Source of the DNA: Bacteroides ovatus
Lineage (GTDB): Bacteria; Bacteroidota; Bacteroidia; Bacteroidales; Bacteroidaceae
DNA: 64,000 nt
Direction: 5' to 3'
Assembly: GCF_001314995.1 (NCBI RefSeq)
Contig: NZ_CP012938.1
Span: forward strand, 3,410,001 to 3,474,000
The position numbers and the translations under genes were made by a program. Below are positions 1 through 64,000 of the stretch, piece after piece. The notes under the pieces were generated by a model that saw only the letters and a program-made list of their open reading frames with translations, ran no database searches and was not told where the DNA came from. Numbering within the stretch: position 1 is the first letter of the stretch; each line of letters begins with the position of its first letter.

Positions 1-289
1 CGTAAAATAACAGAGCGATACGAGCCGAACGATTCGGATCGTATTCAATTGTTTTAACTACTGCTGGAACACCGTCCTTATTTCTCTTGAAATCAACAAT
101 TCTAATCACCTTTCTATGACCGCCACCAATGTAGCGCATAGTCATCTTACCTTCGCTGTTACGACCTCCAGATGATTTCTTACCATATACAAGAGACTTT
201 TCTGGTACTGATGCAGTAATTTCTTCGAAAGTACCAATAATTTTATGTCTTTGCCCCGGTGTTGTGGGCTTAAATTTACGTACTGCCAT
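1..289 (-). CDS. rplB: 50S ribosomal protein L2 (partial)
   Basis: Large-subunit protein L2, which binds 23S rRNA near the peptidyl transferase centre. Only the first 96 codons are in the window; the gene runs off the left edge. The start codon is at 287-289 and the visible protein has the basic, glycine-rich L2 N-terminal half, with the GGGHRK stretch typical of the RNA-binding domain. It follows rplW by only a few bases, the normal S10-operon order, and is cotranscribed with it. The identity is secure; the missing C-terminal part cannot be assessed. Confidence 0.95.
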
Positions 290-294
290 TTTTA

Positions 295-585
295 TTAAAT
301 ATTGCTATAAAAATCAATAGTATCTCCTTCTTTCAATGTCACGATTGCTTTTTTGAAAGCATTCGTACGACCATTGATGATACCTGCTTTGGTATAACGG
401 CTCTTATTTTTGCCAGCATACTTCACAGTATTCACATCAACTACTGTAACATTATAAAGAGCTTCAATTTCCTTCTTAATTTCCAGTTTGTTAGCTTCAG
501 GACGTACAACAAAGCCGAAACGATTCAGCTTATCTGTGATTGCAGTCATTTTCTCTGTTACCAACGGTTTAATAATAATTCCCAT
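295..585 (-). CDS. rplW: 50S ribosomal protein L23
   Basis: L23 sits at the exit of the nascent-peptide tunnel and is the docking site for trigger factor and the signal recognition particle. The 96-residue length and the pattern PLVTEK near the start, [14 protein letters not shown] in the middle and a basic lysine-rich loop (KNKSRYTK) fit the L23 family. It lies between rplD and rplB in the standard S10 operon, 16 bp after rplD and 5 bp before rplB, and is translated from the same polycistronic message. Confidence 0.97.
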
Positions 586-601
586 TATTTAAGCCTCCTT
601 T

Positions 602-1228
602 TTAAATTAAGATATTGTCAATAGCCTTCAGAGAGTTTTCAGTAAGCACAACAACCCCAGCATTCAATACTCTGTAAGTATTTAATCCCGAGATAGTCTG
701 CACATTAGCACCCTCAATGTTACGAGCTGACAAATATACGTTTTTATTTGCTTCCGGTAAAATTACAAGTAGCTTTTTATCGGAAACTTTAAGATTTTTT
801 GTCATTGCAACGAAATCTTTTGTCTTAGGAGCTTCAAATGTGAAATCCTCAACGACAACGATTGCATCGTTTTGAGCTTTATAAGACAAAGCTGACTTAC
901 GAGCCAATGTCTTAACTTTTTTATTCAACTTGAAGAAGTAGTCTCTTGGTTTCGGACCGAAAACGCGGGCACCACCTACAAGAACCGGTGAGTTCATATC
1001 ACCACGACGAGCTCCGCCACCACCTTTCTGGCGACCGATCTTACGAGTTGAACCACTGATTTCACTTCTTTCTTTTGACTTATGAGTACCCTGACGCTGA
1101 TTGGCCATAAACTGTTTTACGTCCAAATAGATAGCGTGGTCGTTGGGCTCAATTCCGAAGATAGATTCGTTTAACGTAACCTTTCTCCCAGTGTCTTCAC
1201 CTTTAATGTTATATACGTTAACTTCCAT
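602..1228 (-). CDS. rplD: 50S ribosomal protein L4
   Basis: L4 binds 23S rRNA domain I and lines the peptide exit tunnel. The 208-residue protein contains the family's central arginine/glycine-rich extended loop (around residues 50-90, with [15 protein letters not shown]), followed by the GPKPRDY motif. Its start overlaps the rplC stop codon by one base (TAATG arrangement at 1226-1230), which indicates coupled translation. In enterobacteria L4 also represses its own operon; whether that holds here is not shown by the sequence. Confidence 0.97.
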
Positions 1229-1845
1229 TATTTCTCAATTAATACGATTGAACCTTTGCAACCCGGGATTGAACCTTTAATCAAAAGAAGGTTATGATCC
1301 GCGATTACTTTTAATACCTGCAAGTTTTGTACAGTGACTCTGTCACCACCAAGTTGTCCACCCATGCGCATTCCCTTGAATACTTTTGCAGGGTAAGAAC
1401 AAGCACCAATAGAACCCGGTTTACGAGCGCGGTTGTGCTGTCCGTGAGTAGCCTGACCCACACCACCAAAACCATGTCTTTTTACTACACCCTGGAAACC
1501 TTTACCTTTAGAAGTTCCAACAACGTCAACAAAGTTAGCATCGTTAAACATCTCTACGGTAATAGTATCACCCAGATTCAAATCTGTTCCAAATTCTTTG
1601 AACTCAGCCAAGTGTCTCTTCGGTGTTACTCCTGCTCTTTTAAAATGTCCCATCAACGGTTTAGTTGTATGTTTTTCCTTTTTGTCCTGGAAACCCAACT
1701 GAACAGCTGCATAGCCATCTTTTTCTACAGTTTTAACTTGAGTAACAACACAAGGACCTGCTTCGATAACAGTGCATGGTACATTTTTACCATCGGCACT
1801 GAAAACGGATGTCATTCCGATTTTTTTTCCTAATAATCCTGGCAT
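1228..1845 (-). CDS. rplC: 50S ribosomal protein L3
   Basis: L3 is an early assembly protein of the large subunit and reaches toward the peptidyl transferase centre. The 205-residue product begins [13 protein letters not shown], the diagnostic L3 N-terminus, and has the conserved [13 protein letters not shown] segment at about residues 114-126, followed by the [20 protein letters not shown] signature. The stop codon overlaps the rplD start. An antisense open frame of 168 codons in this region is a shadow. Confidence 0.97.
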
Positions 1846-1863
1846 TTCACTAATTTTTAATTA

Positions 1864-2169
1864 TCAAACTTTAATTTCTACTTCCACACCACTTGGCAAT
1901 TCCAACTTCATCAGAGCATCTACTGTCTTAGCTGTTGAGCTATAGATGTCGATCAATCTCTTATAAGAAGAGAGTTCAAATTGCTCACGAGACTTTTTGT
2001 TTACGAAAGTCGAACGGTTCACAGTAAAGATACGCTTGTGCGTAGGCAGAGGTATCGGACCGCTAACAATAGCACCTGTAGCTTTTACAGTTCTTACAAT
2101 TTTCTCAGCTGACTTATCAACCAAGTTGTGGTCGTAAGATTTCAATTTAATTCTAATTTTCTGACTCAT
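1864..2169 (-). CDS. rpsJ: 30S ribosomal protein S10
   Basis: S10 is a small-subunit head protein and, as NusE, also part of transcription antitermination complexes. I start the gene at 2169 ([14 protein letters not shown]), giving 101 residues, the normal S10 length. The open frame extends 18 codons further upstream, but that extension is hydrophobic and unlike S10. The [14 protein letters not shown] stretch is the family signature. It opens the S10 cluster directly downstream of fusA, with no tuf gene between them. Confidence 0.96.
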
Positions 2170-2248
2170 TATTTTTTTAATTAATACATTTATAATAAGA
2201 TAAAGCGGCAGGCTAAGAGTCATTCGCTAGCCTGCTGCTTTAGATATT

Positions 2249-4366
2249 TTAGAGTAAATCAGCACGTCCTTTTACTTCTTCCAATACAGCCTTAGCAATA
2301 GAAGAAGAAAGTTGAGCGTGATGAGAGTAAGTCATTGATGAAGTTGCACGACCAGAAGTGATAGTACGTAAAGCTGTTACATAACCAAACATTTCTGCCA
2401 GCGGAACCATCGCCTTCACGATACGGGCACCAGAACGACTAGATTCCATACCTTCAACCTGTCCACGACGTTTGTTCAAGTCACCGATAACATCACCCAT
2501 ATTCTCTTCCGGAGTTACAACTTCCAGTTTCATGATAGGTTCCATCAAAACAGGACCTGCCTTAGCACATGCATTTTTATAAGCCTGCATTGCACAGATT
2601 TCGAATGACAACTGATCAGAGTCAACCGGATGGAATGAACCATCAACCAAAGTAACTTTCAATGAATCCAGCGGATAACCTGCCAAAACGCCACTCTTCA
2701 TGGCATTCGTAAAGCCTTTCTGAACAGCAGGAATAAATTCCTTAGGAATGTTACCACCTTTCACTTCGTCAACAAACTGCAAACCACCCAAAGTGAAATC
2801 TGCATCAGCCGGACCAATATTCACGATGATATCAGCAAACTTACCACGCCCACCAGATTGCTTCTTATATACTTCACGCAAATTAACTGTCTTCGTGATA
2901 GCTTCTTTGTAGTTAACCTGCGGCTTACCCTGGTTACATTCTACCTTGAACTCACGTTTCAAACGATCAATAATGATATCCAAGTGAAGCTCACCCATAC
3001 CAGAAATAACCGTCTGACCTGTCTGTTCGTCTGTCTTCACAGTAAACGTCGGATCTTCTTCAGCCAATTTAGCCAAACCGTTAGACAGCTTATCCATATC
3101 CTTCTGCGTCTTAGGTTCTACAGCGATACCGATAACTGGTTCCGGGAAGTCCATAGATTCAAGTACGATCGGAGCGTTTTCATCACACAAAGTATCACCA
3201 GTGTGAATATCCTTAAAACCTACACCTGCACCGATATCACCAGCACCGATTACTTCAACCGGATTCTGTTTGTTAGAGTGCATCTGGAACAGACGAGAAA
3301 CGCGTTCTTTCTTACCAGAGCGAGAGTTGTAGATATAAGAACCTGCTTCAATTTTACCTGAATAAACACGGAAGAAAGTCAAACGACCTACATATGGGTC
3401 AGTTGCGATCTTAAATGCTAAAGCTGATGTTTTTTCATCATCACTTGGTTTACGATCTTCTTCAGCTCCAGTATTAGGATTTGTACCTATTACATTCTCT
3501 GTATCAAGCGGAGAAGGCAAAAAAGCACAAACATAGTCAAGCAATGTCTGAACACCTTTGTTCTTGAAAGAAGACCCACAAAGCATGGGGACTACGGCCA
3601 TCTGAACTGTTGCATTGCGAAGAGCTCTCAACACTTCTTCTTCAGTAATAGTAGAAGGATCATCGAAATATTTCTCCATCAAAGCATCATCAAATTCAGC
3701 TACTTTTTCAAGCATCTTGTCTCTCCACTCGTTAGCTTCATCGACAAGTTCTGCCGGAATTTCCTCAATACTGTAGTCAGCACCCATTGTTTCATCGTGC
3801 CAATAAATAGCTTTCATTTTGATAAGATCAACAAGACCTTTAAAAGATTCTTCAGCACCAATAGGAACAACAATCGGACACGGATTAGCTCCAAGCACAT
3901 CCTTCATCTGGCGAACTACTTCAAAGAAGTCTGCACCAGAACGGTCCATCTTATTAACATAAGCAATACGAGGAACGTTATATTTATCAGCTTGACGCCA
4001 TACAGTTTCTGATTGGGGCTCAACACCACCAACAGCACAATAAGCAGCCACAGCTCCATCAAGGATACGCAATGAACGTTCTACCTCTGCAGTAAAATCA
4101 ACGTGCCCCGGAGTGTCAATCAAGTTAATTTTATAAGTATCACCAGCATATTTCCATCTTGTTGTTGTAGCAGCAGATGTAATAGTGATACCACGTTCTT
4201 GCTCCTGTTCCATCCAGTCCATAGTAGCAGCACCATCATGAACTTCACCTATTTTGTGAGTCAATCCAGTGTAGAACAGGATACGTTCAGAAGTAGTTGT
4301 TTTTCCGGCATCGATGTGAGCCATGATACCGATATTACGAGTTAAATGTAAATCATGTTTAGCCAT
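2249..4366 (-). CDS. fusA: Elongation factor G
   Basis: EF-G is the GTPase that drives translocation of tRNA and mRNA on the ribosome. At 705 residues it has the full five-domain length. The G1 loop AHIDAGKT is at residues 16-23, G3 DTPGH at 84-88 and G4 NKMD at 138-141, so the GTPase site is intact. The C-terminal domain IV/V region, including the GEIC-type ...[13 protein letters not shown] segment, is present. It is in the str-type cluster between rpsG and rpsJ. Bacteroides genomes usually carry a second, divergent EF-G elsewhere; this ribosomal-locus copy is the housekeeping one. Confidence 0.97.
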
Positions 4367-4411
4367 CTTCTAATTCCTTTACTTTAAGTTTATATTTGGT
4401 TTCTTACAGTA

Positions 4412-4888
4412 TTAGAATCTAAAATGAGCAAATGCACGGTTAGCTTCTGCCATTCTGTGCATATCTTCTTTACGCTTGTATGCACCGCCTTGTTCATTGA
4501 AGGCATCCATAATTTCAGCAGCCAACTTGTCAGCCATTGATTTACCACCTCTTTTGCGAGCAAACAGAATCAGATTCTTCATAGAGATTGATTCTTTACG
4601 ATCCGGACGGATTTCAGTAGGAACTTGGAAAGTTGCACCACCTACACGGCGAGACTTTACTTCCACTTGCGGAGTTACATTATCCAAAGCCTTTTTCCAG
4701 ATTTCGAGAGCTGATTTTTCTTCGTTAGGAAGTTTTGCTTTCACTGTTTCCAAAGCGGCATAAAAGATTTCATAAGATGTATTTTTCTTTCCATCATACA
4801 TCAAGTGGTTCACAAACTTGGAAACCTTTTGGTCATTAAACACGGGATCCGGAAGAATCAGGCGTTTTTTTGGTTTTGCTTTTCTCAT
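4412..4888 (-). CDS. rpsG: 30S ribosomal protein S7
   Basis: S7 nucleates assembly of the small-subunit head and contacts the E-site tRNA. The start at 4888 (MRKAKPKKR) gives 158 residues, the family's usual length; a longer frame adds 18 upstream codons that do not look like S7. Conserved features seen are [12 protein letters not shown], the [11 protein letters not shown] segment and the C-terminal [15 protein letters not shown]. It lies between rpsL and fusA in the str operon order. Confidence 0.97.
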
Positions 4889-5031
4889 TTGTTTGAAAAA
4901 TAATGTTTTTGTTCTTGGTTGTCTACTTCTTGACTTCTTCAACTCTCCCTCCGGAGAATTTACTCAACCTTTAGCATTTCCAACAAACTAAAACGTAAGT
5001 TATTACTTTAATTTTAATTAGGTCTTAATCC

Positions 5032-5442
5032 TTATTTTTTCTTACCCTTAGCAGGAGCAGCAGCTTGTCCTGGTTTCGGACGCTTAGCACCATACTTTGA
5101 ACGTCTTTGAGTACGACCAGCAACACCTGCTGTATCAAGTGTACCACGTACAATGTGATAACGCACACCCGGAAGGTCTTTCACACGACCACCACGTACC
5201 AAAACGATTGAGTGTTCCTGCAAGTTGTGTCCTTCTCCCGGAATGTATGAGTTCACCTCTTTTTGGTTAGTCAAACGTACACGAGCTACTTTACGCATTG
5301 CAGAGTTCGGCTTCTTCGGAGTAGTAGTGTATACTCTCACGCAAACGCCACGTCTTTGAGGACATGAATCCAAGGCTGGAGATTTACTTTTCTCCACCAG
5401 CACTTCGCGTCCTTTTCTTACTAATTGCTGAATTGTAGGCAT
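5032..5442 (-). CDS. rpsL: 30S ribosomal protein S12
   Basis: S12 is the decoding-centre protein of the small subunit. The 136-residue product starts [13 protein letters not shown] and carries the conserved [10 protein letters not shown] and [10 protein letters not shown] segments that hold the lysines changed in streptomycin-resistant mutants (KKPNSA and the PGVRYH region); both lysine positions look wild type here. It is the first gene of the str/S10 transcription unit and has its own promoter just upstream. The C-terminal alanine/lysine-rich tail is typical of Bacteroidetes S12. Confidence 0.97.
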
Positions 5443-5504
5443 TTTAATTGTTTTTTGATTTATATTATTGTTATATTAATTTCGTAACTATACATTTTGG
5501 GCTG

Positions 5505-5535
5505 CAAAAATACGAATAATATTTGAATATTCAAT
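5505..5535 (-). promoter_or_regulatory. Bacteroides-type promoter for rpsL
   Basis: On the minus strand TATTTTTG at 5512-5505 matches the -7 consensus TAnnTTTG, and ATTG at 5535-5532 lies 19 bp upstream as a 3-of-4 match to the -33 TTTG. It would start transcription about 50 bp upstream of rpsL and serve the whole str/S10 block. The call rests on the known Bacteroides sigma-ABfr consensus. Confidence 0.65.
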
Positions 5536-5578
5536 GCGCTACAACTTTTTTTTCTTTTTTAATGTTTTTATATCATCC

Positions 5579-5887
5579 TCACGCTTCGCCTTTTACACCC
5601 GTCAAAGGAGAAATAGGGGGTTCATCCGAAGTACGAATCGGACCGAATACGCGCTCATACTTTGCTATATTATCTTCTAATGCCCGCAGCAGACGTTTTG
5701 CGTGCTCCGGAGCCACAATAATACGAGATTGCACACCAGCCTTCGGTATGCCCGGCATTACGCGCACGAAGTCAAGGATGAATTCAGAACTCGAATGAGT
5801 AATAATAGCAAGATTTGCATAAGTTCCCTGTGCAACCTCTTCTCTCAATTCAATCTGTAATTGTCCGTTGTTATTTTGTTCTTCCAT
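5579..5887 (-). CDS. DUF3467 domain protein
   Basis: A 102-residue cytoplasmic protein of the DUF3467 family, function unknown. I chose the start at 5887 (MEEQNNNG); the frame is open for ten more codons with a less family-like N-terminus. The core reads ANLAIITHSSSEFILDFVRVMPG, followed by a VAPEHAKRLLRALEDNI helix. The family is common in Bacteroidetes next to rpoC and rpsL, and this copy sits between them. It has no membrane segment or signal peptide. The hairpin at 5971-6010 separates it from rpoC, so it needs its own promoter, which I could not identify with confidence. Confidence 0.85.
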   Translation of the reverse strand: MEEQNNNGQLQIELREEVAQGTYANLAIITHSSSEFILDFVRVMPGIPKAGVQSRIIVAPEHAKRLLRALEDNIAKYERVFGPIRTSDEPPISPLTGVKGEA

Positions 5888-5970
5888 ATTTAATATGATT
5901 AAAAAGTTATCCTGCAAAATAACACATTTTTCCTGAAACTAATGGTAATACACGCGAGTAAAAAAGAAAT

Positions 5971-6010
5971 AAAAAAAGGAGCAATTGCCCAATCAGGCAA
6001 CTGCTCCTTT
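5971..6010 (-). terminator. Intrinsic terminator after rpoC
   Basis: A 15-bp stem (arms 5975-5989 and 5996-6010, one G-U pair) with a 6-nt loop is followed on the minus strand by a T-run and then an AT-rich tract. It lies 24 bp past the rpoC stop codon and ends the large rplK-rpoC transcription unit. Confidence 0.9.
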
Positions 6011-6033
6011 TCATATAGCCAATTGAATTGTAT

Positions 6034-9000
6034 TTATTCTACTTCATTGTAGTCAAGTACTGTTTTCTTGTTAGCCAAGATACGGTCATACTCTTCTTTT
6101 GATCCAACGATGAGCTTTTCGAACTCGCGCTGTCCGGTACCGGCAGGAATCAAGTGACCACAGATCACATTTTCCTTCATACCTTCAAGCTTATCAATCT
6201 TACCGTTGATAGCAGCTTCATTCAATACTTTCGTTGTTTCCTGGAAGGAAGCAGCCGACATAAAGCTTGATGTTTGCAAAGCAGCACGCGTGATACCTTG
6301 AAGGATCTGAGTAGAGGTAGCAGCAACAGCGTCACGAACCTCAACCGGTTTCAAGTCACGACGTTTCAACATACTATTCTCATCACGCAACTTGCGGGCA
6401 GTTACAATCTGTCCAGCTTGCATATTTTGAGAATCACCAGCATCTACTACGACTTTCTTGCCCCAGATACGATCATTTTCTTCCATGAATTCCAGTTTGT
6501 CTACGACTTGCTGTTCGAGGAAGCGAGTATCTCCCGGTTCATCAATTTGTACTTTGCGCATCATCTGACGAACGATAATCTCAAAGTGCTTATCATTGAT
6601 CTTCACACCCTGCAAGCGGTATACATCCTGAACTTCATTCACGATATATTCCTGTACGGCTGTAGGACCCTTGATTGCCAAGATATCTGCCGGAGTAGTA
6701 GCACCGTCAGACAACGGAGTACCAGCACGTACATAGTCATTTTCCTGTACCAGAATCTGCTTAGACAGTGCAACCAGATATTTCTTAACCTCACCTGTCT
6801 TGGAAGTTACGATGATTTCACGGTTACCACGTTTGATCTTACCCATTGTCACCTCACCGTCGATTTCAGAAACGACAGCCGGATTTGACGGGTTACGAGC
6901 TTCAAACAATTCAGTAACACGAGGAAGACCACCCGTGATATCACCCGCCTTACCTACGGCACGCGGAATCTTCACGATTACTTCACCGGCTTTTACCTTC
7001 TGACCGTTCTCGATGATAACGTGACCACCTACCGGTAAGTTATAAGTACGGATCAAATCACCGTCCTCTGTTAAGATATGAGCGGTAGGAACTTTGGTTT
7101 TATCCTTGGATTCAATAATAATAATTTCACGAAGACCTGTTGCTTCATCCGATTCAACCTTATAAGTAACGTTTTCAATCACGCCCTCAAATTCGATCTT
7201 ACCGGTTGCTTCTGTGATAATAACAGCATTGAACGGGTCCCACTTAGCAATCAGTTTGCCTTTTTCTACCAAGTCGCCGTCGCTTACATACAATGTTGAA
7301 CCATAAGGTACGTTATGAGTAGAAAGAACGATACCGGTATTCACATCCACAAAACGTACTTCGGCCAAACGACCTACTACCACTTTTGCAGATTCACCCA
7401 TCTCGTCAACGATATCTACTGTACGCAACTCTTCAAATTCAAGACGTGCATTATTTTTAGCAACGATACTGGCGTTAGCTGCAATATTTGCAGCAGTACC
7501 ACCGGCGTGGAATGTACGCAATGTCAACTGTGTACCCGGCTCACCAATAGACTGAGCGGCGATTACACCGACAGCTTCACCCTTCTGAACCATGCGGCTC
7601 GTTGCCAGGTTACGTCCGTAACATTTAGCACAAACCCCCTTCTTAGCTTCACAAGTCAATACCGAACGGATTTCAACACTCTCGATCGGAGACTCCTGAA
7701 TCTTCTTGGCTACTTCTTCTGTGATTTCTTCACCACCGGCAACAAGCAATTCACCTGTGGTAGGATGAATAATATCATGTACGGAAACACGACCTAAGAT
7801 ACGTTCGTACAGAGTAGCAATAACCTCATCGTTATTCTTAAGGTCCGTACAAACCAATCCGCGGAGTGTACCGCAGTCTTCTTCTGTAATAATCACATCG
7901 TGTGATACGTCCACCAGACGACGAGTCAAATAACCAGCATCGGCAGTCTTCAAAGCGGTATCCGCCAAACCTTTACGAGCACCGTGGGTAGAGATAAAGT
8001 ACTCCAACACCGAAAGTCCTTCTTTAAAGTTTGACAAAATCGGGTTCTCGATGATCTGACCACCTTCAGCACCTGCTTTCTGCGGTTTTGCCATCAAACC
8101 ACGCATACCTGACAACTGACGAATCTGTTCTTTAGAACCACGAGCACCAGAGTCAAGCATCATATATACAGAGTTGAATCCCTGATCATCCGAAGAAATT
8201 GTCTTCATCAGGATATTAGACAACTCAGAGTTTACATGTGTCCAGATATCGATCACCTGGTTGTAACGTTCGTTGTTGGTAATGAAACCCATGTTATAGT
8301 TGTTTACGACTTGTTCTACTTCGTCGTAACCTTTCTGTACCAACGTTTCTTTTTCCTTCGGAATGATAATATCACCCAAGTTGAATGACAAACCACCCTT
8401 GAACGCCATCTGATAACCTAAGTTCTTGATTCCGTCCAGGAAGTCGGCAGCCTTAGCCACACCACATACCTTAATTACATCACTAATAATATCACGAAGA
8501 GATTTCTTAGAGATAATTGTATTGATATAACCTGCTTCAGGCGGAACAATTTCATTAACAATCACACGTCCTACCGAAGTTTCGCGCATTACGTCTACAA
8601 TGTTACCATTTTCATCAACGTCTTTCACGATAACTTTCACCGGAGCATGAATATCGACCTTACCTTCATTGTAAGCGATCAACGCCTCTTCCGGTCCGTA
8701 GAATGTCAAACCTTCACCTTTCGCACCAGCACGCAACTTAGTAATATAGTACAAACCAAGAACCATATCCTGTGCAGGCACAGTAATAGGCGCACCGTTT
8801 GCCGGGTTCAAGATATTATGTGATTGAAGCATCAACATTTGTGCTTCCAGAATTGCTTCATTACTCAAAGGCAAGTGAACAGCCATCTGGTCACCGTCAA
8901 AGTCGGCATTGAATGCCGTACATGCCAACGGGTGCAACTGAATAGCTTTACCTTCGATCATCTTAGGCTGGAAAGCCTGAATACCCAGACGGTGCAATGT

Positions 9001-10317
9001 CGGAGCACGGTTCAACAGTACCGGATGTCCTTTCATTACATGTTCCAGAATATCCCAGATCACCGGTTCCTTGCGGTCAACGATCTTCTTGGCAGACTTA
9101 ACAGTCTTAACGATACCACGTTCGATGAGCTTACGAATAATAAACGGCTTGTACAATTCGGCAGCCATCAATTTAGGAATACCGCATTCACCCATTCTCA
9201 ATTCCGGACCTACGACGATTACCGAACGAGCAGAGTAGTCAACACGTTTACCCAGCAAGTTCTGACGGAAACGTCCTTGTTTACCTTTCAAGCTGTCAGA
9301 CAATGACTTCAACGGGCGGTTGGCATCTGTCTTCACAGCACTTGACTTACGTGAGTTATCAAACAAAGAATCGACAGATTCCTGAAGCATACGTTTTTCA
9401 TTACGCAAAATCACTTCCGGAGCCTTGATTTCAATCAGTCGTTTCAGACGGTTATTACGGATAATCACACGACGATAAAGGTCGTTCAAGTCAGATGTAG
9501 CAAAACGACCACCATCCAACGGAACCAACGGACGAAGTTCGGGTGGGATAACCGGTACGATACGTACAATCATCCATTCCGGTTTGTTGCGTCCACGTGA
9601 TGCACGGAACGATTCTACTACCTGAAGACGTTTCAAAGCCTCATTCTTACGTTGCTGTGAAGCATCGTTACCTGCACGGTGACGCAATTCGTAAGACAAA
9701 GCATCCAGATCCAGACGAGCCAGCAAATCATAGATAGCTTCAGCACCCATCTTTGCAACAAACTTGTTCGGATCATTATCTTCAAGATATTGATTATCTT
9801 TTGGAAGCGTATCCAGGATATCCAGATATTCTTCTTCCGAAAGCAAATCATATTCAGCTACACCGTCTTCAGCTTTTACACCCGGCTGAATAACAACATA
9901 ACGTTCGTAGTATATAATCGAATCCAGTTTCTTCGTCGGCAGTCCGAGCAAATAACCGATTTTATTAGGGAGCGAACGGAAATACCAGATGTGAGCCACC
10001 GGCACAACCAGCTGGATATGTCCCATACGTTCACGGCGTACTTTCTTTTCAGTAACTTCCACACCACAACGGTCGCAGACGATACCTTTATAACGGATAC
10101 GCTTGTATTTACCGCAATGACATTCATAATCCTTGATAGGACCAAAAATGCGCTCGCAGAACAAACCATCACGTTCGGGTTTGTACGTACGGTAATTAAT
10201 GGTTTCAGGCTTCAAAACTTCACCACTCGAATTCTCAAGGATTTCTTCCGGAGAAGCCAGACCAATTGAGATCTTCGAGAAATTACTTTTCGTCTTATTT
10301 TCTTTTCTAAAAGCCAT
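6034..10317 (-). CDS. rpoC: DNA-directed RNA polymerase subunit beta'
   Basis: The beta' subunit holds the catalytic magnesium of RNA polymerase. The 1427-residue protein has the N-terminal zinc-binding cysteines C66, C68, C81 and C84, and the active-site NADFDGDQ at residues 470-477 with all three aspartates. A second cysteine cluster ([14 protein letters not shown]) and the trigger-loop region [18 protein letters not shown] are intact. It follows rpoB after a 104-bp spacer. Several long antisense frames across the gene are coding shadows. Confidence 0.98.
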
Positions 10318-10372
10318 ACTCTATATAATTGAGATTTGATAATTGAATCATTGGAAATTGAAAAGACACGGA

Positions 10373-10402
10373 TGTCAACAGACCGTCATCGGCTTGTTGA
10401 CA
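10373..10402. repeat. Inverted repeat in rpoB-rpoC spacer
   Basis: TGTCAACA (10373-10380) and TGTTGACA (10395-10402) form an 8-bp perfect inverted repeat with a 14-nt loop between rpoB and rpoC. There is no T-run beside it, so it looks more like an RNA-processing or stabilising stem than a terminator. The effect on rpoC expression is unknown. Confidence 0.4.
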
Positions 10403-10421
10403 CCACGTATTCTTTATTATT

Positions 10422-13400
10422 TTATTCTAGGTTGATACTCAAACCTAATCCTCTCAACTCGTGTAACAATACGTTCAAGGATTCCGGAATACCTGGTTGC
10501 GGCATCGGTTCACCTTTCACAATTGCTTCATAAGCTTTCGAACGTCCTACCACGTCATCAGACTTGATAGTAAGGATTTCCTGCAGGATATGAGCAGCAC
10601 CAAAACCTTCGAGTGCCCAAACCTCCATTTCTCCGAAACGCTGACCACCGAACTGTGCTTTACCACCAAGAGGTTGCTGAGTAATCAATGAGTACGGACC
10701 GATAGAACGAGCATGCATCTTGTCTTCAACCATGTGACCCAACTTCAACATGTAAGTCACACCCACAGTAGCTGCCTGGTCAAATTGCTCACCTGTGCCA
10801 CCATCACAAAGATAAGTCTTACAGTAGCGAGGCAATCCTGCCTTGTCTGTCCACTGATCCAGATCTTCCATGGTAGCACCGTCGAAAATAGGAGTCGCGA
10901 ATTTCACGCCCAACGTTTTTCCGGCACGTCCGAGTACAGCTTCAAAAATCTGACCAATGTTCATACGAGAAGGCACACCCAACGGATTCAACACAATGTC
11001 AACCGGAGTACCATCAGCCAAGAACGGCATATCTTCCTGACGAACAACGCGGGATACAATACCCTTGTTACCGTGGCGACCTGCCATCTTATCACCCACA
11101 CCAATCTTACGCTTCTTAGCAATATATACTTTTGCCATCTGGATAATACCAGCTGGAAGTTCATCACCAATTGTAATAGCAAACTTCTTACGTTTCAATT
11201 CAGCATCCAGCTCTTTGTATTTCTTAATGAAATTCATCACCAGATCACGAATCATACCATTAATATGGTCATCACTAGTCCAGTTGCTTAACTGAATAGA
11301 AGTAAAGTCAAGTGAATCAAAATCAGAAGCACTGAACTTAGAACCTTTCGCAATTACTTCCGCACCCAGATAATCCTTCACACCTTGAGAAACCTTACCT
11401 TCAGTCAAAGTCATCAGTTTCTTAACCAGGATACGTTTCAGATCAGCTACCTTAGATTCAAATTCATCATCGATCTTAGGCAACAATGCTTTATCGGCCA
11501 GTTTAGAGCTACGATTCTTAATCACACGTGAGAAAAGTTTCTTATCGATCACAACACCTTTCAAAGAAGGAGAAGCTTTCAATGAAGCATCTTTCACATC
11601 ACCTGCCTTATCACCAAAGATGGCACGAAGCAATTTTTCTTCTGGAGAAGGATCAGATTCACCCTTCGGTGTAATCTTACCGATCATGATATCACCCGGC
11701 TCGATACGAGCACCGATTCTTACGATACCATTTTCATCCAGGTCTTTAGTAGCTTCTTCACTTACATTCGGGATATCAGAAGTCAACTCTTCCATACCAC
11801 GTTTTGTTTCACGAACTTCCAGAGAATATTCCTCTACGTGAACCGAAGTCAATAAGTCTTCGCGTACCACACGTTCGTTCAATACGATAGCATCCTCATA
11901 GTTGTAACCTTTCCAAGGCATATAAGCTACCAACAGGTTCTTACCCAATGCCAATTCACCCTTTTCAGTAGAATAACCTTCAGTCAAGATGTCACCTTTC
12001 TTCACACGCTGGCCTCTGTCGCAAATCGGACGCAAGTCAATCGTCATGTTCTGGTTAGTCTTACGGAACTTAGGTATTCTATATTCTTTCAAAGCAGGTT
12101 CAAAACTCACGAACTCTTCGTCTTCTGTACGGTCATACAAAATACGGATAGTAGTAGCATCAACGTAGTCAACAACACCATCTCCTTCCGCAGTAATCTG
12201 CGTACGAGAGTCTCTTACCAACTGACGTTCGATACCTGTACCTACGATCGGCGCTTCACTCCTCAACAAAGGAACCGCCTGGCGCATCATGTTTGATCCC
12301 ATCAATGCACGGTTAGCATCATCATGTTCCAGGAACGGAATCAATGAAGCCGCGATTGATGCAATCTGCTGAGGAGAAACGTCCATCAAATCAACCTCTG
12401 TCGGTTCAACAACCGGGAAGTCGGCATCCTGACGAGATTTAACTTTGTTACGCACAAATGTACCGTCATCATTCAACGGAGCATTTCCCTGTGCAATAAC
12501 CTTTTCTTCCTCTTCTTCAGCAGTCAGATAAATCAGACCGTTATCAGAAAGATCCACTTTTCCGTTTTCCACCTTACGGTACGGAGTTTCAATGAATCCC
12601 AGATCATTAATCTTAGCAAATACACACAATGAAGAGATCAAACCGATGTTCGGACCTTCAGGAGTCTCAATCGGACAAAGACGACCATAGTGTGTGTAGT
12701 GAACATCACGAACCTCAAATCCGGCACGTTCACGGGAAAGACCACCAGGACCAAGGGCAGACATACGACGCTTGTGCGTGATTTCAGCCAAGGGGTTTGT
12801 CTGGTCCATGAACTGCGACAATGCGTTCGTTCCGAAGAATGAGTTGATTACAGAAGAGATTGTCTTCGCGTTAATCAAATCAATCGGAGTAAACACTTCA
12901 TTGTCACGAACGTTCATACGTTCGCGAATCGTACGAGACATACGAGCCAGACCAACAGCAAACTGATTAGAAAGCTGCTCACCTACTGTACGTACACGAC
13001 GGTTACTCAAGTGGTCAATATCATCCACATCTGCTTTTGAGTTAATCAGCTCAATCAGATATTTGATGATTTCAATGATATCTTCCTTCGTGAGGACACG
13101 CACGTCCATATCAGTCGTCAGATTCAACTTTTTGTTGATTCTGTAACGACCTACATCACCAAGGTCATATCGTTTTTCAGAGAAGAACAAGTTGTTGATA
13201 ACCTCCCTTGCACTTGCGTCATCAGCCGGATCGGCGTTACGCAACTGACGGTAGATATACAACACAGCTTCTTTTTCCGAGTTACTCGGGTCCTTCTGCA
13301 ACGTATTATATATGATAGAGAAATCGGACTGGTTCGGTTCATCTTTATGTAAAAGGATGTTCTGAACTCCCGACTCCAAAATTTCATCAATATGCACCTC

Positions 13401-14234
13401 TTCCAGTACGGTTTCACGATCGATAATAACTTCGTTACGCTCGATAGAAACCACTTCACCGGTATCTTCATCAACGAAATCTTCAATCCATGTTTTCAAG
13501 ACACGTGCAGCCAATTTACGACCTAGCACTTTCTTCAGATTTGTCTTGTTCACCTTTACATCTTCTGCAAGGTTGAAAATCTCAAGAATATCTTTGTCAT
13601 TCTCGAAGCCAATTGCACGCAACAAAGTCGTTACCGGCAATTTCTTCTTACGGTCGATGTATGCGTACATCACATTATTGATGTCAGTAGCAAACTCAAT
13701 CCACGAACCCTTAAACGGAATAATACGAGCCGAATAAAGTTTCGTACCATTGGCATGTACACTCTGACCGAAGAACACACCCGGAGAACGGTGAAGCTGT
13801 GACACAACTACGCGTTCGGCACCGTTAATGACGAAAGTAGCCTTATCAGTCATATAAGGAATCGGGCCGAGGAATACGTCCTGAATCACTGTATCAAAAT
13901 CCTCATGATCGGGGTCCGTACAGTAAAGCTTAAGTTTCGCTTTTAAGGGAACACTATAAGTAAGCCCACGCTCTATACAATCATCGATGGTATAACGCGG
14001 CGGATCAATATAATAGTCCAGAAACTCAAGAACAAAATTGTTTCTTGTATCGGCAATAGGGAAGTTTTCAGCAAATACTTTATACAATCCCTCATTCTTG
14101 CGCTTTTCAGGTGGGGTATCTAATTGTAGAAAGTCTTGGAATGACTTCAATTGTACTTCCAGGAAATCCGGGTATTCGAGCGGATTCTTAGTCGAAGCAA
14201 AATTAACTCTTTGATTTACAGTATTTGAAGACAT
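10422..14234 (-). CDS. rpoB: DNA-directed RNA polymerase subunit beta
   Basis: The beta subunit of RNA polymerase, 1270 residues. The rifampicin-binding region is visible ([39 protein letters not shown]), with the usual wild-type residues D, H and S of the family. Other landmarks are [10 protein letters not shown] and the C-terminal [18 protein letters not shown]. It is cotranscribed with rpoC downstream. Upstream it is separated from rplL by a hairpin with a T-run at 14276-14313, a likely attenuator. Confidence 0.98.
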
Positions 14235-14275
14235 CTGTCAATGAATTTGGAGAACTTAATTTGAAATATATACAC

Positions 14276-14313
14276 AAAAAGGTTAAGAATCCTCTTGTGA
14301 AGGATTCCTAACC
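14276..14313 (-). terminator. Attenuator-like hairpin between rplL and rpoB
   Basis: On the minus strand the arms 14313-14302 and 14292-14281 form a 12-bp stem with one G-U pair and a 9-nt loop, followed at once by five Ts (14280-14276). This is the form of an intrinsic terminator, placed 25 bp past rplL and about 40 bp before rpoB. As rpoB has no obvious promoter of its own, partial read-through is the likely mode. Confidence 0.8.
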
Positions 14314-14338
14314 GAATTACCTGATTACCAGGCCAATG

Positions 14339-14713
14339 TTATTTAAGTTCAACTTCAGCTCCAGCTTCTTCCAATGTTTTCTTCAATGATTCTGCTTCGT
14401 CTTTAGCCAAACCTTCTTTTACTGTGCTAGGAGCACCGTCTACCAAGTCTTTAGCTTCTTTCAAACCAAGACCACAAGCTTCCTTAACGGCCTTAACTAC
14501 CTGAAGTTTAGCTGCACCAGCGCTCTTCAATACTACGTCGAAAGAAGTTTTTTCTTCTGCGGCAGCAGCACCAGCTGCAGGACCAGCAGCAACAGCTACA
14601 GCTGCAGCAGCAGGTTCAATACCGTATTCTTCTTTAAGGATAGTTGCAAGTTCATTAACTTCTTTTACTGTCAAGTTAACTAATTGTTCTGCAAAAGCTT
14701 TCAAATCTGCCAT
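14339..14713 (-). CDS. rplL: 50S ribosomal protein L7/L12
   Basis: L7/L12 forms the flexible stalk that recruits and activates translational GTPases. The 124-residue protein has the N-terminal dimerisation helix, an alanine-rich hinge at about residues 36-52, and the C-terminal domain with the [19 protein letters not shown] segment that binds EF-G and EF-Tu. It follows rplJ by 90 bp, giving the conserved L10-L12 pair, and is followed by the attenuator-like hairpin before rpoB. Confidence 0.97.
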
Positions 14714-14803
14714 TTTTTGTATGATTTTAATGTTTAAATACTTGTTGATTTTTGAAAATTATTCGGGATGTTATTCCCAAGGCTGTGACGCCTTTTTCCA
14801 TTT

Positions 14804-15325
14804 TTACGCTTCGGTACGTTCACCAAGAGTCTTGAGAACTCCGTGAAGGGTGTTACCACCTGATTGAAGAGCAGAAATAACATTCTTGGCCGGAGATTGC
14901 AACAGTGCAACGATATCGGCGATAACTTCATTCTTACTCTTGATTGCAACGAGAGCATCCAATTGGTCTGCACCAACATAGAAGCTTTCTTCTGCATACG
15001 CAGCTTTCAGTCCGGGAATACCGTCTTTCGCTTTGTCTTTGATTAACTTAGCAGGTACGTTTGCAGTGTTAGTAAACATAACAGCAGTAGTACCTTTCAA
15101 AGAACCGTAAAGAGGTGAAAAGTCTTCTTCCAGGCTTTCAAGTGCTTTGTGAAGCAGAGTGTTTTTAACCACCATCAATTTGATGTCTGATTTAAAGCAA
15201 TCTCTTCTCAATGCGCTGGTAGCAGCAGCGTTCATCGCTGTAACGTCTACCAAGTAGAAGTGACCATATTCCTTTACTGTAGCAGCAATTTGCTCTATAA
15301 TCGTACTTTTATCTTCCTTTCTCAT
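14804..15325 (-). CDS. rplJ: 50S ribosomal protein L10
   Basis: L10 anchors the L7/L12 stalk to 23S rRNA. The 173-residue protein begins MRKEDKSTIIEQIAATVKEY and shows the conserved LVDVTAMNAAATSALRR and VVKNTLLHKALE regions. The C-terminal helix that binds L12 dimers is present. The start lies 15 bp after rplA, so there is no room for a long E. coli-type L10 leader between the two genes; any autoregulatory site must lie elsewhere. An overlapping frame at 14734-14997 is a shadow. Confidence 0.97.
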   Translation of the reverse strand: MRKEDKSTIIEQIAATVKEYGHFYLVDVTAMNAAATSALRRDCFKSDIKLMVVKNTLLHKALESLEEDFSPLYGSLKGTTAVMFTNTANVPAKLIKDKAKDGIPGLKAAYAEESFYVGADQLDALVAIKSKNEVIADIVALLQSPAKNVISALQSGGNTLHGVLKTLGERTEA

Positions 15326-15340
15326 TATTTCTCTGTTTTA

Positions 15341-16039
15341 TTAGATTTCATCCACTGATTTCGGGTCGATTTTAATACCCGCACTCATTGTACTAGAAAG
15401 ATAAATACTCTTAATATATGTACCCTTTGCTGCGGTCGGTTTCAGCTTGTTCAGAGTAGAGATGAACTCTTTCGCGTTGTCGCGAATCTGATCAGGACTG
15501 AATGATACCTTACCGATAGAAGTGTGAACGATACCGCTCTTATCAACTTTAAAGTCAATCTTACCTTGTTTTACTTCTTTTACAGCCTTAGCAACATCCA
15601 TAGTTACAGTACCACTCTTAGGGTTCGGCATCAATCCACGAGGACCGAGTACACGACCGAGTGCACCAATTTTACCCATGATAGATGGCATAGTGATGAT
15701 TACATCAATATCAGTCCATCCACCTTTGATCTTTTCAATATATTCGTCAAGACCAACATAGTCAGCACCAGCTTCTTTTGCAGCAGCTTCAGCATCCGGT
15801 GTACAAAGTACCAACACACGCACTTCTTTACCAGTACCATGAGGAAGTGAAACAACACCTCTCACCATCTGGTTAGCTTTACGCGGGTCAACCCCTAAAC
15901 GTACATCAATATCCAGTGAAGCATCGAATTTGGAAAAAGTGATTTCTTTTACCAAAGATGCAGCTTCTTTCAGTGAGTATGCTTTCCCTGCTTCAATTTT
16001 TTCTGCAGCTAACTTTTGATTTTTTGTCAGTTTACCCAT
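15341..16039 (-). CDS. rplA: 50S ribosomal protein L1
   Basis: L1 forms the mobile L1 stalk that helps release deacylated tRNA from the E site. The 232-residue product has the family's [10 protein letters not shown] segment, the [29 protein letters not shown] core (the [15 protein letters not shown] motif at about residues 130-144), and a C-terminal [20 protein letters not shown] region that returns to the rRNA-binding domain. It lies 15 bp after rplK, the universal L11-L1 order. Confidence 0.97.
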
Positions 16040-16054
16040 TACAATTGAAGTTTA

Positions 16055-16498
16055 TTAGTTATTAACCGGGAACTCCCCTTTTACAGCGATACCCATACTT
16101 CTAGCTGTACCTGCAACCATTCTCATGGCAGCTTCCACAGTAAAACAGTTCAAGTCAACCATTTTGTCCTGAGCGATCGTACGAACTTGTTCCCAAGTAA
16201 GCTCGGCAACTTTCTTACGGTTAGGCTCAGCAGAACCACTCTTTACCTTAGCTACTTCAAGTAATTGAATAGCAACGGGAGGAGTCTTGATTACAAAATC
16301 GAAAGACTTATCTGCGTAGTAAGTAATGATAACAGGTAAAATTTTACCTGCTTTGTCTTGGGTTCTGGCATTGAATTGCTTGCAAAATTCCATGATATTG
16401 ATACCCTTAGAACCCAAAGCAGGTCCAACGGGAGGTGATGGATTTGCAGCGCCTCCTTTAATCTGTAACTTGATTAGTCCAGCAACTTCTTTAGCCAT
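16055..16498 (-). CDS. rplK: 50S ribosomal protein L11
   Basis: L11 binds the GTPase-associated centre of 23S rRNA and is the target region of thiostrepton. The 147-residue protein shows the N-terminal [20 protein letters not shown] segment with the conserved prolines, and the C-terminal RNA-binding domain ending in GTARSMGI. It follows nusG by 61 bp, in the usual secE-nusG-rplK-rplA order. Confidence 0.97.
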
Positions 16499-16559
16499 TT
16501 TTTTATTGATTTATATATAAACATTAAACGAAGAACAACAACAGCGTAACAATTCCGTG

Positions 16560-17102
16560 TTATTCCTTTTCCACTTGCATAAAGCCCAATTCAAGCGGCG
16601 TTTTGCGCCCGAATATCTTTACCATGACCTTTAGTTTCTTTTTTTCGCTATTCACTTCTTCAATGATACCACTGAATCCGCTAAAAGGTCCAAAAGTAAC
16701 TTTTACAGTTTCACCCACCACGTACGGAATATTGAGTTCTTCACCCGTTTCCTGCAGTTCGTCCACTGTACCAAGTATACGATTCACTTCTGATTGTCTG
16801 AGAGGCACCGGTTTTTCGGAGCCACCTAAAAAGCCTATCACATTCGGAGTGTTGCGCAAGTGATGAGCGACCTCACCAACCAAAGCAGCCTCCACCAAAA
16901 CGTAACCAGGAAGATAACTTCTTTCCTTCACAATTTTTTTACCATTGCGAACCTGGTAAACTTTTTCAGTAGGAATCAATACCTGAGATACATATTCACC
17001 AAGGTCACTGTTCTTAAGATCAGCTTCAAGATATTCCTTTACCTTAGCTTCTTTTCCACTAATAGCACGCAGAACGTACCATTTCTTTTCAATCTCAGCC
17101 AT
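16560..17102 (-). CDS. nusG: Transcription termination/antitermination protein NusG
   Basis: NusG binds RNA polymerase as a processivity factor and couples it to ribosomes or Rho. I start at 17102 (MAEIEKKWYVLRAI, 180 residues); two further upstream codons with another ATG are possible. The NGN domain spans roughly residues 1-120 with the LPGYVLVEA strand, and the C-terminal KOW domain holds VKVTFGPFSGFSG. It lies 16 bp after secE and heads the L11-L1 ribosomal genes. Confidence 0.96.
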   Translation of the reverse strand: MAEIEKKWYVLRAISGKEAKVKEYLEADLKNSDLGEYVSQVLIPTEKVYQVRNGKKIVKERSYLPGYVLVEAALVGEVAHHLRNTPNVIGFLGGSEKPVPLRQSEVNRILGTVDELQETGEELNIPYVVGETVKVTFGPFSGFSGIIEEVNSEKKKLKVMVKIFGRKTPLELGFMQVEKE

Positions 17103-17118
17103 TTTCAATTCCTAATTT

Positions 17119-17310
17119 TTAATGTGGATAAACGATTTTTTCCATGAAGTTCTGGAAACAGACATCCATACCCCATACTACCAATGCAATAAGCAGGGAA
17201 GCATATAAAACAACTACTGCACTGTTAGCAAGTTCAGAATACGTAGGCCACGATACTTTATGTACAAGTTCGTCGTAAGATTCTTTAATATAAGCTATTA
17301 CCTTTTTCAT
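17119..17310 (-). CDS. secE: Preprotein translocase subunit SecE
   Basis: SecE clamps the SecY channel in the inner membrane. The 63-residue protein has the minimal single-helix form: an amphipathic N-terminal part (YIKESYDELVHKVSWPTY, with the conserved WP) and one transmembrane segment (about residues 27-49). The start at 17310 (MKKVIAY) is only 14 bp from the end of tRNA-Trp; the open frame continues upstream through the tRNA, which is not coding. It is cotranscribed with nusG. Confidence 0.93.
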   Translation of the reverse strand: MKKVIAYIKESYDELVHKVSWPTYSELANSAVVVLYASLLIALVVWGMDVCFQNFMEKIVYPH

Positions 17311-17324
17311 TTCAATAATATTAG

Positions 17325-17397
17325 CACGGGAGGAGAGGCTCGAACTCCCGACACCCGGTTTTGGAGACCGGTGCTCTACCAACTGAGCTACTCCCGT
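17325..17397 (-). tRNA. tRNA-Trp (CCA)
   Basis: Full cloverleaf on the minus strand: acceptor ACGGGAG/CTCCCGT, D-arm AGCTCAGTTGGTAGAGC, anticodon stem CCGGT/ACCGG around CCA, and T-arm with TTCGAGC. The 3' CCA is not encoded. It sits between tuf and secE and must be cut from their message. Confidence 0.97.
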
Positions 17398-17404
17398 GTG
17401 TACA

Positions 17405-17438
17405 TAATCAGTTCCCGATGAAAACCGGGAACTGATTA
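17405..17438 (-). repeat. Perfect 13-bp hairpin between tuf and tRNA-Trp
   Basis: The arms 17405-17417 and 17426-17438 are perfectly complementary with an 8-nt loop. The hairpin starts 11 bp after the tuf stop codon and ends 7 bp before tRNA-Trp. There is no T-run on either strand, so it may be a partial terminator, or a stem that protects the tuf 3' end once the tRNA is cut out. Confidence 0.6.
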
Positions 17439-17449
17439 ATTATTGTGTA

Positions 17450-18634
17450 TTAGTCGATAATTTCAGTAATCTGACCAGCACCTACCGTGCGTCCACCTTC
17501 GCGGATAGCGAAACGAAGGCCCGGGTTCAATGCTACTGGGTAAATCAACTCAACTGTAATAGTTACGTTATCACCCGGCATTACCATTTCTGTTCCTTCC
17601 GGCAAAGTGATTTCACCTGTACAGTCCATAGTACGCAAGTAGAACTGAGGACGGTATTTGTTGTGGAACGGAGTGTGACGACCACCTTCTTCTTTCTTCA
17701 AGATATAAACCTCAGCTTTGAATTTAGAGTGCGGTTTAATCTGACCTGGTTTACAAAGAACCATACCACGTTTGATTTCGTTCTTGTCAATACCACGAAG
17801 CAAAAGACCTACGTTGTCACCAGCTTCACCTTGATCCAACAGTTTACGGAACATTTCAACACCAGTTACAACTGATTTCTTATCTTCACCTAAACCAAGA
17901 ATTTCGACTTCATCACCAACGTGGATGACACCTGTTTCGATACGACCTGTTGCTACAGTACCACGACCTGTGATAGAGAACACGTCTTCAACCGGCATCA
18001 AGAATGGTTTATCAACATCGCGCGGAGGCAGTGGAATCCAGTTATCAACTGCATCCATCAGTTCCATAACTTTGTCTTCCCATTTTTCAACACCGTTCAA
18101 TGCGCCAAGAGCAGAACCACGGATGATAGGAGTATTGTCACCATCGAAATCATAGAATGAAAGGAGTTCTCTCATTTCCATTTCAACGAGTTCCAACATT
18201 TCTTCGTCGTCTACCATATCGCATTTGTTCAAGAATACAACCAGACGAGGTACGTTTACCTGACGAGCTAACAGAATGTGTTCGCGAGTTTGAGGCATCG
18301 GACCATCAGTTGCAGCACAAACGATGATAGCACCGTCCATCTGAGCAGCACCAGTAACCATGTTCTTTACGTAGTCGGCGTGACCCGGGCAGTCTACGTG
18401 TGCATAGTGACGGTTAGCTGTTTGATATTCAACGTGAGAAGTATTGATAGTAATACCTCTTTCTTTTTCTTCAGGAGCGTTGTCGATAGAATCGAAAGAA
18501 CGCAATTCTGAAAGACCTTTTTTTGCCAACACTGTAGTGATAGCAGCTGTCAACGTTGTCTTACCGTGGTCTACGTGACCGATTGTACCAATGTTTACAT
18601 GCGGTTTGGTACGTTCAAATTTCTCTTTAGCCAT
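17450..18634 (-). CDS. tuf: Elongation factor Tu
   Basis: EF-Tu delivers aminoacyl-tRNA to the ribosome. The 394-residue protein has the intact GTPase site: GHVDHGKT at residues 19-26, DCPGH at 81-85 and NKCD at 136-139, followed by beta-barrel domains 2 and 3 ending in the [10 protein letters not shown] motif. It is preceded by four tRNA genes and followed by tRNA-Trp-secE. It is the only tuf in the window; the place after fusA where many bacteria keep one is empty. Confidence 0.98.
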
Positions 18635-18685
18635 AGCTTTACTTGTTATTTATTTGATTAATAATCAGCATTTACATCCTTTATG

Positions 18686-18757
<72 letters not shown>

Positions 18758-18767
18758 AAGAAAAGAG

Positions 18768-18840
18768 AGCGGAAGACGGGGCTCAAACCCGCGACCCTCA
18801 GCTTGGAAGGCTAATGCTCTATCAACTGAGCTACTTCCGC
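18768..18840 (-). tRNA. tRNA-Gly (TCC)
   Basis: Cloverleaf with acceptor GCGGAAG/CTTCCGC and anticodon TCC in the loop between TTAGC and GCTGA. It lies 10 bp from the neighbouring tRNA-Thr(GGT), so processing from one precursor is expected. Confidence 0.96.
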
Positions 18841-18868
18841 ATTCTTGCCAAAGTTGTCACTCTGATTG

Positions 18869-18951
18869 TGGGCAAAGATGGATTCGAACCACCGAAGGCG
18901 TAAGCCAGCAGATTTACAGTCTGCCCCATTTGGCCACTCTGGTATTTGCCC
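18869..18951 (-). tRNA. tRNA-Tyr (GTA)
   Basis: Class II tRNA of 83 nt with a long variable arm, acceptor GGGCAAA/TTTGCCC, and anticodon GTA between GCAGA and TCTGC. It has TTCGAAT in the T-loop. Confidence 0.96.
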
Positions 18952-19036
18952 TTTTCAAAATCAAGAAATAAAAGAACTATTTTCAAACAATATGATAAAG
19001 ACAGATGTTCTATCTTTGTTCTTCGGTTTCTTTTTG

Positions 19037-19110
19037 AGCCTCTTGTCGGATTCGAACCAACGACCCCGAGATTACAAATCACGTGCTCTGGCCAACTGAG
19101 CTAAAGAGGC
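19037..19110 (-). tRNA. tRNA-Thr (TGT)
   Basis: Acceptor GCCTCTT/AAGAGGC, D-arm AGCTCAGTTGG, anticodon TGT, T-loop TTCGAAT. The anticodon stem CGTGA/TCTCG has one U-U mismatch at the third pair. It is the first tRNA of the cluster, 52 bp downstream of the promoter's -7 box. Confidence 0.94.
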
Positions 19111-19161
19111 AAACTTACTAAAAAATGCAACCGTCACGTTCTAACGCGAGCGAAACGGCTG

Positions 19162-19192
19162 CAAATTTAGTTATTTATTTCTTTCCCGCAAA
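19162..19192 (-). promoter_or_regulatory. Promoter of the tRNA-tuf-secE-nusG unit
   Basis: On the minus strand TTTG at 19192-19189 and TAAATTTG at 19169-19162 match both Bacteroides promoter elements exactly with a 19-bp spacer. This is the best promoter match in the window and lies between hpf and the first tRNA, so it drives the tRNA cluster, tuf, secE, nusG and possibly the rpl/rpo genes. Confidence 0.85.
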
Positions 19193-19207
19193 ATATTTGG
19201 GATTTTT

Positions 19208-19507
19208 TTATTTGCTACGTTGCTTTTCCTTGTATTTAACCAGTTGTTTTACGAGCGCTTCCACATCTAAATCAATTGCCTCTTCAAATGTATCACACAC
19301 TTTGCTTGCATAAAACTCCCCATTGGGGATTAATATTTTAATGCCTGCTTCTTTATTTTCAGCAACTTCTGGTTTTACTACCTTTAATGACACCTCTACT
19401 TTCTTTATATCTTCGTAATATTTTTCCAACTTGGACACTTTCTTCTGAATAAATGCCTGCAATTGCTCTGACGCATCAAAGTGAATTGATTGAATTCTAA
19501 CATCCAT
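19208..19507 (-). CDS. hpf: Ribosome hibernation promoting factor, HPF/YfiA family
   Basis: A 99-residue protein of the short HPF/RaiA type, which binds the 30S decoding channel in starved cells and blocks translation. The beta-alpha-beta-beta-beta-alpha fold is suggested by the start MDVRIQSIHFDAS, the helix QLQAFIQKKVSKLEKYYEDI and the closing helix with VEALVKQLVKYK. There is no C-terminal extension as in the long, dimerising HPF. It lies 18 bp after xerC and is probably part of an rpsU-xerC-hpf operon. Confidence 0.92.
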   Translation of the reverse strand: MDVRIQSIHFDASEQLQAFIQKKVSKLEKYYEDIKKVEVSLKVVKPEVAENKEAGIKILIPNGEFYASKVCDTFEEAIDLDVEALVKQLVKYKEKQRSK

Positions 19508-19524
19508 ACTTACCTCCTTTTTTT

Positions 19525-20406
19525 TTAAGCTCTTGGATGAGCTTGTTTATACACTTTTTTAAGTTCTTCAAATGTGGCATGCGTATAGATCTCGGTAGTC
19601 GTAATGCTCTCGTGACCCAAAAGTTCTTTTACCACGCCCAGCTCTGCTTCATTATTCAGCATTGTGGTAGCAAAAGTATGCCTCAACACGTGAGGGCTCT
19701 TTTTCTTCAACGTCGCCACCTTTGACAGGTTCCGTTTCACTAAATTATAGACTAGATTCTTATAAAGCCGTTCACCATTCTCTCTAATAAAGAAAGCTTC
19801 CGACCTTTCCGGAATCGTTTCGTTTCTTACATTAATATATTCAAGCATCAATTCCTGCAGTTCGTCACCGAACGGAATCAGCCGTTGCTTGTTTCTTTTC
19901 CCGGTCACTTTCAGAAGAGAAGCCGAAAAATCCACATCCTTATTATCCAGACCTATCAATTCCGAAAGTCTCATGCCGGTAGCATAAAACACTTCAATAA
20001 TCAACCGATCCCGACAGCCTTTAAATCCTTCGCCAAAGTCCGTTTCATCCAATAACCGATTCATTTCGTTTTCTTTTAAGAACACAGGCAACGGCTTTTT
20101 GTTTTTAGGTCCTTTTATTTTACGCAAAGGATCTATAGTCGTTTCTCCCTGCCTCAAGAGATACTTGTAAAACGTTCGGAGCGAACTTAGCTTACGATTT
20201 ACAGAAGTTGAGGTATACCCTTTATCCATCAATGAAACAATCCATTCACGAATCAGTTCCGCCTCGACCTCTAACGGATTAAATTTTCCATACTCTTCCT
20301 GAGCAAACTCCTGCAGTTGCTTTATATCTTCACCGTACGCAAGAACGGTTTTTTCAGAATAGTTCCGCTCATACTGGAGATAATCAAGAAAAGATTCTAT
20401 CAACAT
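19525..20406 (-). CDS. xerC: Tyrosine recombinase XerC/XerD family
   Basis: A 293-residue site-specific recombinase expected to resolve chromosome dimers at dif. The start at 20406 (MLIESFLDYLQ) is preferred over one nine codons upstream. The N-terminal SAM-like DNA-binding domain covers about residues 1-90. The catalytic set is complete: R146, K170, H239, R242, H265 and the nucleophile Y274. The length and the lack of a mobile-element context favour a housekeeping Xer protein over an integrase; whether it is the C or D partner cannot be told here. Confidence 0.9.
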   Translation of the reverse strand: MLIESFLDYLQYERNYSEKTVLAYGEDIKQLQEFAQEEYGKFNPLEVEAELIREWIVSLMDKGYTSTSVNRKLSSLRTFYKYLLRQGETTIDPLRKIKGPKNKKPLPVFLKENEMNRLLDETDFGEGFKGCRDRLIIEVFYATGMRLSELIGLDNKDVDFSASLLKVTGKRNKQRLIPFGDELQELMLEYINVRNETIPERSEAFFIRENGERLYKNLVYNLVKRNLSKVATLKKKSPHVLRHTFATTMLNNEAELGVVKELLGHESITTTEIYTHATFEELKKVYKQAHPRA

Positions 20407-20479
20407 AATATCGCTACATCTAAAATCGTGCAACGAATGTATGAAAAGAATTCAATAATTCAAAGGAAATTACGAATTA

Positions 20480-20671
20480 TTAATCTTCTACTTGCTGAAG
20501 TTGTTGTACGTAAACTGCGCGTTCTTTCTTAAGTCTTTTAGTTACAGACGGTTTATCAAACTGTTGTCTGCTTCTCAACTCTTTTACAATGCCAGTCTTT
20601 TCAAATTTTCTTTTGAACTTCTTCAGCGCTTTTTCAATGTTTTCGCCTTCTTTTACAGGTACTACAATCAT
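20480..20671 (-). CDS. rpsU: 30S ribosomal protein S21
   Basis: S21 is a small basic protein near the anti-Shine-Dalgarno end of 16S rRNA. The 63-residue product starts MIVVPVKEGENIEKALKKFKRKFE and is rich in lysine and arginine, as the family is. In Bacteroidetes the ribosome masks the anti-Shine-Dalgarno with help from S21 and S18, so this protein is relevant to the leaderless, A-rich initiation sites seen here. It heads the unit rpsU-xerC-hpf behind a strong promoter. Confidence 0.95.
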   Translation of the reverse strand: MIVVPVKEGENIEKALKKFKRKFEKTGIVKELRSRQQFDKPSVTKRLKKERAVYVQQLQQVED

Positions 20672-20724
20672 TTTGTTACTATTAATATGTTATGATTAAA
20701 AAATTCTGCAGTCAAATTGCGCCG

Positions 20725-20755
20725 CAAAATTACACATACTTTCTTTATTCACAAA
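20725..20755 (-). promoter_or_regulatory. Promoter of rpsU-xerC-hpf
   Basis: TTTG at 20755-20752 and TAATTTTG at 20732-20725 on the minus strand match both Bacteroides consensus elements with a 19-bp spacer. The box lies about 50 bp upstream of the rpsU start. Confidence 0.82.
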
Positions 20756-20816
20756 ACTTTCGGCAAATATTTCTCAAAAACTATTCATAAACAAGTTATT
20801 AAATGCAGAAAGTTAG

Positions 20817-20824
20817 TACCTTTG
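20817..20824 (+). promoter_or_regulatory. -7 box for aminopeptidase P gene
   Basis: TACCTTTG matches TAnnTTTG and lies 35 bp before the ATG at 20859. No good -33 TTTG is found at the right distance, so the assignment is tentative. Confidence 0.5.
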
Positions 20825-20858
20825 AAACACTTACATGTCTATAATAATATAATAAAGT

Positions 20859-22640
20859 ATGAAACAGAGCATAAAAGAGCGAGTGCATGCACTGCGCATG
20901 ACCTTTCATCCCAATTCTATCAAAGCGTTCATTATTCCCAGCACCGACCCTCATCTTAGTGAATATGTGGCTCCCCACTGGATGTCACGGGAGTGGATTT
21001 CCGGTTTTACTGGTTCTGCCGGAACAGCGGTTATCCTGATGGATAAAGCAGGATTATGGACCGACTCGCGTTATTTTCTGCAAGCTACGAAGGAATTGGA
21101 GGGCAGCGGCATTACCTTATATAAAGAGATGTTGCCGGAGACTCCCAGTATTACAGAATTTCTCTGCCAACACTTAAAACCTGGAGAATCTGTAAGTATC
21201 GACGGGAAAATGTTTTCTGTGCAACAGGTCGAACAGATGAAAGAAGAACTGGCGGCACATCAGTTACAGGTCGACATATTTGGAGATCCATTGAGTAGCA
21301 TTTGGAAAGACCGGCCCGCCATGCCTGATTCTCCTGCCTTTATTTATGATATCAAATATGCAGGAAAAAGCTGTGAAGAGAAAATATCCGCCATCCGTAC
21401 GGAGTTGAAAAAGAAAGGTGTCTATGCTTTATTCATATCCGCGCTCGACGAGATCGCATGGACTCTCAATTTGCGAGGAAACGATGTACATTGCAATCCG
21501 GTCATAGTAAGTTACCTGTTAATCACACAGGATGAAGTGACTTATTTTATTTCACCGGAGAAAGTGACGGCAGAGGTAGAGACTTATCTAAAGGAACGGC
21601 AGATTGGAATACAGAAGTATGATGAGGTAGAGACATTCCTGAATTCTTTTCCGGGAAAAAACATTCTGATTGACCCAGGGAAAACGAATTATTCTATCTA
21701 TTCATCTATTAATCCGCAATGTTCTATTCTTCGTGGTGAGTCGCCCGTCGCATTATTGAAAGCGATTCGCAATGAGCAGGAGGTCGCCGGCATCCACGCT
21801 GCCATGCAACGGGATGGAGTAGCACTCGTCAAATTCCTCAAATGGCTGGAAGAATCCGTATCTACCGGAAAAGAGACAGAATTAAGTATAGATAAAAAGT
21901 TGCATGAGTTTAGGGCTGCACAGCCTCTCTACATGGGGGAAAGTTTCGACACGATTGCAGGATATAAAGAACATGGGGCAATCGTACATTATTCAGCTAC
22001 CCCGGAAAGTGAGGTGACTCTTCAGCCCAGAGGGTTCTTACTCTTAGATTCAGGAGCCCAATATCTGGACGGAACCACTGACATCACCCGAACCATTGCC
22101 TTAGGCGAACTTACAGAAGAAGAAAAAACGGATTATACCCTTATATTAAAAGGACACATCGCGTTGGCTATGGCCAAATTCCCTGCCGGAACCCGTGGAG
22201 CCCAGCTCGATGTACTAGCCCGTATGCCTATCTGGAACCACAGAATGAATTTTCTTCATGGCACAGGACATGGCGTCGGACATTTCCTGAGTGTACACGA
22301 AGGGCCGCAAAGCATTCGTATGAATGAGAGCCCTGTCATTTTGCAGCCCGGCATGGTTACTTCCAATGAGCCTGGTGTTTATAAAGCAGGCAGTCACGGG
22401 ATACGTACGGAGAACCTGACGTTGGTTTGCAAAGATGGAGAGGGAATGTTTGGAGAATATCTTAAGTTTGAAACTATCACTTTATGCCCAATCTGCAAAA
22501 AAGGGATCATCAAGGAGATGCTGACAAATGAAGAAATTGAATGGTTAAACAATTACCATCAGACTGTCTACGAGAAGTTGTCACCGGATCTTAACGAAGA
22601 AGAAAAAGTTTGGTTACAAGAGGCAACTGCTTCCCTTTAA
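20859..22640 (+). CDS. Aminopeptidase P family (Xaa-Pro) metallopeptidase
   Basis: Cytoplasmic M24B peptidase that removes an N-terminal residue preceding proline. The 593-residue protein is the long three-domain type, like eukaryotic cytosolic aminopeptidase P: two creatinase-like N-terminal domains (about 1-300), a pita-bread catalytic domain and a C-terminal extension. The metal ligands are all there: D397, D408, H471, E504 and E518, in DSGAQYLDGTTD, HGTGHGVGH and NEPGVY contexts. It is transcribed away from rpsU. A remarkable palindromic repeat array follows its stop codon. Confidence 0.95.
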   Translation: MKQSIKERVHALRMTFHPNSIKAFIIPSTDPHLSEYVAPHWMSREWISGFTGSAGTAVILMDKAGLWTDSRYFLQATKELEGSGITLYKEMLPETPSITEFLCQHLKPGESVSIDGKMFSVQQVEQMKEELAAHQLQVDIFGDPLSSIWKDRPAMPDSPAFIYDIKYAGKSCEEKISAIRTELKKKGVYALFISALDEIAWTLNLRGNDVHCNPVIVSYLLITQDEVTYFISPEKVTAEVETYLKERQIGIQKYDEVETFLNSFPGKNILIDPGKTNYSIYSSINPQCSILRGESPVALLKAIRNEQEVAGIHAAMQRDGVALVKFLKWLEESVSTGKETELSIDKKLHEFRAAQPLYMGESFDTIAGYKEHGAIVHYSATPESEVTLQPRGFLLLDSGAQYLDGTTDITRTIALGELTEEEKTDYTLILKGHIALAMAKFPAGTRGAQLDVLARMPIWNHRMNFLHGTGHGVGHFLSVHEGPQSIRMNESPVILQPGMVTSNEPGVYKAGSHGIRTENLTLVCKDGEGMFGEYLKFETITLCPICKKGIIKEMLTNEEIEWLNNYHQTVYEKLSPDLNEEEKVWLQEATASL

Positions 22641-22650
22641 ACAGAACTTG

Positions 22651-22742
22651 TCTGACACCCGGGTGTCAAGCATACTGAGACCCGGGTGTCAGACTGCTCA
22701 AGACCCGGGTCTCATACATCACGACACCCGGGTGTCGTACAA
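22651..22742. repeat. Four palindromic units at exact 23-bp spacing
   Basis: Four CCCGGG-centred palindromes have centres at 22660.5, 22683.5, 22706.5 and 22729.5, exactly 23 bp apart. Units 1 and 4 contain GACACCCGGGTGTC, unit 2 GAGACCCGGGTGTC and unit 3 AGACCCGGGTCT. Unit 4 extends to an 18-bp perfect palindrome (22721-22738). The array starts 10 bp after the aminopeptidase P stop codon and ends 46 bp before the next gene. There is no T-run after it. Confidence 0.9.
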
Positions 22743-22788
22743 CATAGAACTGCATTAAATAAAAAACTTTATTAGAAACAAATATTAT

Positions 22789-23304
22789 ATGGCTTTAATT
22801 AAATCAGTACGGGGTTTTACTCCCGAAATCGGAGAAAACTGCTTCCTTGCAGATAATGCAACTATTATAGGAGATGTAAAAATAGAAAATGATTGTAGCA
22901 TTTGGTTTAATACGGTATTAAGAGGTGACGTCAACTCCATACGAATTGGCAATAGCGTCAACATCCAAGATGGAAGTGTCTTGCATACATTATATCAGAA
23001 ATCGACTATTGAAATTGGCGATCATGTATCTGTAGGGCATAATGTTACCATTCATGGGGCGACCATCAAAGATTATGCATTGGTAGGGATGGGGTCAACC
23101 GTCCTGGATCACGTCGTAGTTGGCGAAGGAGCAATCGTTGCCGCCGGTTCGCTGGTATTAAGCAATACCATCATTGAGCCGGGAAGCATTTGGGGAGGGG
23201 TACCCGCGAAATTCATTAAAAAGGTAGATCCTGAACAAGCCAAAGAACTGAATCAGAAGATTGCTCACAATTATTTGATGTACTCACAATGGTATAAGGA
23301 ATAA
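22789..23304 (+). CDS. Gamma-carbonic anhydrase-like hexapeptide protein
   Basis: A 171-residue left-handed beta-helix protein of the YrdA/PaaY/gamma-carbonic anhydrase group. The hexapeptide repeats run from about residue 15 to 145 (IGDVKIENDCSIW, IGNSVNIQDGSVLH, VSVGHNVTIHGATI). The three zinc-ligand histidines of the family are visible in VLHT, VGHN and IHGA. The C-terminal helix (PEQAKELNQKIAHNYLMYSQWY) is typical. Carbonic anhydrase activity is plausible but many members are of unknown function. It follows aminopeptidase P in the same direction with the palindrome array between them. Confidence 0.9.
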   Translation: MALIKSVRGFTPEIGENCFLADNATIIGDVKIENDCSIWFNTVLRGDVNSIRIGNSVNIQDGSVLHTLYQKSTIEIGDHVSVGHNVTIHGATIKDYALVGMGSTVLDHVVVGEGAIVAAGSLVLSNTIIEPGSIWGGVPAKFIKKVDPEQAKELNQKIAHNYLMYSQWYKE

Positions 23305-23331
23305 CATTAAGTAAAACCGAAAACTAAACTT

Positions 23332-23382
23332 CGTTCCTCCTTTCTCTTATGTTTTTAAGAAAAAGGGGGAACGTTTTTTTTT
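23332..23382 (+). terminator. Intrinsic terminator after gamma-CA gene
   Basis: A long imperfect hairpin (CGTTCC...GGAACG outer arms, 23332 to 23373) is followed by nine Ts. It lies 28 bp past the stop codon and ends this rightward unit. Confidence 0.85.
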
Positions 23383-23541
23383 CAGATCTCCATTGACACT
23401 TCAATAGCCACATTAATAAAACAAACCATTTACAAACACTTACCATAAGATTCATACTACTAAAACTAATCATCATTGATTCCTAGAATCTATATTCATA
23501 TTATTTAACCATCTGGAAATAGATATATTACGAATTATTCG

Positions 23542-23549
23542 TAGATTTG
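23542..23549 (+). promoter_or_regulatory. -7 box for TlpA-type gene pair
   Basis: TAGATTTG matches TAnnTTTG 46 bp before the ATG at 23595. No clear -33 element is present at the correct spacing. The 160 bp between the preceding terminator and this box otherwise show nothing I recognise. Confidence 0.5.
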
Positions 23550-23594
23550 TAAGACATTAAATCCGGCCAGTGAACCAACAAACACTTATTCATT

Positions 23595-24806
23595 ATGAAA
23601 ATTAAACTACTACTTACAATTCTTTTATTGGCAGAAACAATAACCGCCAATGCACAAAACGCAGAAAAAGAATATTTAAAGAAAGTACTTACCAATTTAG
23701 AAAAGATTGAATCTGCAACCTACTATGTCACCAACGAAAGCTGGCAACCTGGTGATTCAACCGCATTATCTACCTTGCACAGCTTCATTAAAGAGTACGA
23801 TAATCCAATGGACTCAACCATAGGAGCAAGTTATGTTTCACTAGATGCCAATGATACAACAAAACTGGAATTTTGTTATGACGGCAACATAAGAGCATTA
23901 CCTTATCACGAAAATAAGAAATTAGCAATTGATGATTTCACATTCAGACCACTTCCTTTCAGGCTAGTAAGTCCTCCATTCTTCAATCACGCAAAGAATA
24001 TCATCAGATATGCACTTACCACTAAGGATCATATTGTAACAGAGTTGAAAGATGAGGGTGATAATTATTATTTTAAATTAGTCATTGATGAGAATCAACA
24101 GGTTGAGTTCTTTGGAAAAGCTTATCACATGCCACTTCCTCCATTCGATATCGGCAGTACAACTTCTATTTATGAGTTATGGATCAACAAGTCGAATGAC
24201 CTGCCTTATAAAAAACGAAGAGAGATGTCGCATGATATTTCCGTTTCAACTTGCTCAAATCTTGCAATCAATAGACACACAATTTACGACTTTAACGCGT
24301 CAGATTATTTCCCCAAAGATTATGAGATAGTAAAATACAGCGACCTCTACAAGAAAAAAGCAGAACCAACAGCATCCAGTCTTATAGGAAAAAAAGCTCC
24401 CGGCTGGATATTAGAAAATATAGAAGCACAGCCGGTATCATTAGCCGACTACAAAAGCAAAATCATACTAATCAACTTCACAGGCATTGGTTGTGGCGCC
24501 TGTCAGGCAGCCATCCCCTTCTTGAAACAGCTAAAAGATTCATTCACCAGTGAAGAGTTTGAGCTGATTGCAATAGAATCCTGGAGCCGTAAAGTATCTG
24601 CTATCCGAAATTACGCAAAGCGAAAGGAATTGAATTATACCATTCTGAATGCAACAAATGAGGTTATCAAACAATATCAGACCGGTGGTGCCGCACCTTA
24701 CTTTTTCATAGTAGACCAAGAACGAATCATACGAAAAGTAATCAGAGGTTATAGTAATGAGAATACAGATAAAGAAATAATAAATGCAATAAAAGAACTA
24801 CTATGA
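23595..24806 (+). CDS. Secreted TlpA-family thioredoxin-like protein
   Basis: A 403-residue exported protein with a signal peptide (residues 1-21, ending ANAQ). The first two thirds form a domain I do not recognise, common in Bacteroidetes TlpA-like proteins. The C-terminal thioredoxin domain (about 265-403) starts at IGKKAPGWILENIEA and has the redox motif CGAC in TGIGCGACQAAIPF. It is expected to act in the periplasm or at the outer membrane in thiol-disulfide exchange. Its stop overlaps the start of the next thioredoxin gene by four bases, so the two are translationally coupled. Confidence 0.88.
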   Translation: MKIKLLLTILLLAETITANAQNAEKEYLKKVLTNLEKIESATYYVTNESWQPGDSTALSTLHSFIKEYDNPMDSTIGASYVSLDANDTTKLEFCYDGNIRALPYHENKKLAIDDFTFRPLPFRLVSPPFFNHAKNIIRYALTTKDHIVTELKDEGDNYYFKLVIDENQQVEFFGKAYHMPLPPFDIGSTTSIYELWINKSNDLPYKKRREMSHDISVSTCSNLAINRHTIYDFNASDYFPKDYEIVKYSDLYKKKAEPTASSLIGKKAPGWILENIEAQPVSLADYKSKIILINFTGIGCGACQAAIPFLKQLKDSFTSEEFELIAIESWSRKVSAIRNYAKRKELNYTILNATNEVIKQYQTGGAAPYFFIVDQERIIRKVIRGYSNENTDKEIINAIKELL

Positions 24807-26437
24807 ACATGAACAGACTATTTACTTGTCTTTGTTTGTCCTTGTTATTCAACCTGGTACAAGCACAATTACCCATCCCCGAATATCAGAAAGGAAAGGC
24901 CATTTTAAGTGGTACAATCGCCAATTACCATCCGAATGACAATCTGATATTCAAGATCGGAGCTCCCAATATCGTGATGGGAACAGCCGAAACTCTTTAT
25001 CCGACTGTTGAGTCAGACGGAAGCTTTACTATTAATATTCCTCTCTACCATCATACACAAGTACGGATGATGATAGGAAATGCTGATTTAGTCATTCTGC
25101 TAAGTCCCGAAAAAGAAACAAATGTAGCTATCAATCTAAGTAATCCACCAGGAAAACAGTTTGTATTTAGCGGCCAATATGCTACCATTAACAATGAATG
25201 GTGCCAGCCGGAACTGATAACAAAGATACCACCTGTTTATAGTGATGGCGACCTATTGGATTCCATTGTAGGCATTAGTGCCAATGAATTCAAAAAACGA
25301 TGTATCAACCAATACAAACGATATGTAACGCACAACAGCGCACAGTTACAATTCAGCGAAGACACTCGCACACTCGCCAATCTCTCATGCGCATTTGATT
25401 GCCTGGAAAATCTACAGGCCACCCACTATTGCCTGCAAACTGCTTATCAAAAGAAGGAAAACATTACGCGGGAACAAGCTTTTGCTGCTTTTCTTGATGT
25501 ATATTTGCCCGATGATTTCCACAATTATTTGAAGGATTTCCCAGTCAATCACCCTTTAGCACTCTATTGTTATAATTACCGCAATGTAGTCATGGATTTA
25601 TATGATACCCACAAAGACCCACTCGCTTACGAAAAAAATCTATTGAAAAATGCACCACTCACTAAAGAGGAACAGACACTTATCCATCAATATGAAACGG
25701 CTTTCAAAGCAGGTATCTCCTTTCAGCAAGAAAGCGAGCTAATGGCACTTAGTGCAAAATACTTCAAAGAAAATGACCAATTCAGATGGGAGTCATTCTC
25801 CAAAGCAAAAGAACGTCTTAGTAATATCATACAAGACAGCACAAGTTTAATAGTTGACTACATACGAGCAATCTATATGCGTTCCAGTTTTTACAATTTA
25901 CAACCTCTGACACCCCGACAAGAGCTCATGGCTTCGGAAATTACCAATCCTATCTTCTTAGGTATCATTCAAGACATGAACCGCCAGATGCAACCCCGAC
26001 AGCAAACGATAACAAAGAAATTCACTATTTGCGAAGCACCACAAGTTCCGGAAAAGGAACTGTTGACTGCTCTCATTGCCCGCCACAAAGGGAAGGTACA
26101 GTTTATCGACTTTTGGGCTACCTGGTGCGGCGGCTGCCGGCAAATCATCAAGGAATATGAACCACTAAAGAAAAAAATAGGTGAAGACAAAGTTGCTTTC
26201 ATTTACCTCACAGGCCCCAGTTCTATAAAAAAGACTTGGGATATACTAATACAAGACATTGCCGGAGAACATTACTGGCTGAACAAAGAACAGTGGGGTT
26301 ATCTTTGGAATCATTTTCAGATGACGGGATTACCGATGTACCTGATAATAGATAAAAAAGGAAATATCGCAAAACAATTCACCCACGTAACAGCCAAAGA
26401 GTTGAAAAAGTTGCTAGAGTTAGAAGTCAACAGATAA
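24803..26437 (+). CDS. Secreted thioredoxin-domain protein
   Basis: A 544-residue exported protein; the signal peptide ends near residue 22 (VQAQ). An N-terminal beta-rich domain (about 30-130) is followed by a long helical region and a C-terminal thioredoxin domain (about 405-544) with FWATWCGGCRQI, so the redox motif is CGGC. The start overlaps the previous gene (ATGA). The pair has different middle domains but the same layout, which suggests they act together on one exported substrate or pathway. The family is typical of Bacteroidetes, where such proteins often have unknown partners. Confidence 0.87.
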   Translation: MNMNRLFTCLCLSLLFNLVQAQLPIPEYQKGKAILSGTIANYHPNDNLIFKIGAPNIVMGTAETLYPTVESDGSFTINIPLYHHTQVRMMIGNADLVILLSPEKETNVAINLSNPPGKQFVFSGQYATINNEWCQPELITKIPPVYSDGDLLDSIVGISANEFKKRCINQYKRYVTHNSAQLQFSEDTRTLANLSCAFDCLENLQATHYCLQTAYQKKENITREQAFAAFLDVYLPDDFHNYLKDFPVNHPLALYCYNYRNVVMDLYDTHKDPLAYEKNLLKNAPLTKEEQTLIHQYETAFKAGISFQQESELMALSAKYFKENDQFRWESFSKAKERLSNIIQDSTSLIVDYIRAIYMRSSFYNLQPLTPRQELMASEITNPIFLGIIQDMNRQMQPRQQTITKKFTICEAPQVPEKELLTALIARHKGKVQFIDFWATWCGGCRQIIKEYEPLKKKIGEDKVAFIYLTGPSSIKKTWDILIQDIAGEHYWLNKEQWGYLWNHFQMTGLPMYLIIDKKGNIAKQFTHVTAKELKKLLELEVNR

Positions 26438-26594
26438 GGTACCTAGCTACAAATGCAGGAAACAGGTTCTTCGTCAAATCTGGTGAAAAGTTGTCCTCTA
26501 TTCATTTATATAATTCAGTAGATGCCTGTTTTTCTAAAGGATTTACCACCCAATTTGACAAAGAGCCGAAAGCAATGAGAAGTGTGCCAAAGCT

Positions 26595-26670
26595 CCTTAA
26601 TAAACAAAGAATCACCTTTATCACAATTATCTGTGGTAAAGGTGATTCTTTGTTTATTAAGGTTTTGTAT
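26595..26670 (+). terminator. 31-bp near-perfect hairpin, probable bidirectional terminator
   Basis: The arms 26595-26625 and 26632-26662 pair over 31 bp with a single G-U/A-C position and a 6-nt loop. On the plus strand TTTTG follows. It lies between the convergent TlpA gene and waaA, where a shared terminator is needed, but the stem is far longer than the others in this window. Confidence 0.65.
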
Positions 26671-26711
26671 TGCCCTCTTATATCGAATTCACATTGATCT
26701 ACAATATATAT

Positions 26712-27935
26712 TTAGAAATTAATCATGTGCATAATCTTCTCCGTCGCACCGGCATTGCTAGTCACATAATAACCGGCATTCGTTCCGGTTTCGCGCAAAA
26801 ACACCTCATCTGTCAGGAAACGATCCAGCAAAGTTTTCAGTTCATCATAGTCTTTGATAGAATAAGCACCTTTTGCTTCCAGCAATTGAACAGCCTCCAT
26901 GAATTTCTGATACTTCGGTCCGAAAATCACCGGAATACCATATACAGCCGCTTCCAAGGTGTTGTGGATTCCGACCCCGAAACCACCGCCGATATAAGCT
27001 ATTTCACCATAGCGGTAAATAGAGGATAACAGACCGAAACAGTCTATTATAAGGCAATCCGCTTTCAATACATTTCTTTCGTCAGCACGGGTATAGCGCA
27101 CATACGGACGTTTCAATTTACCGATGATCTCAACCAGGTGATTCTCATCGATCACATGCGGAGCAATAATCAGTTTCATTTCCGGATGATTATTGAAATA
27201 TTCGAGGAATAAATCCTCATCAGGTCCCCATGAACTTCCGGCAACAAAAGTAAAAGAATTGTTTCCTTTAAACTTCTCCACCAACGGGAGCTCTTTAGCC
27301 TCTTCGCGGATTTGCAGTACACGGTCAAAACGGGTATCCCCCACCACTGTCACACGACTGATGCCGATTTTCGACAAATAACGTTTGGATGCCTCATTCT
27401 GAACAAACAGATGATCGAAATCTTTCAAGACATTGCGATAAGTGCCACCGTACCATTTAAAGAATATTTGTTCGCGACGGAAGATGGACGACACACTATA
27501 TACCGGAATACGGCGCTTGTGAAGCTCATCCAGATAATTCTTCCAAAACTCATATTTGATAAAGAACGCCATGCAAGGATTTGCAATATCCAGGAACTTC
27601 TTCACATTCCTCGGCTTATCAAACGGCAGATAGCAGACAATATCCGCCCCCCGGTAATGCTTGCGCACTTCATAACCGGAAGGAGAGAAAAATGTCAGCA
27701 ATATCTTATAGTTAGGATATTTCTCACGAATCATTTCTATCAGAGGGCGTCCTTGTTCAAACTCCCCCAGTGAAGCAGCGTGAAACCAAATATACTGTTC
27801 CCCTTTTTCCACTTGTTGGCGTAAGAGTTCATACACCACCCAATGCCCCTTCATCATCTTCCGGGGCTTGCGGCTAAACGGAGCAGCCAAATGGACGATA
27901 AAGTCATAAATGACTATTGCCAGGTCGTAAAGCAT
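26712..27935 (-). CDS. waaA: 3-deoxy-D-manno-octulosonic acid (Kdo) transferase
   Basis: Inner-membrane glycosyltransferase that adds Kdo to lipid A precursors. The 407-residue protein has an N-terminal membrane-associated helix (YDLAIVIYDFIVHLAAPF), the WFHAASLGEFEQGRP motif of the GT30 family with the catalytic glutamate, and a C-terminal nucleotide-sugar half with AYIGGGFGVGIHNTLEAAVYG. It starts 12 bp after gltX and is cotranscribed with it. Confidence 0.94.
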   Translation of the reverse strand: MLYDLAIVIYDFIVHLAAPFSRKPRKMMKGHWVVYELLRQQVEKGEQYIWFHAASLGEFEQGRPLIEMIREKYPNYKILLTFFSPSGYEVRKHYRGADIVCYLPFDKPRNVKKFLDIANPCMAFFIKYEFWKNYLDELHKRRIPVYSVSSIFRREQIFFKWYGGTYRNVLKDFDHLFVQNEASKRYLSKIGISRVTVVGDTRFDRVLQIREEAKELPLVEKFKGNNSFTFVAGSSWGPDEDLFLEYFNNHPEMKLIIAPHVIDENHLVEIIGKLKRPYVRYTRADERNVLKADCLIIDCFGLLSSIYRYGEIAYIGGGFGVGIHNTLEAAVYGIPVIFGPKYQKFMEAVQLLEAKGAYSIKDYDELKTLLDRFLTDEVFLRETGTNAGYYVTSNAGATEKIMHMINF

Positions 27936-27947
27936 AGTACTGATCGA

Positions 27948-29465
27948 TTACTTCAAAACCTCTACCGCTCGTTTCATACGAGCTATCGTCTCCTCTTTGC
28001 CCAATACCCAGGAAATATCGAACATGTGCGGGCCTTTTCCTTCACCCACCAATGTCAGACGGAAAGCATTCATGATATTACCGGTATGGTAACCTTTCTC
28101 TGCAATCCAGTCCATAACGACTTTTTCCTGTCCTTCAATGCTAAAATCTTCAATACCGGCAATCACTTCTGCCAATTCGGTCATACATTTTGCAGAATCT
28201 TCTTTCCAGCGTTTCTTCACCGTCTTTTCATCATATTCGGTAGGAGCCACAAAGAAGAAGCTACAAACATCCCACAGTTCTTTAATGAAACTTACCCGGT
28301 CTTTCATCATGCCAACCACAGTCACTACCTTTTCGAAAGGAGCCTCTACGCCTTGTTCTTTCAAGAAAGGCAAGAACAGTTCCGCAATTTCTTCGTTAGG
28401 TTTCTGCTGTATATATTGATGATTGAACCATATTCCTTTTTTATAGTCGAACTTAGCTCCCGACTTGCTGCAACGGTGAAGATCAAACAATTTAATCAAT
28501 TCGTCCATCGACATCACTTCCTGATCATTGCCCGGATTCCATCCCAATAAAGCCAGGAAATTAATCACAGCTTCGGGTAAATAACCGGATTCGCGATAAC
28601 CAGAAGAGATTTCTCCGGATTTCGGATCGTGCCATTCCAATGGAAATACAGGGAATCCGAGACGGTCACCGTCACGCTTGCTTAATTTTCCATTACCTTC
28701 CGGTTTCAATAACAAAGGCAGGTGAGCAAATTCCGGCATCGTATCTTCCCAACCGAAAGCACGGTACAACAACACATGCAAAGGAGCGGAAGGCAACCAT
28801 TCTTCACCACGAATCACGTGGGAAACTTCCATCAAATGGTCATCCACGATATTTGCCAAATGGTAAGTAGGCAGTTCGTCAGCCGATTTATAAAGCACTT
28901 TGTCATCCAGAATAGATGAGTTGATTACTACTTCGCCACGAATCAGGTCATTTACATGTATATCTTCATTCGGTTCGATTTTGAAACGAACAACATATTG
29001 TTTGCCTTCAGCAATCAGTGCATCCACTTCTTCTTTCGGCATAGTTAATGAATTGCGCATCATACCACGGGTAGATGCATCATATTGGAAGTTAGCAATT
29101 TCAGCACGCTTAGCGTCCAGCTCCTCCGGAGTATCAAAAGCGATGTAAGCTTTTCCATTTTCCAGCAAAATCTGCACATATTTCTTGTAGATTTCGCGGC
29201 GCTCCGACTGACGGTATGGACCCTGTTCACCACCGAAGCTCACTCCCTCGTCAAAGTGGATACCTAACCACTTAAAAGATTCGAGTATATACTCTTCCGC
29301 TCCCGGAACGAACCGGTTAGAGTCAGTGTCTTCAATACGAAATATCAAGTCTCCGCCGTGTTGACGTGCAAATAGATAATTATACAAAGCTGTACGCACA
29401 CCACCGATGTGCAATGCTCCCGTAGGACTTGGAGCAAAACGAACTCTTACTTTTCTTTCTGCCAT
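27948..29465 (-). CDS. gltX: Glutamate--tRNA ligase
   Basis: Class I aminoacyl-tRNA synthetase that charges tRNA-Glu. The 505-residue protein has the HIGH-type motif at residues 19-22 (HIGG in [12 protein letters not shown]) and the KMSKS-type motif KLSKR in the middle, followed by the anticodon-binding C-terminal domain. Whether it is discriminating cannot be told from this alone. It begins an operon with waaA and is divergent from the 7TM-HD gene. Confidence 0.97.
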
Positions 29466-29493
29466 AATTTGGGTTAGTATAGGTAAATCGTGG

Positions 29494-29501
29494 CAAAATT
29501 A
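29494..29501 (-). promoter_or_regulatory. -7 box for gltX-waaA
   Basis: TAATTTTG on the minus strand matches TAnnTTTG 29 bp upstream of the gltX start. A -33 TTTG at the right distance is not evident. Confidence 0.5.
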
Positions 29502-29559
29502 AACCTTTTTTTCCACACTATTGTTTTTTTTTGTACTTTTCGCAAAAATTTCAGTGGAT

Positions 29560-31632
29560 ATGGAACATTTGAAGAAGAAAAAAAGATTTTCATGGAGAGA
29601 TTTACTATATAAATCACTGCTGTTTGTAGGCACTGTGGCGCTGATTGTTTATTTCCTGCCACGTGACGGAAAATTCAATTACCAGTTCGACATCAACAAG
29701 CCCTGGAAATACGGACAGTTGATCGCTACTTTCGACTTTCCTATTTATAAAGAGGATGCAGTGGTAAAAAGGGAACAAGATAGCCTGATGGCTTTCTTCC
29801 AACCTTATTATCAACTGGATAAAAATATAGAAAAAGACGCAATCGCCAAGCTGAAAGAGAATTACCATACGAATCTGAAAGGTATTCTCCCTTCCATCGA
29901 TTATTTGCGGTACATTGAGCGCACTTTAAAAGAAATCTATCAGGCAGGCATCGTTTCGACAGAGAATATACAGCTGCTTCACAAAGACAGCACTTCATCT
30001 GTCATGGTGATTGATGACAAACTGGCTAATCCACAGGCTACCGAGAATCTTTACACGGTAAAAAAAGCCTATGAGCACTTGCTGTCAGCAGACTCTACTC
30101 ATTTCAACCGGGAAATTTTAAGGCAATGCTCCCTGAACGAATACATCACCCCCAACCTTACCTTTGACGAGGAACGTACCCAGGCTGCCAAAGAAGAAAT
30201 CCTGAACAACTATTCCTGGGCAAACGGATTAGTAGTCAGCGGGCAAAAGATTATCGACCGGGGGGAAATCGTCAGCCCGCATACCTATAATATCCTGGAG
30301 TCATTACGCAAAGAATCCATCAAACGGAATGAGTCCATGGGACAAAACCGCCTGATTCTCGGCGGACAGATTCTGTTTGTAGGAATGCTGATGCTTTGTT
30401 TTATGCTTTATCTCGACCTGTTCCGAAAAGACTACTATCAACGGAAAGGCAGTCTGTCATTGCTATTCACGTTGATTGTATTTTACAGTGTCATAACCGC
30501 TTTCATGGTAACACATAATCTATTTAATGTGTATATCATCCCGTACGCGATGCTACCCATTATCATTCGCGTCTTTCTTGATTCGAGGACTGCTTTCCTG
30601 ACGCATGTCATCACTATATTGATATGCTCCATATCCTTACGCTTTCCGCATGAATTCATTCTGACACAGTTGGCTGCAGGATTAGTGGCGATATTCAGTC
30701 TAAGAGAGCTATCGCAAAGGTCCCAACTTTTCCGAACGGCTTTATTGGTTATACTGACTTATGCAGCCATTTATTTCGCCTTCGAGTTGATGACAGAGAA
30801 CGGTCTTTCCACCGACTTTTCAAAGTTGAACATACGAATGTACACTTACTTCATCATCAATGGAATTCTGTTATTATTCACCTATCCTTTACTCTTTTTA
30901 TTGGAAAAAACTTTCGGATTTACTTCCAATGTAACGTTGGTAGAACTTTCGAATATCAATAATGACCTTTTGCGGCAAATGTCCGAGACGGTTCCGGGAA
31001 CATTCCAACATTCCATGCAAGTGGCCAATCTTGCTGCAGAAGCAGCCATCCGCATTGGAGCCAAAAGCCAGTTAGTACGTACAGGAGCTTTGTATCATGA
31101 TATTGGTAAGATGGAAAACCCTGCTTTTTTCACAGAAAATCAGTCAGGAGGAGTTAACCCGCATAAGAACCTGAATTACGAACAAAGTGCGCAGGTCGTC
31201 ATCAGTCATGTGACGGATGGATTGAAGTTAGCCGATAAACACAATCTGCCTAAAGCCATCAAGGACTTTATCAGCACGCATCATGGACGGGGAAAAACAA
31301 AATATTTCTATATTTCCTGGAAGAACGAGCATCCGGACGAAGAACCGAATGAAGAACTGTTCACCTATCCCGGGCCGAATCCGTTCACCAAAGAACAGGC
31401 TATCCTGATGATGGCGGATGCCGTAGAAGCTGCCTCACGCAGTCTTCCGGAATATACAGAAGAAACAATCAGCAACCTGGTCGATAAGATTATCGATTCC
31501 CAGGTCACTGAAGGTTACTTTAAAGAATGTCCTATCACTTTCAAGGATATAGCAACAGTGAAAGCTGTGTTCAAAGAAAAACTAAAGATTGCTTATCACA
31601 CCCGGATCAGTTATCCTGAGTTAAAGAAGTAA
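29560..31632 (+). CDS. 7TM-HD family membrane phosphohydrolase (PgpH/YqfF-like)
   Basis: A 690-residue membrane protein. I start at 29560 (MEHLKKKKRF); an upstream TTG start is unlikely. Order of parts: a transmembrane helix (about 20-38), a large extracytoplasmic 7TM-HD domain (about 40-265), seven closely spaced transmembrane segments (about 275-460) and a cytoplasmic HD domain with HSMQVANLAAEAA and YHDIGK (H513-D514). In Firmicutes the PgpH relative degrades cyclic di-AMP; this function is an inference here. Its 3' end overlaps the opposing phosphatase gene by 26 bp. Confidence 0.9.
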   Translation: MEHLKKKKRFSWRDLLYKSLLFVGTVALIVYFLPRDGKFNYQFDINKPWKYGQLIATFDFPIYKEDAVVKREQDSLMAFFQPYYQLDKNIEKDAIAKLKENYHTNLKGILPSIDYLRYIERTLKEIYQAGIVSTENIQLLHKDSTSSVMVIDDKLANPQATENLYTVKKAYEHLLSADSTHFNREILRQCSLNEYITPNLTFDEERTQAAKEEILNNYSWANGLVVSGQKIIDRGEIVSPHTYNILESLRKESIKRNESMGQNRLILGGQILFVGMLMLCFMLYLDLFRKDYYQRKGSLSLLFTLIVFYSVITAFMVTHNLFNVYIIPYAMLPIIIRVFLDSRTAFLTHVITILICSISLRFPHEFILTQLAAGLVAIFSLRELSQRSQLFRTALLVILTYAAIYFAFELMTENGLSTDFSKLNIRMYTYFIINGILLLFTYPLLFLLEKTFGFTSNVTLVELSNINNDLLRQMSETVPGTFQHSMQVANLAAEAAIRIGAKSQLVRTGALYHDIGKMENPAFFTENQSGGVNPHKNLNYEQSAQVVISHVTDGLKLADKHNLPKAIKDFISTHHGRGKTKYFYISWKNEHPDEEPNEELFTYPGPNPFTKEQAILMMADAVEAASRSLPEYTEETISNLVDKIIDSQVTEGYFKECPITFKDIATVKAVFKEKLKIAYHTRISYPELKK

Positions 31633-32077
31633 GCAAACCTGCGCAAGCATCTTCAAGAACATCAAGTACATATTCAAACCCCTCGGCCCCTCCATAATAG
31701 GGGTCGGGGACATGATCTGCAGGAATACGGGTGCAATACTCCGTCATGCGATGAATCTTCTTCCATTCTTCGGGAGAAGGAGCTTTGTCTTTCAAGTCAT
31801 CTATGTTCCGGTCGTCCATACCGATTATCAGATCAAAATTATAAAAATCTTCCGTACGGACGGGGCGAGAACGATGCACCAATTGATAACCGCGACGGGC
31901 TGCATGAGCACGCATCCGGCTATCCGGCAATTCCCCCTGATGATAAGACAGGATTCCGGCAGAATCTATCACAAATTCTTTTTCCAGTCCCGCTTCTTCT
32001 ATTAAATGAAGCATTACGCCTTCAGCCGTAGAGCTACGGCAAATATTTCCTAAACAGACAAATAATATTTTCTTCAT
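31607..32077 (-). CDS. Low-molecular-weight protein-tyrosine phosphatase
   Basis: A 156-residue cytoplasmic phosphatase. The start at 32077 (MKKILFVCLGN) is the family's standard one. The P-loop CLGNICRS places the nucleophile at C8 and the arginine at R14; the general acid D125 is in DPYYGG. Such proteins often regulate polysaccharide export kinases, but no such partner is nearby. It follows the DUF4091 gene by 17 bp, so it is probably its operon mate. Confidence 0.93.
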   Translation of the reverse strand: MKKILFVCLGNICRSSTAEGVMLHLIEEAGLEKEFVIDSAGILSYHQGELPDSRMRAHAARRGYQLVHRSRPVRTEDFYNFDLIIGMDDRNIDDLKDKAPSPEEWKKIHRMTEYCTRIPADHVPDPYYGGAEGFEYVLDVLEDACAGLLTSLTQDN

Positions 32078-32094
32078 ATATACATGATTGTTTC

Positions 32095-33891
32095 TCAAAA
32101 TGAGTTCAGTATCTGATTGGCCCGGTTCACGGTTATTGCGGCCGGGATTTCCGGCATACTACCCAAATTGAACGGAGCAAGCATTTTTTCTATTTTCTTT
32201 AATCCGGCCTTATTTCCTTTTTTCTCAAATTCCTGACGAAGGATATTGATCTTCTCATGCGCCTGTATGCCTTCAATCAAACGCTCGAAACGAATACAGC
32301 TACGAGCACCCGGATATACAAGGTAAGTATCTCCGCCTGCCCAACTGCGGAAACGGGAATCAAGCAGCGGCTCCAATGGCCAGCTGTTATATGCCCAACG
32401 CAGATAACCATCCAGATGTTTCTTAGATGAATAATAACTCATCCAGGCTGCTTCTGCAGGATCAGAGAAAGTAAACGTGTTGGGATGGGCTTCCGTACAG
32501 CAGGTATAATAATTAGTACGCTTGTTCTCGGCTACACGACGCAGACGCACTTCTTCCGGGAAGTTCTGTCCGATAACAATACAATAATCATATAGATCGG
32601 GCTCAATCTCTTCATGATAGTTCCCGGCCAACGATACTTTAAAATCCGGATCAGCTTTACGAATCACTTTCAACGTCTTCTGCATCACTTCCATCGGACG
32701 TTCGTCCATTGCAATAGCACAAATATCAAACCATCCTTTTTCTTTCAGATGCTTGGAGAAAGAGGCAAGCATCGCTCCCCACATTTCTTCATAAGCCGCA
32801 TCACCCGGTGCAGTTTTCACGAATTGCAGAGAGTTGGTTGCCTGATCGTAGTATTGGAATGACAATTCCCATGGAACCATTGAGTAACAATTAATCTGTT
32901 TATCAATGCCTACACTCATCATAAATTCCACCCAACGGTCGAAGATAGTATAATCAAAAGCCCATGTTCCATCTGCCCGTTTTATCCAAGTGACCATTGT
33001 ATCAAAATAATCTTCTGTCTGACCATTCCAAGGCTTGTGCGTCAAAGTAGCCGTAATAATCTTCTGTCCGGCATCTGCCAACATTTTCATTAAAGGACGC
33101 ATGGCGTCAAAATGCTCCTGACTCCATAAAGGAACCTGATAATAACGTGCCACTGCATAAGGACTTTGCCATAAATCCAAGTGATAAGCCCATTCCGAAG
33201 GTTGAGGAAGTTCACGGGAAGAAACGGTAATTTCGAGATTCAGGCGTTGCAATAAACGCGAGCCATCATTAATTAATAACTCCCCTTGATAAGTTCCGGG
33301 AGTAGCCGATTGAGGAATCCAACACTGCACCCAAACCGGTTGAACAGTACGAGCGGGCAAAGCCATCGTTTTCAGGTTGGTATCAATAGGATCGGCCACC
33401 AATAATGAATCATAATCTATAGACTTCCGATGTCCACAGGCACCTCTCCCATCCTTATTCAATTCATCCGTCATCACATAACGGACAAAACCACCTGTAA
33501 ATGCATCTTTGGGAAGAACATTTCCCTTTTTGTCTTTAAAATCACCAAAGCTGAAATTCAGGTCTTTCAGTTCTACGCCTGTCCACACAACAGCTTGCGC
33601 GTTCACACGTTCGCCACGCCAGCCTTTCAGGGAAACAGTCTGTTGTTTCTTCAACTGCGGGAGTTGATGTTTTGCATACCGTACATCTGTTGTACCCCAA
33701 GAAACTTGGGTGGAAGTCACCGCTACCCACTCTTTATCAGAAGGTGCAGTAGGATCAGGCAACTCCTGATAAGTCAGTAAAGGGAACTTCGGTTGTCCTG
33801 TCGGAACACCACATTGAGTTACTCCCTGCTGGGCTAAAACTGCACCCACGCTAAAGAGACAAGTCAGAGAAAAAATAGTAAGTCGTTTCAT
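32095..33891 (-). CDS. Secreted DUF4091 protein, putative glycoside hydrolase
   Basis: A 598-residue exported protein with a signal peptide (residues 1-20, ending VLAQ). An N-terminal beta-rich domain (about 40-230) is followed by a TIM-barrel-like middle with the acidic motif AIAMDERPMEVM and the DUF4091 C-terminal domain (SSKKHLDGYLRWAYNSWP). Families with this layout are annotated as glycoside-hydrolase-like; the D-E pair in MDERP could be catalytic, but no substrate can be named. It lies 51 bp downstream of priA on the same strand. Confidence 0.82.
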   Translation of the reverse strand: MKRLTIFSLTCLFSVGAVLAQQGVTQCGVPTGQPKFPLLTYQELPDPTAPSDKEWVAVTSTQVSWGTTDVRYAKHQLPQLKKQQTVSLKGWRGERVNAQAVVWTGVELKDLNFSFGDFKDKKGNVLPKDAFTGGFVRYVMTDELNKDGRGACGHRKSIDYDSLLVADPIDTNLKTMALPARTVQPVWVQCWIPQSATPGTYQGELLINDGSRLLQRLNLEITVSSRELPQPSEWAYHLDLWQSPYAVARYYQVPLWSQEHFDAMRPLMKMLADAGQKIITATLTHKPWNGQTEDYFDTMVTWIKRADGTWAFDYTIFDRWVEFMMSVGIDKQINCYSMVPWELSFQYYDQATNSLQFVKTAPGDAAYEEMWGAMLASFSKHLKEKGWFDICAIAMDERPMEVMQKTLKVIRKADPDFKVSLAGNYHEEIEPDLYDYCIVIGQNFPEEVRLRRVAENKRTNYYTCCTEAHPNTFTFSDPAEAAWMSYYSSKKHLDGYLRWAYNSWPLEPLLDSRFRSWAGGDTYLVYPGARSCIRFERLIEGIQAHEKINILRQEFEKKGNKAGLKKIEKMLAPFNLGSMPEIPAAITVNRANQILNSF

Positions 33892-33942
33892 GGTTAGTTA
33901 ATTAAATGATTAAAGGTTATTATATGGGGGAAAATTATTAAA

Positions 33943-36399
33943 TCACATAGGATCTACATCATAATAGACAATCAAAGATTTATAGCGTTCGTCCGCCAAC
34001 ATCTCGCGCTGAATACGTAGCAACAATTCCCGTGCACGTCCCATTGGGGCATTCTGCTCAATCTTGACAACGATCTTCTTGATAAACAAAGTCTGGATAC
34101 GGGCAACAGGAGGTTTATCCGGACCTAATACCCGATTGCCAAATACAGCCCGCAACTTATCCGCCATCACTGCCGCCATCTGATCCAGCAACGCTTCATT
34201 ATGATTTTTCAGATAAACATATACCAGCCGGTAATAGGGAGGATAATGGAACATCTGACGTTCCACCAATTGTCCGCCTACCATATCTTCATAATCATTG
34301 GCAATGACCTGATGAATGATAGGATGATCGATGCTCTTGGTTTGCAATACCACCCGTCCGCGTTTATTCTTACGCCCGGCACGTCCTGCTACTTGTGCCA
34401 TCAACTGAAAAGCACGCTCATAGGAACGGAAATCGGGATAATTCAACATGGTATCGGCATTCAATATACCTACTATACTGACATGATCGAAATCCAACCC
34501 TTTTGATACCATTTGGGTACCGATCAATATGTCCGTCTTTCCCTGCTCAAAGTCTGCAATAATCTTCTCATAGGCGGAACGGGTACGTGTAGTATCCAAA
34601 TCCATCCGGGCAACGGCAGCTTCCGGGAAAAGGATTTTGATGTCGTCTTCAATCTTTTCCGTACCGAAACCACGGTTCACCAGTTCTGTTCCCTCGCAGG
34701 CAGGACAGGATTTCGGCAGTTGATACGTATAACCGCAGTAGTGACAGGTTAATTGATTGATTCCTTTATGATAGGTAAGGCTTACGTCGCAATTCTTACA
34801 CTTAGGCACCCAGCCGCAGGTACGACACTCCACCATCGGAGCAAACCCACGACGGTTCTGAAAGAGAATCACTTGTTCTTTCTGTTCCAAAGCCTCTTTC
34901 ATATATTGTATCAGAAGTGGCGAGAATTGTCCGACCATCCGCTTTTTGCGATGCAGTTCCTTGATATCCACCGGAATAATCTCCGGCAACTGGATTTCTT
35001 TATATCGTTCTTTCAGTTGTACGAAACCATATTTTCCCTCTCTTGCATTCTGCCATGACTCGATAGAGGGAGTGGCCGTACCCAACAGGGTTTTAGCTCC
35101 GTACATGGCGGCCAGTACAATAGCCGCGCTACGCGCATGATAGCGGGGAGCGGGATCTTGTTGCTTATACGTATTTTCGTGCTCTTCGTCCACAATCACC
35201 AATCCCAGATTTCGGAAAGGCAGGAAAATAGAAGAACGAACACCCAGAATAATATCATACCCGTTCTCTCCCAGTTGCTTCCGCCATATTTCAACCCGTT
35301 CAGCATCGGGGAACTTAGAATGATAGATACCCAGACGAGCACCGAAGACCCGTTGCAAACGCTCCGTGATTTGAGTGGTCAATGCAATTTCCGGCAACAA
35401 ATATAACACCTGCTTTCCCTGACGAATCGCTTCTTCTATCAGATGGATATAAATTTCAGTCTTACCACTGGACGTTACCCCATGAAGCAGACAGACATTT
35501 TTCTCTTGAAAAGACTGTACGACTTCATCAAATGCACGCTGTTGAAACTCATTCAAAGGATTTAATTCGACAATCTCCTTCTCCTGCTTATCCAACCGGC
35601 CGATTTCATGGTAGTAGATTTCAAAAATCTTCTTATCTACCAATCCATTCAATACAGAAGGGGCCACATTAGTCCGCTGCAACAGTTCTTTCTTGGAGAC
35701 TTCTTTCGGAGTTCCCGCTCCTAAAACACCGGAACACTCCACATACTTCATGAGTAATGCCAACTGCTTCGGAGCACGAGACAGAATATCAAACAGGATA
35801 TGAAGCCGCTTTTCATCCGCTGTACCCGCAAGCCGAACCCGTGCCTCTGTTTTAGGTTTATAAGTACGCCTCAACTCCTCCTTTACGAAAATCGCTTCTT
35901 TATCGAGCAAAGACTTGATGACCGTAAGAATATTTTTGATACCACTGTCCTTCTCCAGTTTAGTGACGCACTGTTGCGAATCTACGGCAAGTAAATCCAA
36001 AATACGTTGCTCACGTTCCGGCAATGGCGCATCCGCTTCAAAATCAGGATTATATTCAACGATCGTTTCACTCTCCAGTTTCAGGCCGGAGGGAAGTGCC
36101 GCTTTATAGACATCGCCTTGTGTACAGAGATAATAATCAGCTATCCACTCCCAAAATTTGAATTGAGCGGGTAACAGAATGGGAGAAGCATCCAGCAATG
36201 CAGATATATCTTTCACTTCGTACTCCGTTGGAGCACAATAATGAACGTTAAGGACGATAGCCGTATAAAACTTCTTCCGCCCGAAAGGAACTACCACACG
36301 GCAGCCTATCTTCACATCTTCCGCACATTCATCCGGCAAAGAGTAAGTAAAACTCTTCGGAAGCGGAAGCGGTAATATGACATCTACATACTTTTTCAT
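33943..36399 (-). CDS. priA: Primosomal protein N' (replication restart helicase PriA)
   Basis: Superfamily 2 helicase that reloads the replisome at collapsed forks. The start at 36399 (MKKYVDVILPLPL) gives 818 residues; a frame extended by 19 codons is not supported. Walker A GVTSSGKT and the DEEH box are intact, and the zinc-binding cysteines lie in CRTCGWVPKCKNCD and CHYCGYTYQLPKSCPAC. The helicase motif QMVSKGLDFDHV and AGRAGR are also present. It has no overlapping partner upstream. Confidence 0.96.
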   Translation of the reverse strand: MKKYVDVILPLPLPKSFTYSLPDECAEDVKIGCRVVVPFGRKKFYTAIVLNVHYCAPTEYEVKDISALLDASPILLPAQFKFWEWIADYYLCTQGDVYKAALPSGLKLESETIVEYNPDFEADAPLPEREQRILDLLAVDSQQCVTKLEKDSGIKNILTVIKSLLDKEAIFVKEELRRTYKPKTEARVRLAGTADEKRLHILFDILSRAPKQLALLMKYVECSGVLGAGTPKEVSKKELLQRTNVAPSVLNGLVDKKIFEIYYHEIGRLDKQEKEIVELNPLNEFQQRAFDEVVQSFQEKNVCLLHGVTSSGKTEIYIHLIEEAIRQGKQVLYLLPEIALTTQITERLQRVFGARLGIYHSKFPDAERVEIWRKQLGENGYDIILGVRSSIFLPFRNLGLVIVDEEHENTYKQQDPAPRYHARSAAIVLAAMYGAKTLLGTATPSIESWQNAREGKYGFVQLKERYKEIQLPEIIPVDIKELHRKKRMVGQFSPLLIQYMKEALEQKEQVILFQNRRGFAPMVECRTCGWVPKCKNCDVSLTYHKGINQLTCHYCGYTYQLPKSCPACEGTELVNRGFGTEKIEDDIKILFPEAAVARMDLDTTRTRSAYEKIIADFEQGKTDILIGTQMVSKGLDFDHVSIVGILNADTMLNYPDFRSYERAFQLMAQVAGRAGRKNKRGRVVLQTKSIDHPIIHQVIANDYEDMVGGQLVERQMFHYPPYYRLVYVYLKNHNEALLDQMAAVMADKLRAVFGNRVLGPDKPPVARIQTLFIKKIVVKIEQNAPMGRARELLLRIQREMLADERYKSLIVYYDVDPM

Positions 36400-36530
36400 T
36401 GCAGCTACAAAAATACAATAAAAAAATGGGGATTTAAAAGAAGGGAGAGAGAACACTTAAAAAGAAAACTCTACTTCATACGAGAATTGGAAGAAATATA
36501 TTCAAGAGCGCAACAGGACAATCCCAAACA

Positions 36531-36563
36531 AAAAAGAGTTTCCGGTTATCGGAAACTCTTTTT
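36531..36563 (-). terminator. Intrinsic terminator after the small beta-barrel gene
   Basis: The arms 36531-36544 and 36550-36563 form a 14-bp perfect stem with a 5-nt loop and an A-tract/T-tract on the two sides, 28 bp past the end of the 191-residue gene. On the minus strand the T-run completes an intrinsic terminator. Confidence 0.88.
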
Positions 36564-36590
36564 CATATACTATGTAAAGTGATAGACTAC

Positions 36591-37166
36591 TTAAAAAATA
36601 TAGGCCACAGATACTTGCCAAGTCTTAGTCTTATAAGAAGCATTTGTTCCTTCAATATCAGCAGTATTACCCAATGGGATATTGTAATTAGCACCCACCT
36701 GCAAATGGTTCAGCAACTTCAAACCGGCACCCACATTGATACCTACTTCAGCTTTCTTCTTATCAATTCCCGATTTCTTTTCAAAATCGAAATAAAAGTC
36801 AGGACCTGCAGCCAGATAAATACCAGCCAGACTTCCCAAGCCAATGGTATATTTCAGGTTTACAGGAATATCAATACCGTTTTGTTTAACAGTAATATCA
36901 TCATTCCCTTCTGAAACTTTGATACCCCGTTGAGCAAAAAGCAAAGATGCATCTACTCCCAACCCTACGATTGGAATATTAAACTCGGCCATCGGACCGA
37001 TAAAGAAACCTGTGAAATTATCCTTTTTAAAGTTTTCGCTCACATTAGAGAAACTCGCCTTTGACAAGTTCAAACCTCCCTTTACACCAAAGTGTATCTG
37101 CGCCTGAGCAGGCATTGCCATAGCTATACATATAGCAATCATTAAAGCACCAAAAATCTTTTTCAT
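36591..37166 (-). CDS. Outer membrane beta-barrel protein (PorT-like)
   Basis: A 191-residue exported protein with a signal peptide ending at residue 22 (MPAQAQ). The mature part is made of short alternating strands (FGVKGGLNLSKASF, VGLGVDASLLFAQRGI, KTWQVSVAYIF) and ends with an aromatic residue, as outer membrane barrels do. It fits the OMP_b-brl_2 type common in Bacteroidetes. The function is unknown. It has its own promoter and terminator, so it is monocistronic. Confidence 0.88.
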   Translation of the reverse strand: MKKIFGALMIAICIAMAMPAQAQIHFGVKGGLNLSKASFSNVSENFKKDNFTGFFIGPMAEFNIPIVGLGVDASLLFAQRGIKVSEGNDDITVKQNGIDIPVNLKYTIGLGSLAGIYLAAGPDFYFDFEKKSGIDKKKAEVGINVGAGLKLLNHLQVGANYNIPLGNTADIEGTNASYKTKTWQVSVAYIF

Positions 37167-37191
37167 AAATTTACGTGTTTATAATTCGGGA

Positions 37192-37224
37192 CAAAGATAT
37201 ATATTTAGATTAAATAAACACAAA
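37192..37224 (-). promoter_or_regulatory. Promoter of the small beta-barrel gene
   Basis: TATCTTTG at 37199-37192 and TTTG at 37224-37221 on the minus strand match both consensus elements with a 21-bp spacer, at the upper end of the usual range. The -7 box is 26 bp upstream of the ATG. Confidence 0.7.
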
Positions 37225-37243
37225 TTATTGGTTTTTTGTTCGC

Positions 37244-39562
37244 TCAAAGTCGTTGTTGTTCACCCAATCCTGCTCCCGTACCTTTATATTTACTTTTCTG
37301 CAAATTAAACTTATAGTGAACAGTCAGTTTCACTTCCTGCGTATTCCGCTTTGTCTCCCGGAACATTTTAACCCGGTCGTCATATTGAGTATTAGCATCC
37401 CTCATCGAATGAAACAAGTCGTTCCCCTCCAGCAAGCAGTCCACACGTCCGTTGAAAAACGATTTATAGATACTTGTGCTCAAGCAACTAACGGGCCTTG
37501 TATAACAGTTCTGATACACTCCCTTGCCTGTATATTCACCATTCAAGCGAAATATATATCCGGCAGGCAATTGAAATGAATTATTCCACCGGATCCCGAA
37601 TGTCGTTCCGCTCATATTCTTCATTTCATTCAAATAACCGATTTTGAACCATTGAGAGTTGAGGGAAGCCGTCCACTCCGGTTTCCAGCATCCGATACTT
37701 GGAGCAAAGACCAGAGAAGCAGTCATTTCATCCCGATGGTCGACATTGCGAAACTTAATAAGAGAGATTTTCGGATCGGAAGTGATCTGTTCGATAGAAA
37801 ACAGGATATCATCATTATACCGATTGTAGCCGACGGAGAGTTGCAGATCCCGATAGATAGCCCGCATCTCTGCCGCATGAATATAGGTAGGTTGCAAATT
37901 AGGAGCTCCTCCCAGATAGGTAAACCGGTTCCCGTAATGAATGGCATTTTTCAACTGTTCATAATGAGGGCGGGCAACCTGAATATGATACCCCAATGCC
38001 CACTGCACCTGCCCCATCGCCCCTTCCAGTGACAAGGATGGAAACAGGTTGCGATAGTGTTTGCTCTCATCCGACTGATAAAGACTGTTTTCATAGAAAT
38101 CATAATACACATCTTCATAACGAAGTCCTGCCGAAGCATTTACACCACCCAAACGATAAACACAATCAAGAAAAAAAGCCAGATTCTTCTCTCTGATTTT
38201 ATCACTGGTTCCCTCTATTTCATCACCGAACCCCGAAAAGTCGCTGGTGCGATGCGTATAACTATATTCACTGCCTCCGGAAATTCTTCCACCTGCCAGC
38301 GGATAAGATAAAACTAACTTTCCGGCATACAACTTATTATCGGTTCTGCTAAGAGTCGTTATGTAGAAATCATCATAATTGCGGCTCAATTCGCTAATAT
38401 GCTCCTCTTCCTTATTCTTGCCAGCCAATACATCTACATTCAAATCCATTTCCAGACTGTTCACCTCTCCATGATAATATACATTGGAATGATGGCTGGG
38501 ATATTCTTTCTCAATCGCAAAGGTATACGTATTCCACACATCGTATAATGCTTGCCCGCCATAGACCTCCGTCCGGTTGTCATTGTTCATTTTATTGCGT
38601 GGGGCAGAAGTCAATTCATAAGTAGCGCCCAGAGAGTGTTTTTCATTTATTTCATAATTAAATCCTATCTGACTGAAATAACTGATATTTCTTCCTAAAT
38701 CCGTTGTTTGAGCTTTCTGCTGCCACGAAGCATCCACATACGTATCTTGTACCGATTCTCCCGTTTCCTTGAGATGCTCCAAACGATATTGGAAAGCTCC
38801 GAACACATCCAGTCCCTTCCGGTGATATTCCATATTGATCTGATCGTTGTTTCCTACCTTATGCGCATAATCCACTACCGAGCGCACTCCCACTCCAAAG
38901 CCATCGTTTTTATTCCCGGTTGTTTTCAATTTCAGGACAGCTCCTACCGATGCTCCATATTCCGCTCCGGGATTGGTTATCAGTTCAACCTGCTTGATAT
39001 TTTCAGAGTTCAAACGGTCGAGTTCGTCCAAGTTGCGGACTTTCCTGTTATTGATATAGATAAGCGGAACGCCTTTTCCCAACACTTCCAACGTGCCATC
39101 CTGCTTCTTCAACACTCCCGGCAAAAGCCCGACTACGTTCATGGCAGTACCTGCCTTACTTAATATTGTATTCTCCACTTTCGTAGTCAATCCTCCATTA
39201 TCCAACCGGAACTGGGGAAGACGCTGCGTAATCACCACCTCATCCAACATCAAATCATCAGGAATCAGCGTGATATTTTCCTCCACAGAAGACGCAACCC
39301 TCTGAACGAACTTCTTATAGCCCACAAAAGACACGGACAACAAATAAGGCCCGGCATCCTGTGCCGTTATTTTAAACACACCTTTGCTATCCGTCACAGC
39401 TCCGCCCACAAGCGCAGAATCCGGCACGGACAATAGTGCAACCGTGGCATACTCCACAGGAAGCTGATTTTCACCAATAACCCGACCGCTAAATATCTGT
39501 GCAGAAGATTTTTAAGACACCATCAACATCAGCGCAAACAGTAAAATATAATTTGTTTTCAT
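37244..39562 (-). pseudogene. TonB-dependent receptor, stop codon in signal peptide
   Basis: The frame from ATG 39562 to the stop at 37244 would encode 772 residues but has an in-frame TAA at codon 17 (39512-39514), inside the signal peptide (...LMLMVS-stop-KSSAQIF). After it the frame is fully open. The rest is a carboxypeptidase-regulatory-like domain, a plug (VITQRLPQFRL, VPLIYINNRKVRNLDEL, VELITNPGAEYGASVGAVLKLKT) and a beta-barrel to the end. It belongs to the outer-membrane-beta-barrel family of TonB-like receptors without an obvious SusD partner. The only internal start, a GTG at 39457, would give a protein without export signal. One base (TTA or CAA to TAA) explains the break. Confidence 0.75.
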
Positions 39563-39733
39563 TTTTTCTTTTCGTTTATGTAAGTGATTAGTAAGTACCC
39601 GGTAGGGCATAGAATCCCCCTTACCAATATCCCGCAAGGGAGATTGATATAACTATTTGCATAGACAGGAGTTTTCCAAACTATCCGCCGGACGGCAGAT
39701 AGGAAAGAGAAAGTAATTAGTTAATAGAAATCA

Positions 39734-40309
39734 TCAGTAAGTAAGAATATCGTTATACAGTCCTTCCAATCGTTTGCGCAAATGCTTGACGGCATAATGT
39801 TTGCGCGAAAGCACCGTATTTGCAGAAGCACCGGTCGCTTCGGCTACCTCTTTTACAGAAAGTCCTTCCAGCTCCATCAGTTCGAAAACCGTCCGCTGTT
39901 CGGCAGGCAATTCACCAAGAGCTGCTTCCAACTCCTGCCATACCAGCGAACGCATATATTCCGTTTCAGGCGAAGGAGCCAGATCATCATTGGCAAACAA
40001 CACTTCCGAAAATTCACTCAAGACGCTTTCTTCCTCTGCGTAGGCAGAAACAGGCCATTCTTCTTCACTTTTCTTTTTTCCCTTATTGATAATCGTGTTT
40101 CGTGTCACTCTGTAAAGCCACGACGTCACCTGCTCAATCGGATTCAAAGTGTTGCTGACCGCTTTTACCAACTGATAAAATACATCCTGTAGAATATCTT
40201 CCGCATCTTCCTTACTGGAAACCCTCCGGTGGATAAAGGCTTTCAGTTGCGGCTGATGTTCTTCGATCAGCCGCTCCACATCGCCTTCGTGCCCTTTTTG
40301 CTTATTCAT
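39734..40309 (-). CDS. ECF-family RNA polymerase sigma factor
   Basis: A 191-residue sigma-70 family protein of the ECF type. Region 2 is at about residues 15-80 (EDAEDILQDVFYQLVKAV, then SWLYRVTRNTIINKGKKK) and region 4 at about 130-185 (LPAEQRTVFELMELEGLSVKEVAEATGASANTVLSRKHYAVKHLRK pattern). The linker is acidic and longer than usual. Its start overlaps the end of the upstream membrane-protein gene by 8 bp, so the two are coexpressed. The downstream TonB-type gene is the natural candidate target. Confidence 0.93.
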   Translation of the reverse strand: MNKQKGHEGDVERLIEEHQPQLKAFIHRRVSSKEDAEDILQDVFYQLVKAVSNTLNPIEQVTSWLYRVTRNTIINKGKKKSEEEWPVSAYAEEESVLSEFSEVLFANDDLAPSPETEYMRSLVWQELEAALGELPAEQRTVFELMELEGLSVKEVAEATGASANTVLSRKHYAVKHLRKRLEGLYNDILTY

Positions 40310-40781
40310 CTTTTTTCGAAGAGTCTACATTTTCATCCATCTCGAAGTCTTTATCCATCCCGAAGTCACCCCTGTTAAAGAAGTCGTCTCTACCCCAGGG
40401 ACCGAATCCCATTTTCTTCCTTTTATTAATAAACTCCTTGCGTTGTTCCGGAGTCATCTTCATCCATTTCTCACGAACCGGATTCATTCCTCTTCCGGGC
40501 ATTCCAGGCATCCCTCCTCCGGGCCTCCCTCCTCTACGGCCAAAACCGAAACTTCCGAAAAGAATACGCATCAGGACGAGCAAGCCCAATGCCTGCCACA
40601 GACTAAGTGCAGGCAGACCAAAAATCACGGGCATCAGCCAATTCCACAATAACATGACTATTGCTCCTATTCCCGCAGCTACAACTAGCCAAAGAATTAC
40701 AAACACAAATGGATTTCTGAAAAAAGAAAACTTACCGCCACATCTTCCATGAAATCTTCTATTAAAACTTTTTGTTGCCAT
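40302..40781 (-). CDS. Small membrane protein upstream of the ECF sigma gene
   Basis: A 159-residue protein with a basic N-terminus, two hydrophobic segments (about 24-46 and 50-76), then a glycine/arginine/proline-rich stretch (RRGGRPGGGMPGMPGRG) and an acidic, charged C-terminal tail with MTPEQRKEFINKRKK, which resembles the Spy/CpxP-type helices. No known domain is certain. It overlaps the ECF sigma gene and could be its membrane-bound regulator, although anti-sigma genes more often lie downstream. There is no catalytic motif. Confidence 0.7.
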   Translation of the reverse strand: MATKSFNRRFHGRCGGKFSFFRNPFVFVILWLVVAAGIGAIVMLLWNWLMPVIFGLPALSLWQALGLLVLMRILFGSFGFGRRGGRPGGGMPGMPGRGMNPVREKWMKMTPEQRKEFINKRKKMGFGPWGRDDFFNRGDFGMDKDFEMDENVDSSKKDE

Positions 40782-40871
40782 TATACTTCATTTTTTTAAT
40801 TCATCATTCTTATTAGTTAAAAGAGCCCTCTACTCTTATAGACAATCGAGATGAAGAAATATTTTATGAAG

Positions 40872-41062
40872 TTACAAAAAAAATAATAGTACCTGCAATT
40901 TTTTGTATAATTGCAACGATCCATACAGTAGTTTCACCGGTTGTTGATGTTCCCGGTCCCGGTTATTCAGTAACATACTACGAGTAGAAAAAAGATAATC
41001 CGATTTTACTTCCTGATTTTCATACAGATTCTTTTCAGCCAACAGGTACAGCAAGTAGTCTG
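40872..41062 (-). pseudogene. Out-of-frame C-terminal part of the 41006-41437 gene
   Basis: In another frame than the gene above it, the stretch GADYLLYLLAEKNLYENQEV and onward to the stop at 40872 reads like protein: balanced composition, amphipathic and no stop for more than 60 codons. It continues the upstream frame exactly if one G is added to the run GGGG at 41066-41063. This supports a one-base deletion, or a sequencing error, in that run. Confidence 0.5.
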
Positions 41063-41437
41063 CCCCAAGACGAGTTCTTTTTCCAACTTCCGCAATCGGT
41101 CACATTGTTTCAACCATTTGATTTGTAAGGTATCATAAAGGATTCCGGCTGCTTTATATCTTGTGATTTCTTTGTCTTGTTTGCCTAAAAGTGATAGGTA
41201 TATTGAACAAAGTTTTGATTTATCTATGCAATATCGTTCCAGTTTTTCGATATACATCAAAGTAGCCCCTCTTTCATTTCGACTCATAAACTCCTGAACA
41301 CTGTCATCACTGATGATGTCGATGCCCGGTCTTTCGTAGTCCACAGTGATTTCTCGCATCTCTATCAAGACCCAGATATATTCTGTCTCGAATCCGTACT
41401 TTGCAGCTGCCTCTTCTATACTAATCCATTGTGCCAT
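41006..41437 (-). CDS. Hypothetical protein, helix-turn-helix-like N-terminus, frameshifted
   Basis: A 143-residue product as read. The N-terminus (MAQWISIEEAAAKYGFETEYIWVLIEMREI) resembles the excisionase/MerR-like helix-turn-helix found in Bacteroides hypothetical proteins; the middle is helical (LEKLERYCIDKSKLCSIYLSLLG). The last 22 residues are unusually cysteine-rich (TTCCTCW) and look like out-of-frame sequence: a single-G change at 41063-41066 would replace them with a longer, more protein-like tail. Function unknown. It probably acts, or once acted, in the cytoplasm. Confidence 0.6.
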   Translation of the reverse strand: MAQWISIEEAAAKYGFETEYIWVLIEMREITVDYERPGIDIISDDSVQEFMSRNERGATLMYIEKLERYCIDKSKLCSIYLSLLGKQDKEITRYKAAGILYDTLQIKWLKQCDRLRKLEKELVLGQTTCCTCWLKRICMKIRK

Positions 41438-42007
41438 AGCGTTTGTTTTTTCATGTGTGATACAAATAAGGGATGAATAATATTTTATTCATGTATATTA
41501 GTACAACGGGCATCCACGCTTTTTGCAGTCCGCCGATTGGCTAGGTTAAAATTGGGGCAATTTATTACTGGCCGAATACAAGAAAGACGTAGATGCTGCT
41601 GTACCATTATCCGATTTCAAGGCTAGCTACACCCTCCAGAGAACAATGATGACAGCAGACACCCACGTCAATCGTTTATATATAACACATCTCTTACGAA
41701 TATGTTGATATACACCGTTCACGTGGAGTATCTACCGTATCATCTCCCTCTGTTTGAATTAGCTATTTCTGAAATCGAGAGATAATACGCTTTTACTCCA
41801 TATAGGAAATAAAAACCGCTTCCTGCCTGTTCCATCACGCTGATGGGCTGAAAGCGTACGGCAAAGATATATGTTTTTTTTGAAACGCAGTCGAAATATG
41901 GAAATAAATACTGGAAGTTATGTATTAAAATGAATCTGACAAAAGACGACTCTACTTCTCATTCTTGATTACTGAAATATCTCTCACAAATAAAAGTTAT
42001 AGCAGTT
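41438..42007. other. Intergenic region with a possible gene remnant
   Basis: No intact gene. A small palindrome (ATGAATAA/TTATTCAT, 41473-41492) lies just upstream of the hypothetical gene. At about 41547-41699 the plus strand is open for 50 codons without a start, with protein-like composition (AEYKKDVDAAVPLSDFKASY), possibly a fragment of a lost gene. An isolated -7 match TATCTTTG lies on the minus strand at 41869-41862. Otherwise I see nothing. Confidence 0.4.
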
Positions 42008-42116
42008 TTTACTCTCACACTCTCACCCATTGGTTCAATCCCTTTATTCATCGGCATTACAGGTGTGGGAGTAAAGGTAAGGGCATGGTGAGGGTAACTT
42101 TTTACCCTCACCATGC
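42008..42116. repeat. Two adjacent hairpins in the aspA 3' region
   Basis: First, TTTACTCTCACAC (42008-42020) pairs with 42063-42075 over 13 bp with one mismatch. Second, 42083-42097 and 42102-42116 form a perfect 15-bp stem with a 4-nt loop. Neither is followed by a clear T-run on the plus strand. The pair lies right before the phased GTTTCA array and may be part of the same structured element. Confidence 0.7.
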
Positions 42117-42163
42117 AACAGGTTTCTCCATACGAAAGTTCCAGTCCAATAGTACGAATTTTA

Positions 42164-42284
42164 GTTTCATATAGTGAAACTAAAAGTTTCTCGGTGTGAA
42201 ACCAATAGTTTCAAGCTTTGAAACAAAGTGTTTCAAACCTATAAACAAAGAGTTTCAAGCGTATGAAACAAATTGAAACTGCCG
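42164..42284. repeat. GTTTCA/TGAAAC array phased at 11 bp
   Basis: Hexamers start at 42164 GTTTCA, 42175 TGAAAC, 42186 GTTTCT, 42197 TGAAAC, 42208 GTTTCA, 42219 TGAAAC, 42230 GTTTCA, 42241 ATAAAC (degenerate), 42252 GTTTCA, 42264 TGAAAC (shifted by 1) and 42274 TGAAAC. The period is 11 bp with strictly alternating orientation over most of the array, so the unit is a 22-bp inverted repeat with 5-bp spacers. The array is downstream of aspA in a gene-free region. Confidence 0.92.
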
Positions 42285-42415
42285 TTAACCAAAAATCAGG
42301 TTACTTATTAATAGGATTAAGAAGTCAAAACAGTCAACCTAAATCCGGACGAGACAATATAATATCCTAAAAGATTAGCAATTATTTCCATATCGAATAA
42401 AAGCAGTACATCATC

Positions 42416-42455
42416 AAAAATCGCCGGAACAGATCAATGATCTGCCCGGCGATTT
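42416..42455 (-). terminator. Intrinsic terminator after aspA
   Basis: AAATCGCCGG (42418-42427) pairs with CCGGCGATTT (42446-42455), with a further inner AGATCA/TGATCT stem; on the minus strand a T-run follows. It lies 37 bp past the aspA stop codon. Confidence 0.87.
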
Positions 42456-42491
42456 CTCATCTTAAACCAATCTCCACTTACTATATATCAA

Positions 42492-43925
42492 TCAACGATT
42501 CGGGTGAATGTCCAACTTCACCGGTTTTATCATATTTTCAGGTTTTAAGATAGTATCCAAGTCTTCTTTGGAAAGAATGTTATGTTCCAAAACAAGTTCA
42601 TAAACTCCCTTCCCGGTTTCCAATGCTTCTTTGGCTATTTTGGTAGAGTTCTTATATCCGATCACCGGATTCAGGGCTGTCACTACTCCAATGCTGTTAT
42701 GCACATCTCTCCGGCATTTTTCTTCATTAGCCGTAATGCCGTCGATGCATAAGGTGCGCAAAGTGTCAAAACCATTCATCAGTAAATCGGCGGACTCGAA
42801 ACAGCATTGTGCCATCACCGGCTCCATTGCATTCAGTTCCATTTGAGCTGCTTCACCGCTCATGGCCACACAAAGGTCATTTCCTATTACCTTGTAGGCC
42901 ACCTGGTTCATCACTTCAGGAATCACCGGATTCACTTTTCCGGGCATGATGGATGAGCCCGGCTGCATTGCCGGCAGATTGATTTCTCCCAATCCACAAC
43001 GCGGACCGGAAGCCAGCAACCGCAAGTCGTTACATATCTTATTCATTTTAACAGCAATACGCCTCATCACTCCCGAATAACCTACCATGCAGGAAGTGTC
43101 CGAAGTAGCTCCCACCAAATCGTCTGCCAGTTTGATATCCAATCCCGTAATCTTGCGCAAAGCGGCAATGCACTTCTCCGCATATTCCGGTTCGGCGGTG
43201 ATTCCTGTTCCGATGGCTGTTGCTCCCATATTGACTGCCAGAAAATCCTGTGCAGCAAAATCAAGGTTCTTTATTTCATGTGACAAAATACTTGCAAAGC
43301 CATTAAAGGTTTGCCCAAGAGTCATCGGTACGGCATCTTCCAATTGGGTACGCCCCATTTTGATGACATGTGCAAACTCATTCGCTTTCTTCCGGAAAGA
43401 CTCGATCAGAACCTCCAAATGCTTAACCAATTTCAAATGAGTATAATACAGTCCAATGTGAATGGCTGTAGGATAAGCATCGTTGGTAGATTGTGAACGG
43501 TTGACGTGATCGTTAGGCGAACAGAATTGATATTCTCCCCGCTGATGCCCCATCAGTTCCAATGCCCGGTTGGCAATCACTTCATTGGCATTCATGTTAG
43601 TGGTCGTACCGGCTCCTCCCTGAATCATATCTACGGGGAACTGCTCGTGATGCTTTCCTTCGAGTATTTCTTTACAGGCTCTCAAGATAGCATCCGCTTG
43701 TTCTTCAGTTAATAAGTCCAGTTCACGGTTGGCAATGGTGGCTCCCATCTTCGTAATGGCCAATGCCTGAATGAATAAAGGATATTCATTCAAATGAAAC
43801 TTGCTGATGCGAAAGTTTTCAATGCCACGGAGTGTCTGTACTCCATAGAGTGCACTTTCCGGCACTTCACGACTACCTATCAGGTCACTCTCTGTACGAG
43901 TTTTTTTTGATAAATTTTGTTCCAT
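42492..43925 (-). CDS. aspA: Aspartate ammonia-lyase
   Basis: Aspartase converts aspartate to fumarate and ammonia in the cytoplasm. The 477-residue protein has the fumarase/aspartase signature GSSIMPGKVNPV (the catalytic-loop serine is in this stretch), and GGAGTTTNMNANEVIANRALE and MGRTQLEDAVPMTLGQ typical of the aspartase subgroup. It is divergent from dcuB-ansB-porin, which supply and export its substrate and product relatives, so it very likely belongs to the same asparagine/aspartate catabolic set. Confidence 0.96.
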   Translation of the reverse strand: MEQNLSKKTRTESDLIGSREVPESALYGVQTLRGIENFRISKFHLNEYPLFIQALAITKMGATIANRELDLLTEEQADAILRACKEILEGKHHEQFPVDMIQGGAGTTTNMNANEVIANRALELMGHQRGEYQFCSPNDHVNRSQSTNDAYPTAIHIGLYYTHLKLVKHLEVLIESFRKKANEFAHVIKMGRTQLEDAVPMTLGQTFNGFASILSHEIKNLDFAAQDFLAVNMGATAIGTGITAEPEYAEKCIAALRKITGLDIKLADDLVGATSDTSCMVGYSGVMRRIAVKMNKICNDLRLLASGPRCGLGEINLPAMQPGSSIMPGKVNPVIPEVMNQVAYKVIGNDLCVAMSGEAAQMELNAMEPVMAQCCFESADLLMNGFDTLRTLCIDGITANEEKCRRDVHNSIGVVTALNPVIGYKNSTKIAKEALETGKGVYELVLEHNILSKEDLDTILKPENMIKPVKLDIHPNR

Positions 43926-44071
43926 ATCGGTTGTTTTATAGTAATAACGTTTTCGTTAGTTCTTATAATAACCAACCAGCGATGTTATTGTTTTAATAAA
44001 TATGCAAAAACTATTCAAAGACTTTTTTGTTGTAAATAGAAGAAAAAGAAAATACAAAGAGAAGAATCACT

Positions 44072-44079
44072 TATCTTTG
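44072..44079 (+). promoter_or_regulatory. -7 box for dcuB-ansB-porin
   Basis: TATCTTTG matches TAnnTTTG 24 bp before the ATG at 44104. This supports that start over an upstream ATG at 44002. A -33 match at the right spacing is lacking, which may mean activator dependence. Confidence 0.6.
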
Positions 44080-44103
44080 TTTTTGAACTTAAAACAGCAA
44101 TCT

Positions 44104-45414
44104 ATGATATTACAATTAGCATTTGTTCTGACAGCCATTATTATTGGCGCACGCCTGGGAGGTATCGGACTTGGCGTAATGGGAGGCGTAGGGTTGGCAA
44201 TACTCACGTTCGTTTTTGGTTTACAACCCACTGCGCCTCCCATCGACGTTATGTTAATGATTGCCGCCGTAATCTCTGCCGCTTCCTGTATGCAGGCAGC
44301 CGGAGGTTTGGACTATATGGTGAAACTGGCAGAACATTTGCTTCGTAAAAATCCTTCACACGTCACTCTGCTTAGTCCGCTGGTGACTTACCTCTTTACT
44401 TTTGTAGCCGGAACCGGACACGTGGCTTATTCCGTACTGCCGGTGATTGCAGAGGTTGCCACCGAAACAAAAATCCGTCCGGAACGTCCGTTGGGTATTG
44501 CCGTCATCGCTTCCCAGCAGGCCATTACAGCAAGTCCGATCTCTGCCGCTACCGTGGCACTTCTCGGACTTTTAGCCGGATTCGACATTACCCTGTTCGA
44601 CATTCTCAAAATTACGATTCCCGCCACCATCATCGGAGTGTTGGTAGGCGCCTTGTTTTCCATGAGAATCGGTAAGGAACTGGTGGAAGATCCCGAATAT
44701 CAGAAGAGATTGAAAGAAGGTTTATTCAACAATAAAAAGGTGGAGATTAAAAATGTCAAGAACAAACGTTCGGCAATGATTTCCGTTATCATCTTTATAT
44801 TGGCAACTGCTTTTATCGTGCTTTTCGGTTCTTTTGAAGGAATGCGCCCCAGTTTCCTGATTGATGGGGAAATTGTCACCTTGGGAATGTCTTCTATCAT
44901 CGAAATCGTGATGTTGTCGGCTGCCGCAATTATCCTGTTAGTAACGAAGACGGACGGGATCAAGGCAACGCAAGGTTCTGTATTTCCGGCAGGTATGCAG
45001 GCGGTGATTGCCATCTTCGGTATTGCCTGGATGGGAGATACCTTTCTTCAGGGAAATATGGGACAGTTGACTCTCTCTATCCAGGGAATTGTGCAACAAA
45101 TGCCGTGGTTGTTCGGTGTCGCCCTGTTTGTGATGTCTATCCTGCTATATAGCCAGGCTGCCACTGTACGGGCACTCGTCCCTCTGGGCATTGCGTTGGG
45201 GATTTCTCCTTATATGCTGATCGCTTTATTCCCGGCCGTGAACGGATATTTCTTTATTCCGAATTATCCTACCGTGGTGGCTGCAATTAATTTCGACCGT
45301 ACCGGGACAACAAAAATCGGCAAATATGTGTTGAATCATTCGTTCATGATGCCCGGTCTGGTATCGACCGTTGTGGCTATTGCACTAGGTTTGCTTTTTA
45401 TACAAATATTCTAA
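44104..45414 (+). CDS. dcuB: Anaerobic C4-dicarboxylate transporter (Dcu family)
   Basis: A 436-residue inner-membrane carrier of the DcuA/DcuB family, which exchanges aspartate, fumarate or malate for succinate under anaerobic conditions. The start at 44104 (MILQLAFVLTAIIIGARLGG) is the normal one; a 34-codon upstream extension is excluded because a promoter box lies in it. About ten hydrophobic segments are visible, with the family motif GTGHVAYSVLPVIAEVA and ASQQAITASPISAATVA. Whether it is DcuA- or DcuB-like is uncertain. It is followed after 35 bp by ansB. Confidence 0.9.
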   Translation: MILQLAFVLTAIIIGARLGGIGLGVMGGVGLAILTFVFGLQPTAPPIDVMLMIAAVISAASCMQAAGGLDYMVKLAEHLLRKNPSHVTLLSPLVTYLFTFVAGTGHVAYSVLPVIAEVATETKIRPERPLGIAVIASQQAITASPISAATVALLGLLAGFDITLFDILKITIPATIIGVLVGALFSMRIGKELVEDPEYQKRLKEGLFNNKKVEIKNVKNKRSAMISVIIFILATAFIVLFGSFEGMRPSFLIDGEIVTLGMSSIIEIVMLSAAAIILLVTKTDGIKATQGSVFPAGMQAVIAIFGIAWMGDTFLQGNMGQLTLSIQGIVQQMPWLFGVALFVMSILLYSQAATVRALVPLGIALGISPYMLIALFPAVNGYFFIPNYPTVVAAINFDRTGTTKIGKYVLNHSFMMPGLVSTVVAIALGLLFIQIF

Positions 45415-45449
45415 TAGATTCATATTATTAACCTAAACATCATTCAGTT

Positions 45450-46508
45450 ATGAAACAATTCAAAAGCTTTGGACTGGTAGTAGTCACACTACTGTTTTCC
45501 GTAACTATGGCATTCGCCGCAAAACCGAATATTCATATTCTTGCTACGGGAGGAACCATCGCGGGTACGGGAAGCTCGGCTACCGGAACCAGTTATACGG
45601 CAGGACAAGTTGCCATCGGTGCACTGCTCGACGCTGTGCCTGAAATTAAAGACATCGCCAACGTAACCGGAGAACAGATTGTCAAAATCGGTTCGCAGGA
45701 CATGAACGACCAGGTTTGGTTGACGCTTGCCAAGAAAATCAATGAACTACTGAAACGCCCGGACATTGACGGCATCGTGATTACTCACGGAACAGACACC
45801 ATGGAGGAAACTGCTTACTTCCTGAATCTGACTGTCAAGAGTGACAAACCGGTGGTATTAGTAGGCGCCATGCGTCCGTCTACCGCTCTAAGTGCCGACG
45901 GCCCGTTGAACCTTTACAATGCCGTTGTTACCGCAGCCGCAAAAGAATCGAAAGACAAAGGGGTATTGGTTGCCATGAACGGCCTGATCCTCGGAGCGCA
46001 GAGCACGGTTAAAATGAATACGGTCGACGTACAAACTTTCCAGGCTCCCAACTCCGGCGCACTGGGTTATGTACTGAACGGAAAAGTGTTCTACAACCAA
46101 GTAACGCTAAAAAAACATACTACCCAGTCCGTTTTTGATGTCACTCATCTGAACGCGCTTCCTAAAGTAGGTATCGTGTACAGCTATTCCAACATTGAGG
46201 CCGATATGGTAACTCCGATGCTTAGCAACGGGTACAAAGGCATCATCCACGCAGGAGTAGGAAACGGAAATATTCACCAGAACATCTTCCCGGTACTGAC
46301 GGATGCCCGCCAAAAAGGTATTCTTGTCGTTCGTTCTTCCCGTGTCCCGACCGGACCTACCACACTGGATGCAGAGGTGGACGACGCCAAATATCAGTTT
46401 GTGGCTTCGCAGGAACTGAACCCGCAGAAATCTCGTGTTTTGTTAATGCTTGCACTAACAAAAACTACAGACTGGAAACAGATTCAGCAATATTTCAACG
46501 AATACTAA
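45450..46508 (+). CDS. ansB: Type II L-asparaginase
   Basis: Periplasmic asparaginase that hydrolyses asparagine to aspartate and ammonia. The signal peptide covers residues 1-23 (ending AFA). The 352-residue protein has the first catalytic threonine in LATGGTIAGTG and the second in ITHGTDTMEETAYFL, with the expected lysine/aspartate region further on (GAMRPSTALSADGPLNLYNA). It lies between dcuB and the porin gene in one operon and would feed aspartate to the carrier. Confidence 0.95.
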   Translation: MKQFKSFGLVVVTLLFSVTMAFAAKPNIHILATGGTIAGTGSSATGTSYTAGQVAIGALLDAVPEIKDIANVTGEQIVKIGSQDMNDQVWLTLAKKINELLKRPDIDGIVITHGTDTMEETAYFLNLTVKSDKPVVLVGAMRPSTALSADGPLNLYNAVVTAAAKESKDKGVLVAMNGLILGAQSTVKMNTVDVQTFQAPNSGALGYVLNGKVFYNQVTLKKHTTQSVFDVTHLNALPKVGIVYSYSNIEADMVTPMLSNGYKGIIHAGVGNGNIHQNIFPVLTDARQKGILVVRSSRVPTGPTTLDAEVDDAKYQFVASQELNPQKSRVLLMLALTKTTDWKQIQQYFNEY

Positions 46509-46523
46509 AAACCTGACTTACTT

Positions 46524-47711
46524 ATGAAAAAATGGATATTCATGCTGCTCCTCGCGGGTAGCATACAGGGAATATATGCTCAAAAAACAGAGAAAAAGGA
46601 GAAATTCAATCCGAACACTCCCCTGTTTGAAGAGCTGACAGACGTGAAAAAGAAAACAGATAAATTCAATCTTTATCTGAATATGCAAGGGAGCTTTGAC
46701 GCTCATTTCCAGAATGGTTTTCAGGAGGGTGACTTTAATATGCACCAGCTTCGTATCGAAGCCAAAGGAAATATCAACAACTGGCTGTCTTACCGCTATC
46801 GTCAGCGCCTCAACCGCTCGAACGATGCAAACGGCATGATTGATAATCTCCCGACTTCTATCGACTATGCCGGAATCGGTATCAAGCTGAATGACCAGTT
46901 TAGTCTTTTTGCAGGAAAGCAATGTGCCGCATACGGTGGTATCGAGTTCGACCTGAATCCGATTGACATCTATCAATACAGTGATATGATTGATTACATG
47001 AGTAATTTCATGACCGGATTGAATGTGGGTTATAACATTACTCCCGAACAGCAGCTTAACTTGCAGATATTGAACAGCCGCAACAGTTCTTTCGATAATA
47101 CTTACGGAATCACAGAGGATGCCGAAGGCAATCTCCCCGATCTGAAATCGGGCAAAATGCCACTGGTTTATACATTGAACTGGAACGGTAATTTCAATAA
47201 TGTATTTAAAACCCGTTGGTCGGCTTCTGTTATGAACGAGGCCAAAAGTCACAATATGTATTATTATGCTTTAGGTAACGAGTTAAATCTTGGAAAATGG
47301 AATGCTTTTGTCGATTTCATGTATTCAAAAGAGGATATTGACCGCAAGGGAATCATTACCAGTATCGTAGGTCGTCCGGGCGGTCATAATGCTTTTGATG
47401 CGAACTATCTTTCGGTTGTTGCCAAATGTAATTACCGCTTTCTTCCGAAATGGAATGTTTTTGTGAAGGGTATGTACGAGACGGCTTCCGTAGGCAAGGC
47501 GTCCGAGGGAATAGAGAAGGGAAATTACCGTACTTCCTGGGGATATCTGGGCGGTATCGAATATTACCCGATGGAAACCAATCTGCACTTCTTTGTTACC
47601 TATGTAGGACGTTCGTATGATTTCACTTCCCGCGCCAAGGTGCTGGGACAGGAGAATTACAGTACTAACCGTATTTCTGTAGGATTTATCTGGCAGATGC
47701 CTGTATTCTAA
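46524..47711 (+). CDS. Outer membrane porin (Porin O/P-like)
   Basis: A 395-residue exported beta-barrel protein; signal peptide residues 1-19 (IYAQ). The rest consists of alternating strands with aromatic girdles (FNLYLNMQGSFDAHFQ, WLSYRYRQRLNRS, WGYLGGIEYYPM) and ends in PVF, the C-terminal phenylalanine needed for outer-membrane assembly. It fits the phosphate-selective porin O/P group, but here the operon (dcuB-ansB) suggests uptake of amino acids or C4 compounds. It lies 15 bp after ansB. The long antisense frame over its 5' half is a shadow. Confidence 0.88.
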   Translation: MKKWIFMLLLAGSIQGIYAQKTEKKEKFNPNTPLFEELTDVKKKTDKFNLYLNMQGSFDAHFQNGFQEGDFNMHQLRIEAKGNINNWLSYRYRQRLNRSNDANGMIDNLPTSIDYAGIGIKLNDQFSLFAGKQCAAYGGIEFDLNPIDIYQYSDMIDYMSNFMTGLNVGYNITPEQQLNLQILNSRNSSFDNTYGITEDAEGNLPDLKSGKMPLVYTLNWNGNFNNVFKTRWSASVMNEAKSHNMYYYALGNELNLGKWNAFVDFMYSKEDIDRKGIITSIVGRPGGHNAFDANYLSVVAKCNYRFLPKWNVFVKGMYETASVGKASEGIEKGNYRTSWGYLGGIEYYPMETNLHFFVTYVGRSYDFTSRAKVLGQENYSTNRISVGFIWQMPVF

Positions 47712-47743
47712 TTCTAAAGCAAGAAACCGAGCTGACAATAAAA

Positions 47744-47780
47744 AATACCCGATAGCTTCTTACAACAGTTATCGGGTATT
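47744..47780. terminator. Bidirectional terminator between porin and DUF2795 genes
   Basis: AATACCCGATA (47744-47754) pairs with 47770-47780 over 11 bp, with A- and T-rich sequence on both sides. It lies 32 bp past the porin stop and 23 bp past the stop of the opposing DUF2795 gene. Confidence 0.8.
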
Positions 47781-47803
47781 CTTATATGTTCGGTCTTTTT
47801 AAA

Positions 47804-48025
47804 TCAATACTCTTCCTCGTTAAAGAAGAAATCCTCCTTACTAGGATAATCCGGCCAAATATCTTCGATACTCTCATAGATTTCGCCCTCATCTTCCATC
47901 TCCTGGAGATTCTCAATAACTTCAAGAGGAGCACCCGAACGCATGGCATAATCAATCAATTCGTCCTTGGTTGCCGGCCAGGGAGCATCTTCAAGTTTTG
48001 ATGCAAGTTCCAATGTCCAATACAT
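47804..48025 (-). CDS. DUF2795 domain protein
   Basis: A 73-residue, strongly acidic cytoplasmic protein of the DUF2795 family, function unknown. The N-terminal half has the core WTLELASKLEDAPWPATKDELIDYAMRSGAP and the second half is acidic (EMEDEGEIYESIED, ending NEEEY). It is short and has no membrane segment. It has its own promoter inside the end of the upstream adenosyltransferase gene and a terminator behind, so it is probably monocistronic. Confidence 0.88.
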   Translation of the reverse strand: MYWTLELASKLEDAPWPATKDELIDYAMRSGAPLEVIENLQEMEDEGEIYESIEDIWPDYPSKEDFFFNEEEY

Positions 48026-48078
48026 AATCTTGAGTATTTAAAATGAATACTAAATTTGTCTCGTTTTCTATTTTTCGG

Positions 48079-48109
48079 CAAAAGTATAATAAAATCTATC
48101 ATTTCCAAC
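48079..48109 (-). promoter_or_regulatory. Promoter of the DUF2795 gene
   Basis: TACTTTTG at 48086-48079 matches TAnnTTTG, with GTTG at 48109-48106 as a 3-of-4 -33 match 19 bp upstream. The -33 element lies within the last codons of the adenosyltransferase gene. Confidence 0.6.
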
Positions 48110-48662
48110 TATTATCCCAAAATATTTCATTATTTTGCTCATCAAAATTAATTTTTCGGGATAATACAAACAAATAATCTGATAATCTGTTGACAAATGC
48201 TAATACTTCGGGAGAAATTGTACAAGTTTCGGATAAAGCCAGAATACGTCTCTCGGCTCTCCTGCAAATAGTACGGCAAACATGACAAACGGCTGCTCCA
48301 CGACTCCCGCCGGGAATGATGAAAGCGCAAAGTTCGGGCAGTTGTTCGTCCAGCCTATCAATCTCCCGCTCAATATTCTCCACGTTTTCAGGAGTTATGA
48401 TGCTGGCAGCCTTCAGTTGCGTTTTTTCCTGGTCGGTGGCCAGATGTGAACCGATGGCAAATAGCTTATGCTGAATACTCAAAATGAAATCACGGTCTGA
48501 TTCATCCTGCAGATAGGTATTCAACCATCCTAGATGAGAATTTAGTTCATCCACAGTTCCGTAAGCTTCCAGACGGATATGGGTCTTTGGAACGCGACTT
48601 CCGCCGACAAGACTGGTAGTTCCTTTATCTCCGGTCTTTGTATATACAAGGCTCTTTTTCAT
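48099..48662 (-). CDS. Cob(I)alamin adenosyltransferase, PduO type
   Basis: A 187-residue enzyme that attaches adenosyl from ATP to cob(I)alamin to make coenzyme B12. The N-terminal ATP-binding motif [12 protein letters not shown] with [24 protein letters not shown] is diagnostic of the PduO family; the helical C-terminal part contains [12 protein letters not shown], with the conserved arginines. Bacteroides import cobalamin and use it for methionine synthase and methylmalonyl-CoA mutase. It starts 43 bp after the methyltransferase-like gene. Confidence 0.94.
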
Positions 48663-48705
48663 AATCTTCTTTTTTACTTATTATAAGGTAAACGTACAAA
48701 GGTTC

Positions 48706-49329
48706 TTAGAAGTTGACAATATACTGCTGTTTTATCTTCGTTTTATCAAAAAATAATAAACCGACGTCGTAGAGGTCAAAGGTGATGCCTACTCTTTCAT
48801 CAGCCTGCAGCTTTTTCCAAAGTGCTTTCATCTCTTTGGAATAGCAGATGCCATGGACTACAAATACACTTTTAGGAGTGGTGCGATGTGCACAGACCCG
48901 GAAGGCTTCTTCCAGTAAATCGGGATTCCGGTAGTCATTCAGATACAGAAAGTCAACTGAAGTGTCTGCATCCAGAAACAGTTCCGACAAGTCGGAAGCA
49001 AAGAGGTAGGAAGCCGATGGCTTAGCGGATTGTAAGTAGAGGGTTGTGGAGGAAGGACGCCCAACTTCTATAATCGTATCAGGCTGCACTTTGTTCACCA
49101 ACCGGAACAGGAAACGGTTTACCTTTTGAGAACCTTTAGTCCACCCACGCTCTCTTATCATCTTTTTTTGTTCTTTTTTCAAAGAAGAATAGGCATAGTA
49201 AGGCATCTTCTCATAAATCACATCGGTAATCAGGCTAAAAGCAAAAGGGGAATGTACGCCATATCCGCAACGATAACGAAAGCGGGAAAGCCAGATAAAA
49301 GGTCTTTTTATACAGAGTAGAAGATTCAT
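48706..49329 (-). CDS. Methyltransferase-like protein (class I SAM fold)
   Basis: A 207-residue protein of a Bacteroidetes family with the N-terminal block RYRCGYGVHSPFAFSLITDVIYE. A Rossmann-like middle (PDTIIEVGRPSSTTLYLQ, then YLFASDL and VDFLYLND) is like O-methyltransferases, but the glycine-rich SAM loop is degenerate, so enzyme activity is uncertain. The start is 49329 (MNLLLCI). The insertion sequence ends 57 bp upstream, close to its -7 box, so its expression may be altered. Confidence 0.72.
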   Translation of the reverse strand: MNLLLCIKRPFIWLSRFRYRCGYGVHSPFAFSLITDVIYEKMPYYAYSSLKKEQKKMIRERGWTKGSQKVNRFLFRLVNKVQPDTIIEVGRPSSTTLYLQSAKPSASYLFASDLSELFLDADTSVDFLYLNDYRNPDLLEEAFRVCAHRTTPKSVFVVHGICYSKEMKALWKKLQADERVGITFDLYDVGLLFFDKTKIKQQYIVNF

Positions 49330-49360
49330 AAAACAATCATTCGTATTTTTATTCTCCCGA

Positions 49361-49368
49361 CAAAGATA
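49361..49368 (-). promoter_or_regulatory. -7 box for the methyltransferase-like gene
   Basis: TATCTTTG on the minus strand matches TAnnTTTG exactly, 31 bp before the ATG. The insertion sequence begins 19 bp upstream (49387), so the -33 position falls inside the inserted element, where no TTTG is found. Confidence 0.6.
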
Positions 49369-49387
49369 TATTTTTTTATTGAAAAAG

Positions 49388-49417
49388 GAGGTTGTGTCAA
49401 AACGTTGGCACAACCTC
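49388..49417. terminator. Hairpin formed by the left IS end
   Basis: GAGGTTGTG (49388-49396) pairs with CACAACCTC (49409-49417), with two further pairs inside. A T-run follows on the plus strand (TTTTAT) and, after CC, on the minus strand (TTTTT). It can stop transcription into the element and that of the transposase itself. Confidence 0.65.
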
Positions 49418-49453
49418 TTTTATATTTTACAGTTCTGCTATATTTTCTTTTGG

Positions 49454-51115
49454 CTATGCTGCTTTTTCCTCATGCATTTGGCAACAAGTTGCTATATTCC
49501 AATTATATCGGGTTATAAATAGTCCCATAAACATATATTTGGCAACTGTAATGAGCCCCTTTCCTTCTTTTATCAGTTTAGCACACATTTTTTTGATATT
49601 AAAGGCTATAGCAAAGAAAGCAAAGTCCATTGTAACCTTGTCTTCTCCCACATGCCGGAATCTTCTGTATGCCATGTTGTATTTCATTTGTCCAAACACA
49701 GCCTCTGGTTCTATACACCTCCTGCCTCTATGCTTGATACCTTCTTCTGAGAGCAACCTTTCCCGTGCCTGCCGTTTGTATTGATTTAATCGGTGGTTGA
49801 CTTCTATAATACGGTTCCCCCGAGCTTTAAAACAACTGCCACGCAAAGGGCAACCTTCGCATCTTTTTGCTTTATACCGGGCACTTTCGATGATGTATCC
49901 GCTCGCTGTCTTGTCACGTTTGGTTCCTATACGGTTCATGTGCTGTCCCATAGGACAAACGTAATAATCCTCTTGGGCATTGTAATGGAGACTTTCGGCA
50001 TGGAATGGGTTGGGAGTATAACGAGGACGCTGTTCTTTATGGAAGTAATTATACTTGATGAAGGCTTCTATCCCATTCTCCTGCATGAACCGGTAATTTT
50101 CTTCCGAACCGTAACCGGAGTCTGCCACACAGATATTCGGTAAACGGTTATAGCGGTACTGGAAAGAGTGGAAAAAAGGTATGAGGGTCAGTGTATCGGT
50201 AGGGTTGGGAAACAGACGGAAGTCTGTGATGAATTGGTTTTCAGTACCTATTTGCAGATTATATCCGGGTTTGGTCTGCCCGTTCTTCATGGCATCTTCT
50301 TTCATGCGCATGAATGTGGCACCAGGATCGGTCTTGGAATAGGAGTTACGTTCTCCAAGGGTATCAAGGTGATTGTCGTATTCTATCAGCTTGTCACGAT
50401 ACCCTTCAAGTTCCATGACCTGCTTCTTCTTTTTGCGCAGGGCTTTCTTTTCTTCCTTATCCTTTGTTGCAGGCTGGCGTTCCAGGGCTTCTTTAAGTTC
50501 ATCCACTATGTCAGAGAGCCTGCAGGGAGTAAACTCCACGGATGTGTCTTTTATAGAGTTCTCCTGTGCAATGGCTTCATCCACCTGTTCCAAGAGAATA
50601 CGGATTTTATCCATTAGTCTCGTACGGTTCCGTTCGACTGTCTTGCGCCAGACAAAAGTATATTTGTTGGCTTTGGATTCAATCTTGGTGCCGTCGATAT
50701 ACTCCACATCAAGGCTGATGAAACCTTTATCGGCAAGGACAAGAACCAACTGGGTAAATACATTATTTATTTCCTCCTTTACACGGTTACGAAAACGGTT
50801 GATCGTGATAAAATCCGGATGCTCATTACCGGCAAGCCAAATATAATGAATGTCACGAAGGAGGTGCTTCTCTATTTTACGGCAAGAATAGATATTATTC
50901 ATGTAGGCGTAGATTATCACCTTAAGCATCATTTTAGGATGATAAGGACAACGGCCCGTTTCCTTATAAAGCTTCTTGAAACTCTCAAGATTGAGATTGT
51001 CAATAACAGCATTCACGATGCGGACCGGGTCGGTCGCAGCTATGTTTTCATCAATTCTTTGTGGAAAAAGAACGGTTTGGTTGGGAATGTAAGGACGAAA
51101 ATGTAACTTTGCCAT
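49454..51115 (-). CDS. IS1182-family transposase
   Basis: A 553-residue DDE transposase. I start at 51115 (MAKLHFRPYIPNQ). The N-terminal DUF772-like DNA-binding domain covers about residues 20-115 (GRCPYHPKMMLKVIIYAYM, DFITINRFRNR). The DDE domain has aspartates in EYIDGTKIES and VADSGYGSEEN; the C-terminal cysteine motif CPMGQHM / CEGCPLRGSCF and the glutamate in EPEAVFGQMKYNM complete the family signature. There is no frameshift, so it is likely active. Confidence 0.95.
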   Translation of the reverse strand: MAKLHFRPYIPNQTVLFPQRIDENIAATDPVRIVNAVIDNLNLESFKKLYKETGRCPYHPKMMLKVIIYAYMNNIYSCRKIEKHLLRDIHYIWLAGNEHPDFITINRFRNRVKEEINNVFTQLVLVLADKGFISLDVEYIDGTKIESKANKYTFVWRKTVERNRTRLMDKIRILLEQVDEAIAQENSIKDTSVEFTPCRLSDIVDELKEALERQPATKDKEEKKALRKKKKQVMELEGYRDKLIEYDNHLDTLGERNSYSKTDPGATFMRMKEDAMKNGQTKPGYNLQIGTENQFITDFRLFPNPTDTLTLIPFFHSFQYRYNRLPNICVADSGYGSEENYRFMQENGIEAFIKYNYFHKEQRPRYTPNPFHAESLHYNAQEDYYVCPMGQHMNRIGTKRDKTASGYIIESARYKAKRCEGCPLRGSCFKARGNRIIEVNHRLNQYKRQARERLLSEEGIKHRGRRCIEPEAVFGQMKYNMAYRRFRHVGEDKVTMDFAFFAIAFNIKKMCAKLIKEGKGLITVAKYMFMGLFITRYNWNIATCCQMHEEKAA

Positions 51116-51197
51116 AACGAAAAACTTTATACCTAAAGATACGAAAACTTTGGGTAATAACAAAGCCCGGGCTTGAGAAAGTCTGGGCTTTGCGCAT

Positions 51198-51230
51198 AAA
51201 AAAAGGCTGTGTCAGCGTTTTGACACAACC
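51198..51230 (-). terminator. Terminator hairpin in the right IS end, facing into the element
   Basis: On the minus strand GGTTGTGTCA (51230-51221) pairs with TGACACAGCC (51214-51205), with a 6-nt loop and one G-U pair, and is followed at once by seven Ts (51204-51198). It would stop transcripts coming from typA 26-60 bp after its stop codon. Confidence 0.8.
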
Positions 51231-51259
51231 TCCTCTTTTATAATATTATGAAAGAATGG

Positions 51260-53059
51260 TTAGTTCTTGTTTGCACGTTTACGTTCGATTTCGTCCAAAA
51301 TCACTTTACGCATACGCATTGCTTTAGGAGTAACTTCTACATATTCATCTTCCTTAATATATTCCAGTGCTTCTTCAAGTGAGAACTGGATAGGTGGAAT
51401 CAGGCGTACTTTATCATCCGAACCGGAAGCACGCATATTCGTCAATTTCTTCGATTTGGTTACGTTGATAACCAGGTCGTTGTCATGAGAGTGTTCGCCT
51501 ACTACTTGTCCTGCATAAACTTCGTCCTGCGGGAAGATAAAGAATTTACCGCGATCCTGCAATTTGTCGATGGCATAAGCAAAAGCTGTTCCGCTTTCCA
51601 TAGCAATCATAGAACCGTTCGTACGACGTTCGATTTCTCCTTTGTGCGGTTGATATTCTTTGAAGCGGTGTGCCATGATGGCTTCGCCGGCAGAGGCAGT
51701 CAGTACATTGGTACGCAAACCGATGATACCGCGTGAAGGCATATTGAACTCAAGATTGATACGTTCACCTGTATTTTCCATCTTGACCATTTCACCTTTA
51801 CGGCGAGTAACCATATCTATAATTTTGCTGGAATATTCTTCCGGTACGTTGATGGTCAGTTCTTCAATCGGCTCGCATTTCACACCGTCGATTTCTCTGA
51901 AGATAACCTGCGGCTGACCTACCTGCAATTCATATCCCTCTCGGCGCATTGTTTCAATTAATACAGAAAGGTGGAGTACGCCACGGCCGGAAACAATCCA
52001 TTTACCGTCTTCTTCACTTTTTCTTACGCGGAGAGCCAGATTCTTGTCGAGCTCCTTCATCAGACGGTCGTGGATATGACGTGAAGTCACAAACTTGCCA
52101 TCTTTACCGAAGAAAGGAGAATCGTTGATAGCAAACAGCATACTCATGGTCGGTTCGTCGATTGCGATTGGCGGCAATGCTTCCGGATTCTCGAAATCAC
52201 AAACAGTATCTCCAATTTCGAAACCGTCGATACCTACCAGTGCGCAGATGTCACCGGAAGAAACTTCGTTTGTTTTCACGCGGCCTAAACCTTCGAAAAC
52301 ATGGAGCTCTTTGATTTTGCTCTTGAGCATATCACCGTTACGTTTCGCAAGCGTTATATTCATACCTTCTTTTAATGTACCGCGATGTACGCGGCCTACA
52401 GCGATACGACCGGTATAAGAAGAATAATCCAGAGAAGTAATCAACATCTGGGGAGTACCTTCCAATTGTTTGGGTGCCGGAATATTTTCGATGATACAAT
52501 CCAGTAGCGGAGTAATACTGTCAGTCTGTTGCTTCCAGTCGGTGCTCATCCAGTTGTTCTTGGCGGAACCGTAGATTACGGGGAAGTCCAGTTGGTCCTC
52601 CGTTGCATTCAGGCTGAACATCAAATCGAAAACCATTTCGTAAACTTCTTCCGGACGGCAGTTAGGCTTATCTACCTTATTAACTACCACGATAGGTTTC
52701 AAACCGATTTCCAGTGCCTTTTGCAGTACGAAACGAGTCTGGGGCATCGGACCTTCAAAGGCGTCTACCAACAGAATACAACCGTCGGCCATATTCAATA
52801 CACGTTCTACCTCACCACCGAAGTCGCTGTGTCCCGGAGTATCAATAATATTAATCTTTGTACCGTTGTAATTGATGGATACATTTTTGGAGAGAATCGT
52901 TATACCACGTTCACGTTCCAAATCGTTGTTATCCAGGATAAGTTCACCACTATTTTGGTTGCTGCGGAATAAATTTCCGGCCAATAGCATCTTGTCAACC
53001 AGCGTTGTTTTCCCATGGTCAACATGGGCAATGATTGCAATGTTTCGAATATTTTGCAT
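51260..53059 (-). CDS. typA: Translational GTPase TypA/BipA
   Basis: A 599-residue ribosome-binding GTPase of the EF-G type that aids 50S assembly and stress growth. The start is 53059 ([18 protein letters not shown]); a 46-codon extension is not like the family. The G1 motif AHVDHGKT is at residues 11-18, G3 is DTPGHSDF and G4 NKVD. Domains II, III and V and the TypA-specific C-terminal domain are all present. No native terminator is seen before the insertion sequence, which starts 26 bp past the stop codon. Confidence 0.97.
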
Positions 53060-53080
53060 ATAATACCTATTATTTGGCTG

Positions 53081-53088
53081 CAAAGGTA
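53081..53088 (-). promoter_or_regulatory. -7 box for typA
   Basis: TACCTTTG on the minus strand matches TAnnTTTG 21 bp upstream of the typA ATG. No convincing -33 element is present. It lies back to back with the rpsO promoter. Confidence 0.55.
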
Positions 53089-53140
53089 CGAAAATAGGAT
53101 TAGAAATATGCGCAATGATAGCAATTTTTTCTTGTAAATC

Positions 53141-53172
53141 GTTGTGTGATATAAAGATAATGCCTATCTTTG
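53141..53172 (+). promoter_or_regulatory. Promoter of rpsO
   Basis: GTTG (53141-53144) and TATCTTTG (53165-53172) match the -33 (3 of 4) and -7 (full) elements with a 20-bp spacer. The ATG of rpsO follows after 42 bp. Confidence 0.7.
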
Positions 53173-53214
53173 CACGCTCAAAAGAATAATTTATCAATTA
53201 AAATTCTAAGAATT

Positions 53215-53484
53215 ATGTATTTAGACGCTGCTAAAAAGCAAGAAATCTTCGGAAAGTACGGAAAGTCTAACACTGACACCGGCTCAGCTGAGGCCCAAGT
53301 GGCATTGTTTTCCTACCGTATTTCTCACCTGACTGAGCACATGAAGCTCAACAGAAAAGATTATAGTACTGAAAGAGCGTTAACAATGTTGGTAGGTAAG
53401 CGTCGTCGCTTACTTGATTACCTGAAAGCAAGAGATATCGAAAGATATCGTGCTATTGTTAAAGAGCTCGGTTTGCGTAAGTAA
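53215..53484 (+). CDS. rpsO: 30S ribosomal protein S15
   Basis: S15 binds 16S rRNA helices 20-22 early in assembly of the small subunit. The start at 53215 (MYLDAAKKQEIFGKYG) gives 89 residues, the usual length; the frame is open for 15 more codons, which overlap the promoter. The conserved DTGSAEAQVALFSYRI and LTEHMKLNRKDYSTERALTMLVGKRRR blocks are present. A strong terminator follows it, so it is a single-gene unit. Confidence 0.97.
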   Translation: MYLDAAKKQEIFGKYGKSNTDTGSAEAQVALFSYRISHLTEHMKLNRKDYSTERALTMLVGKRRRLLDYLKARDIERYRAIVKELGLRK

Positions 53485-53506
53485 TCTACTTGTCGCGAAA
53501 AGATTT

Positions 53507-53543
53507 AAAGCCGTTCCTCATTTATAGAGGAGCGGCTTTTTTT
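53507..53543 (+). terminator. Intrinsic terminator after rpsO
   Basis: AAAGCCGTTCCTC (53507-53519) pairs with GAGGAGCGGCTTT with one G-U pair, and is followed by a run of seven Ts in all. It lies 22 bp past the stop codon. Confidence 0.92.
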
Positions 53544-53588
53544 AGTTTCTTCTTTTTCTTCCTGATAGTCGTATTTTCTTCGGTTATA

Positions 53589-53620
53589 ATTGTGTTCATC
53601 TAAAGATTTTGTTATTTTTG
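53589..53620 (+). promoter_or_regulatory. Promoter of the XRE-cupin/acyl-CoA ligase genes
   Basis: ATTG (53589-53592; 3 of 4) and TATTTTTG (53613-53620) match the -33 and -7 elements with a 20-bp spacer. The ATG lies 50 bp downstream. Confidence 0.65.
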
Positions 53621-53670
53621 CAGCTTAATTATTATAATTTATCACCTTTGATAACTAAAATGCTTTCAAA

Positions 53671-54246
53671 ATGGATACAAGTAAGATTGTTGGCGAAAAA
53701 ATTAAAGCCCTCCGCGAAGATAAATCAATAAGCATAGAAGAGTTGGCACAACGTTCGGGTTTGGCTATCGAACAGGTTGAACGTATTGAGAATAACATTG
53801 ATATACCTTCTCTTGCACCGCTAATTAAAATTGCGCGTGTATTGGGAGTACGTCTGGGGACTTTCCTTGACGATCAGGATGAAGTAGGACCGGTGGTTTG
53901 TCGTAAGAAAGAAGCCAAAGATGCGATTAGTTTCTCCAATAACGCGATTCATTCTCGCAAACACATGGAATATCACTCGTTGTCCAAGTCAAAGGCGGAT
54001 CGTCACATGGAGCCGTTTATTATTGATGTGATGCCAACGGAAGATACCGACTTCGTGCTTTCTTCTCATGAAGGGGAAGAATTTATCATGGTTATGGAAG
54101 GTATCATGGAAATCAGCTACGGCAAGAATACCTATTTGCTGGAAGAGGGTGATAGCATTTATTATGATTCCATTGTTCCTCATCATGTACATGCTTACGA
54201 GGGGCAGGCTGCAAAAATCCTGGCAGTAGTTTACACGCCAATTTAA
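53671..54246 (+). CDS. XRE-family transcriptional regulator with cupin domain
   Basis: A 191-residue DNA-binding regulator. The N-terminal helix-turn-helix (about residues 8-65) reads IKALREDKSISIEELAQRSGLAIEQVERIENN; the C-terminal cupin_2 domain (about 115-190) has HEGEEFIMVMEGIMEISYG and a second motif with VPHHVHAYEG, including possible metal-binding histidines. Members sense small molecules through the cupin. It is 35 bp upstream of an acyl-CoA ligase gene in the same direction, so it probably controls that gene or responds to its substrate. Confidence 0.92.
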   Translation: MDTSKIVGEKIKALREDKSISIEELAQRSGLAIEQVERIENNIDIPSLAPLIKIARVLGVRLGTFLDDQDEVGPVVCRKKEAKDAISFSNNAIHSRKHMEYHSLSKSKADRHMEPFIIDVMPTEDTDFVLSSHEGEEFIMVMEGIMEISYGKNTYLLEEGDSIYYDSIVPHHVHAYEGQAAKILAVVYTPI

Positions 54247-54281
54247 TGAAATAATAGGAACCAAGACTTAAGTATAATTAC

Positions 54282-55931
54282 ATGCAATTATTTGATCGTA
54301 CTTTGGGGCAGTGGCTCGAGCACTGGGCTGAAGAGACTCCCGATAAGGAATATATCGTTTATTCCGACCGCAATCTCCGTTTTACCTGGAGTCAGTTGAA
54401 CCGTCGTGTGGATGATATGGCGAAAGGGCTTATCGCCATTGGGGTGGAACGTGGTACCCATGTGGGTATCTGGGCGGCTAATGTTCCCGATTGGTTGACA
54501 TTGTTGTATGCTTGTGCGAAGATCGGTGCGGTATATGTTACTGTAAATACGAACTATAAACAATCGGAGTTGGAGTATCTTTGCCAGAACTCGGATATGC
54601 ATACGCTTTGTATCGTGAATGGCGAGAAGGACAGTGACTTTGTGCAGATGACCTATACAATGCTTCCCGAATTGAAAACCTGTGAACGCGGACATTTGAA
54701 GAGTGAACGTTTTCCGTACATGAGAAATGTAGTGTATGTAGGACAGGAGAAACATCGTGGTATGTATAATACAGCGGAGATTCTGTTATTGGGAAATAAT
54801 GTGGAAGACGACTGTTTGAGCGAACTCAAAAGCAAGGTGGATTGTCACGATGTGGTGAATATGCAATATACATCGGGAACTACCGGTTTTCCGAAGGGAG
54901 TAATGCTGACACATTATAATATTGCCAATAATGGATTTCTGACTGGTGAACACATGAAGTTCACGGCGGATGATAAACTTTGCTGCTGTGTTCCGTTATT
55001 CCATTGTTTCGGAGTGGTGTTGGCCACCATGAACTGTCTGACTCATGGTTGTACGCAAGTAATGGTGGAACGTTTCGATCCGCTGATTGTATTGGCTTCC
55101 ATTCATAAAGAACGTTGCACGGCTCTTTATGGCGTACCGACTATGTTTATTGCCGAGTTGCATCATCCGATGTTTGATCTCTTTGATATGTCTTGTCTTC
55201 GTACAGGTATTATGGCAGGTTCTCTATGTCCTGTTGAACTGATGAAGCAAGTGGAGGAGAAAATGTATATGAAGGTGACCAGTGTGTATGGACTGACAGA
55301 GACTGCACCGGGTATGACAGCTTCTCGTATTGATGATCCGTTTGATGTACGTTGTAATACGGTAGGACGTGATTTTGAATTTACGGAAGTAAAAGTGATC
55401 GACCCGGAAACTGGTGAAGAATGTCCGGTTGGCGTACAAGGTGAGATGTGCAACCGTGGATATAACACCATGAAAGGATATTATAAAAATCCGGAAGCAA
55501 CAGCAGAAGTGCTTGATGAAAACAATTTCTTGCATTCCGGTGATTTAGGTATCAAGGATGAAGATGGAAATTACCGGATTACCGGACGTATCAAAGATAT
55601 GATAATCCGGGGTGGCGAGAATATTTATCCGCGCGAAATAGAGGAGTTTCTTTATAAACTTGATGGAGTGAAAGATGTTCAGGTGGCAGGTATTCCTTCT
55701 AAGAAATACGGTGAGGCGGTCGGAGCATTTATTATCTTGCAGGAAGGTGTGAAAATGCAGGAAGCTGATGTTCGTGATTTTTGTAGAAATAAGATATCCC
55801 GTTATAAGATTCCGAAATATATCTTCTTTGTGAATGAATTCCCGATGACAGGTAGTGGAAAGATTCAGAAGTTCAGATTGAAGGATCTGGGATTACAGCT
55901 TTGTAAAGAGCAGGGAATAGAAATTATCTAA
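54282..55931 (+). CDS. AMP-binding acyl-CoA ligase
   Basis: A 549-residue enzyme of the ANL superfamily that activates a fatty or aromatic acid with ATP and joins it to CoA. The P-loop-like motif [16 protein letters not shown] (about residues 195-210), the [10 protein letters not shown] motif, the HSGDLG aspartate motif and the C-terminal lysine in [12 protein letters not shown] are all intact. The closest class is medium/long-chain FadD-like; the substrate cannot be read from sequence. It is cotranscribed with the XRE-cupin regulator. Confidence 0.92.
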
Positions 55932-55979
55932 GGCCTGTGATTGTTTAAGGACACACAAAGTTTTTCGATATAATAAACG

Positions 55980-56029
55980 ATGAACGGTGAACGAACTGCA
56001 TGATTGTTTGCAGAGAGTTCACCGTTCAT
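55980..56029. terminator. Bidirectional terminator between ligase and guanylyltransferase genes
   Basis: ATGAACGGTGAAC (55980-55992) pairs with 56017-56029 over 13 bp, with an inner CTGCA/TGCAG stem. It lies between two convergent genes. The T-run is modest on both sides. Confidence 0.75.
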
Positions 56030-56085
56030 TATTTATATTATTGTCTTATCCGGCTTTTGTTGTAGCAGCTAAGTATTATACGCTG

Positions 56086-57168
56086 CTAAATGAAATCGTC
56101 ACCCAGTTGCATTTGGGCATCATTCACATATTTACGGATGGCATGTTCTTCATCTTTGCGGCAGATTAAAAGAACATTGTCGGATTCTGCTATTAGAAAT
56201 CCTTCCAATCCATCAATTACGGCCAGTTTTCCTTTGGGAAGTACTACCATATTATCTTTACTATTATAAATAAGCGAATGGCATTTCAGAGTAACATTGC
56301 CTTCCGGGTCTCTTTCCGATAAGTCATAAAGTGATCCCCAGGTTCCAAGGTCAGACCAGCCAAAATCTCCTAACGATACATACACGTTATCCGCTTTTTC
56401 CATAATACCGAAGTCGATGGATACATTAGGACATGCGGGGAAATTTTCTTCAATAAATGCTTTTTCCTTATCGGTGGCATAAATATCTTTTCCCGGTGCC
56501 AGTTTGGAAGCTAATTCAGGCAACAAGTCTTCACTTGCTTTGATGATTGTATTTACATTCCACATAAACAGGCCGGAATTCCAGTAAAATTCTCCGCTTT
56601 CTACGAATACTTTAGCTAATTCTAATTCAGGTTTTTCAGTGAATGTTTTTACTTTATAGAAGTTTCCTCCTGCGGGTTCATCTATTTGTATATATCCATA
56701 TCCTGTTTCCGGACGATTGGGTTTAATACCTAATGTTAGTAGTTTTTCAGAGCGTGAAACAAAATCAAGTCCTTTTTCGATAGCGGCAAGAAACTCATCC
56801 TCTTTTAAAATTAAATGGTCTGAAGGTGCAACTACGATATTGGCGTTTGGATTCAGTGCCCGGATGTGGTAAGAAGCCCATGCTATACATGGAGCAGTGT
56901 TTCGTCTTGCAGGTTCCAGCAGAATTTGGTTTTCGCTCACTTCAGGTAATTGTTCCTTCACTAAGTCTGCATACATTGCATTGGTAACGATGAAAATGTT
57001 TTCTGTTGGAATAACCTTTTGGAACCGGTCAAAAGTTTGCTGTAAAAGTGAACGCCCCGTTCCGAAGAAATCTAAGAATTGTTTGGGCAATGTTTTGCGG
57101 CTAAACGGCCAGAAGCGGCTTCCAATGCCGCCACCCATAATCACGCAATAATTATCCTGGTTTGTCAT
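56086..57168 (-). CDS. Mannose-1-phosphate guanylyltransferase
   Basis: A 360-residue cytoplasmic enzyme that makes GDP-mannose for capsule, O-antigen and GDP-fucose. The nucleotide-binding signature GGGIGSRFWPFSRKTLPKQF is at residues 12-31 (a G-G-x-G-S-R-x-W-P pattern), and the family markers EPARRNTAPC and EKPELELA follow. It lacks the C-terminal phosphomannose isomerase domain of the bifunctional type. It is convergent with the acyl-CoA ligase gene and upstream of nothing else on its strand. Confidence 0.95.
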   Translation of the reverse strand: MTNQDNYCVIMGGGIGSRFWPFSRKTLPKQFLDFFGTGRSLLQQTFDRFQKVIPTENIFIVTNAMYADLVKEQLPEVSENQILLEPARRNTAPCIAWASYHIRALNPNANIVVAPSDHLILKEDEFLAAIEKGLDFVSRSEKLLTLGIKPNRPETGYGYIQIDEPAGGNFYKVKTFTEKPELELAKVFVESGEFYWNSGLFMWNVNTIIKASEDLLPELASKLAPGKDIYATDKEKAFIEENFPACPNVSIDFGIMEKADNVYVSLGDFGWSDLGTWGSLYDLSERDPEGNVTLKCHSLIYNSKDNMVVLPKGKLAVIDGLEGFLIAESDNVLLICRKDEEHAIRKYVNDAQMQLGDDFI

Positions 57169-57275
57169 GATAGTGACTCTATTTTAAAGTTTCTGCTAAT
57201 GTACGGTTTATTCTCTGAATAGAGAAGTGTTTAAGATATGTTTTATTATTTTTTTCTCCTTTTTTTTGCCAAACT

Positions 57276-57306
57276 ATTGTGGATTCAAAATAATGTCGTA
57301 TCTTTG
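57276..57306 (+). promoter_or_regulatory. Promoter of tRNA-Leu
   Basis: ATTG (57276-57279; 3 of 4) and TATCTTTG (57299-57306) match the -33 and -7 elements with a 19-bp spacer. The tRNA begins 27 bp downstream. Confidence 0.75.
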
Positions 57307-57332
57307 CACCGCAATTGAGAAATCAAGTATGC

Positions 57333-57416
57333 GCCCAGATGGCGGAATCGGTAGACGCGCTGGTCTCAAACACCAGTGGATTCACTTCCATCCCGGTTCG
57401 ACCCCGGGTCTGGGTA
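57333..57416 (+). tRNA. tRNA-Leu (CAA)
   Basis: Class II tRNA of 84 nt: acceptor GCCCAGA/TCTGGGT (first pair G-U), anticodon CAA at 57367-57369 between CTGGT and ACCAG, a long variable arm, and T-loop TTCGACC. CCA is not encoded. Confidence 0.96.
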
Positions 57417-57420
57417 CTGA

Positions 57421-57459
57421 AACGGAGAAAGTTGAAAAACTCTCTCCGTTTTTTTTTTC
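57421..57459 (+). terminator. Intrinsic terminator after tRNA-Leu
   Basis: AACGGAGAAAGTT (57421-57433) pairs with 57438-57450 with one mismatch and is followed by a long T-run. It starts 5 bp after the tRNA. Confidence 0.92.
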
Positions 57460-57601
57460 TACTCCTCGTAACTCGTTGGTCATACCGAAATTCGGGCATG
57501 ATGGATTTGCACGCGTCATAGACGAAAGAATCGTTACTGAAATGATTAGCTGTTATCCGAATGTTACTGATCTGGAGTGTGCTTGTTGTTGGAAATTCAC
57601 A

Positions 57602-58774
57602 TTAAGGTAGTAATTCAAATTCTCCATAAGCCACTTTGGTGCCTCTGTTGAATGATTTGTAGATACGGTATTTCCCTGGATGGTTGGGGGATTCTGATGT
57701 ATAGAGTTTGATTGTCTGTTGGTGACTGGGGTGCTCCGGTGGGAAAATCCACAGTATATCATTAACGACAGGATCGGTCGGCAATGTTTCCCATTGCCGT
57801 TTACTTTTGTTATAGTAAGCAAGGCTGTACTTTTCTCCGCACTCGTATTCATAGTGAGAGTGGTTGGTGATGGTTATTTTTACTTCTGTAGTTGATAGCG
57901 GATAATGATCGTGTTCTGTTTCTATAGAAAGCGAAGCGGGACTTATGTTCTCTCCAGTCGGAATGTCACGGGGAATAGGTCGCAATATGACGGAGTTCGT
58001 TTGCGATGATTGGTTGGTTTTCTTAGGTAACACTGTATAAAGCCCTTGTTCGTCTTTTATTATCTCATATTTTCCCGATTCCAGCCACGTATTCCAATCC
58101 TTAAAAAGACCGGTGATAAATAGGTATAAATCTTCGGAAATATATATTTCTGTACCTGACTTTAAGTCGCATGCCAACTGACCATTTACGACAGACAGAT
58201 GTTTCTGGGCTCTTTGTAAGGCTTTCGAATAGACAACCTGATTAAATGCGTAATCTTTATTGAAACCTCGTCCCGTGAATAAATCTATTGCAGCATACGA
58301 CATCGTCCCTCTTGTCTTCAGGAAAGTAGTGTCGGTTATAGACGTCTTGTAGCTATTAGCTTCTTCCCACATCTTTCTTTTTTCCTGTTCTCTGAATTTC
58401 TGCACAATCTCGCTCACTTTATCTTGTTCGCTTGTTTCTCTGTGAGATTTTAGGCTGTCATTATCTTGTAATTCGTCATAAAGAGGTAAAGCAAAAAAAG
58501 TGTTATTGCCCTTTTCAAACTGTTCTATGATACATGGGATAATTTTCTTACCCATAGCTTTTAGCTCTTTGAATTGGGGTAAAATGGTGTAAGCACGGGT
58601 ACTTGAACTTAATTGTGCTTTGGGATTGTTGTGTATTTCTTTTTCCCAGGCATTAAATAAACTGTCAAATTTGGCTATATCCTCTGTTGTCAAAATATCA
58701 CTTTTTTCTGTATTCTGTTTAATACATCCTGTAGTGATAAAGATAAATGGCAGAATAAAAAAAAGTGTTCTCAT
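57602..58774 (-). CDS. Lipoprotein with C-terminal Ig-like domain
   Basis: A 390-residue exported protein with a lipoprotein signal: the lipobox ITTGC places the modified cysteine at residue 17. The first 250 residues are helical and unrecognised, with a charged segment (EIVQKFREQEKRKMWEEANSY). The last 110 (LSIETEHDHYPLSTTEVKITITNHS to the end) resemble the Big_14-type bacterial Ig-like domain, ending GKYRIYKSFNRGTKVAYGEFEL. Function unknown; likely on the inner face of the outer membrane or the cell surface. A -7 box lies upstream. Confidence 0.78.
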   Translation of the reverse strand: MRTLFFILPFIFITTGCIKQNTEKSDILTTEDIAKFDSLFNAWEKEIHNNPKAQLSSSTRAYTILPQFKELKAMGKKIIPCIIEQFEKGNNTFFALPLYDELQDNDSLKSHRETSEQDKVSEIVQKFREQEKRKMWEEANSYKTSITDTTFLKTRGTMSYAAIDLFTGRGFNKDYAFNQVVYSKALQRAQKHLSVVNGQLACDLKSGTEIYISEDLYLFITGLFKDWNTWLESGKYEIIKDEQGLYTVLPKKTNQSSQTNSVILRPIPRDIPTGENISPASLSIETEHDHYPLSTTEVKITITNHSHYEYECGEKYSLAYYNKSKRQWETLPTDPVVNDILWIFPPEHPSHQQTIKLYTSESPNHPGKYRIYKSFNRGTKVAYGEFELLP

Positions 58775-58842
58775 CGTTTTAATTATTAATCGGTTTTGTA
58801 ATAGGTTTGCATAGGGTATATCAAGTTTTGATCTGTTTCCTG

Positions 58843-58850
58843 CAAATATA
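58843..58850 (-). promoter_or_regulatory. -7 box for the lipoprotein gene
   Basis: TATATTTG on the minus strand matches TAnnTTTG 68 bp upstream of the ATG; TTTA at 58875-58872 is a weak -33 match at 21 bp. The rest of 58851-59035 holds nothing I recognise. Confidence 0.45.
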
Positions 58851-59035
58851 GAAATAATATTTCTAAACCGATAAACTGGATGCTGCTGTTTTTTTACCGG
58901 ATAAGAAAACGTTTATTCGTTTTTCGATGTGATACTAGTTGCCCTTTGATAAATAATGTGAAAAAACAATTTTAGCCTCATCATCGAATTAACTTTCACC
59001 CATTTGTGAGGTCTAACATACATAACTTATTTAAT

Positions 59036-59395
59036 ATGAGAATTAAAATGATGAGAAAGCAAATTTTAAGTTTGGCAGTTGCGTTATTGATTGGCTCAAC
59101 TGTATGTATGGCTCAAAATCGTCAGAATGGAAAGGCTGATAGAGAGAAACGTATGGAACAGATTGTTGCCGATCTGGGCTTGAATGAAAAGCAGGCCAAA
59201 GATTTCAAAGCTGCCATGGAAGAAATGAGACCTGCGAAAAATAAATCGAATGAAAGACCTACGCGGGAAGAAATGCAAAAGAAAAGGCAGGAAATAGATG
59301 CTAAAATAAAAAGCATTCTGACCGATGAACAATATAAGAAATACCAGGATATGCGTAAGAAGGATAACGCGAAGAAAAAGAAAAAAGCAAAATAA
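59036..59395 (+). CDS. Small periplasmic Spy/DUF4890-like protein
   Basis: A 119-residue exported, strongly basic protein. I start at 59036 (MRIKMMRKQILSL); starts at 59048 or 59051 are equally possible, and an upstream ATG at 59006 is less likely. The signal peptide ends at CMAQ. The mature part is a charged helical hairpin with two matched motifs, IVADLGLNEKQAKDFKAAME and IKSILTDEQYKKYQDMRKK, like Spy/CpxP chaperones and the Bacteroidetes DUF4890 group, and ends in a poly-lysine tail. A chaperone or envelope-stress role is an inference. Confidence 0.8.
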   Translation: MRIKMMRKQILSLAVALLIGSTVCMAQNRQNGKADREKRMEQIVADLGLNEKQAKDFKAAMEEMRPAKNKSNERPTREEMQKKRQEIDAKIKSILTDEQYKKYQDMRKKDNAKKKKKAK

Positions 59396-59766
59396 GTACT
59401 ATTCGTTTAATCTAAACCTGTCAAATAGAGAATCGTAAAAGACAATCTGTTATGACGCTATGCTTATTTTCGGTTCTTTCATAAATAATTTATTTAATCT
59501 ACATGACCATTTTCGTTCTACTAAAGTTGAATGCAGGCTCCATTTAAATGAGTCTATTTTTCAATTTAAGTAGAACGAAAATTTGTTAGATGATGTTTCG
59601 TCTTATATCTATACTCCCTCCACTAAAGCTTTTCTTCATGCTTTTATCTTTCAATCTTTCACCTTCTACTGAAACTCCCTGTCTATGGTAGTTGTACGTT
59701 GGTGATAGATGTAAAATGATCTGTCACCGATCTGTCATCTTTCACCGGATATTTTTTATTGCAAAC
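59396..59766. other. Intergenic region with inverted repeats
   Basis: There is no gene. It holds a 22-bp imperfect inverted repeat (59510-59531 and 59560-59581, 20 of 22 matching, 28-nt loop). Nearer the VirE-type gene are ATCTTTCAATCTTTCACC (59646-59663) and ATCTTTCACC (59737-59746), inverted relatives of repeats on the far side of that gene, and GGTGATAGAT (59701-59710). Confidence 0.6.
59510..59581. repeat. 22-bp inverted repeat around a small palindrome
   Basis: The arms 59510-59531 (TTTTCGTTCTACT...) and 59560-59581 match at 20 of 22 positions. The 28-nt loop contains the palindrome CATTTAAATG (59541-59550). It starts 114 bp past the Spy-like gene and could be its terminator, or a small non-autonomous element. 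Confidence 0.6.
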
Positions 59767-61875
59767 TTATCCTCTTCCCGGCTTGATTCGTATTACTTTG
59801 TAGAAATTACCGCGTTTCGTATGCAAAGAAGGTATTTTGTTCTTTTGCAATATTCTTCCGAACTGGACAATACTGCAGATAGATACATGAATCTTGCTGT
59901 CATGTTGTAACTGTTGCAGTATTTCAATAGCAAGGAGTTGCTCGCATTCTTCTCCTTCTTTTGCCCCTCGGAAATATTCGTGAAACAACTGTTCGGCAAC
60001 CGGCATGACTTGAAATTCCTGATTATTCTCCGTCATGACATGCTCATCTTCCGTGTTGAACCAATATCGCTCTCCTCTATATAAGTCGTGCATGGCTTGT
60101 GCATAAAGCTGCTCATAATCAATGGGGGAGCAATCGATGGGGCCGGTCACATTAATTACGATATAGCGTCGGCTGCCGGAAGTATCAGTCAGTAGGTCCT
60201 TGTGATTGCTTGTCCCAATGAAAGATGCATATCGGCGCATCTCTTGAGTAGCGGTGCCATGCGGACGCCGGACGTTGACAACCGGTTTTTGAAGAATATG
60301 TTTCAGAAATGCCTGCTGGCTCACTCGGTTCTGGTCAAATTCATCCATATTGATGAGTGCGAATCTATTTAGAGAAAGTTCGGCATCCCGCTTATTGCTG
60401 AAATCAATGCGGTCGGTATAATAAGCCTGTAATTCAGGTGGAAGCAGACTTCGGCAAAAGGTGGATTTTCGGTATGCCTGTGGACCGACCAGTAATGGTA
60501 CAGTACAATTGGCGTATTTCCGGTCTGTCTGACGCCAGTGGGCTACCATATTCAGAAACCAGCGGTAAAACAAGTCAGGCCAGTGGGTATTGTTGCAAGG
60601 AACCCGGGTTGCCAGTTCCCGAATCCGGTCACGCCCGTCCCAACGGATGTCCAACCCGAAAAGGAAATCTTCAATAGGATTAAAAATAGGGATACGGTCG
60701 GAGTCCAGATACCGGATGACGTCTCTGTCCCATAAGTTAAGCCCTTCCAGGCGTGCGTTCATTGCGATGCTGTTCCGTATGCGGTTACTGATGGGGCGGA
60801 AACAGAAACAAAACGTGTTTCGTTCGCGGTATTCCGCAACTGTCGTCATTGTATTGTAGCGAAATTCATATCGGCGTTGCATGAATTCTTCCGTCCGAAA
60901 CTCCAGTTCCTGTTCTGCTGATAAGGGAGATTTCTTTCCGAAACCTTTTTCGCACGTATATACATTCTGTATGGTTTGCCGGATCAGGAATTCTTTATTC
61001 TTGGTATAGAAATGAGCGGTAGACCAACGGATCGTTTCTTCTTCCGGTATTCCTGCCTGAAAACAGTTCTTCGCTACCTGAACCAGCAAAGGCTTCAGGT
61101 CTTCATCGGAATGAATATGGATTCTTGGCTGTAATTCGCTTAGTGATTGATATGCCTTGTATAAAGCAGCTTCGAAGAGAGCGGATAATGTGTCGAAGCT
61201 GTCATATCCCGGAATCAACCGTTTGAATGGAGATGCTTCTGCTTGCACAGCTTCCTTGTAAGTTGTTTCCGAAGGCATCTCCAATGGCTGCCGCATATAA
61301 ATCACGGTAGATTCAGGGTTGTAATAAAGTTCCGGGTCATAAGTCTGTCGGCAGAACTGTTCCAGGGCAGGATTCTTCAGTTCGATAGCATAGGAAAGGG
61401 CGGGCTGGTATAGGCTGACTGCTTTTCTGTAGGCATTTGCCTGAAATATTTCCGCTTCTTCCCGTTTTTGAGGAAGTGACTTGTCGGGACGTGTGAATCG
61501 TATCCATATTTTCACGGAATGTCCTCCAGAACCCATAAAGGCTGCGAATGTATGTGAAAGTTCAGCCGCTTCCTGCTTCACCCGGTTTACTTCCATCCGG
61601 TTGGCGAGATGATTCACTTCTATTTGTATAATGCCGTTATATCCGGTCATTTGTATACCATTGACTGTTTTACGAAAAGTGGCAGCCGGGACAACTTTGG
61701 TCAATTTCTTGACGTCGTCCAGTTTGCTGTCCGGTGATGCGTAACGGATGCTCGTGCGTAGGTTGCTGACTGGCTGGGCTTTCGTTTCATGCTTCATCGT
61801 TTCAATTTGTGTGTTGATGTCCAACGTTCGCATGGTTGTCGTCTCTCCGTTGTCTCGCATCAAAGTAAGTTTCAT
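59767..61875 (-). CDS. VirE/BT4734-type primase-helicase-like protein
   Basis: A 702-residue cytoplasmic protein with the layout of the Bacteroidetes VirE group: an N-terminal BT4734/VirE_N-like domain (about 60-190; FAAFMGSGGHSVKIWIRF), a linker region, and a VirE-type P-loop ATPase domain (about 400-620) with a non-standard Walker A (VGPQAYRKSTF), Walker B ALINMDEFD and IGTSNHKDLL, plus a C-terminal DUF3874-like tail. Such proteins are common in mobile or capsule-linked loci, usually with an HU-like and an amidase gene, which are absent here. It is bracketed by inverted repeats. Confidence 0.83.
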   Translation of the reverse strand: MKLTLMRDNGETTTMRTLDINTQIETMKHETKAQPVSNLRTSIRYASPDSKLDDVKKLTKVVPAATFRKTVNGIQMTGYNGIIQIEVNHLANRMEVNRVKQEAAELSHTFAAFMGSGGHSVKIWIRFTRPDKSLPQKREEAEIFQANAYRKAVSLYQPALSYAIELKNPALEQFCRQTYDPELYYNPESTVIYMRQPLEMPSETTYKEAVQAEASPFKRLIPGYDSFDTLSALFEAALYKAYQSLSELQPRIHIHSDEDLKPLLVQVAKNCFQAGIPEEETIRWSTAHFYTKNKEFLIRQTIQNVYTCEKGFGKKSPLSAEQELEFRTEEFMQRRYEFRYNTMTTVAEYRERNTFCFCFRPISNRIRNSIAMNARLEGLNLWDRDVIRYLDSDRIPIFNPIEDFLFGLDIRWDGRDRIRELATRVPCNNTHWPDLFYRWFLNMVAHWRQTDRKYANCTVPLLVGPQAYRKSTFCRSLLPPELQAYYTDRIDFSNKRDAELSLNRFALINMDEFDQNRVSQQAFLKHILQKPVVNVRRPHGTATQEMRRYASFIGTSNHKDLLTDTSGSRRYIVINVTGPIDCSPIDYEQLYAQAMHDLYRGERYWFNTEDEHVMTENNQEFQVMPVAEQLFHEYFRGAKEGEECEQLLAIEILQQLQHDSKIHVSICSIVQFGRILQKNKIPSLHTKRGNFYKVIRIKPGRG

Positions 61876-61998
61876 GATAGATGTGTTTATTGTTTATGTT
61901 TCTTTCTTTAAAAGGCGAGTAAAGGTATGCTTTATTATCGGACTCTCCAAATATATCATCTTCTCTTTATTGGAATCTTCTTATGTACTATCTCTTGC
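61876..61998. other. Upstream region of the VirE-type gene
   Basis: AT-rich sequence of about 120 bp between the VirE-type start and the first repeat unit. I found no matching promoter pair on the minus strand and no other feature. Confidence 0.35.
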
Positions 61999-62260
61999 AT
62001 TGGCTATTAATAGAAAACTTCCTTTCTTTCCTATGCAAAGTTTCTTTCGTCTAATAGAGAAGTTCCTTTTGACTGTTTGCAATCTATAAATGAAAGCTTT
62101 GATTATATAAATGCAAGTTCTGTTTTTATAAACGCAAGTTTCATTTATAAAAACGGAACTTGCATTTATAGTTTGAATCAGGTGAGGAATAAGTTTTCTA
62201 TTAATGAAAAGGAAGTTTATATTTAATGGAAAGGAACTTATCTATTAATAGTTCAGGAAA
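61999..62260. repeat. AT-rich array with 21-22 bp period
   Basis: Units of the type CTATTAATAG / TATAAATGCAAGTTC recur. The AAGTT or AACTT core is at 62016, 62038 and 62060, then 62094, 62115, 62136 and 62157 (exactly 21 bp apart), then 62191, 62213 and 62235 (22 bp apart). Orientation varies. Within it 62106-62130 and 62146-62170 form a 25-bp inverted repeat with one mismatch and a 15-nt loop. The array lies between the divergent VirE-type and M48 genes. Confidence 0.8.
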
Positions 62261-62290
62261 GAAATAGCTGTTCCTTTGAATGTGATAAGT

Positions 62291-62393
62291 GGTGAAAGAT
62301 GAAAGATTGGGTGATAGATTGAAAAAGAACTGTCAATGGTTTGAAAGTGCGATGAACAAAAGGATTTATGACTTTCGGTGAAAGATGAAAGAT
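62291..62393. repeat. GGTGAAAGATGAAAGAT repeats
   Basis: GGTGAAAGATGAAAGAT occurs at 62291-62307 and 62377-62393, with the variant GGTGATAGATTGAAAAA at 62310-62326. Inverted relatives lie at 59646-59663 and 59737-59746, so the VirE-type gene is bracketed by them. Confidence 0.7.
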
Positions 62394-62592
62394 ATAAATA
62401 GTGTATTTGTAATGAATGCTATCTTTTTGTTGTTGTGATTTGCAAAATAAAAAATGTCATGATAGACATGTTTTTCGCATCAATAGTTCTGTTTTTGGTC
62501 TGTTTAGACATGATTGGGACTTTTGTAATTTTTTGCCTGCTATATTATTCGTTATATTTGAGACTTGTAACGATGATGCGGTGAACTAGAAT
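62394..62592. other. Intergenic stretch with a -7 box
   Basis: TATATTTG (62553-62560) matches the -7 consensus on the plus strand, with TTTG at 62532-62535 at a short 17-bp spacing. It could serve a small frame at 62593 or the M48 gene 340 bp further on. Nothing else is recognised. Confidence 0.4.
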
Positions 62593-62691
62593 ATGGAGAA
62601 TATGTTTGTCCAGGTCTCTGAAATCGCCAATGAAAGGACTGCACAAGGACAACATTTTAGCAGCATGATATTTGTATCTGTTAAAAGCTAA
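62593..62691 (+). CDS. Possible 32-residue small protein
   Basis: A short frame, MENMFVQVSEIANERTAQG and on to TAA at 62691, 33 bp after a -7 box match. The composition is protein-like but the length is small and no known family is recognised. It could equally be a fragment of a lost gene. About 210 bp of unassigned sequence separates it from the M48 gene. Confidence 0.25.
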   Translation: MENMFVQVSEIANERTAQGQHFSSMIFVSVKS

Positions 62692-62902
62692 TACTGATTA
62701 TCGTGCTGCTTTCTTATTTTGTCAGATAAATGAAGAATTTATTCGCATAATTCTTTTTATGTTTCCGGTTTATTGTATATCAGGATTTTAACCTGTGGTG
62801 CTTACGAGGAGTTTGTTGCGTATACCAGTGATATGAAAAGACTGAACTTGATGTGTTTTGTAATGAAGGTCATAAAAACAATAGATATTAATATTGATAA
62901 CC

Positions 62903-63781
62903 ATGATTAAAGCAACAGATTTTATTCATCCGGAGGATGCAGCTGCATTGAGGCAGCTGGAAAGTATTCCCGGATTCCCGACCCTAGTGAAAAAATTGAT
63001 GTCAATGGGATTGGAACAACTGCAATATGGCGTTAATATGGCATCTGCAATTCGTTTATCACCGAATCAATTGCCTAAATTGTATAATCGTCTGCCACCG
63101 ATTTGTAAGAAGTTGGGGATTGAACAACCGGAATTCTATCTCTCTATGGACCCTAATCCTAACGCATGGACCTTTGGCGATACAAAGATTTTTATAACTA
63201 TCACTTCCGGCTTGGTTGATATGATGACAGAAGAGGAACTGGATGCAGTGATTGCCCATGAATGCGGGCATATTCTTTGTCATCATGTCTTATATCATTC
63301 CATAGCTCATTATGTGATGGATGGTTTGGATTCACTTGGCGTTTTGGGAAGTTTGGGAGTCCCCATCCAATATGCGATTTTGTATTGGGAACGTAAAAGT
63401 GAGTTGTCTTGTGACAGAGCTGCCAGTATTGTGACTACTCCAGCCATAGTGGCAAGCACGATGGCTCGTCTATCTGGAGGTCCGTCTTCTATAACAAAGA
63501 ATATCGATCTGGTGGAGTGGGCTAAGCAGGCAGACCAATATGAAGCTATCCGTAATGACGGATTATGGAATAAGACATTGCAAGTCGCAGCTATAATGAA
63601 TCAGAATCATCCGTTTTCGGCCGTGCGGGTTAAGGAGATCTTGAAATGGGGGAAAAGTTCCCAATATAAGACTATCGTCGATCATCTTTCGACAGAGAAA
63701 TCAGGCAAGATATGCCTGAATTGCAAGCAACCGATAGCGGATGGCTGGACTTATTGCAAACATTGTGGAAATAAACTTTAA
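62903..63781 (+). CDS. M48-family metallopeptidase with C-terminal zinc ribbon
   Basis: A 292-residue peptidase. I start at 62903 (MIKATDFIHPED). The zinc site is HECGH at residues 119-123, with the third ligand E167 in SELSCD, so the active site is complete. Two hydrophobic stretches flank the site. The last 25 residues form a zinc ribbon (CLNCKQ...CKHCGN), unusual for classic HtpX. It could act in protein quality control; no partner is certain. A small partial gene follows by 12 bp. Confidence 0.9.
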   Translation: MIKATDFIHPEDAAALRQLESIPGFPTLVKKLMSMGLEQLQYGVNMASAIRLSPNQLPKLYNRLPPICKKLGIEQPEFYLSMDPNPNAWTFGDTKIFITITSGLVDMMTEEELDAVIAHECGHILCHHVLYHSIAHYVMDGLDSLGVLGSLGVPIQYAILYWERKSELSCDRAASIVTTPAIVASTMARLSGGPSSITKNIDLVEWAKQADQYEAIRNDGLWNKTLQVAAIMNQNHPFSAVRVKEILKWGKSSQYKTIVDHLSTEKSGKICLNCKQPIADGWTYCKHCGNKL

Positions 63782-63793
63782 ATATAATAGCTT

Positions 63794-64000
63794 ATGTTTT
63801 TTAATGAACAAGGAATGTTGAATTTAGATGAGGCGGTCATGAACCAGCCCACATTCAAGAAGATTATGGAAGATGGTATAGTTACTGAACAGGAGGTCAA
63901 GGAACAGTCTGAAAGAATTATTTCTATATTGAAGTCTATGGAAAAGAACTATACGGAAGAACAACAGCGTGAGATTAAGGAATTGCTTGTTGAAACCGGT
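63794..64000 (+). CDS. Hypothetical protein (partial, 3' end outside)
   Basis: An open frame starting MFFNEQGMLNLDEAVMNQP 12 bp after the M48 gene and running off the right edge (69 codons seen). The visible part is helical and charged (FKKIMEDGIVTEQEVKEQSE, then ILKSMEKNYTEEQQREIKEL) and contains no recognised motif. The tight spacing suggests it is coexpressed with the M48 peptidase. Confidence 0.7.
   Translation, partial: MFFNEQGMLNLDEAVMNQPTFKKIMEDGIVTEQEVKEQSERIISILKSMEKNYTEEQQREIKELLVETG

Follow-up and report, generated by a model that had tools for sequence, protein, structure and literature searches.

A helically phased GTTTC/GAAAC array in Bacteroides ovatus as a putative dispersed site array for a DUF6078-family protein

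What kind of element is an array of eleven short boxes, each GTTTC or GAAAC, that step along an intergenic gap of Bacteroides ovatus at 11-bp intervals, and is there a protein that reads it? The array lies in a window of 64,000 nucleotides (NZ_CP012938.1, positions 3,410,001 to 3,474,000), the whole stretch of DNA that was analysed, and positions are those of the window unless a genome coordinate is given. A sequence-only reading had described eleven 11-bp rows (42164-42284), nine in register (one with a single change), one degenerate and one shifted, in alternating orientation over most of their length, and had proposed that a protein reading GTTTCA binds them cooperatively.

Structure and setting of the array

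Re-reading the sequence returned the same rows. Rows 1 to 4, the first starting at 42164 and the others following every 11 bp, are GTTTCATATAG, TGAAACTAAAA, GTTTCTCGGTG and TGAAACCAATA; rows 5 to 8 are GTTTCAAGCTT, TGAAACAAAGT, GTTTCAAACCT and ATAAACAAAGA, of which row 8 is degenerate; and rows 9 to 11 are GTTTCAAGCGT, ATGAAACAAAT (row 10, shifted by one base) and TGAAACTGCCG (starting at 42274), with the orientation alternating through rows 1 to 10. The surrounding gene-free region of about 1 kb was likewise confirmed, running from 41438 to 42491 when ORFs of less than 70 aa are set aside. The features of the region are as follows.

41006..41437, minus strand: 143-aa ORF on the other side of the array from aspA, with no Pfam match at E 0.01
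41984..42116, no strand assigned: a second dispersed repeat that contains a perfect hairpin of 15 bp (arms 42083-42097 and 42102-42116)
42164..42279, no strand assigned: entire array of 11 boxes, each GTTTC or GAAAC, stepping by 11 bp and forming five GTTTC-N7/8-GAAAC units with N5 linkers and an extra TGAAAC at 42274-42279
42164..42180, no strand assigned: unit 1, GTTTC-N7-GAAAC
42186..42202, no strand assigned: unit 2
42208..42224, no strand assigned: unit 3
42230..42246, no strand assigned: unit 4, with a degenerate right box (ATAAAC)
42252..42269, no strand assigned: unit 5, with N8 separating the boxes
42413..42460, minus strand: hairpin followed by a T run (arms 42413-42427 and 42446-42460), located between the array and aspA, for which it is the likely intrinsic terminator
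42492..43925, minus strand: aspA, aspartase/fumarase-like, 477 aa, named by eye from its translation and upstream of the array in its own sense

TRF reports the array with a period of 22, 4.4 copies and a score of 89, and the four-box pattern GTTTC-N7-GAAAC-N5-GTTTC-N7-GAAAC (at most 3 mismatches) has three matches in the window, all of them within the array, and none in 100 dinucleotide shuffles. In 99 loci scanned for the repeating unit, all picked through pattern matches, 96 arrays were found, compared with none in one local shuffle. The step from box to box was exactly 11 bp in 767 of 838 cases, while 12-bp steps led from GTTTC to GAAAC 48 times and from GAAAC to GTTTC never; likewise, 61 of the 91 arrays lying away from locus ends started with GTTTC and finished with GAAAC, 3 showed the reverse order, and 27 had the same box at both ends. 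From this asymmetry of the steps, together with the order of the ends, it follows that the unit is a 17-bp palindrome, GTTTC-N7-GAAAC (sometimes N8), followed by an N5 linker for 22 bp in all. All eight arrays viewed in B. cellulosilyticus are 105 bp long (five units), and all six in one Prevotella are 61 bp long (three units).

The 75 arrays with predicted genes on both sides occupy 48 tandem, 18 convergent and 9 divergent gaps, as against 120 tandem, 45 convergent and 59 divergent among all gaps of more than 120 bp in the same loci, so that arrays are rarer in divergent gaps (p 0.011). Within the tandem gaps, 33 of the 48 are closer to the stop than to the start, at median distances of 74 and 190 bp respectively (p 0.013). 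Among the remaining arrays, 2 fall inside 94-aa ORFs, and 19 of the 96 lack a gene on one side. The genes flanking the arrays of the B. ovatus genome itself look functionally mixed, judging from names assigned by eye. AAA-ATPase/PDDEXK genes beside 12 loci were considered as partners and taken as probable chance neighbours because these genes are multi-copy.

Among 29 relatives viewed at aspA, 27 could be assessed (G050 and G138 are uncounted, as their sequence ends early): an array occupies this position in B. congonensis (G047), a second relative (G044) has a different short array, and 25 have none within about 410 bp past the stop, including one that is 98% identical at aspA (G172). Many close relatives carry an oxidoreductase-like gene, named by eye, where B. 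ovatus and G047 have the array, and the window array can be placed at a synteny break because gene order next to aspA differs (42285-43925, L359-L387). In many relatives, inspection by eye shows a hairpin at aspA that is similar to this terminator. Relatives of the 143-aa ORF adjoin two other arrays (L330, L017), and this ORF was rejected as a reader of the array for want of a pattern like that described below for DUF6078. Elsewhere in the window, four copies of a GACACCCGGGTGTC-like palindrome with a 23-bp period (22654-22741) lie 13 bp past the stop of an aminopeptidase-like gene, named by eye; these look like another class of array, similar to the TGACA array of locus L427. More 21-22-bp tandem repeats lie at 62085-62249 (TRF scores 70-74).

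Dispersal and conservation of the boxes

The sequence-only reading treated the array as one locus. It is real, and it is not single: it belongs to a dispersed family of about 21 copies in its own genome. The four-box pattern, at most 3 mismatches allowed, has 46 matches per strand there at 19 separate places, and a sequence-only model built from 66 arrays gives 64 matches, which resolve into 21 places. Across the genus, 37 of 158 genomes have the pattern (at most 1 mismatch), some of them as many as 53 times, whereas the reversed control pattern has no match in the B. ovatus genome or in any of the 158; across the family, 29 of 399 genomes have it, from 7 of 30 genera, with the control matching two genomes. 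An order-wide search with the model found it in 3 of 344 genomes, all of the same genus, an undercount owing to a limit of 15 candidates per genome and strict filters. The exact pattern is present in at least 119 stretches of named genomes; titles among the 80 matches listed are Bacteroides, Prevotella, Paraprevotella, Alloprevotella, Mediterranea and Caecibacteroides, and the rest of those 80 are unplaced Bacteroidaceae, Prevotellaceae or Bacteroidales and one Spirochaetaceae bin. The contig with this last title (L133, CADCQA010000007.1) carries a DUF6078 gene and a GTTTC array, and mis-binning or transfer is possible. A phage origin of the arrays was rejected, as the one exact pattern searched had no match in the viral collection.

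Arrays spread over a whole chromosome might seed protein filaments that shape it, as the sites of Noc or MatP do. The B. ovatus arrays do cover the whole chromosome, spaced a little more evenly than in random sets (CV of the gaps 0.69 versus 0.93; 6% of random sets are as low), and the letters of their half-sites are those of parS (consensus GTTTCACGTGAAAC). They show no bias with distance from parS, however (mean 1548 kb, uniform expectation 1618 kb), they are patchy across species, and their units are spaced by N7 rather than the N4 of parS, and we regard a nucleoid-organising role as improbable.

Orthologous arrays were found for 12 of the 21 B. ovatus arrays in B. xylanisolvens XB1A (19 loci) or B. 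congonensis (17 loci and L126), from flank matches read by eye. Over 21 selected pairs of orthologous arrays, drawn from several species, 1024 of 1053 positions in the 5-bp boxes agree (97%), compared with 543 of 672 in the N7 loops and 318 of 416 in the N5 linkers (76-81%) and 1802 of 2065 in the flanks (87%), figures in which the conservation of the boxes is partly ascertained, since the arrays were chosen by their boxes, and the flanks include coding DNA. The pairs derive from 22 picked by hand from flank matches, with less clear ones omitted and one dropped because its array fell below threshold (L078), and some arrays enter two pairs. Copy number, in which the sequence-only reading had suggested looking for change, differs by whole 22-bp units; relatives keep the spacing, and the pattern is far more frequent than in controls, in contrast to what would be expected of chance AT-rich intergenic sequence. 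Changes by whole units would also be produced by slippage in a plain 22-bp minisatellite that serves no protein. This is the least credible of the explanations weighed here, as the spacers vary between units while the boxes are kept, the same spacing recurs in 7 of 30 genera, and the arrays are linked to DUF6078.

That the array might fold as hairpins in RNA had been raised from the sequence, and tandem GUUUC/GAAAC hairpins in 3' untranslated regions could bind a protein or shield a message. The distance to the stop codon, a median of 58 bp over 66 stop-facing arrays, would suit such an element. The substitutions do not: in 46 arrays whose orientation was set by a stop no more than 150 bp away, T-to-C changes, which would break pairing, number 18 versus 15 for A-to-G changes, which keep a G.U pair (p 0.73), and double changes within a unit occur in 6 of 350 units (4.8 expected), none of the 6 being complementary. 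The most common loops are found in both orientations, with skew in two of Paraprevotella type, AGAGCCT (6 to 0) and AAGGCCT (1 to 6), and self-complementarity of the spacers is weak and mixed (z 3.9 for the outermost N5 pair and -3.1 for the next; 1.0 to 2.1 for N7 pairs). The window array also lies beyond the terminator, and an Rfam search over 41400-42600 gave 3 weak matches, none reaching its gathering score. With G.U bias and compensatory changes both absent, RNA hairpins were set aside as very improbable; judged from these substitutions, the boxes behave like independent DNA half-sites and not like RNA stems.

DUF6078 as a candidate partner protein

Clustering of the ORFs beside arrays returned one family in many lineages, DUF6078 (PF19555), with a match at L066:4142-4603 of E 1.3e-48 and 165.4 bits against a curated cut-off of 27. 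Among 15 distinct loci picked by their arrays, the array lies 5-174 bp past the DUF6078 stop in 13 and on the 5' side in 2 (L050, L284). Because these loci had been picked by arrays, the reverse was also done, with DUF6078 genes sought by profile and their 3' DNA then examined. PF19555 is present in 125 of 157 genomes of the genus, with 3 copies in B. ovatus, and of 92 distinct DUF6078 genes 69 are followed by a 22/23-bp array no more than 300 bp past the stop, compared with 0 of 100 other genes of the same loci, every DUF6078 gene being excluded from this control (Fisher p 1.6e-32). An earlier control of 7 in 102 came from loci that themselves hold DUF6078 genes (L419, L422, L428, L436, L399 twice and L417). 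The 23 DUF6078 genes lacking a TRF match were counted as misses, and several of them have weaker arrays or a hairpin element by eye. In a set enlarged by 20 loci, the array follows in 80 of 112, and none was found within 300 bp 5' of the DUF6078 domain in 83 genes. Beyond the family, the pairing is kept in G261, from one further family of the Bacteroidales, with a GTTTC and a TGCCA array, and in G1142, a genome from the same class, with GTTTCA; PF19555 itself occurs in 5 of 395 genomes of the phylum.

The protein has features that would suit DNA binding. Four cysteines are invariant in 13 diverse members and are probably a zinc site, and the C-terminal part, which was compared with lambda-repressor-like (Xre) proteins, may be helix-turn-helix-like and has a conserved YYR motif. 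Structure matches were absent or weak, and members searched against Pfam had no clear match outside their own family, other rows being at E 0.0074 or weaker.

The arrays behind DUF6078 genes differ in their half-sites, and these differences follow the protein. Labels on 80 genes, assigned from hand-made word lists, were GTTTC (24), TTGCC (17), TTCTC (9), GTAA (7), GTCGTA (5), TTGCAG (4), GGGAA (3), GTTTT (2), GGTAA (2) and other (7); the GTCGTA class has a 22-bp repeat and no clean palindrome. Placed on a DUF6078 tree, a quick one in which 28 of 77 inner branches are open, the labels require 17 changes (minimum possible 9) versus a mean of 50.5 when shuffled, with 0 of 200 shuffles as few, a clustering that near-copies among the 80 genes make easier; the GTTTC class alone needs 10 changes and is thus not one clade. 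The more alike two proteins are, the more alike are their array units: Mantel r is 0.64 over 75 arrays and 0.40 over 46 representatives below 70% identity (0 of 2000 permutations). The coefficients for the N-terminal part (0.34) and for the residues surrounding YYR (0.36) do not differ clearly. The residues before YYR vary with half-site class, this stretch around the motif being SRRTYYRIRKGER for TTGCC, SCERYYYHCRKGER for TTGCAG, GIRRYYQKRKGE for GTAA, GKTLYYRFYREER for GTTTC and GRSMFYRIRNKER for TTCTC.

The link extends from the gene to the genome. One of the B. ovatus DUF6078 genes (G000:C1:260544-260978, minus strand) is followed, about 30 bp past its stop, by the same GTTTC array. Genomes with every DUF6078 copy viewed, a set whose entry depended on which copies were listed, divide into 9 with both a GTTTC array behind a DUF6078 copy and dispersed arrays (G045, G042, G000, G062, G138, G051, G161, G059, G078), 14 with neither, and 2 and 1 discordant (p 1.6e-4), where dispersed arrays were drawn from genus, order or family scans and most of the 14 were judged by the genus scan alone. 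The discordant genomes are G169 and G047, with dispersed arrays only, and G115, with a weak adjacent array only; G079 has a weak adjacent array as well, and G083 was excluded for lacking 3' DNA. When the genus-wide scan at 1 mismatch or less is the sole measure of dispersal, the counts become 6, 14, 2 and 4, as G161, G059 and G078 turn discordant (p 0.026). In the near relative G172, the two DUF6078 genes belong to other classes, and the genus scan gave no match.

A few further repeats lie near these elements. The 41984-42116 repeat recurs at eight further places in the B. ovatus genome; by eye its layout is an inverted copy, then after a gap of about 45 a run of two or three direct copies, and finally an inverted copy, which is that of an element directly 3' of CFNNQCPKGEKCLHRL-type DUF6078 genes and of the B. 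ovatus DUF6078 copy at 6132159. In three loci (L405, L408, L412) the hairpin element and a GTTTC array stand in succession behind DUF6078. Repeats of the GGTGATAG type lie about 50-90 bp beyond several GTTTC arrays (L070, L071, L081, L366), and the two kinds of repeat seem to be linked. Four B. ovatus copies (L068, L075, L077, L083) share longer flanks of the form ATTGAGCAAGATTAGTAAAGCTATTTCGTAATTAGTTTCAACCC ... TTGAAACTAATCGC and may have moved as one larger unit, and L077 adjoins a transposase-like gene.

Conserved boxes with freer spacers, strand symmetry, independent half-sites and DUF6078 genes with 3' arrays all speak for the idea of a reader protein, and on these grounds of sequence we consider it probable that the window array is a dispersed copy of the cognate site array for a DUF6078-family protein, its reader in B. 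ovatus likely being the product of 260544-260978. From the original proposal, a reader of GTTTC/GAAAC at helical phase has thus gained evidence, while binding and cooperativity, like the zinc and dimer of DUF6078, are what we infer from it. DUF6078 would bind each GTTTC-N7-GAAAC unit as a dimer, and a 22-bp repeat, being two helical turns, would set the dimers on one face of the DNA for cooperative binding. Each class would read its own half-site, making the window array one of about 21 targets of the GTTTC-class protein. With less weight, a bound array might form a boundary or transcription roadblock behind genes, and the array next to a DUF6078 gene might keep the 3' end of that gene covered. 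Because it is located beyond the aspA terminator, the window copy would not be that terminator and would act on read-through or as an insulator.

A different use of the same facts is that DUF6078 copies or spreads its own 3' repeat, in the manner of a selfish REP-like element, with the dispersed arrays as non-autonomous copies that do the cell no service. A gene with a cognate repeat, co-variation and dispersal mirror the RAYT/REP pattern in the available text of its description (PMC2817692); 9 of the 21 B. ovatus arrays lack an orthologous array in the two relatives compared, by flank matches read by eye; the aspA array is found in 1 of 27 relatives, copy number shifts by whole units, and by eye some copies have longer common ends and some lie near transposase-like genes. 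On the other hand, the B. ovatus genome has no Y1 transposase, DUF6078 members have no clear match to another Pfam family, boxes kept while spacers drift suggest use at fixed sites, and most copies, by eye, lack consistent ends or target duplications. We regard such spread as unlikely, though it is the leading alternative. For the function, our tentative choice within the binding model is that protein covering the 3' ends of genes forms a boundary or roadblock, followed by REP-like spread and then by chromosome organisation. Less likely than not is the broader proposal that, in Bacteroidia, DUF6078 and its arrays form a class of DNA-binding system that labels itself: each family member would carry its own phased 22/23-bp site array behind its gene, the family would have diversified into some nine half-site specificities, and in some lineages the arrays would have been planted behind many genes as genome-wide protein-covered 3' boundaries.

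The partnership would give PF19555, a family with no assigned function, a specific and testable job, the sequence-specific recognition of phased palindrome arrays, and may account for one class of the repeats that lie between genes in gut Bacteroides. For a recognition code, the many pairs of protein and array that occur naturally are a ready data set, and if binding holds they could also be orthogonal DNA-binding parts for Bacteroides genetics.

Comparison with known systems

The sequence-only reading knew of no described element of this form, and this stands as far as the literature searches reached: they found nothing of the array's form and no naming of DUF6078, with most subscription papers and preprints outside their scope. 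A CRISPR array was rejected, with spacers here of 5 and 7 bp versus about 30 bp and an Rfam CRISPR-DR2 match of only E 0.84, below gathering. ParB-family and Noc-type proteins have parS sites that carry the half-site GTTTCA/TGAAAC in a palindrome (GTTTCACGTGAAAC, N4). The arrays have these letters in common and not the spacing, with units of N7 or N8, tandem repetition and about 21 dispersed loci, and were not identified as parS; the B. ovatus genome has separate parS-like sites, one exact (G000:C1:4235969) and one with a mismatch (4224683), 11 kb apart, which likely mark the origin region. The plasmid centromere parC of R1 consists of 11-bp repeats bound by ParR and is similar in having 11-bp phased iterated sites beside the gene of a binding protein, for which DUF6078 is the candidate here, whereas the present arrays are chromosomal, dispersed and alternating in orientation.

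Porphyromonas gingivalis belongs to the Bacteroidales, and among the repeats described from related organisms that we found, its BrickBuilt element comes nearest, likened by description only. It consists of intergenic 23-nt tandem repeats at 19 loci in one genome, with strain-variable copy number, as direct repeats within a MITE with leader and tail, and the accessible part of its description names no cognate protein (PMC4596501), in which it differs from the arrays. As for MITE features, by eye four B. ovatus copies share TAGTTTCAA...TTGAAACTA-like ends and most copies have unique flanks.

The closest parallel is with REP/BIME sequences and RAYT proteins, which, in the available text of PMC2817692, combine extragenic palindromes, many per genome, in alternating arrays, with a cognate gene beside the repeat, protein-repeat co-variation (found here too) and a repeat whose presence follows the gene. 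The differences are as clear: DUF6078 is not a Y1 transposase, its arrays are nearly always on the 3' side, and its half-sites of 5-7 bp keep an exact 22/23-bp phase. REPs, by the same text, keep the complementarity of their palindrome (PMC2817692), whereas partner boxes of DUF6078-linked arrays show no compensatory changes. Y1 (IS200/IS605-like) transposases (PF01797) are found in 35 of 157 genomes of the genus and neither in B. ovatus nor in G001, which has 51 four-box matches. A gene bounded by repeats on both sides is not what DUF6078 presents (3' in 69 of 92, 5' in 0 of 83, though L050 and L284 have a 5' GTTTC array). An assignment to RAYT/REPIN was rejected on these three defining points, namely Y1 transposase, repeats on both sides of the gene and complementary mutations. 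No described repeat or protein family that was tested accommodates the pairing of array and DUF6078; on a stricter view it is of the repeat-with-partner kind, and it may represent either a new means of setting transcription boundaries or a repeat-with-partner type other than REP/RAYT.
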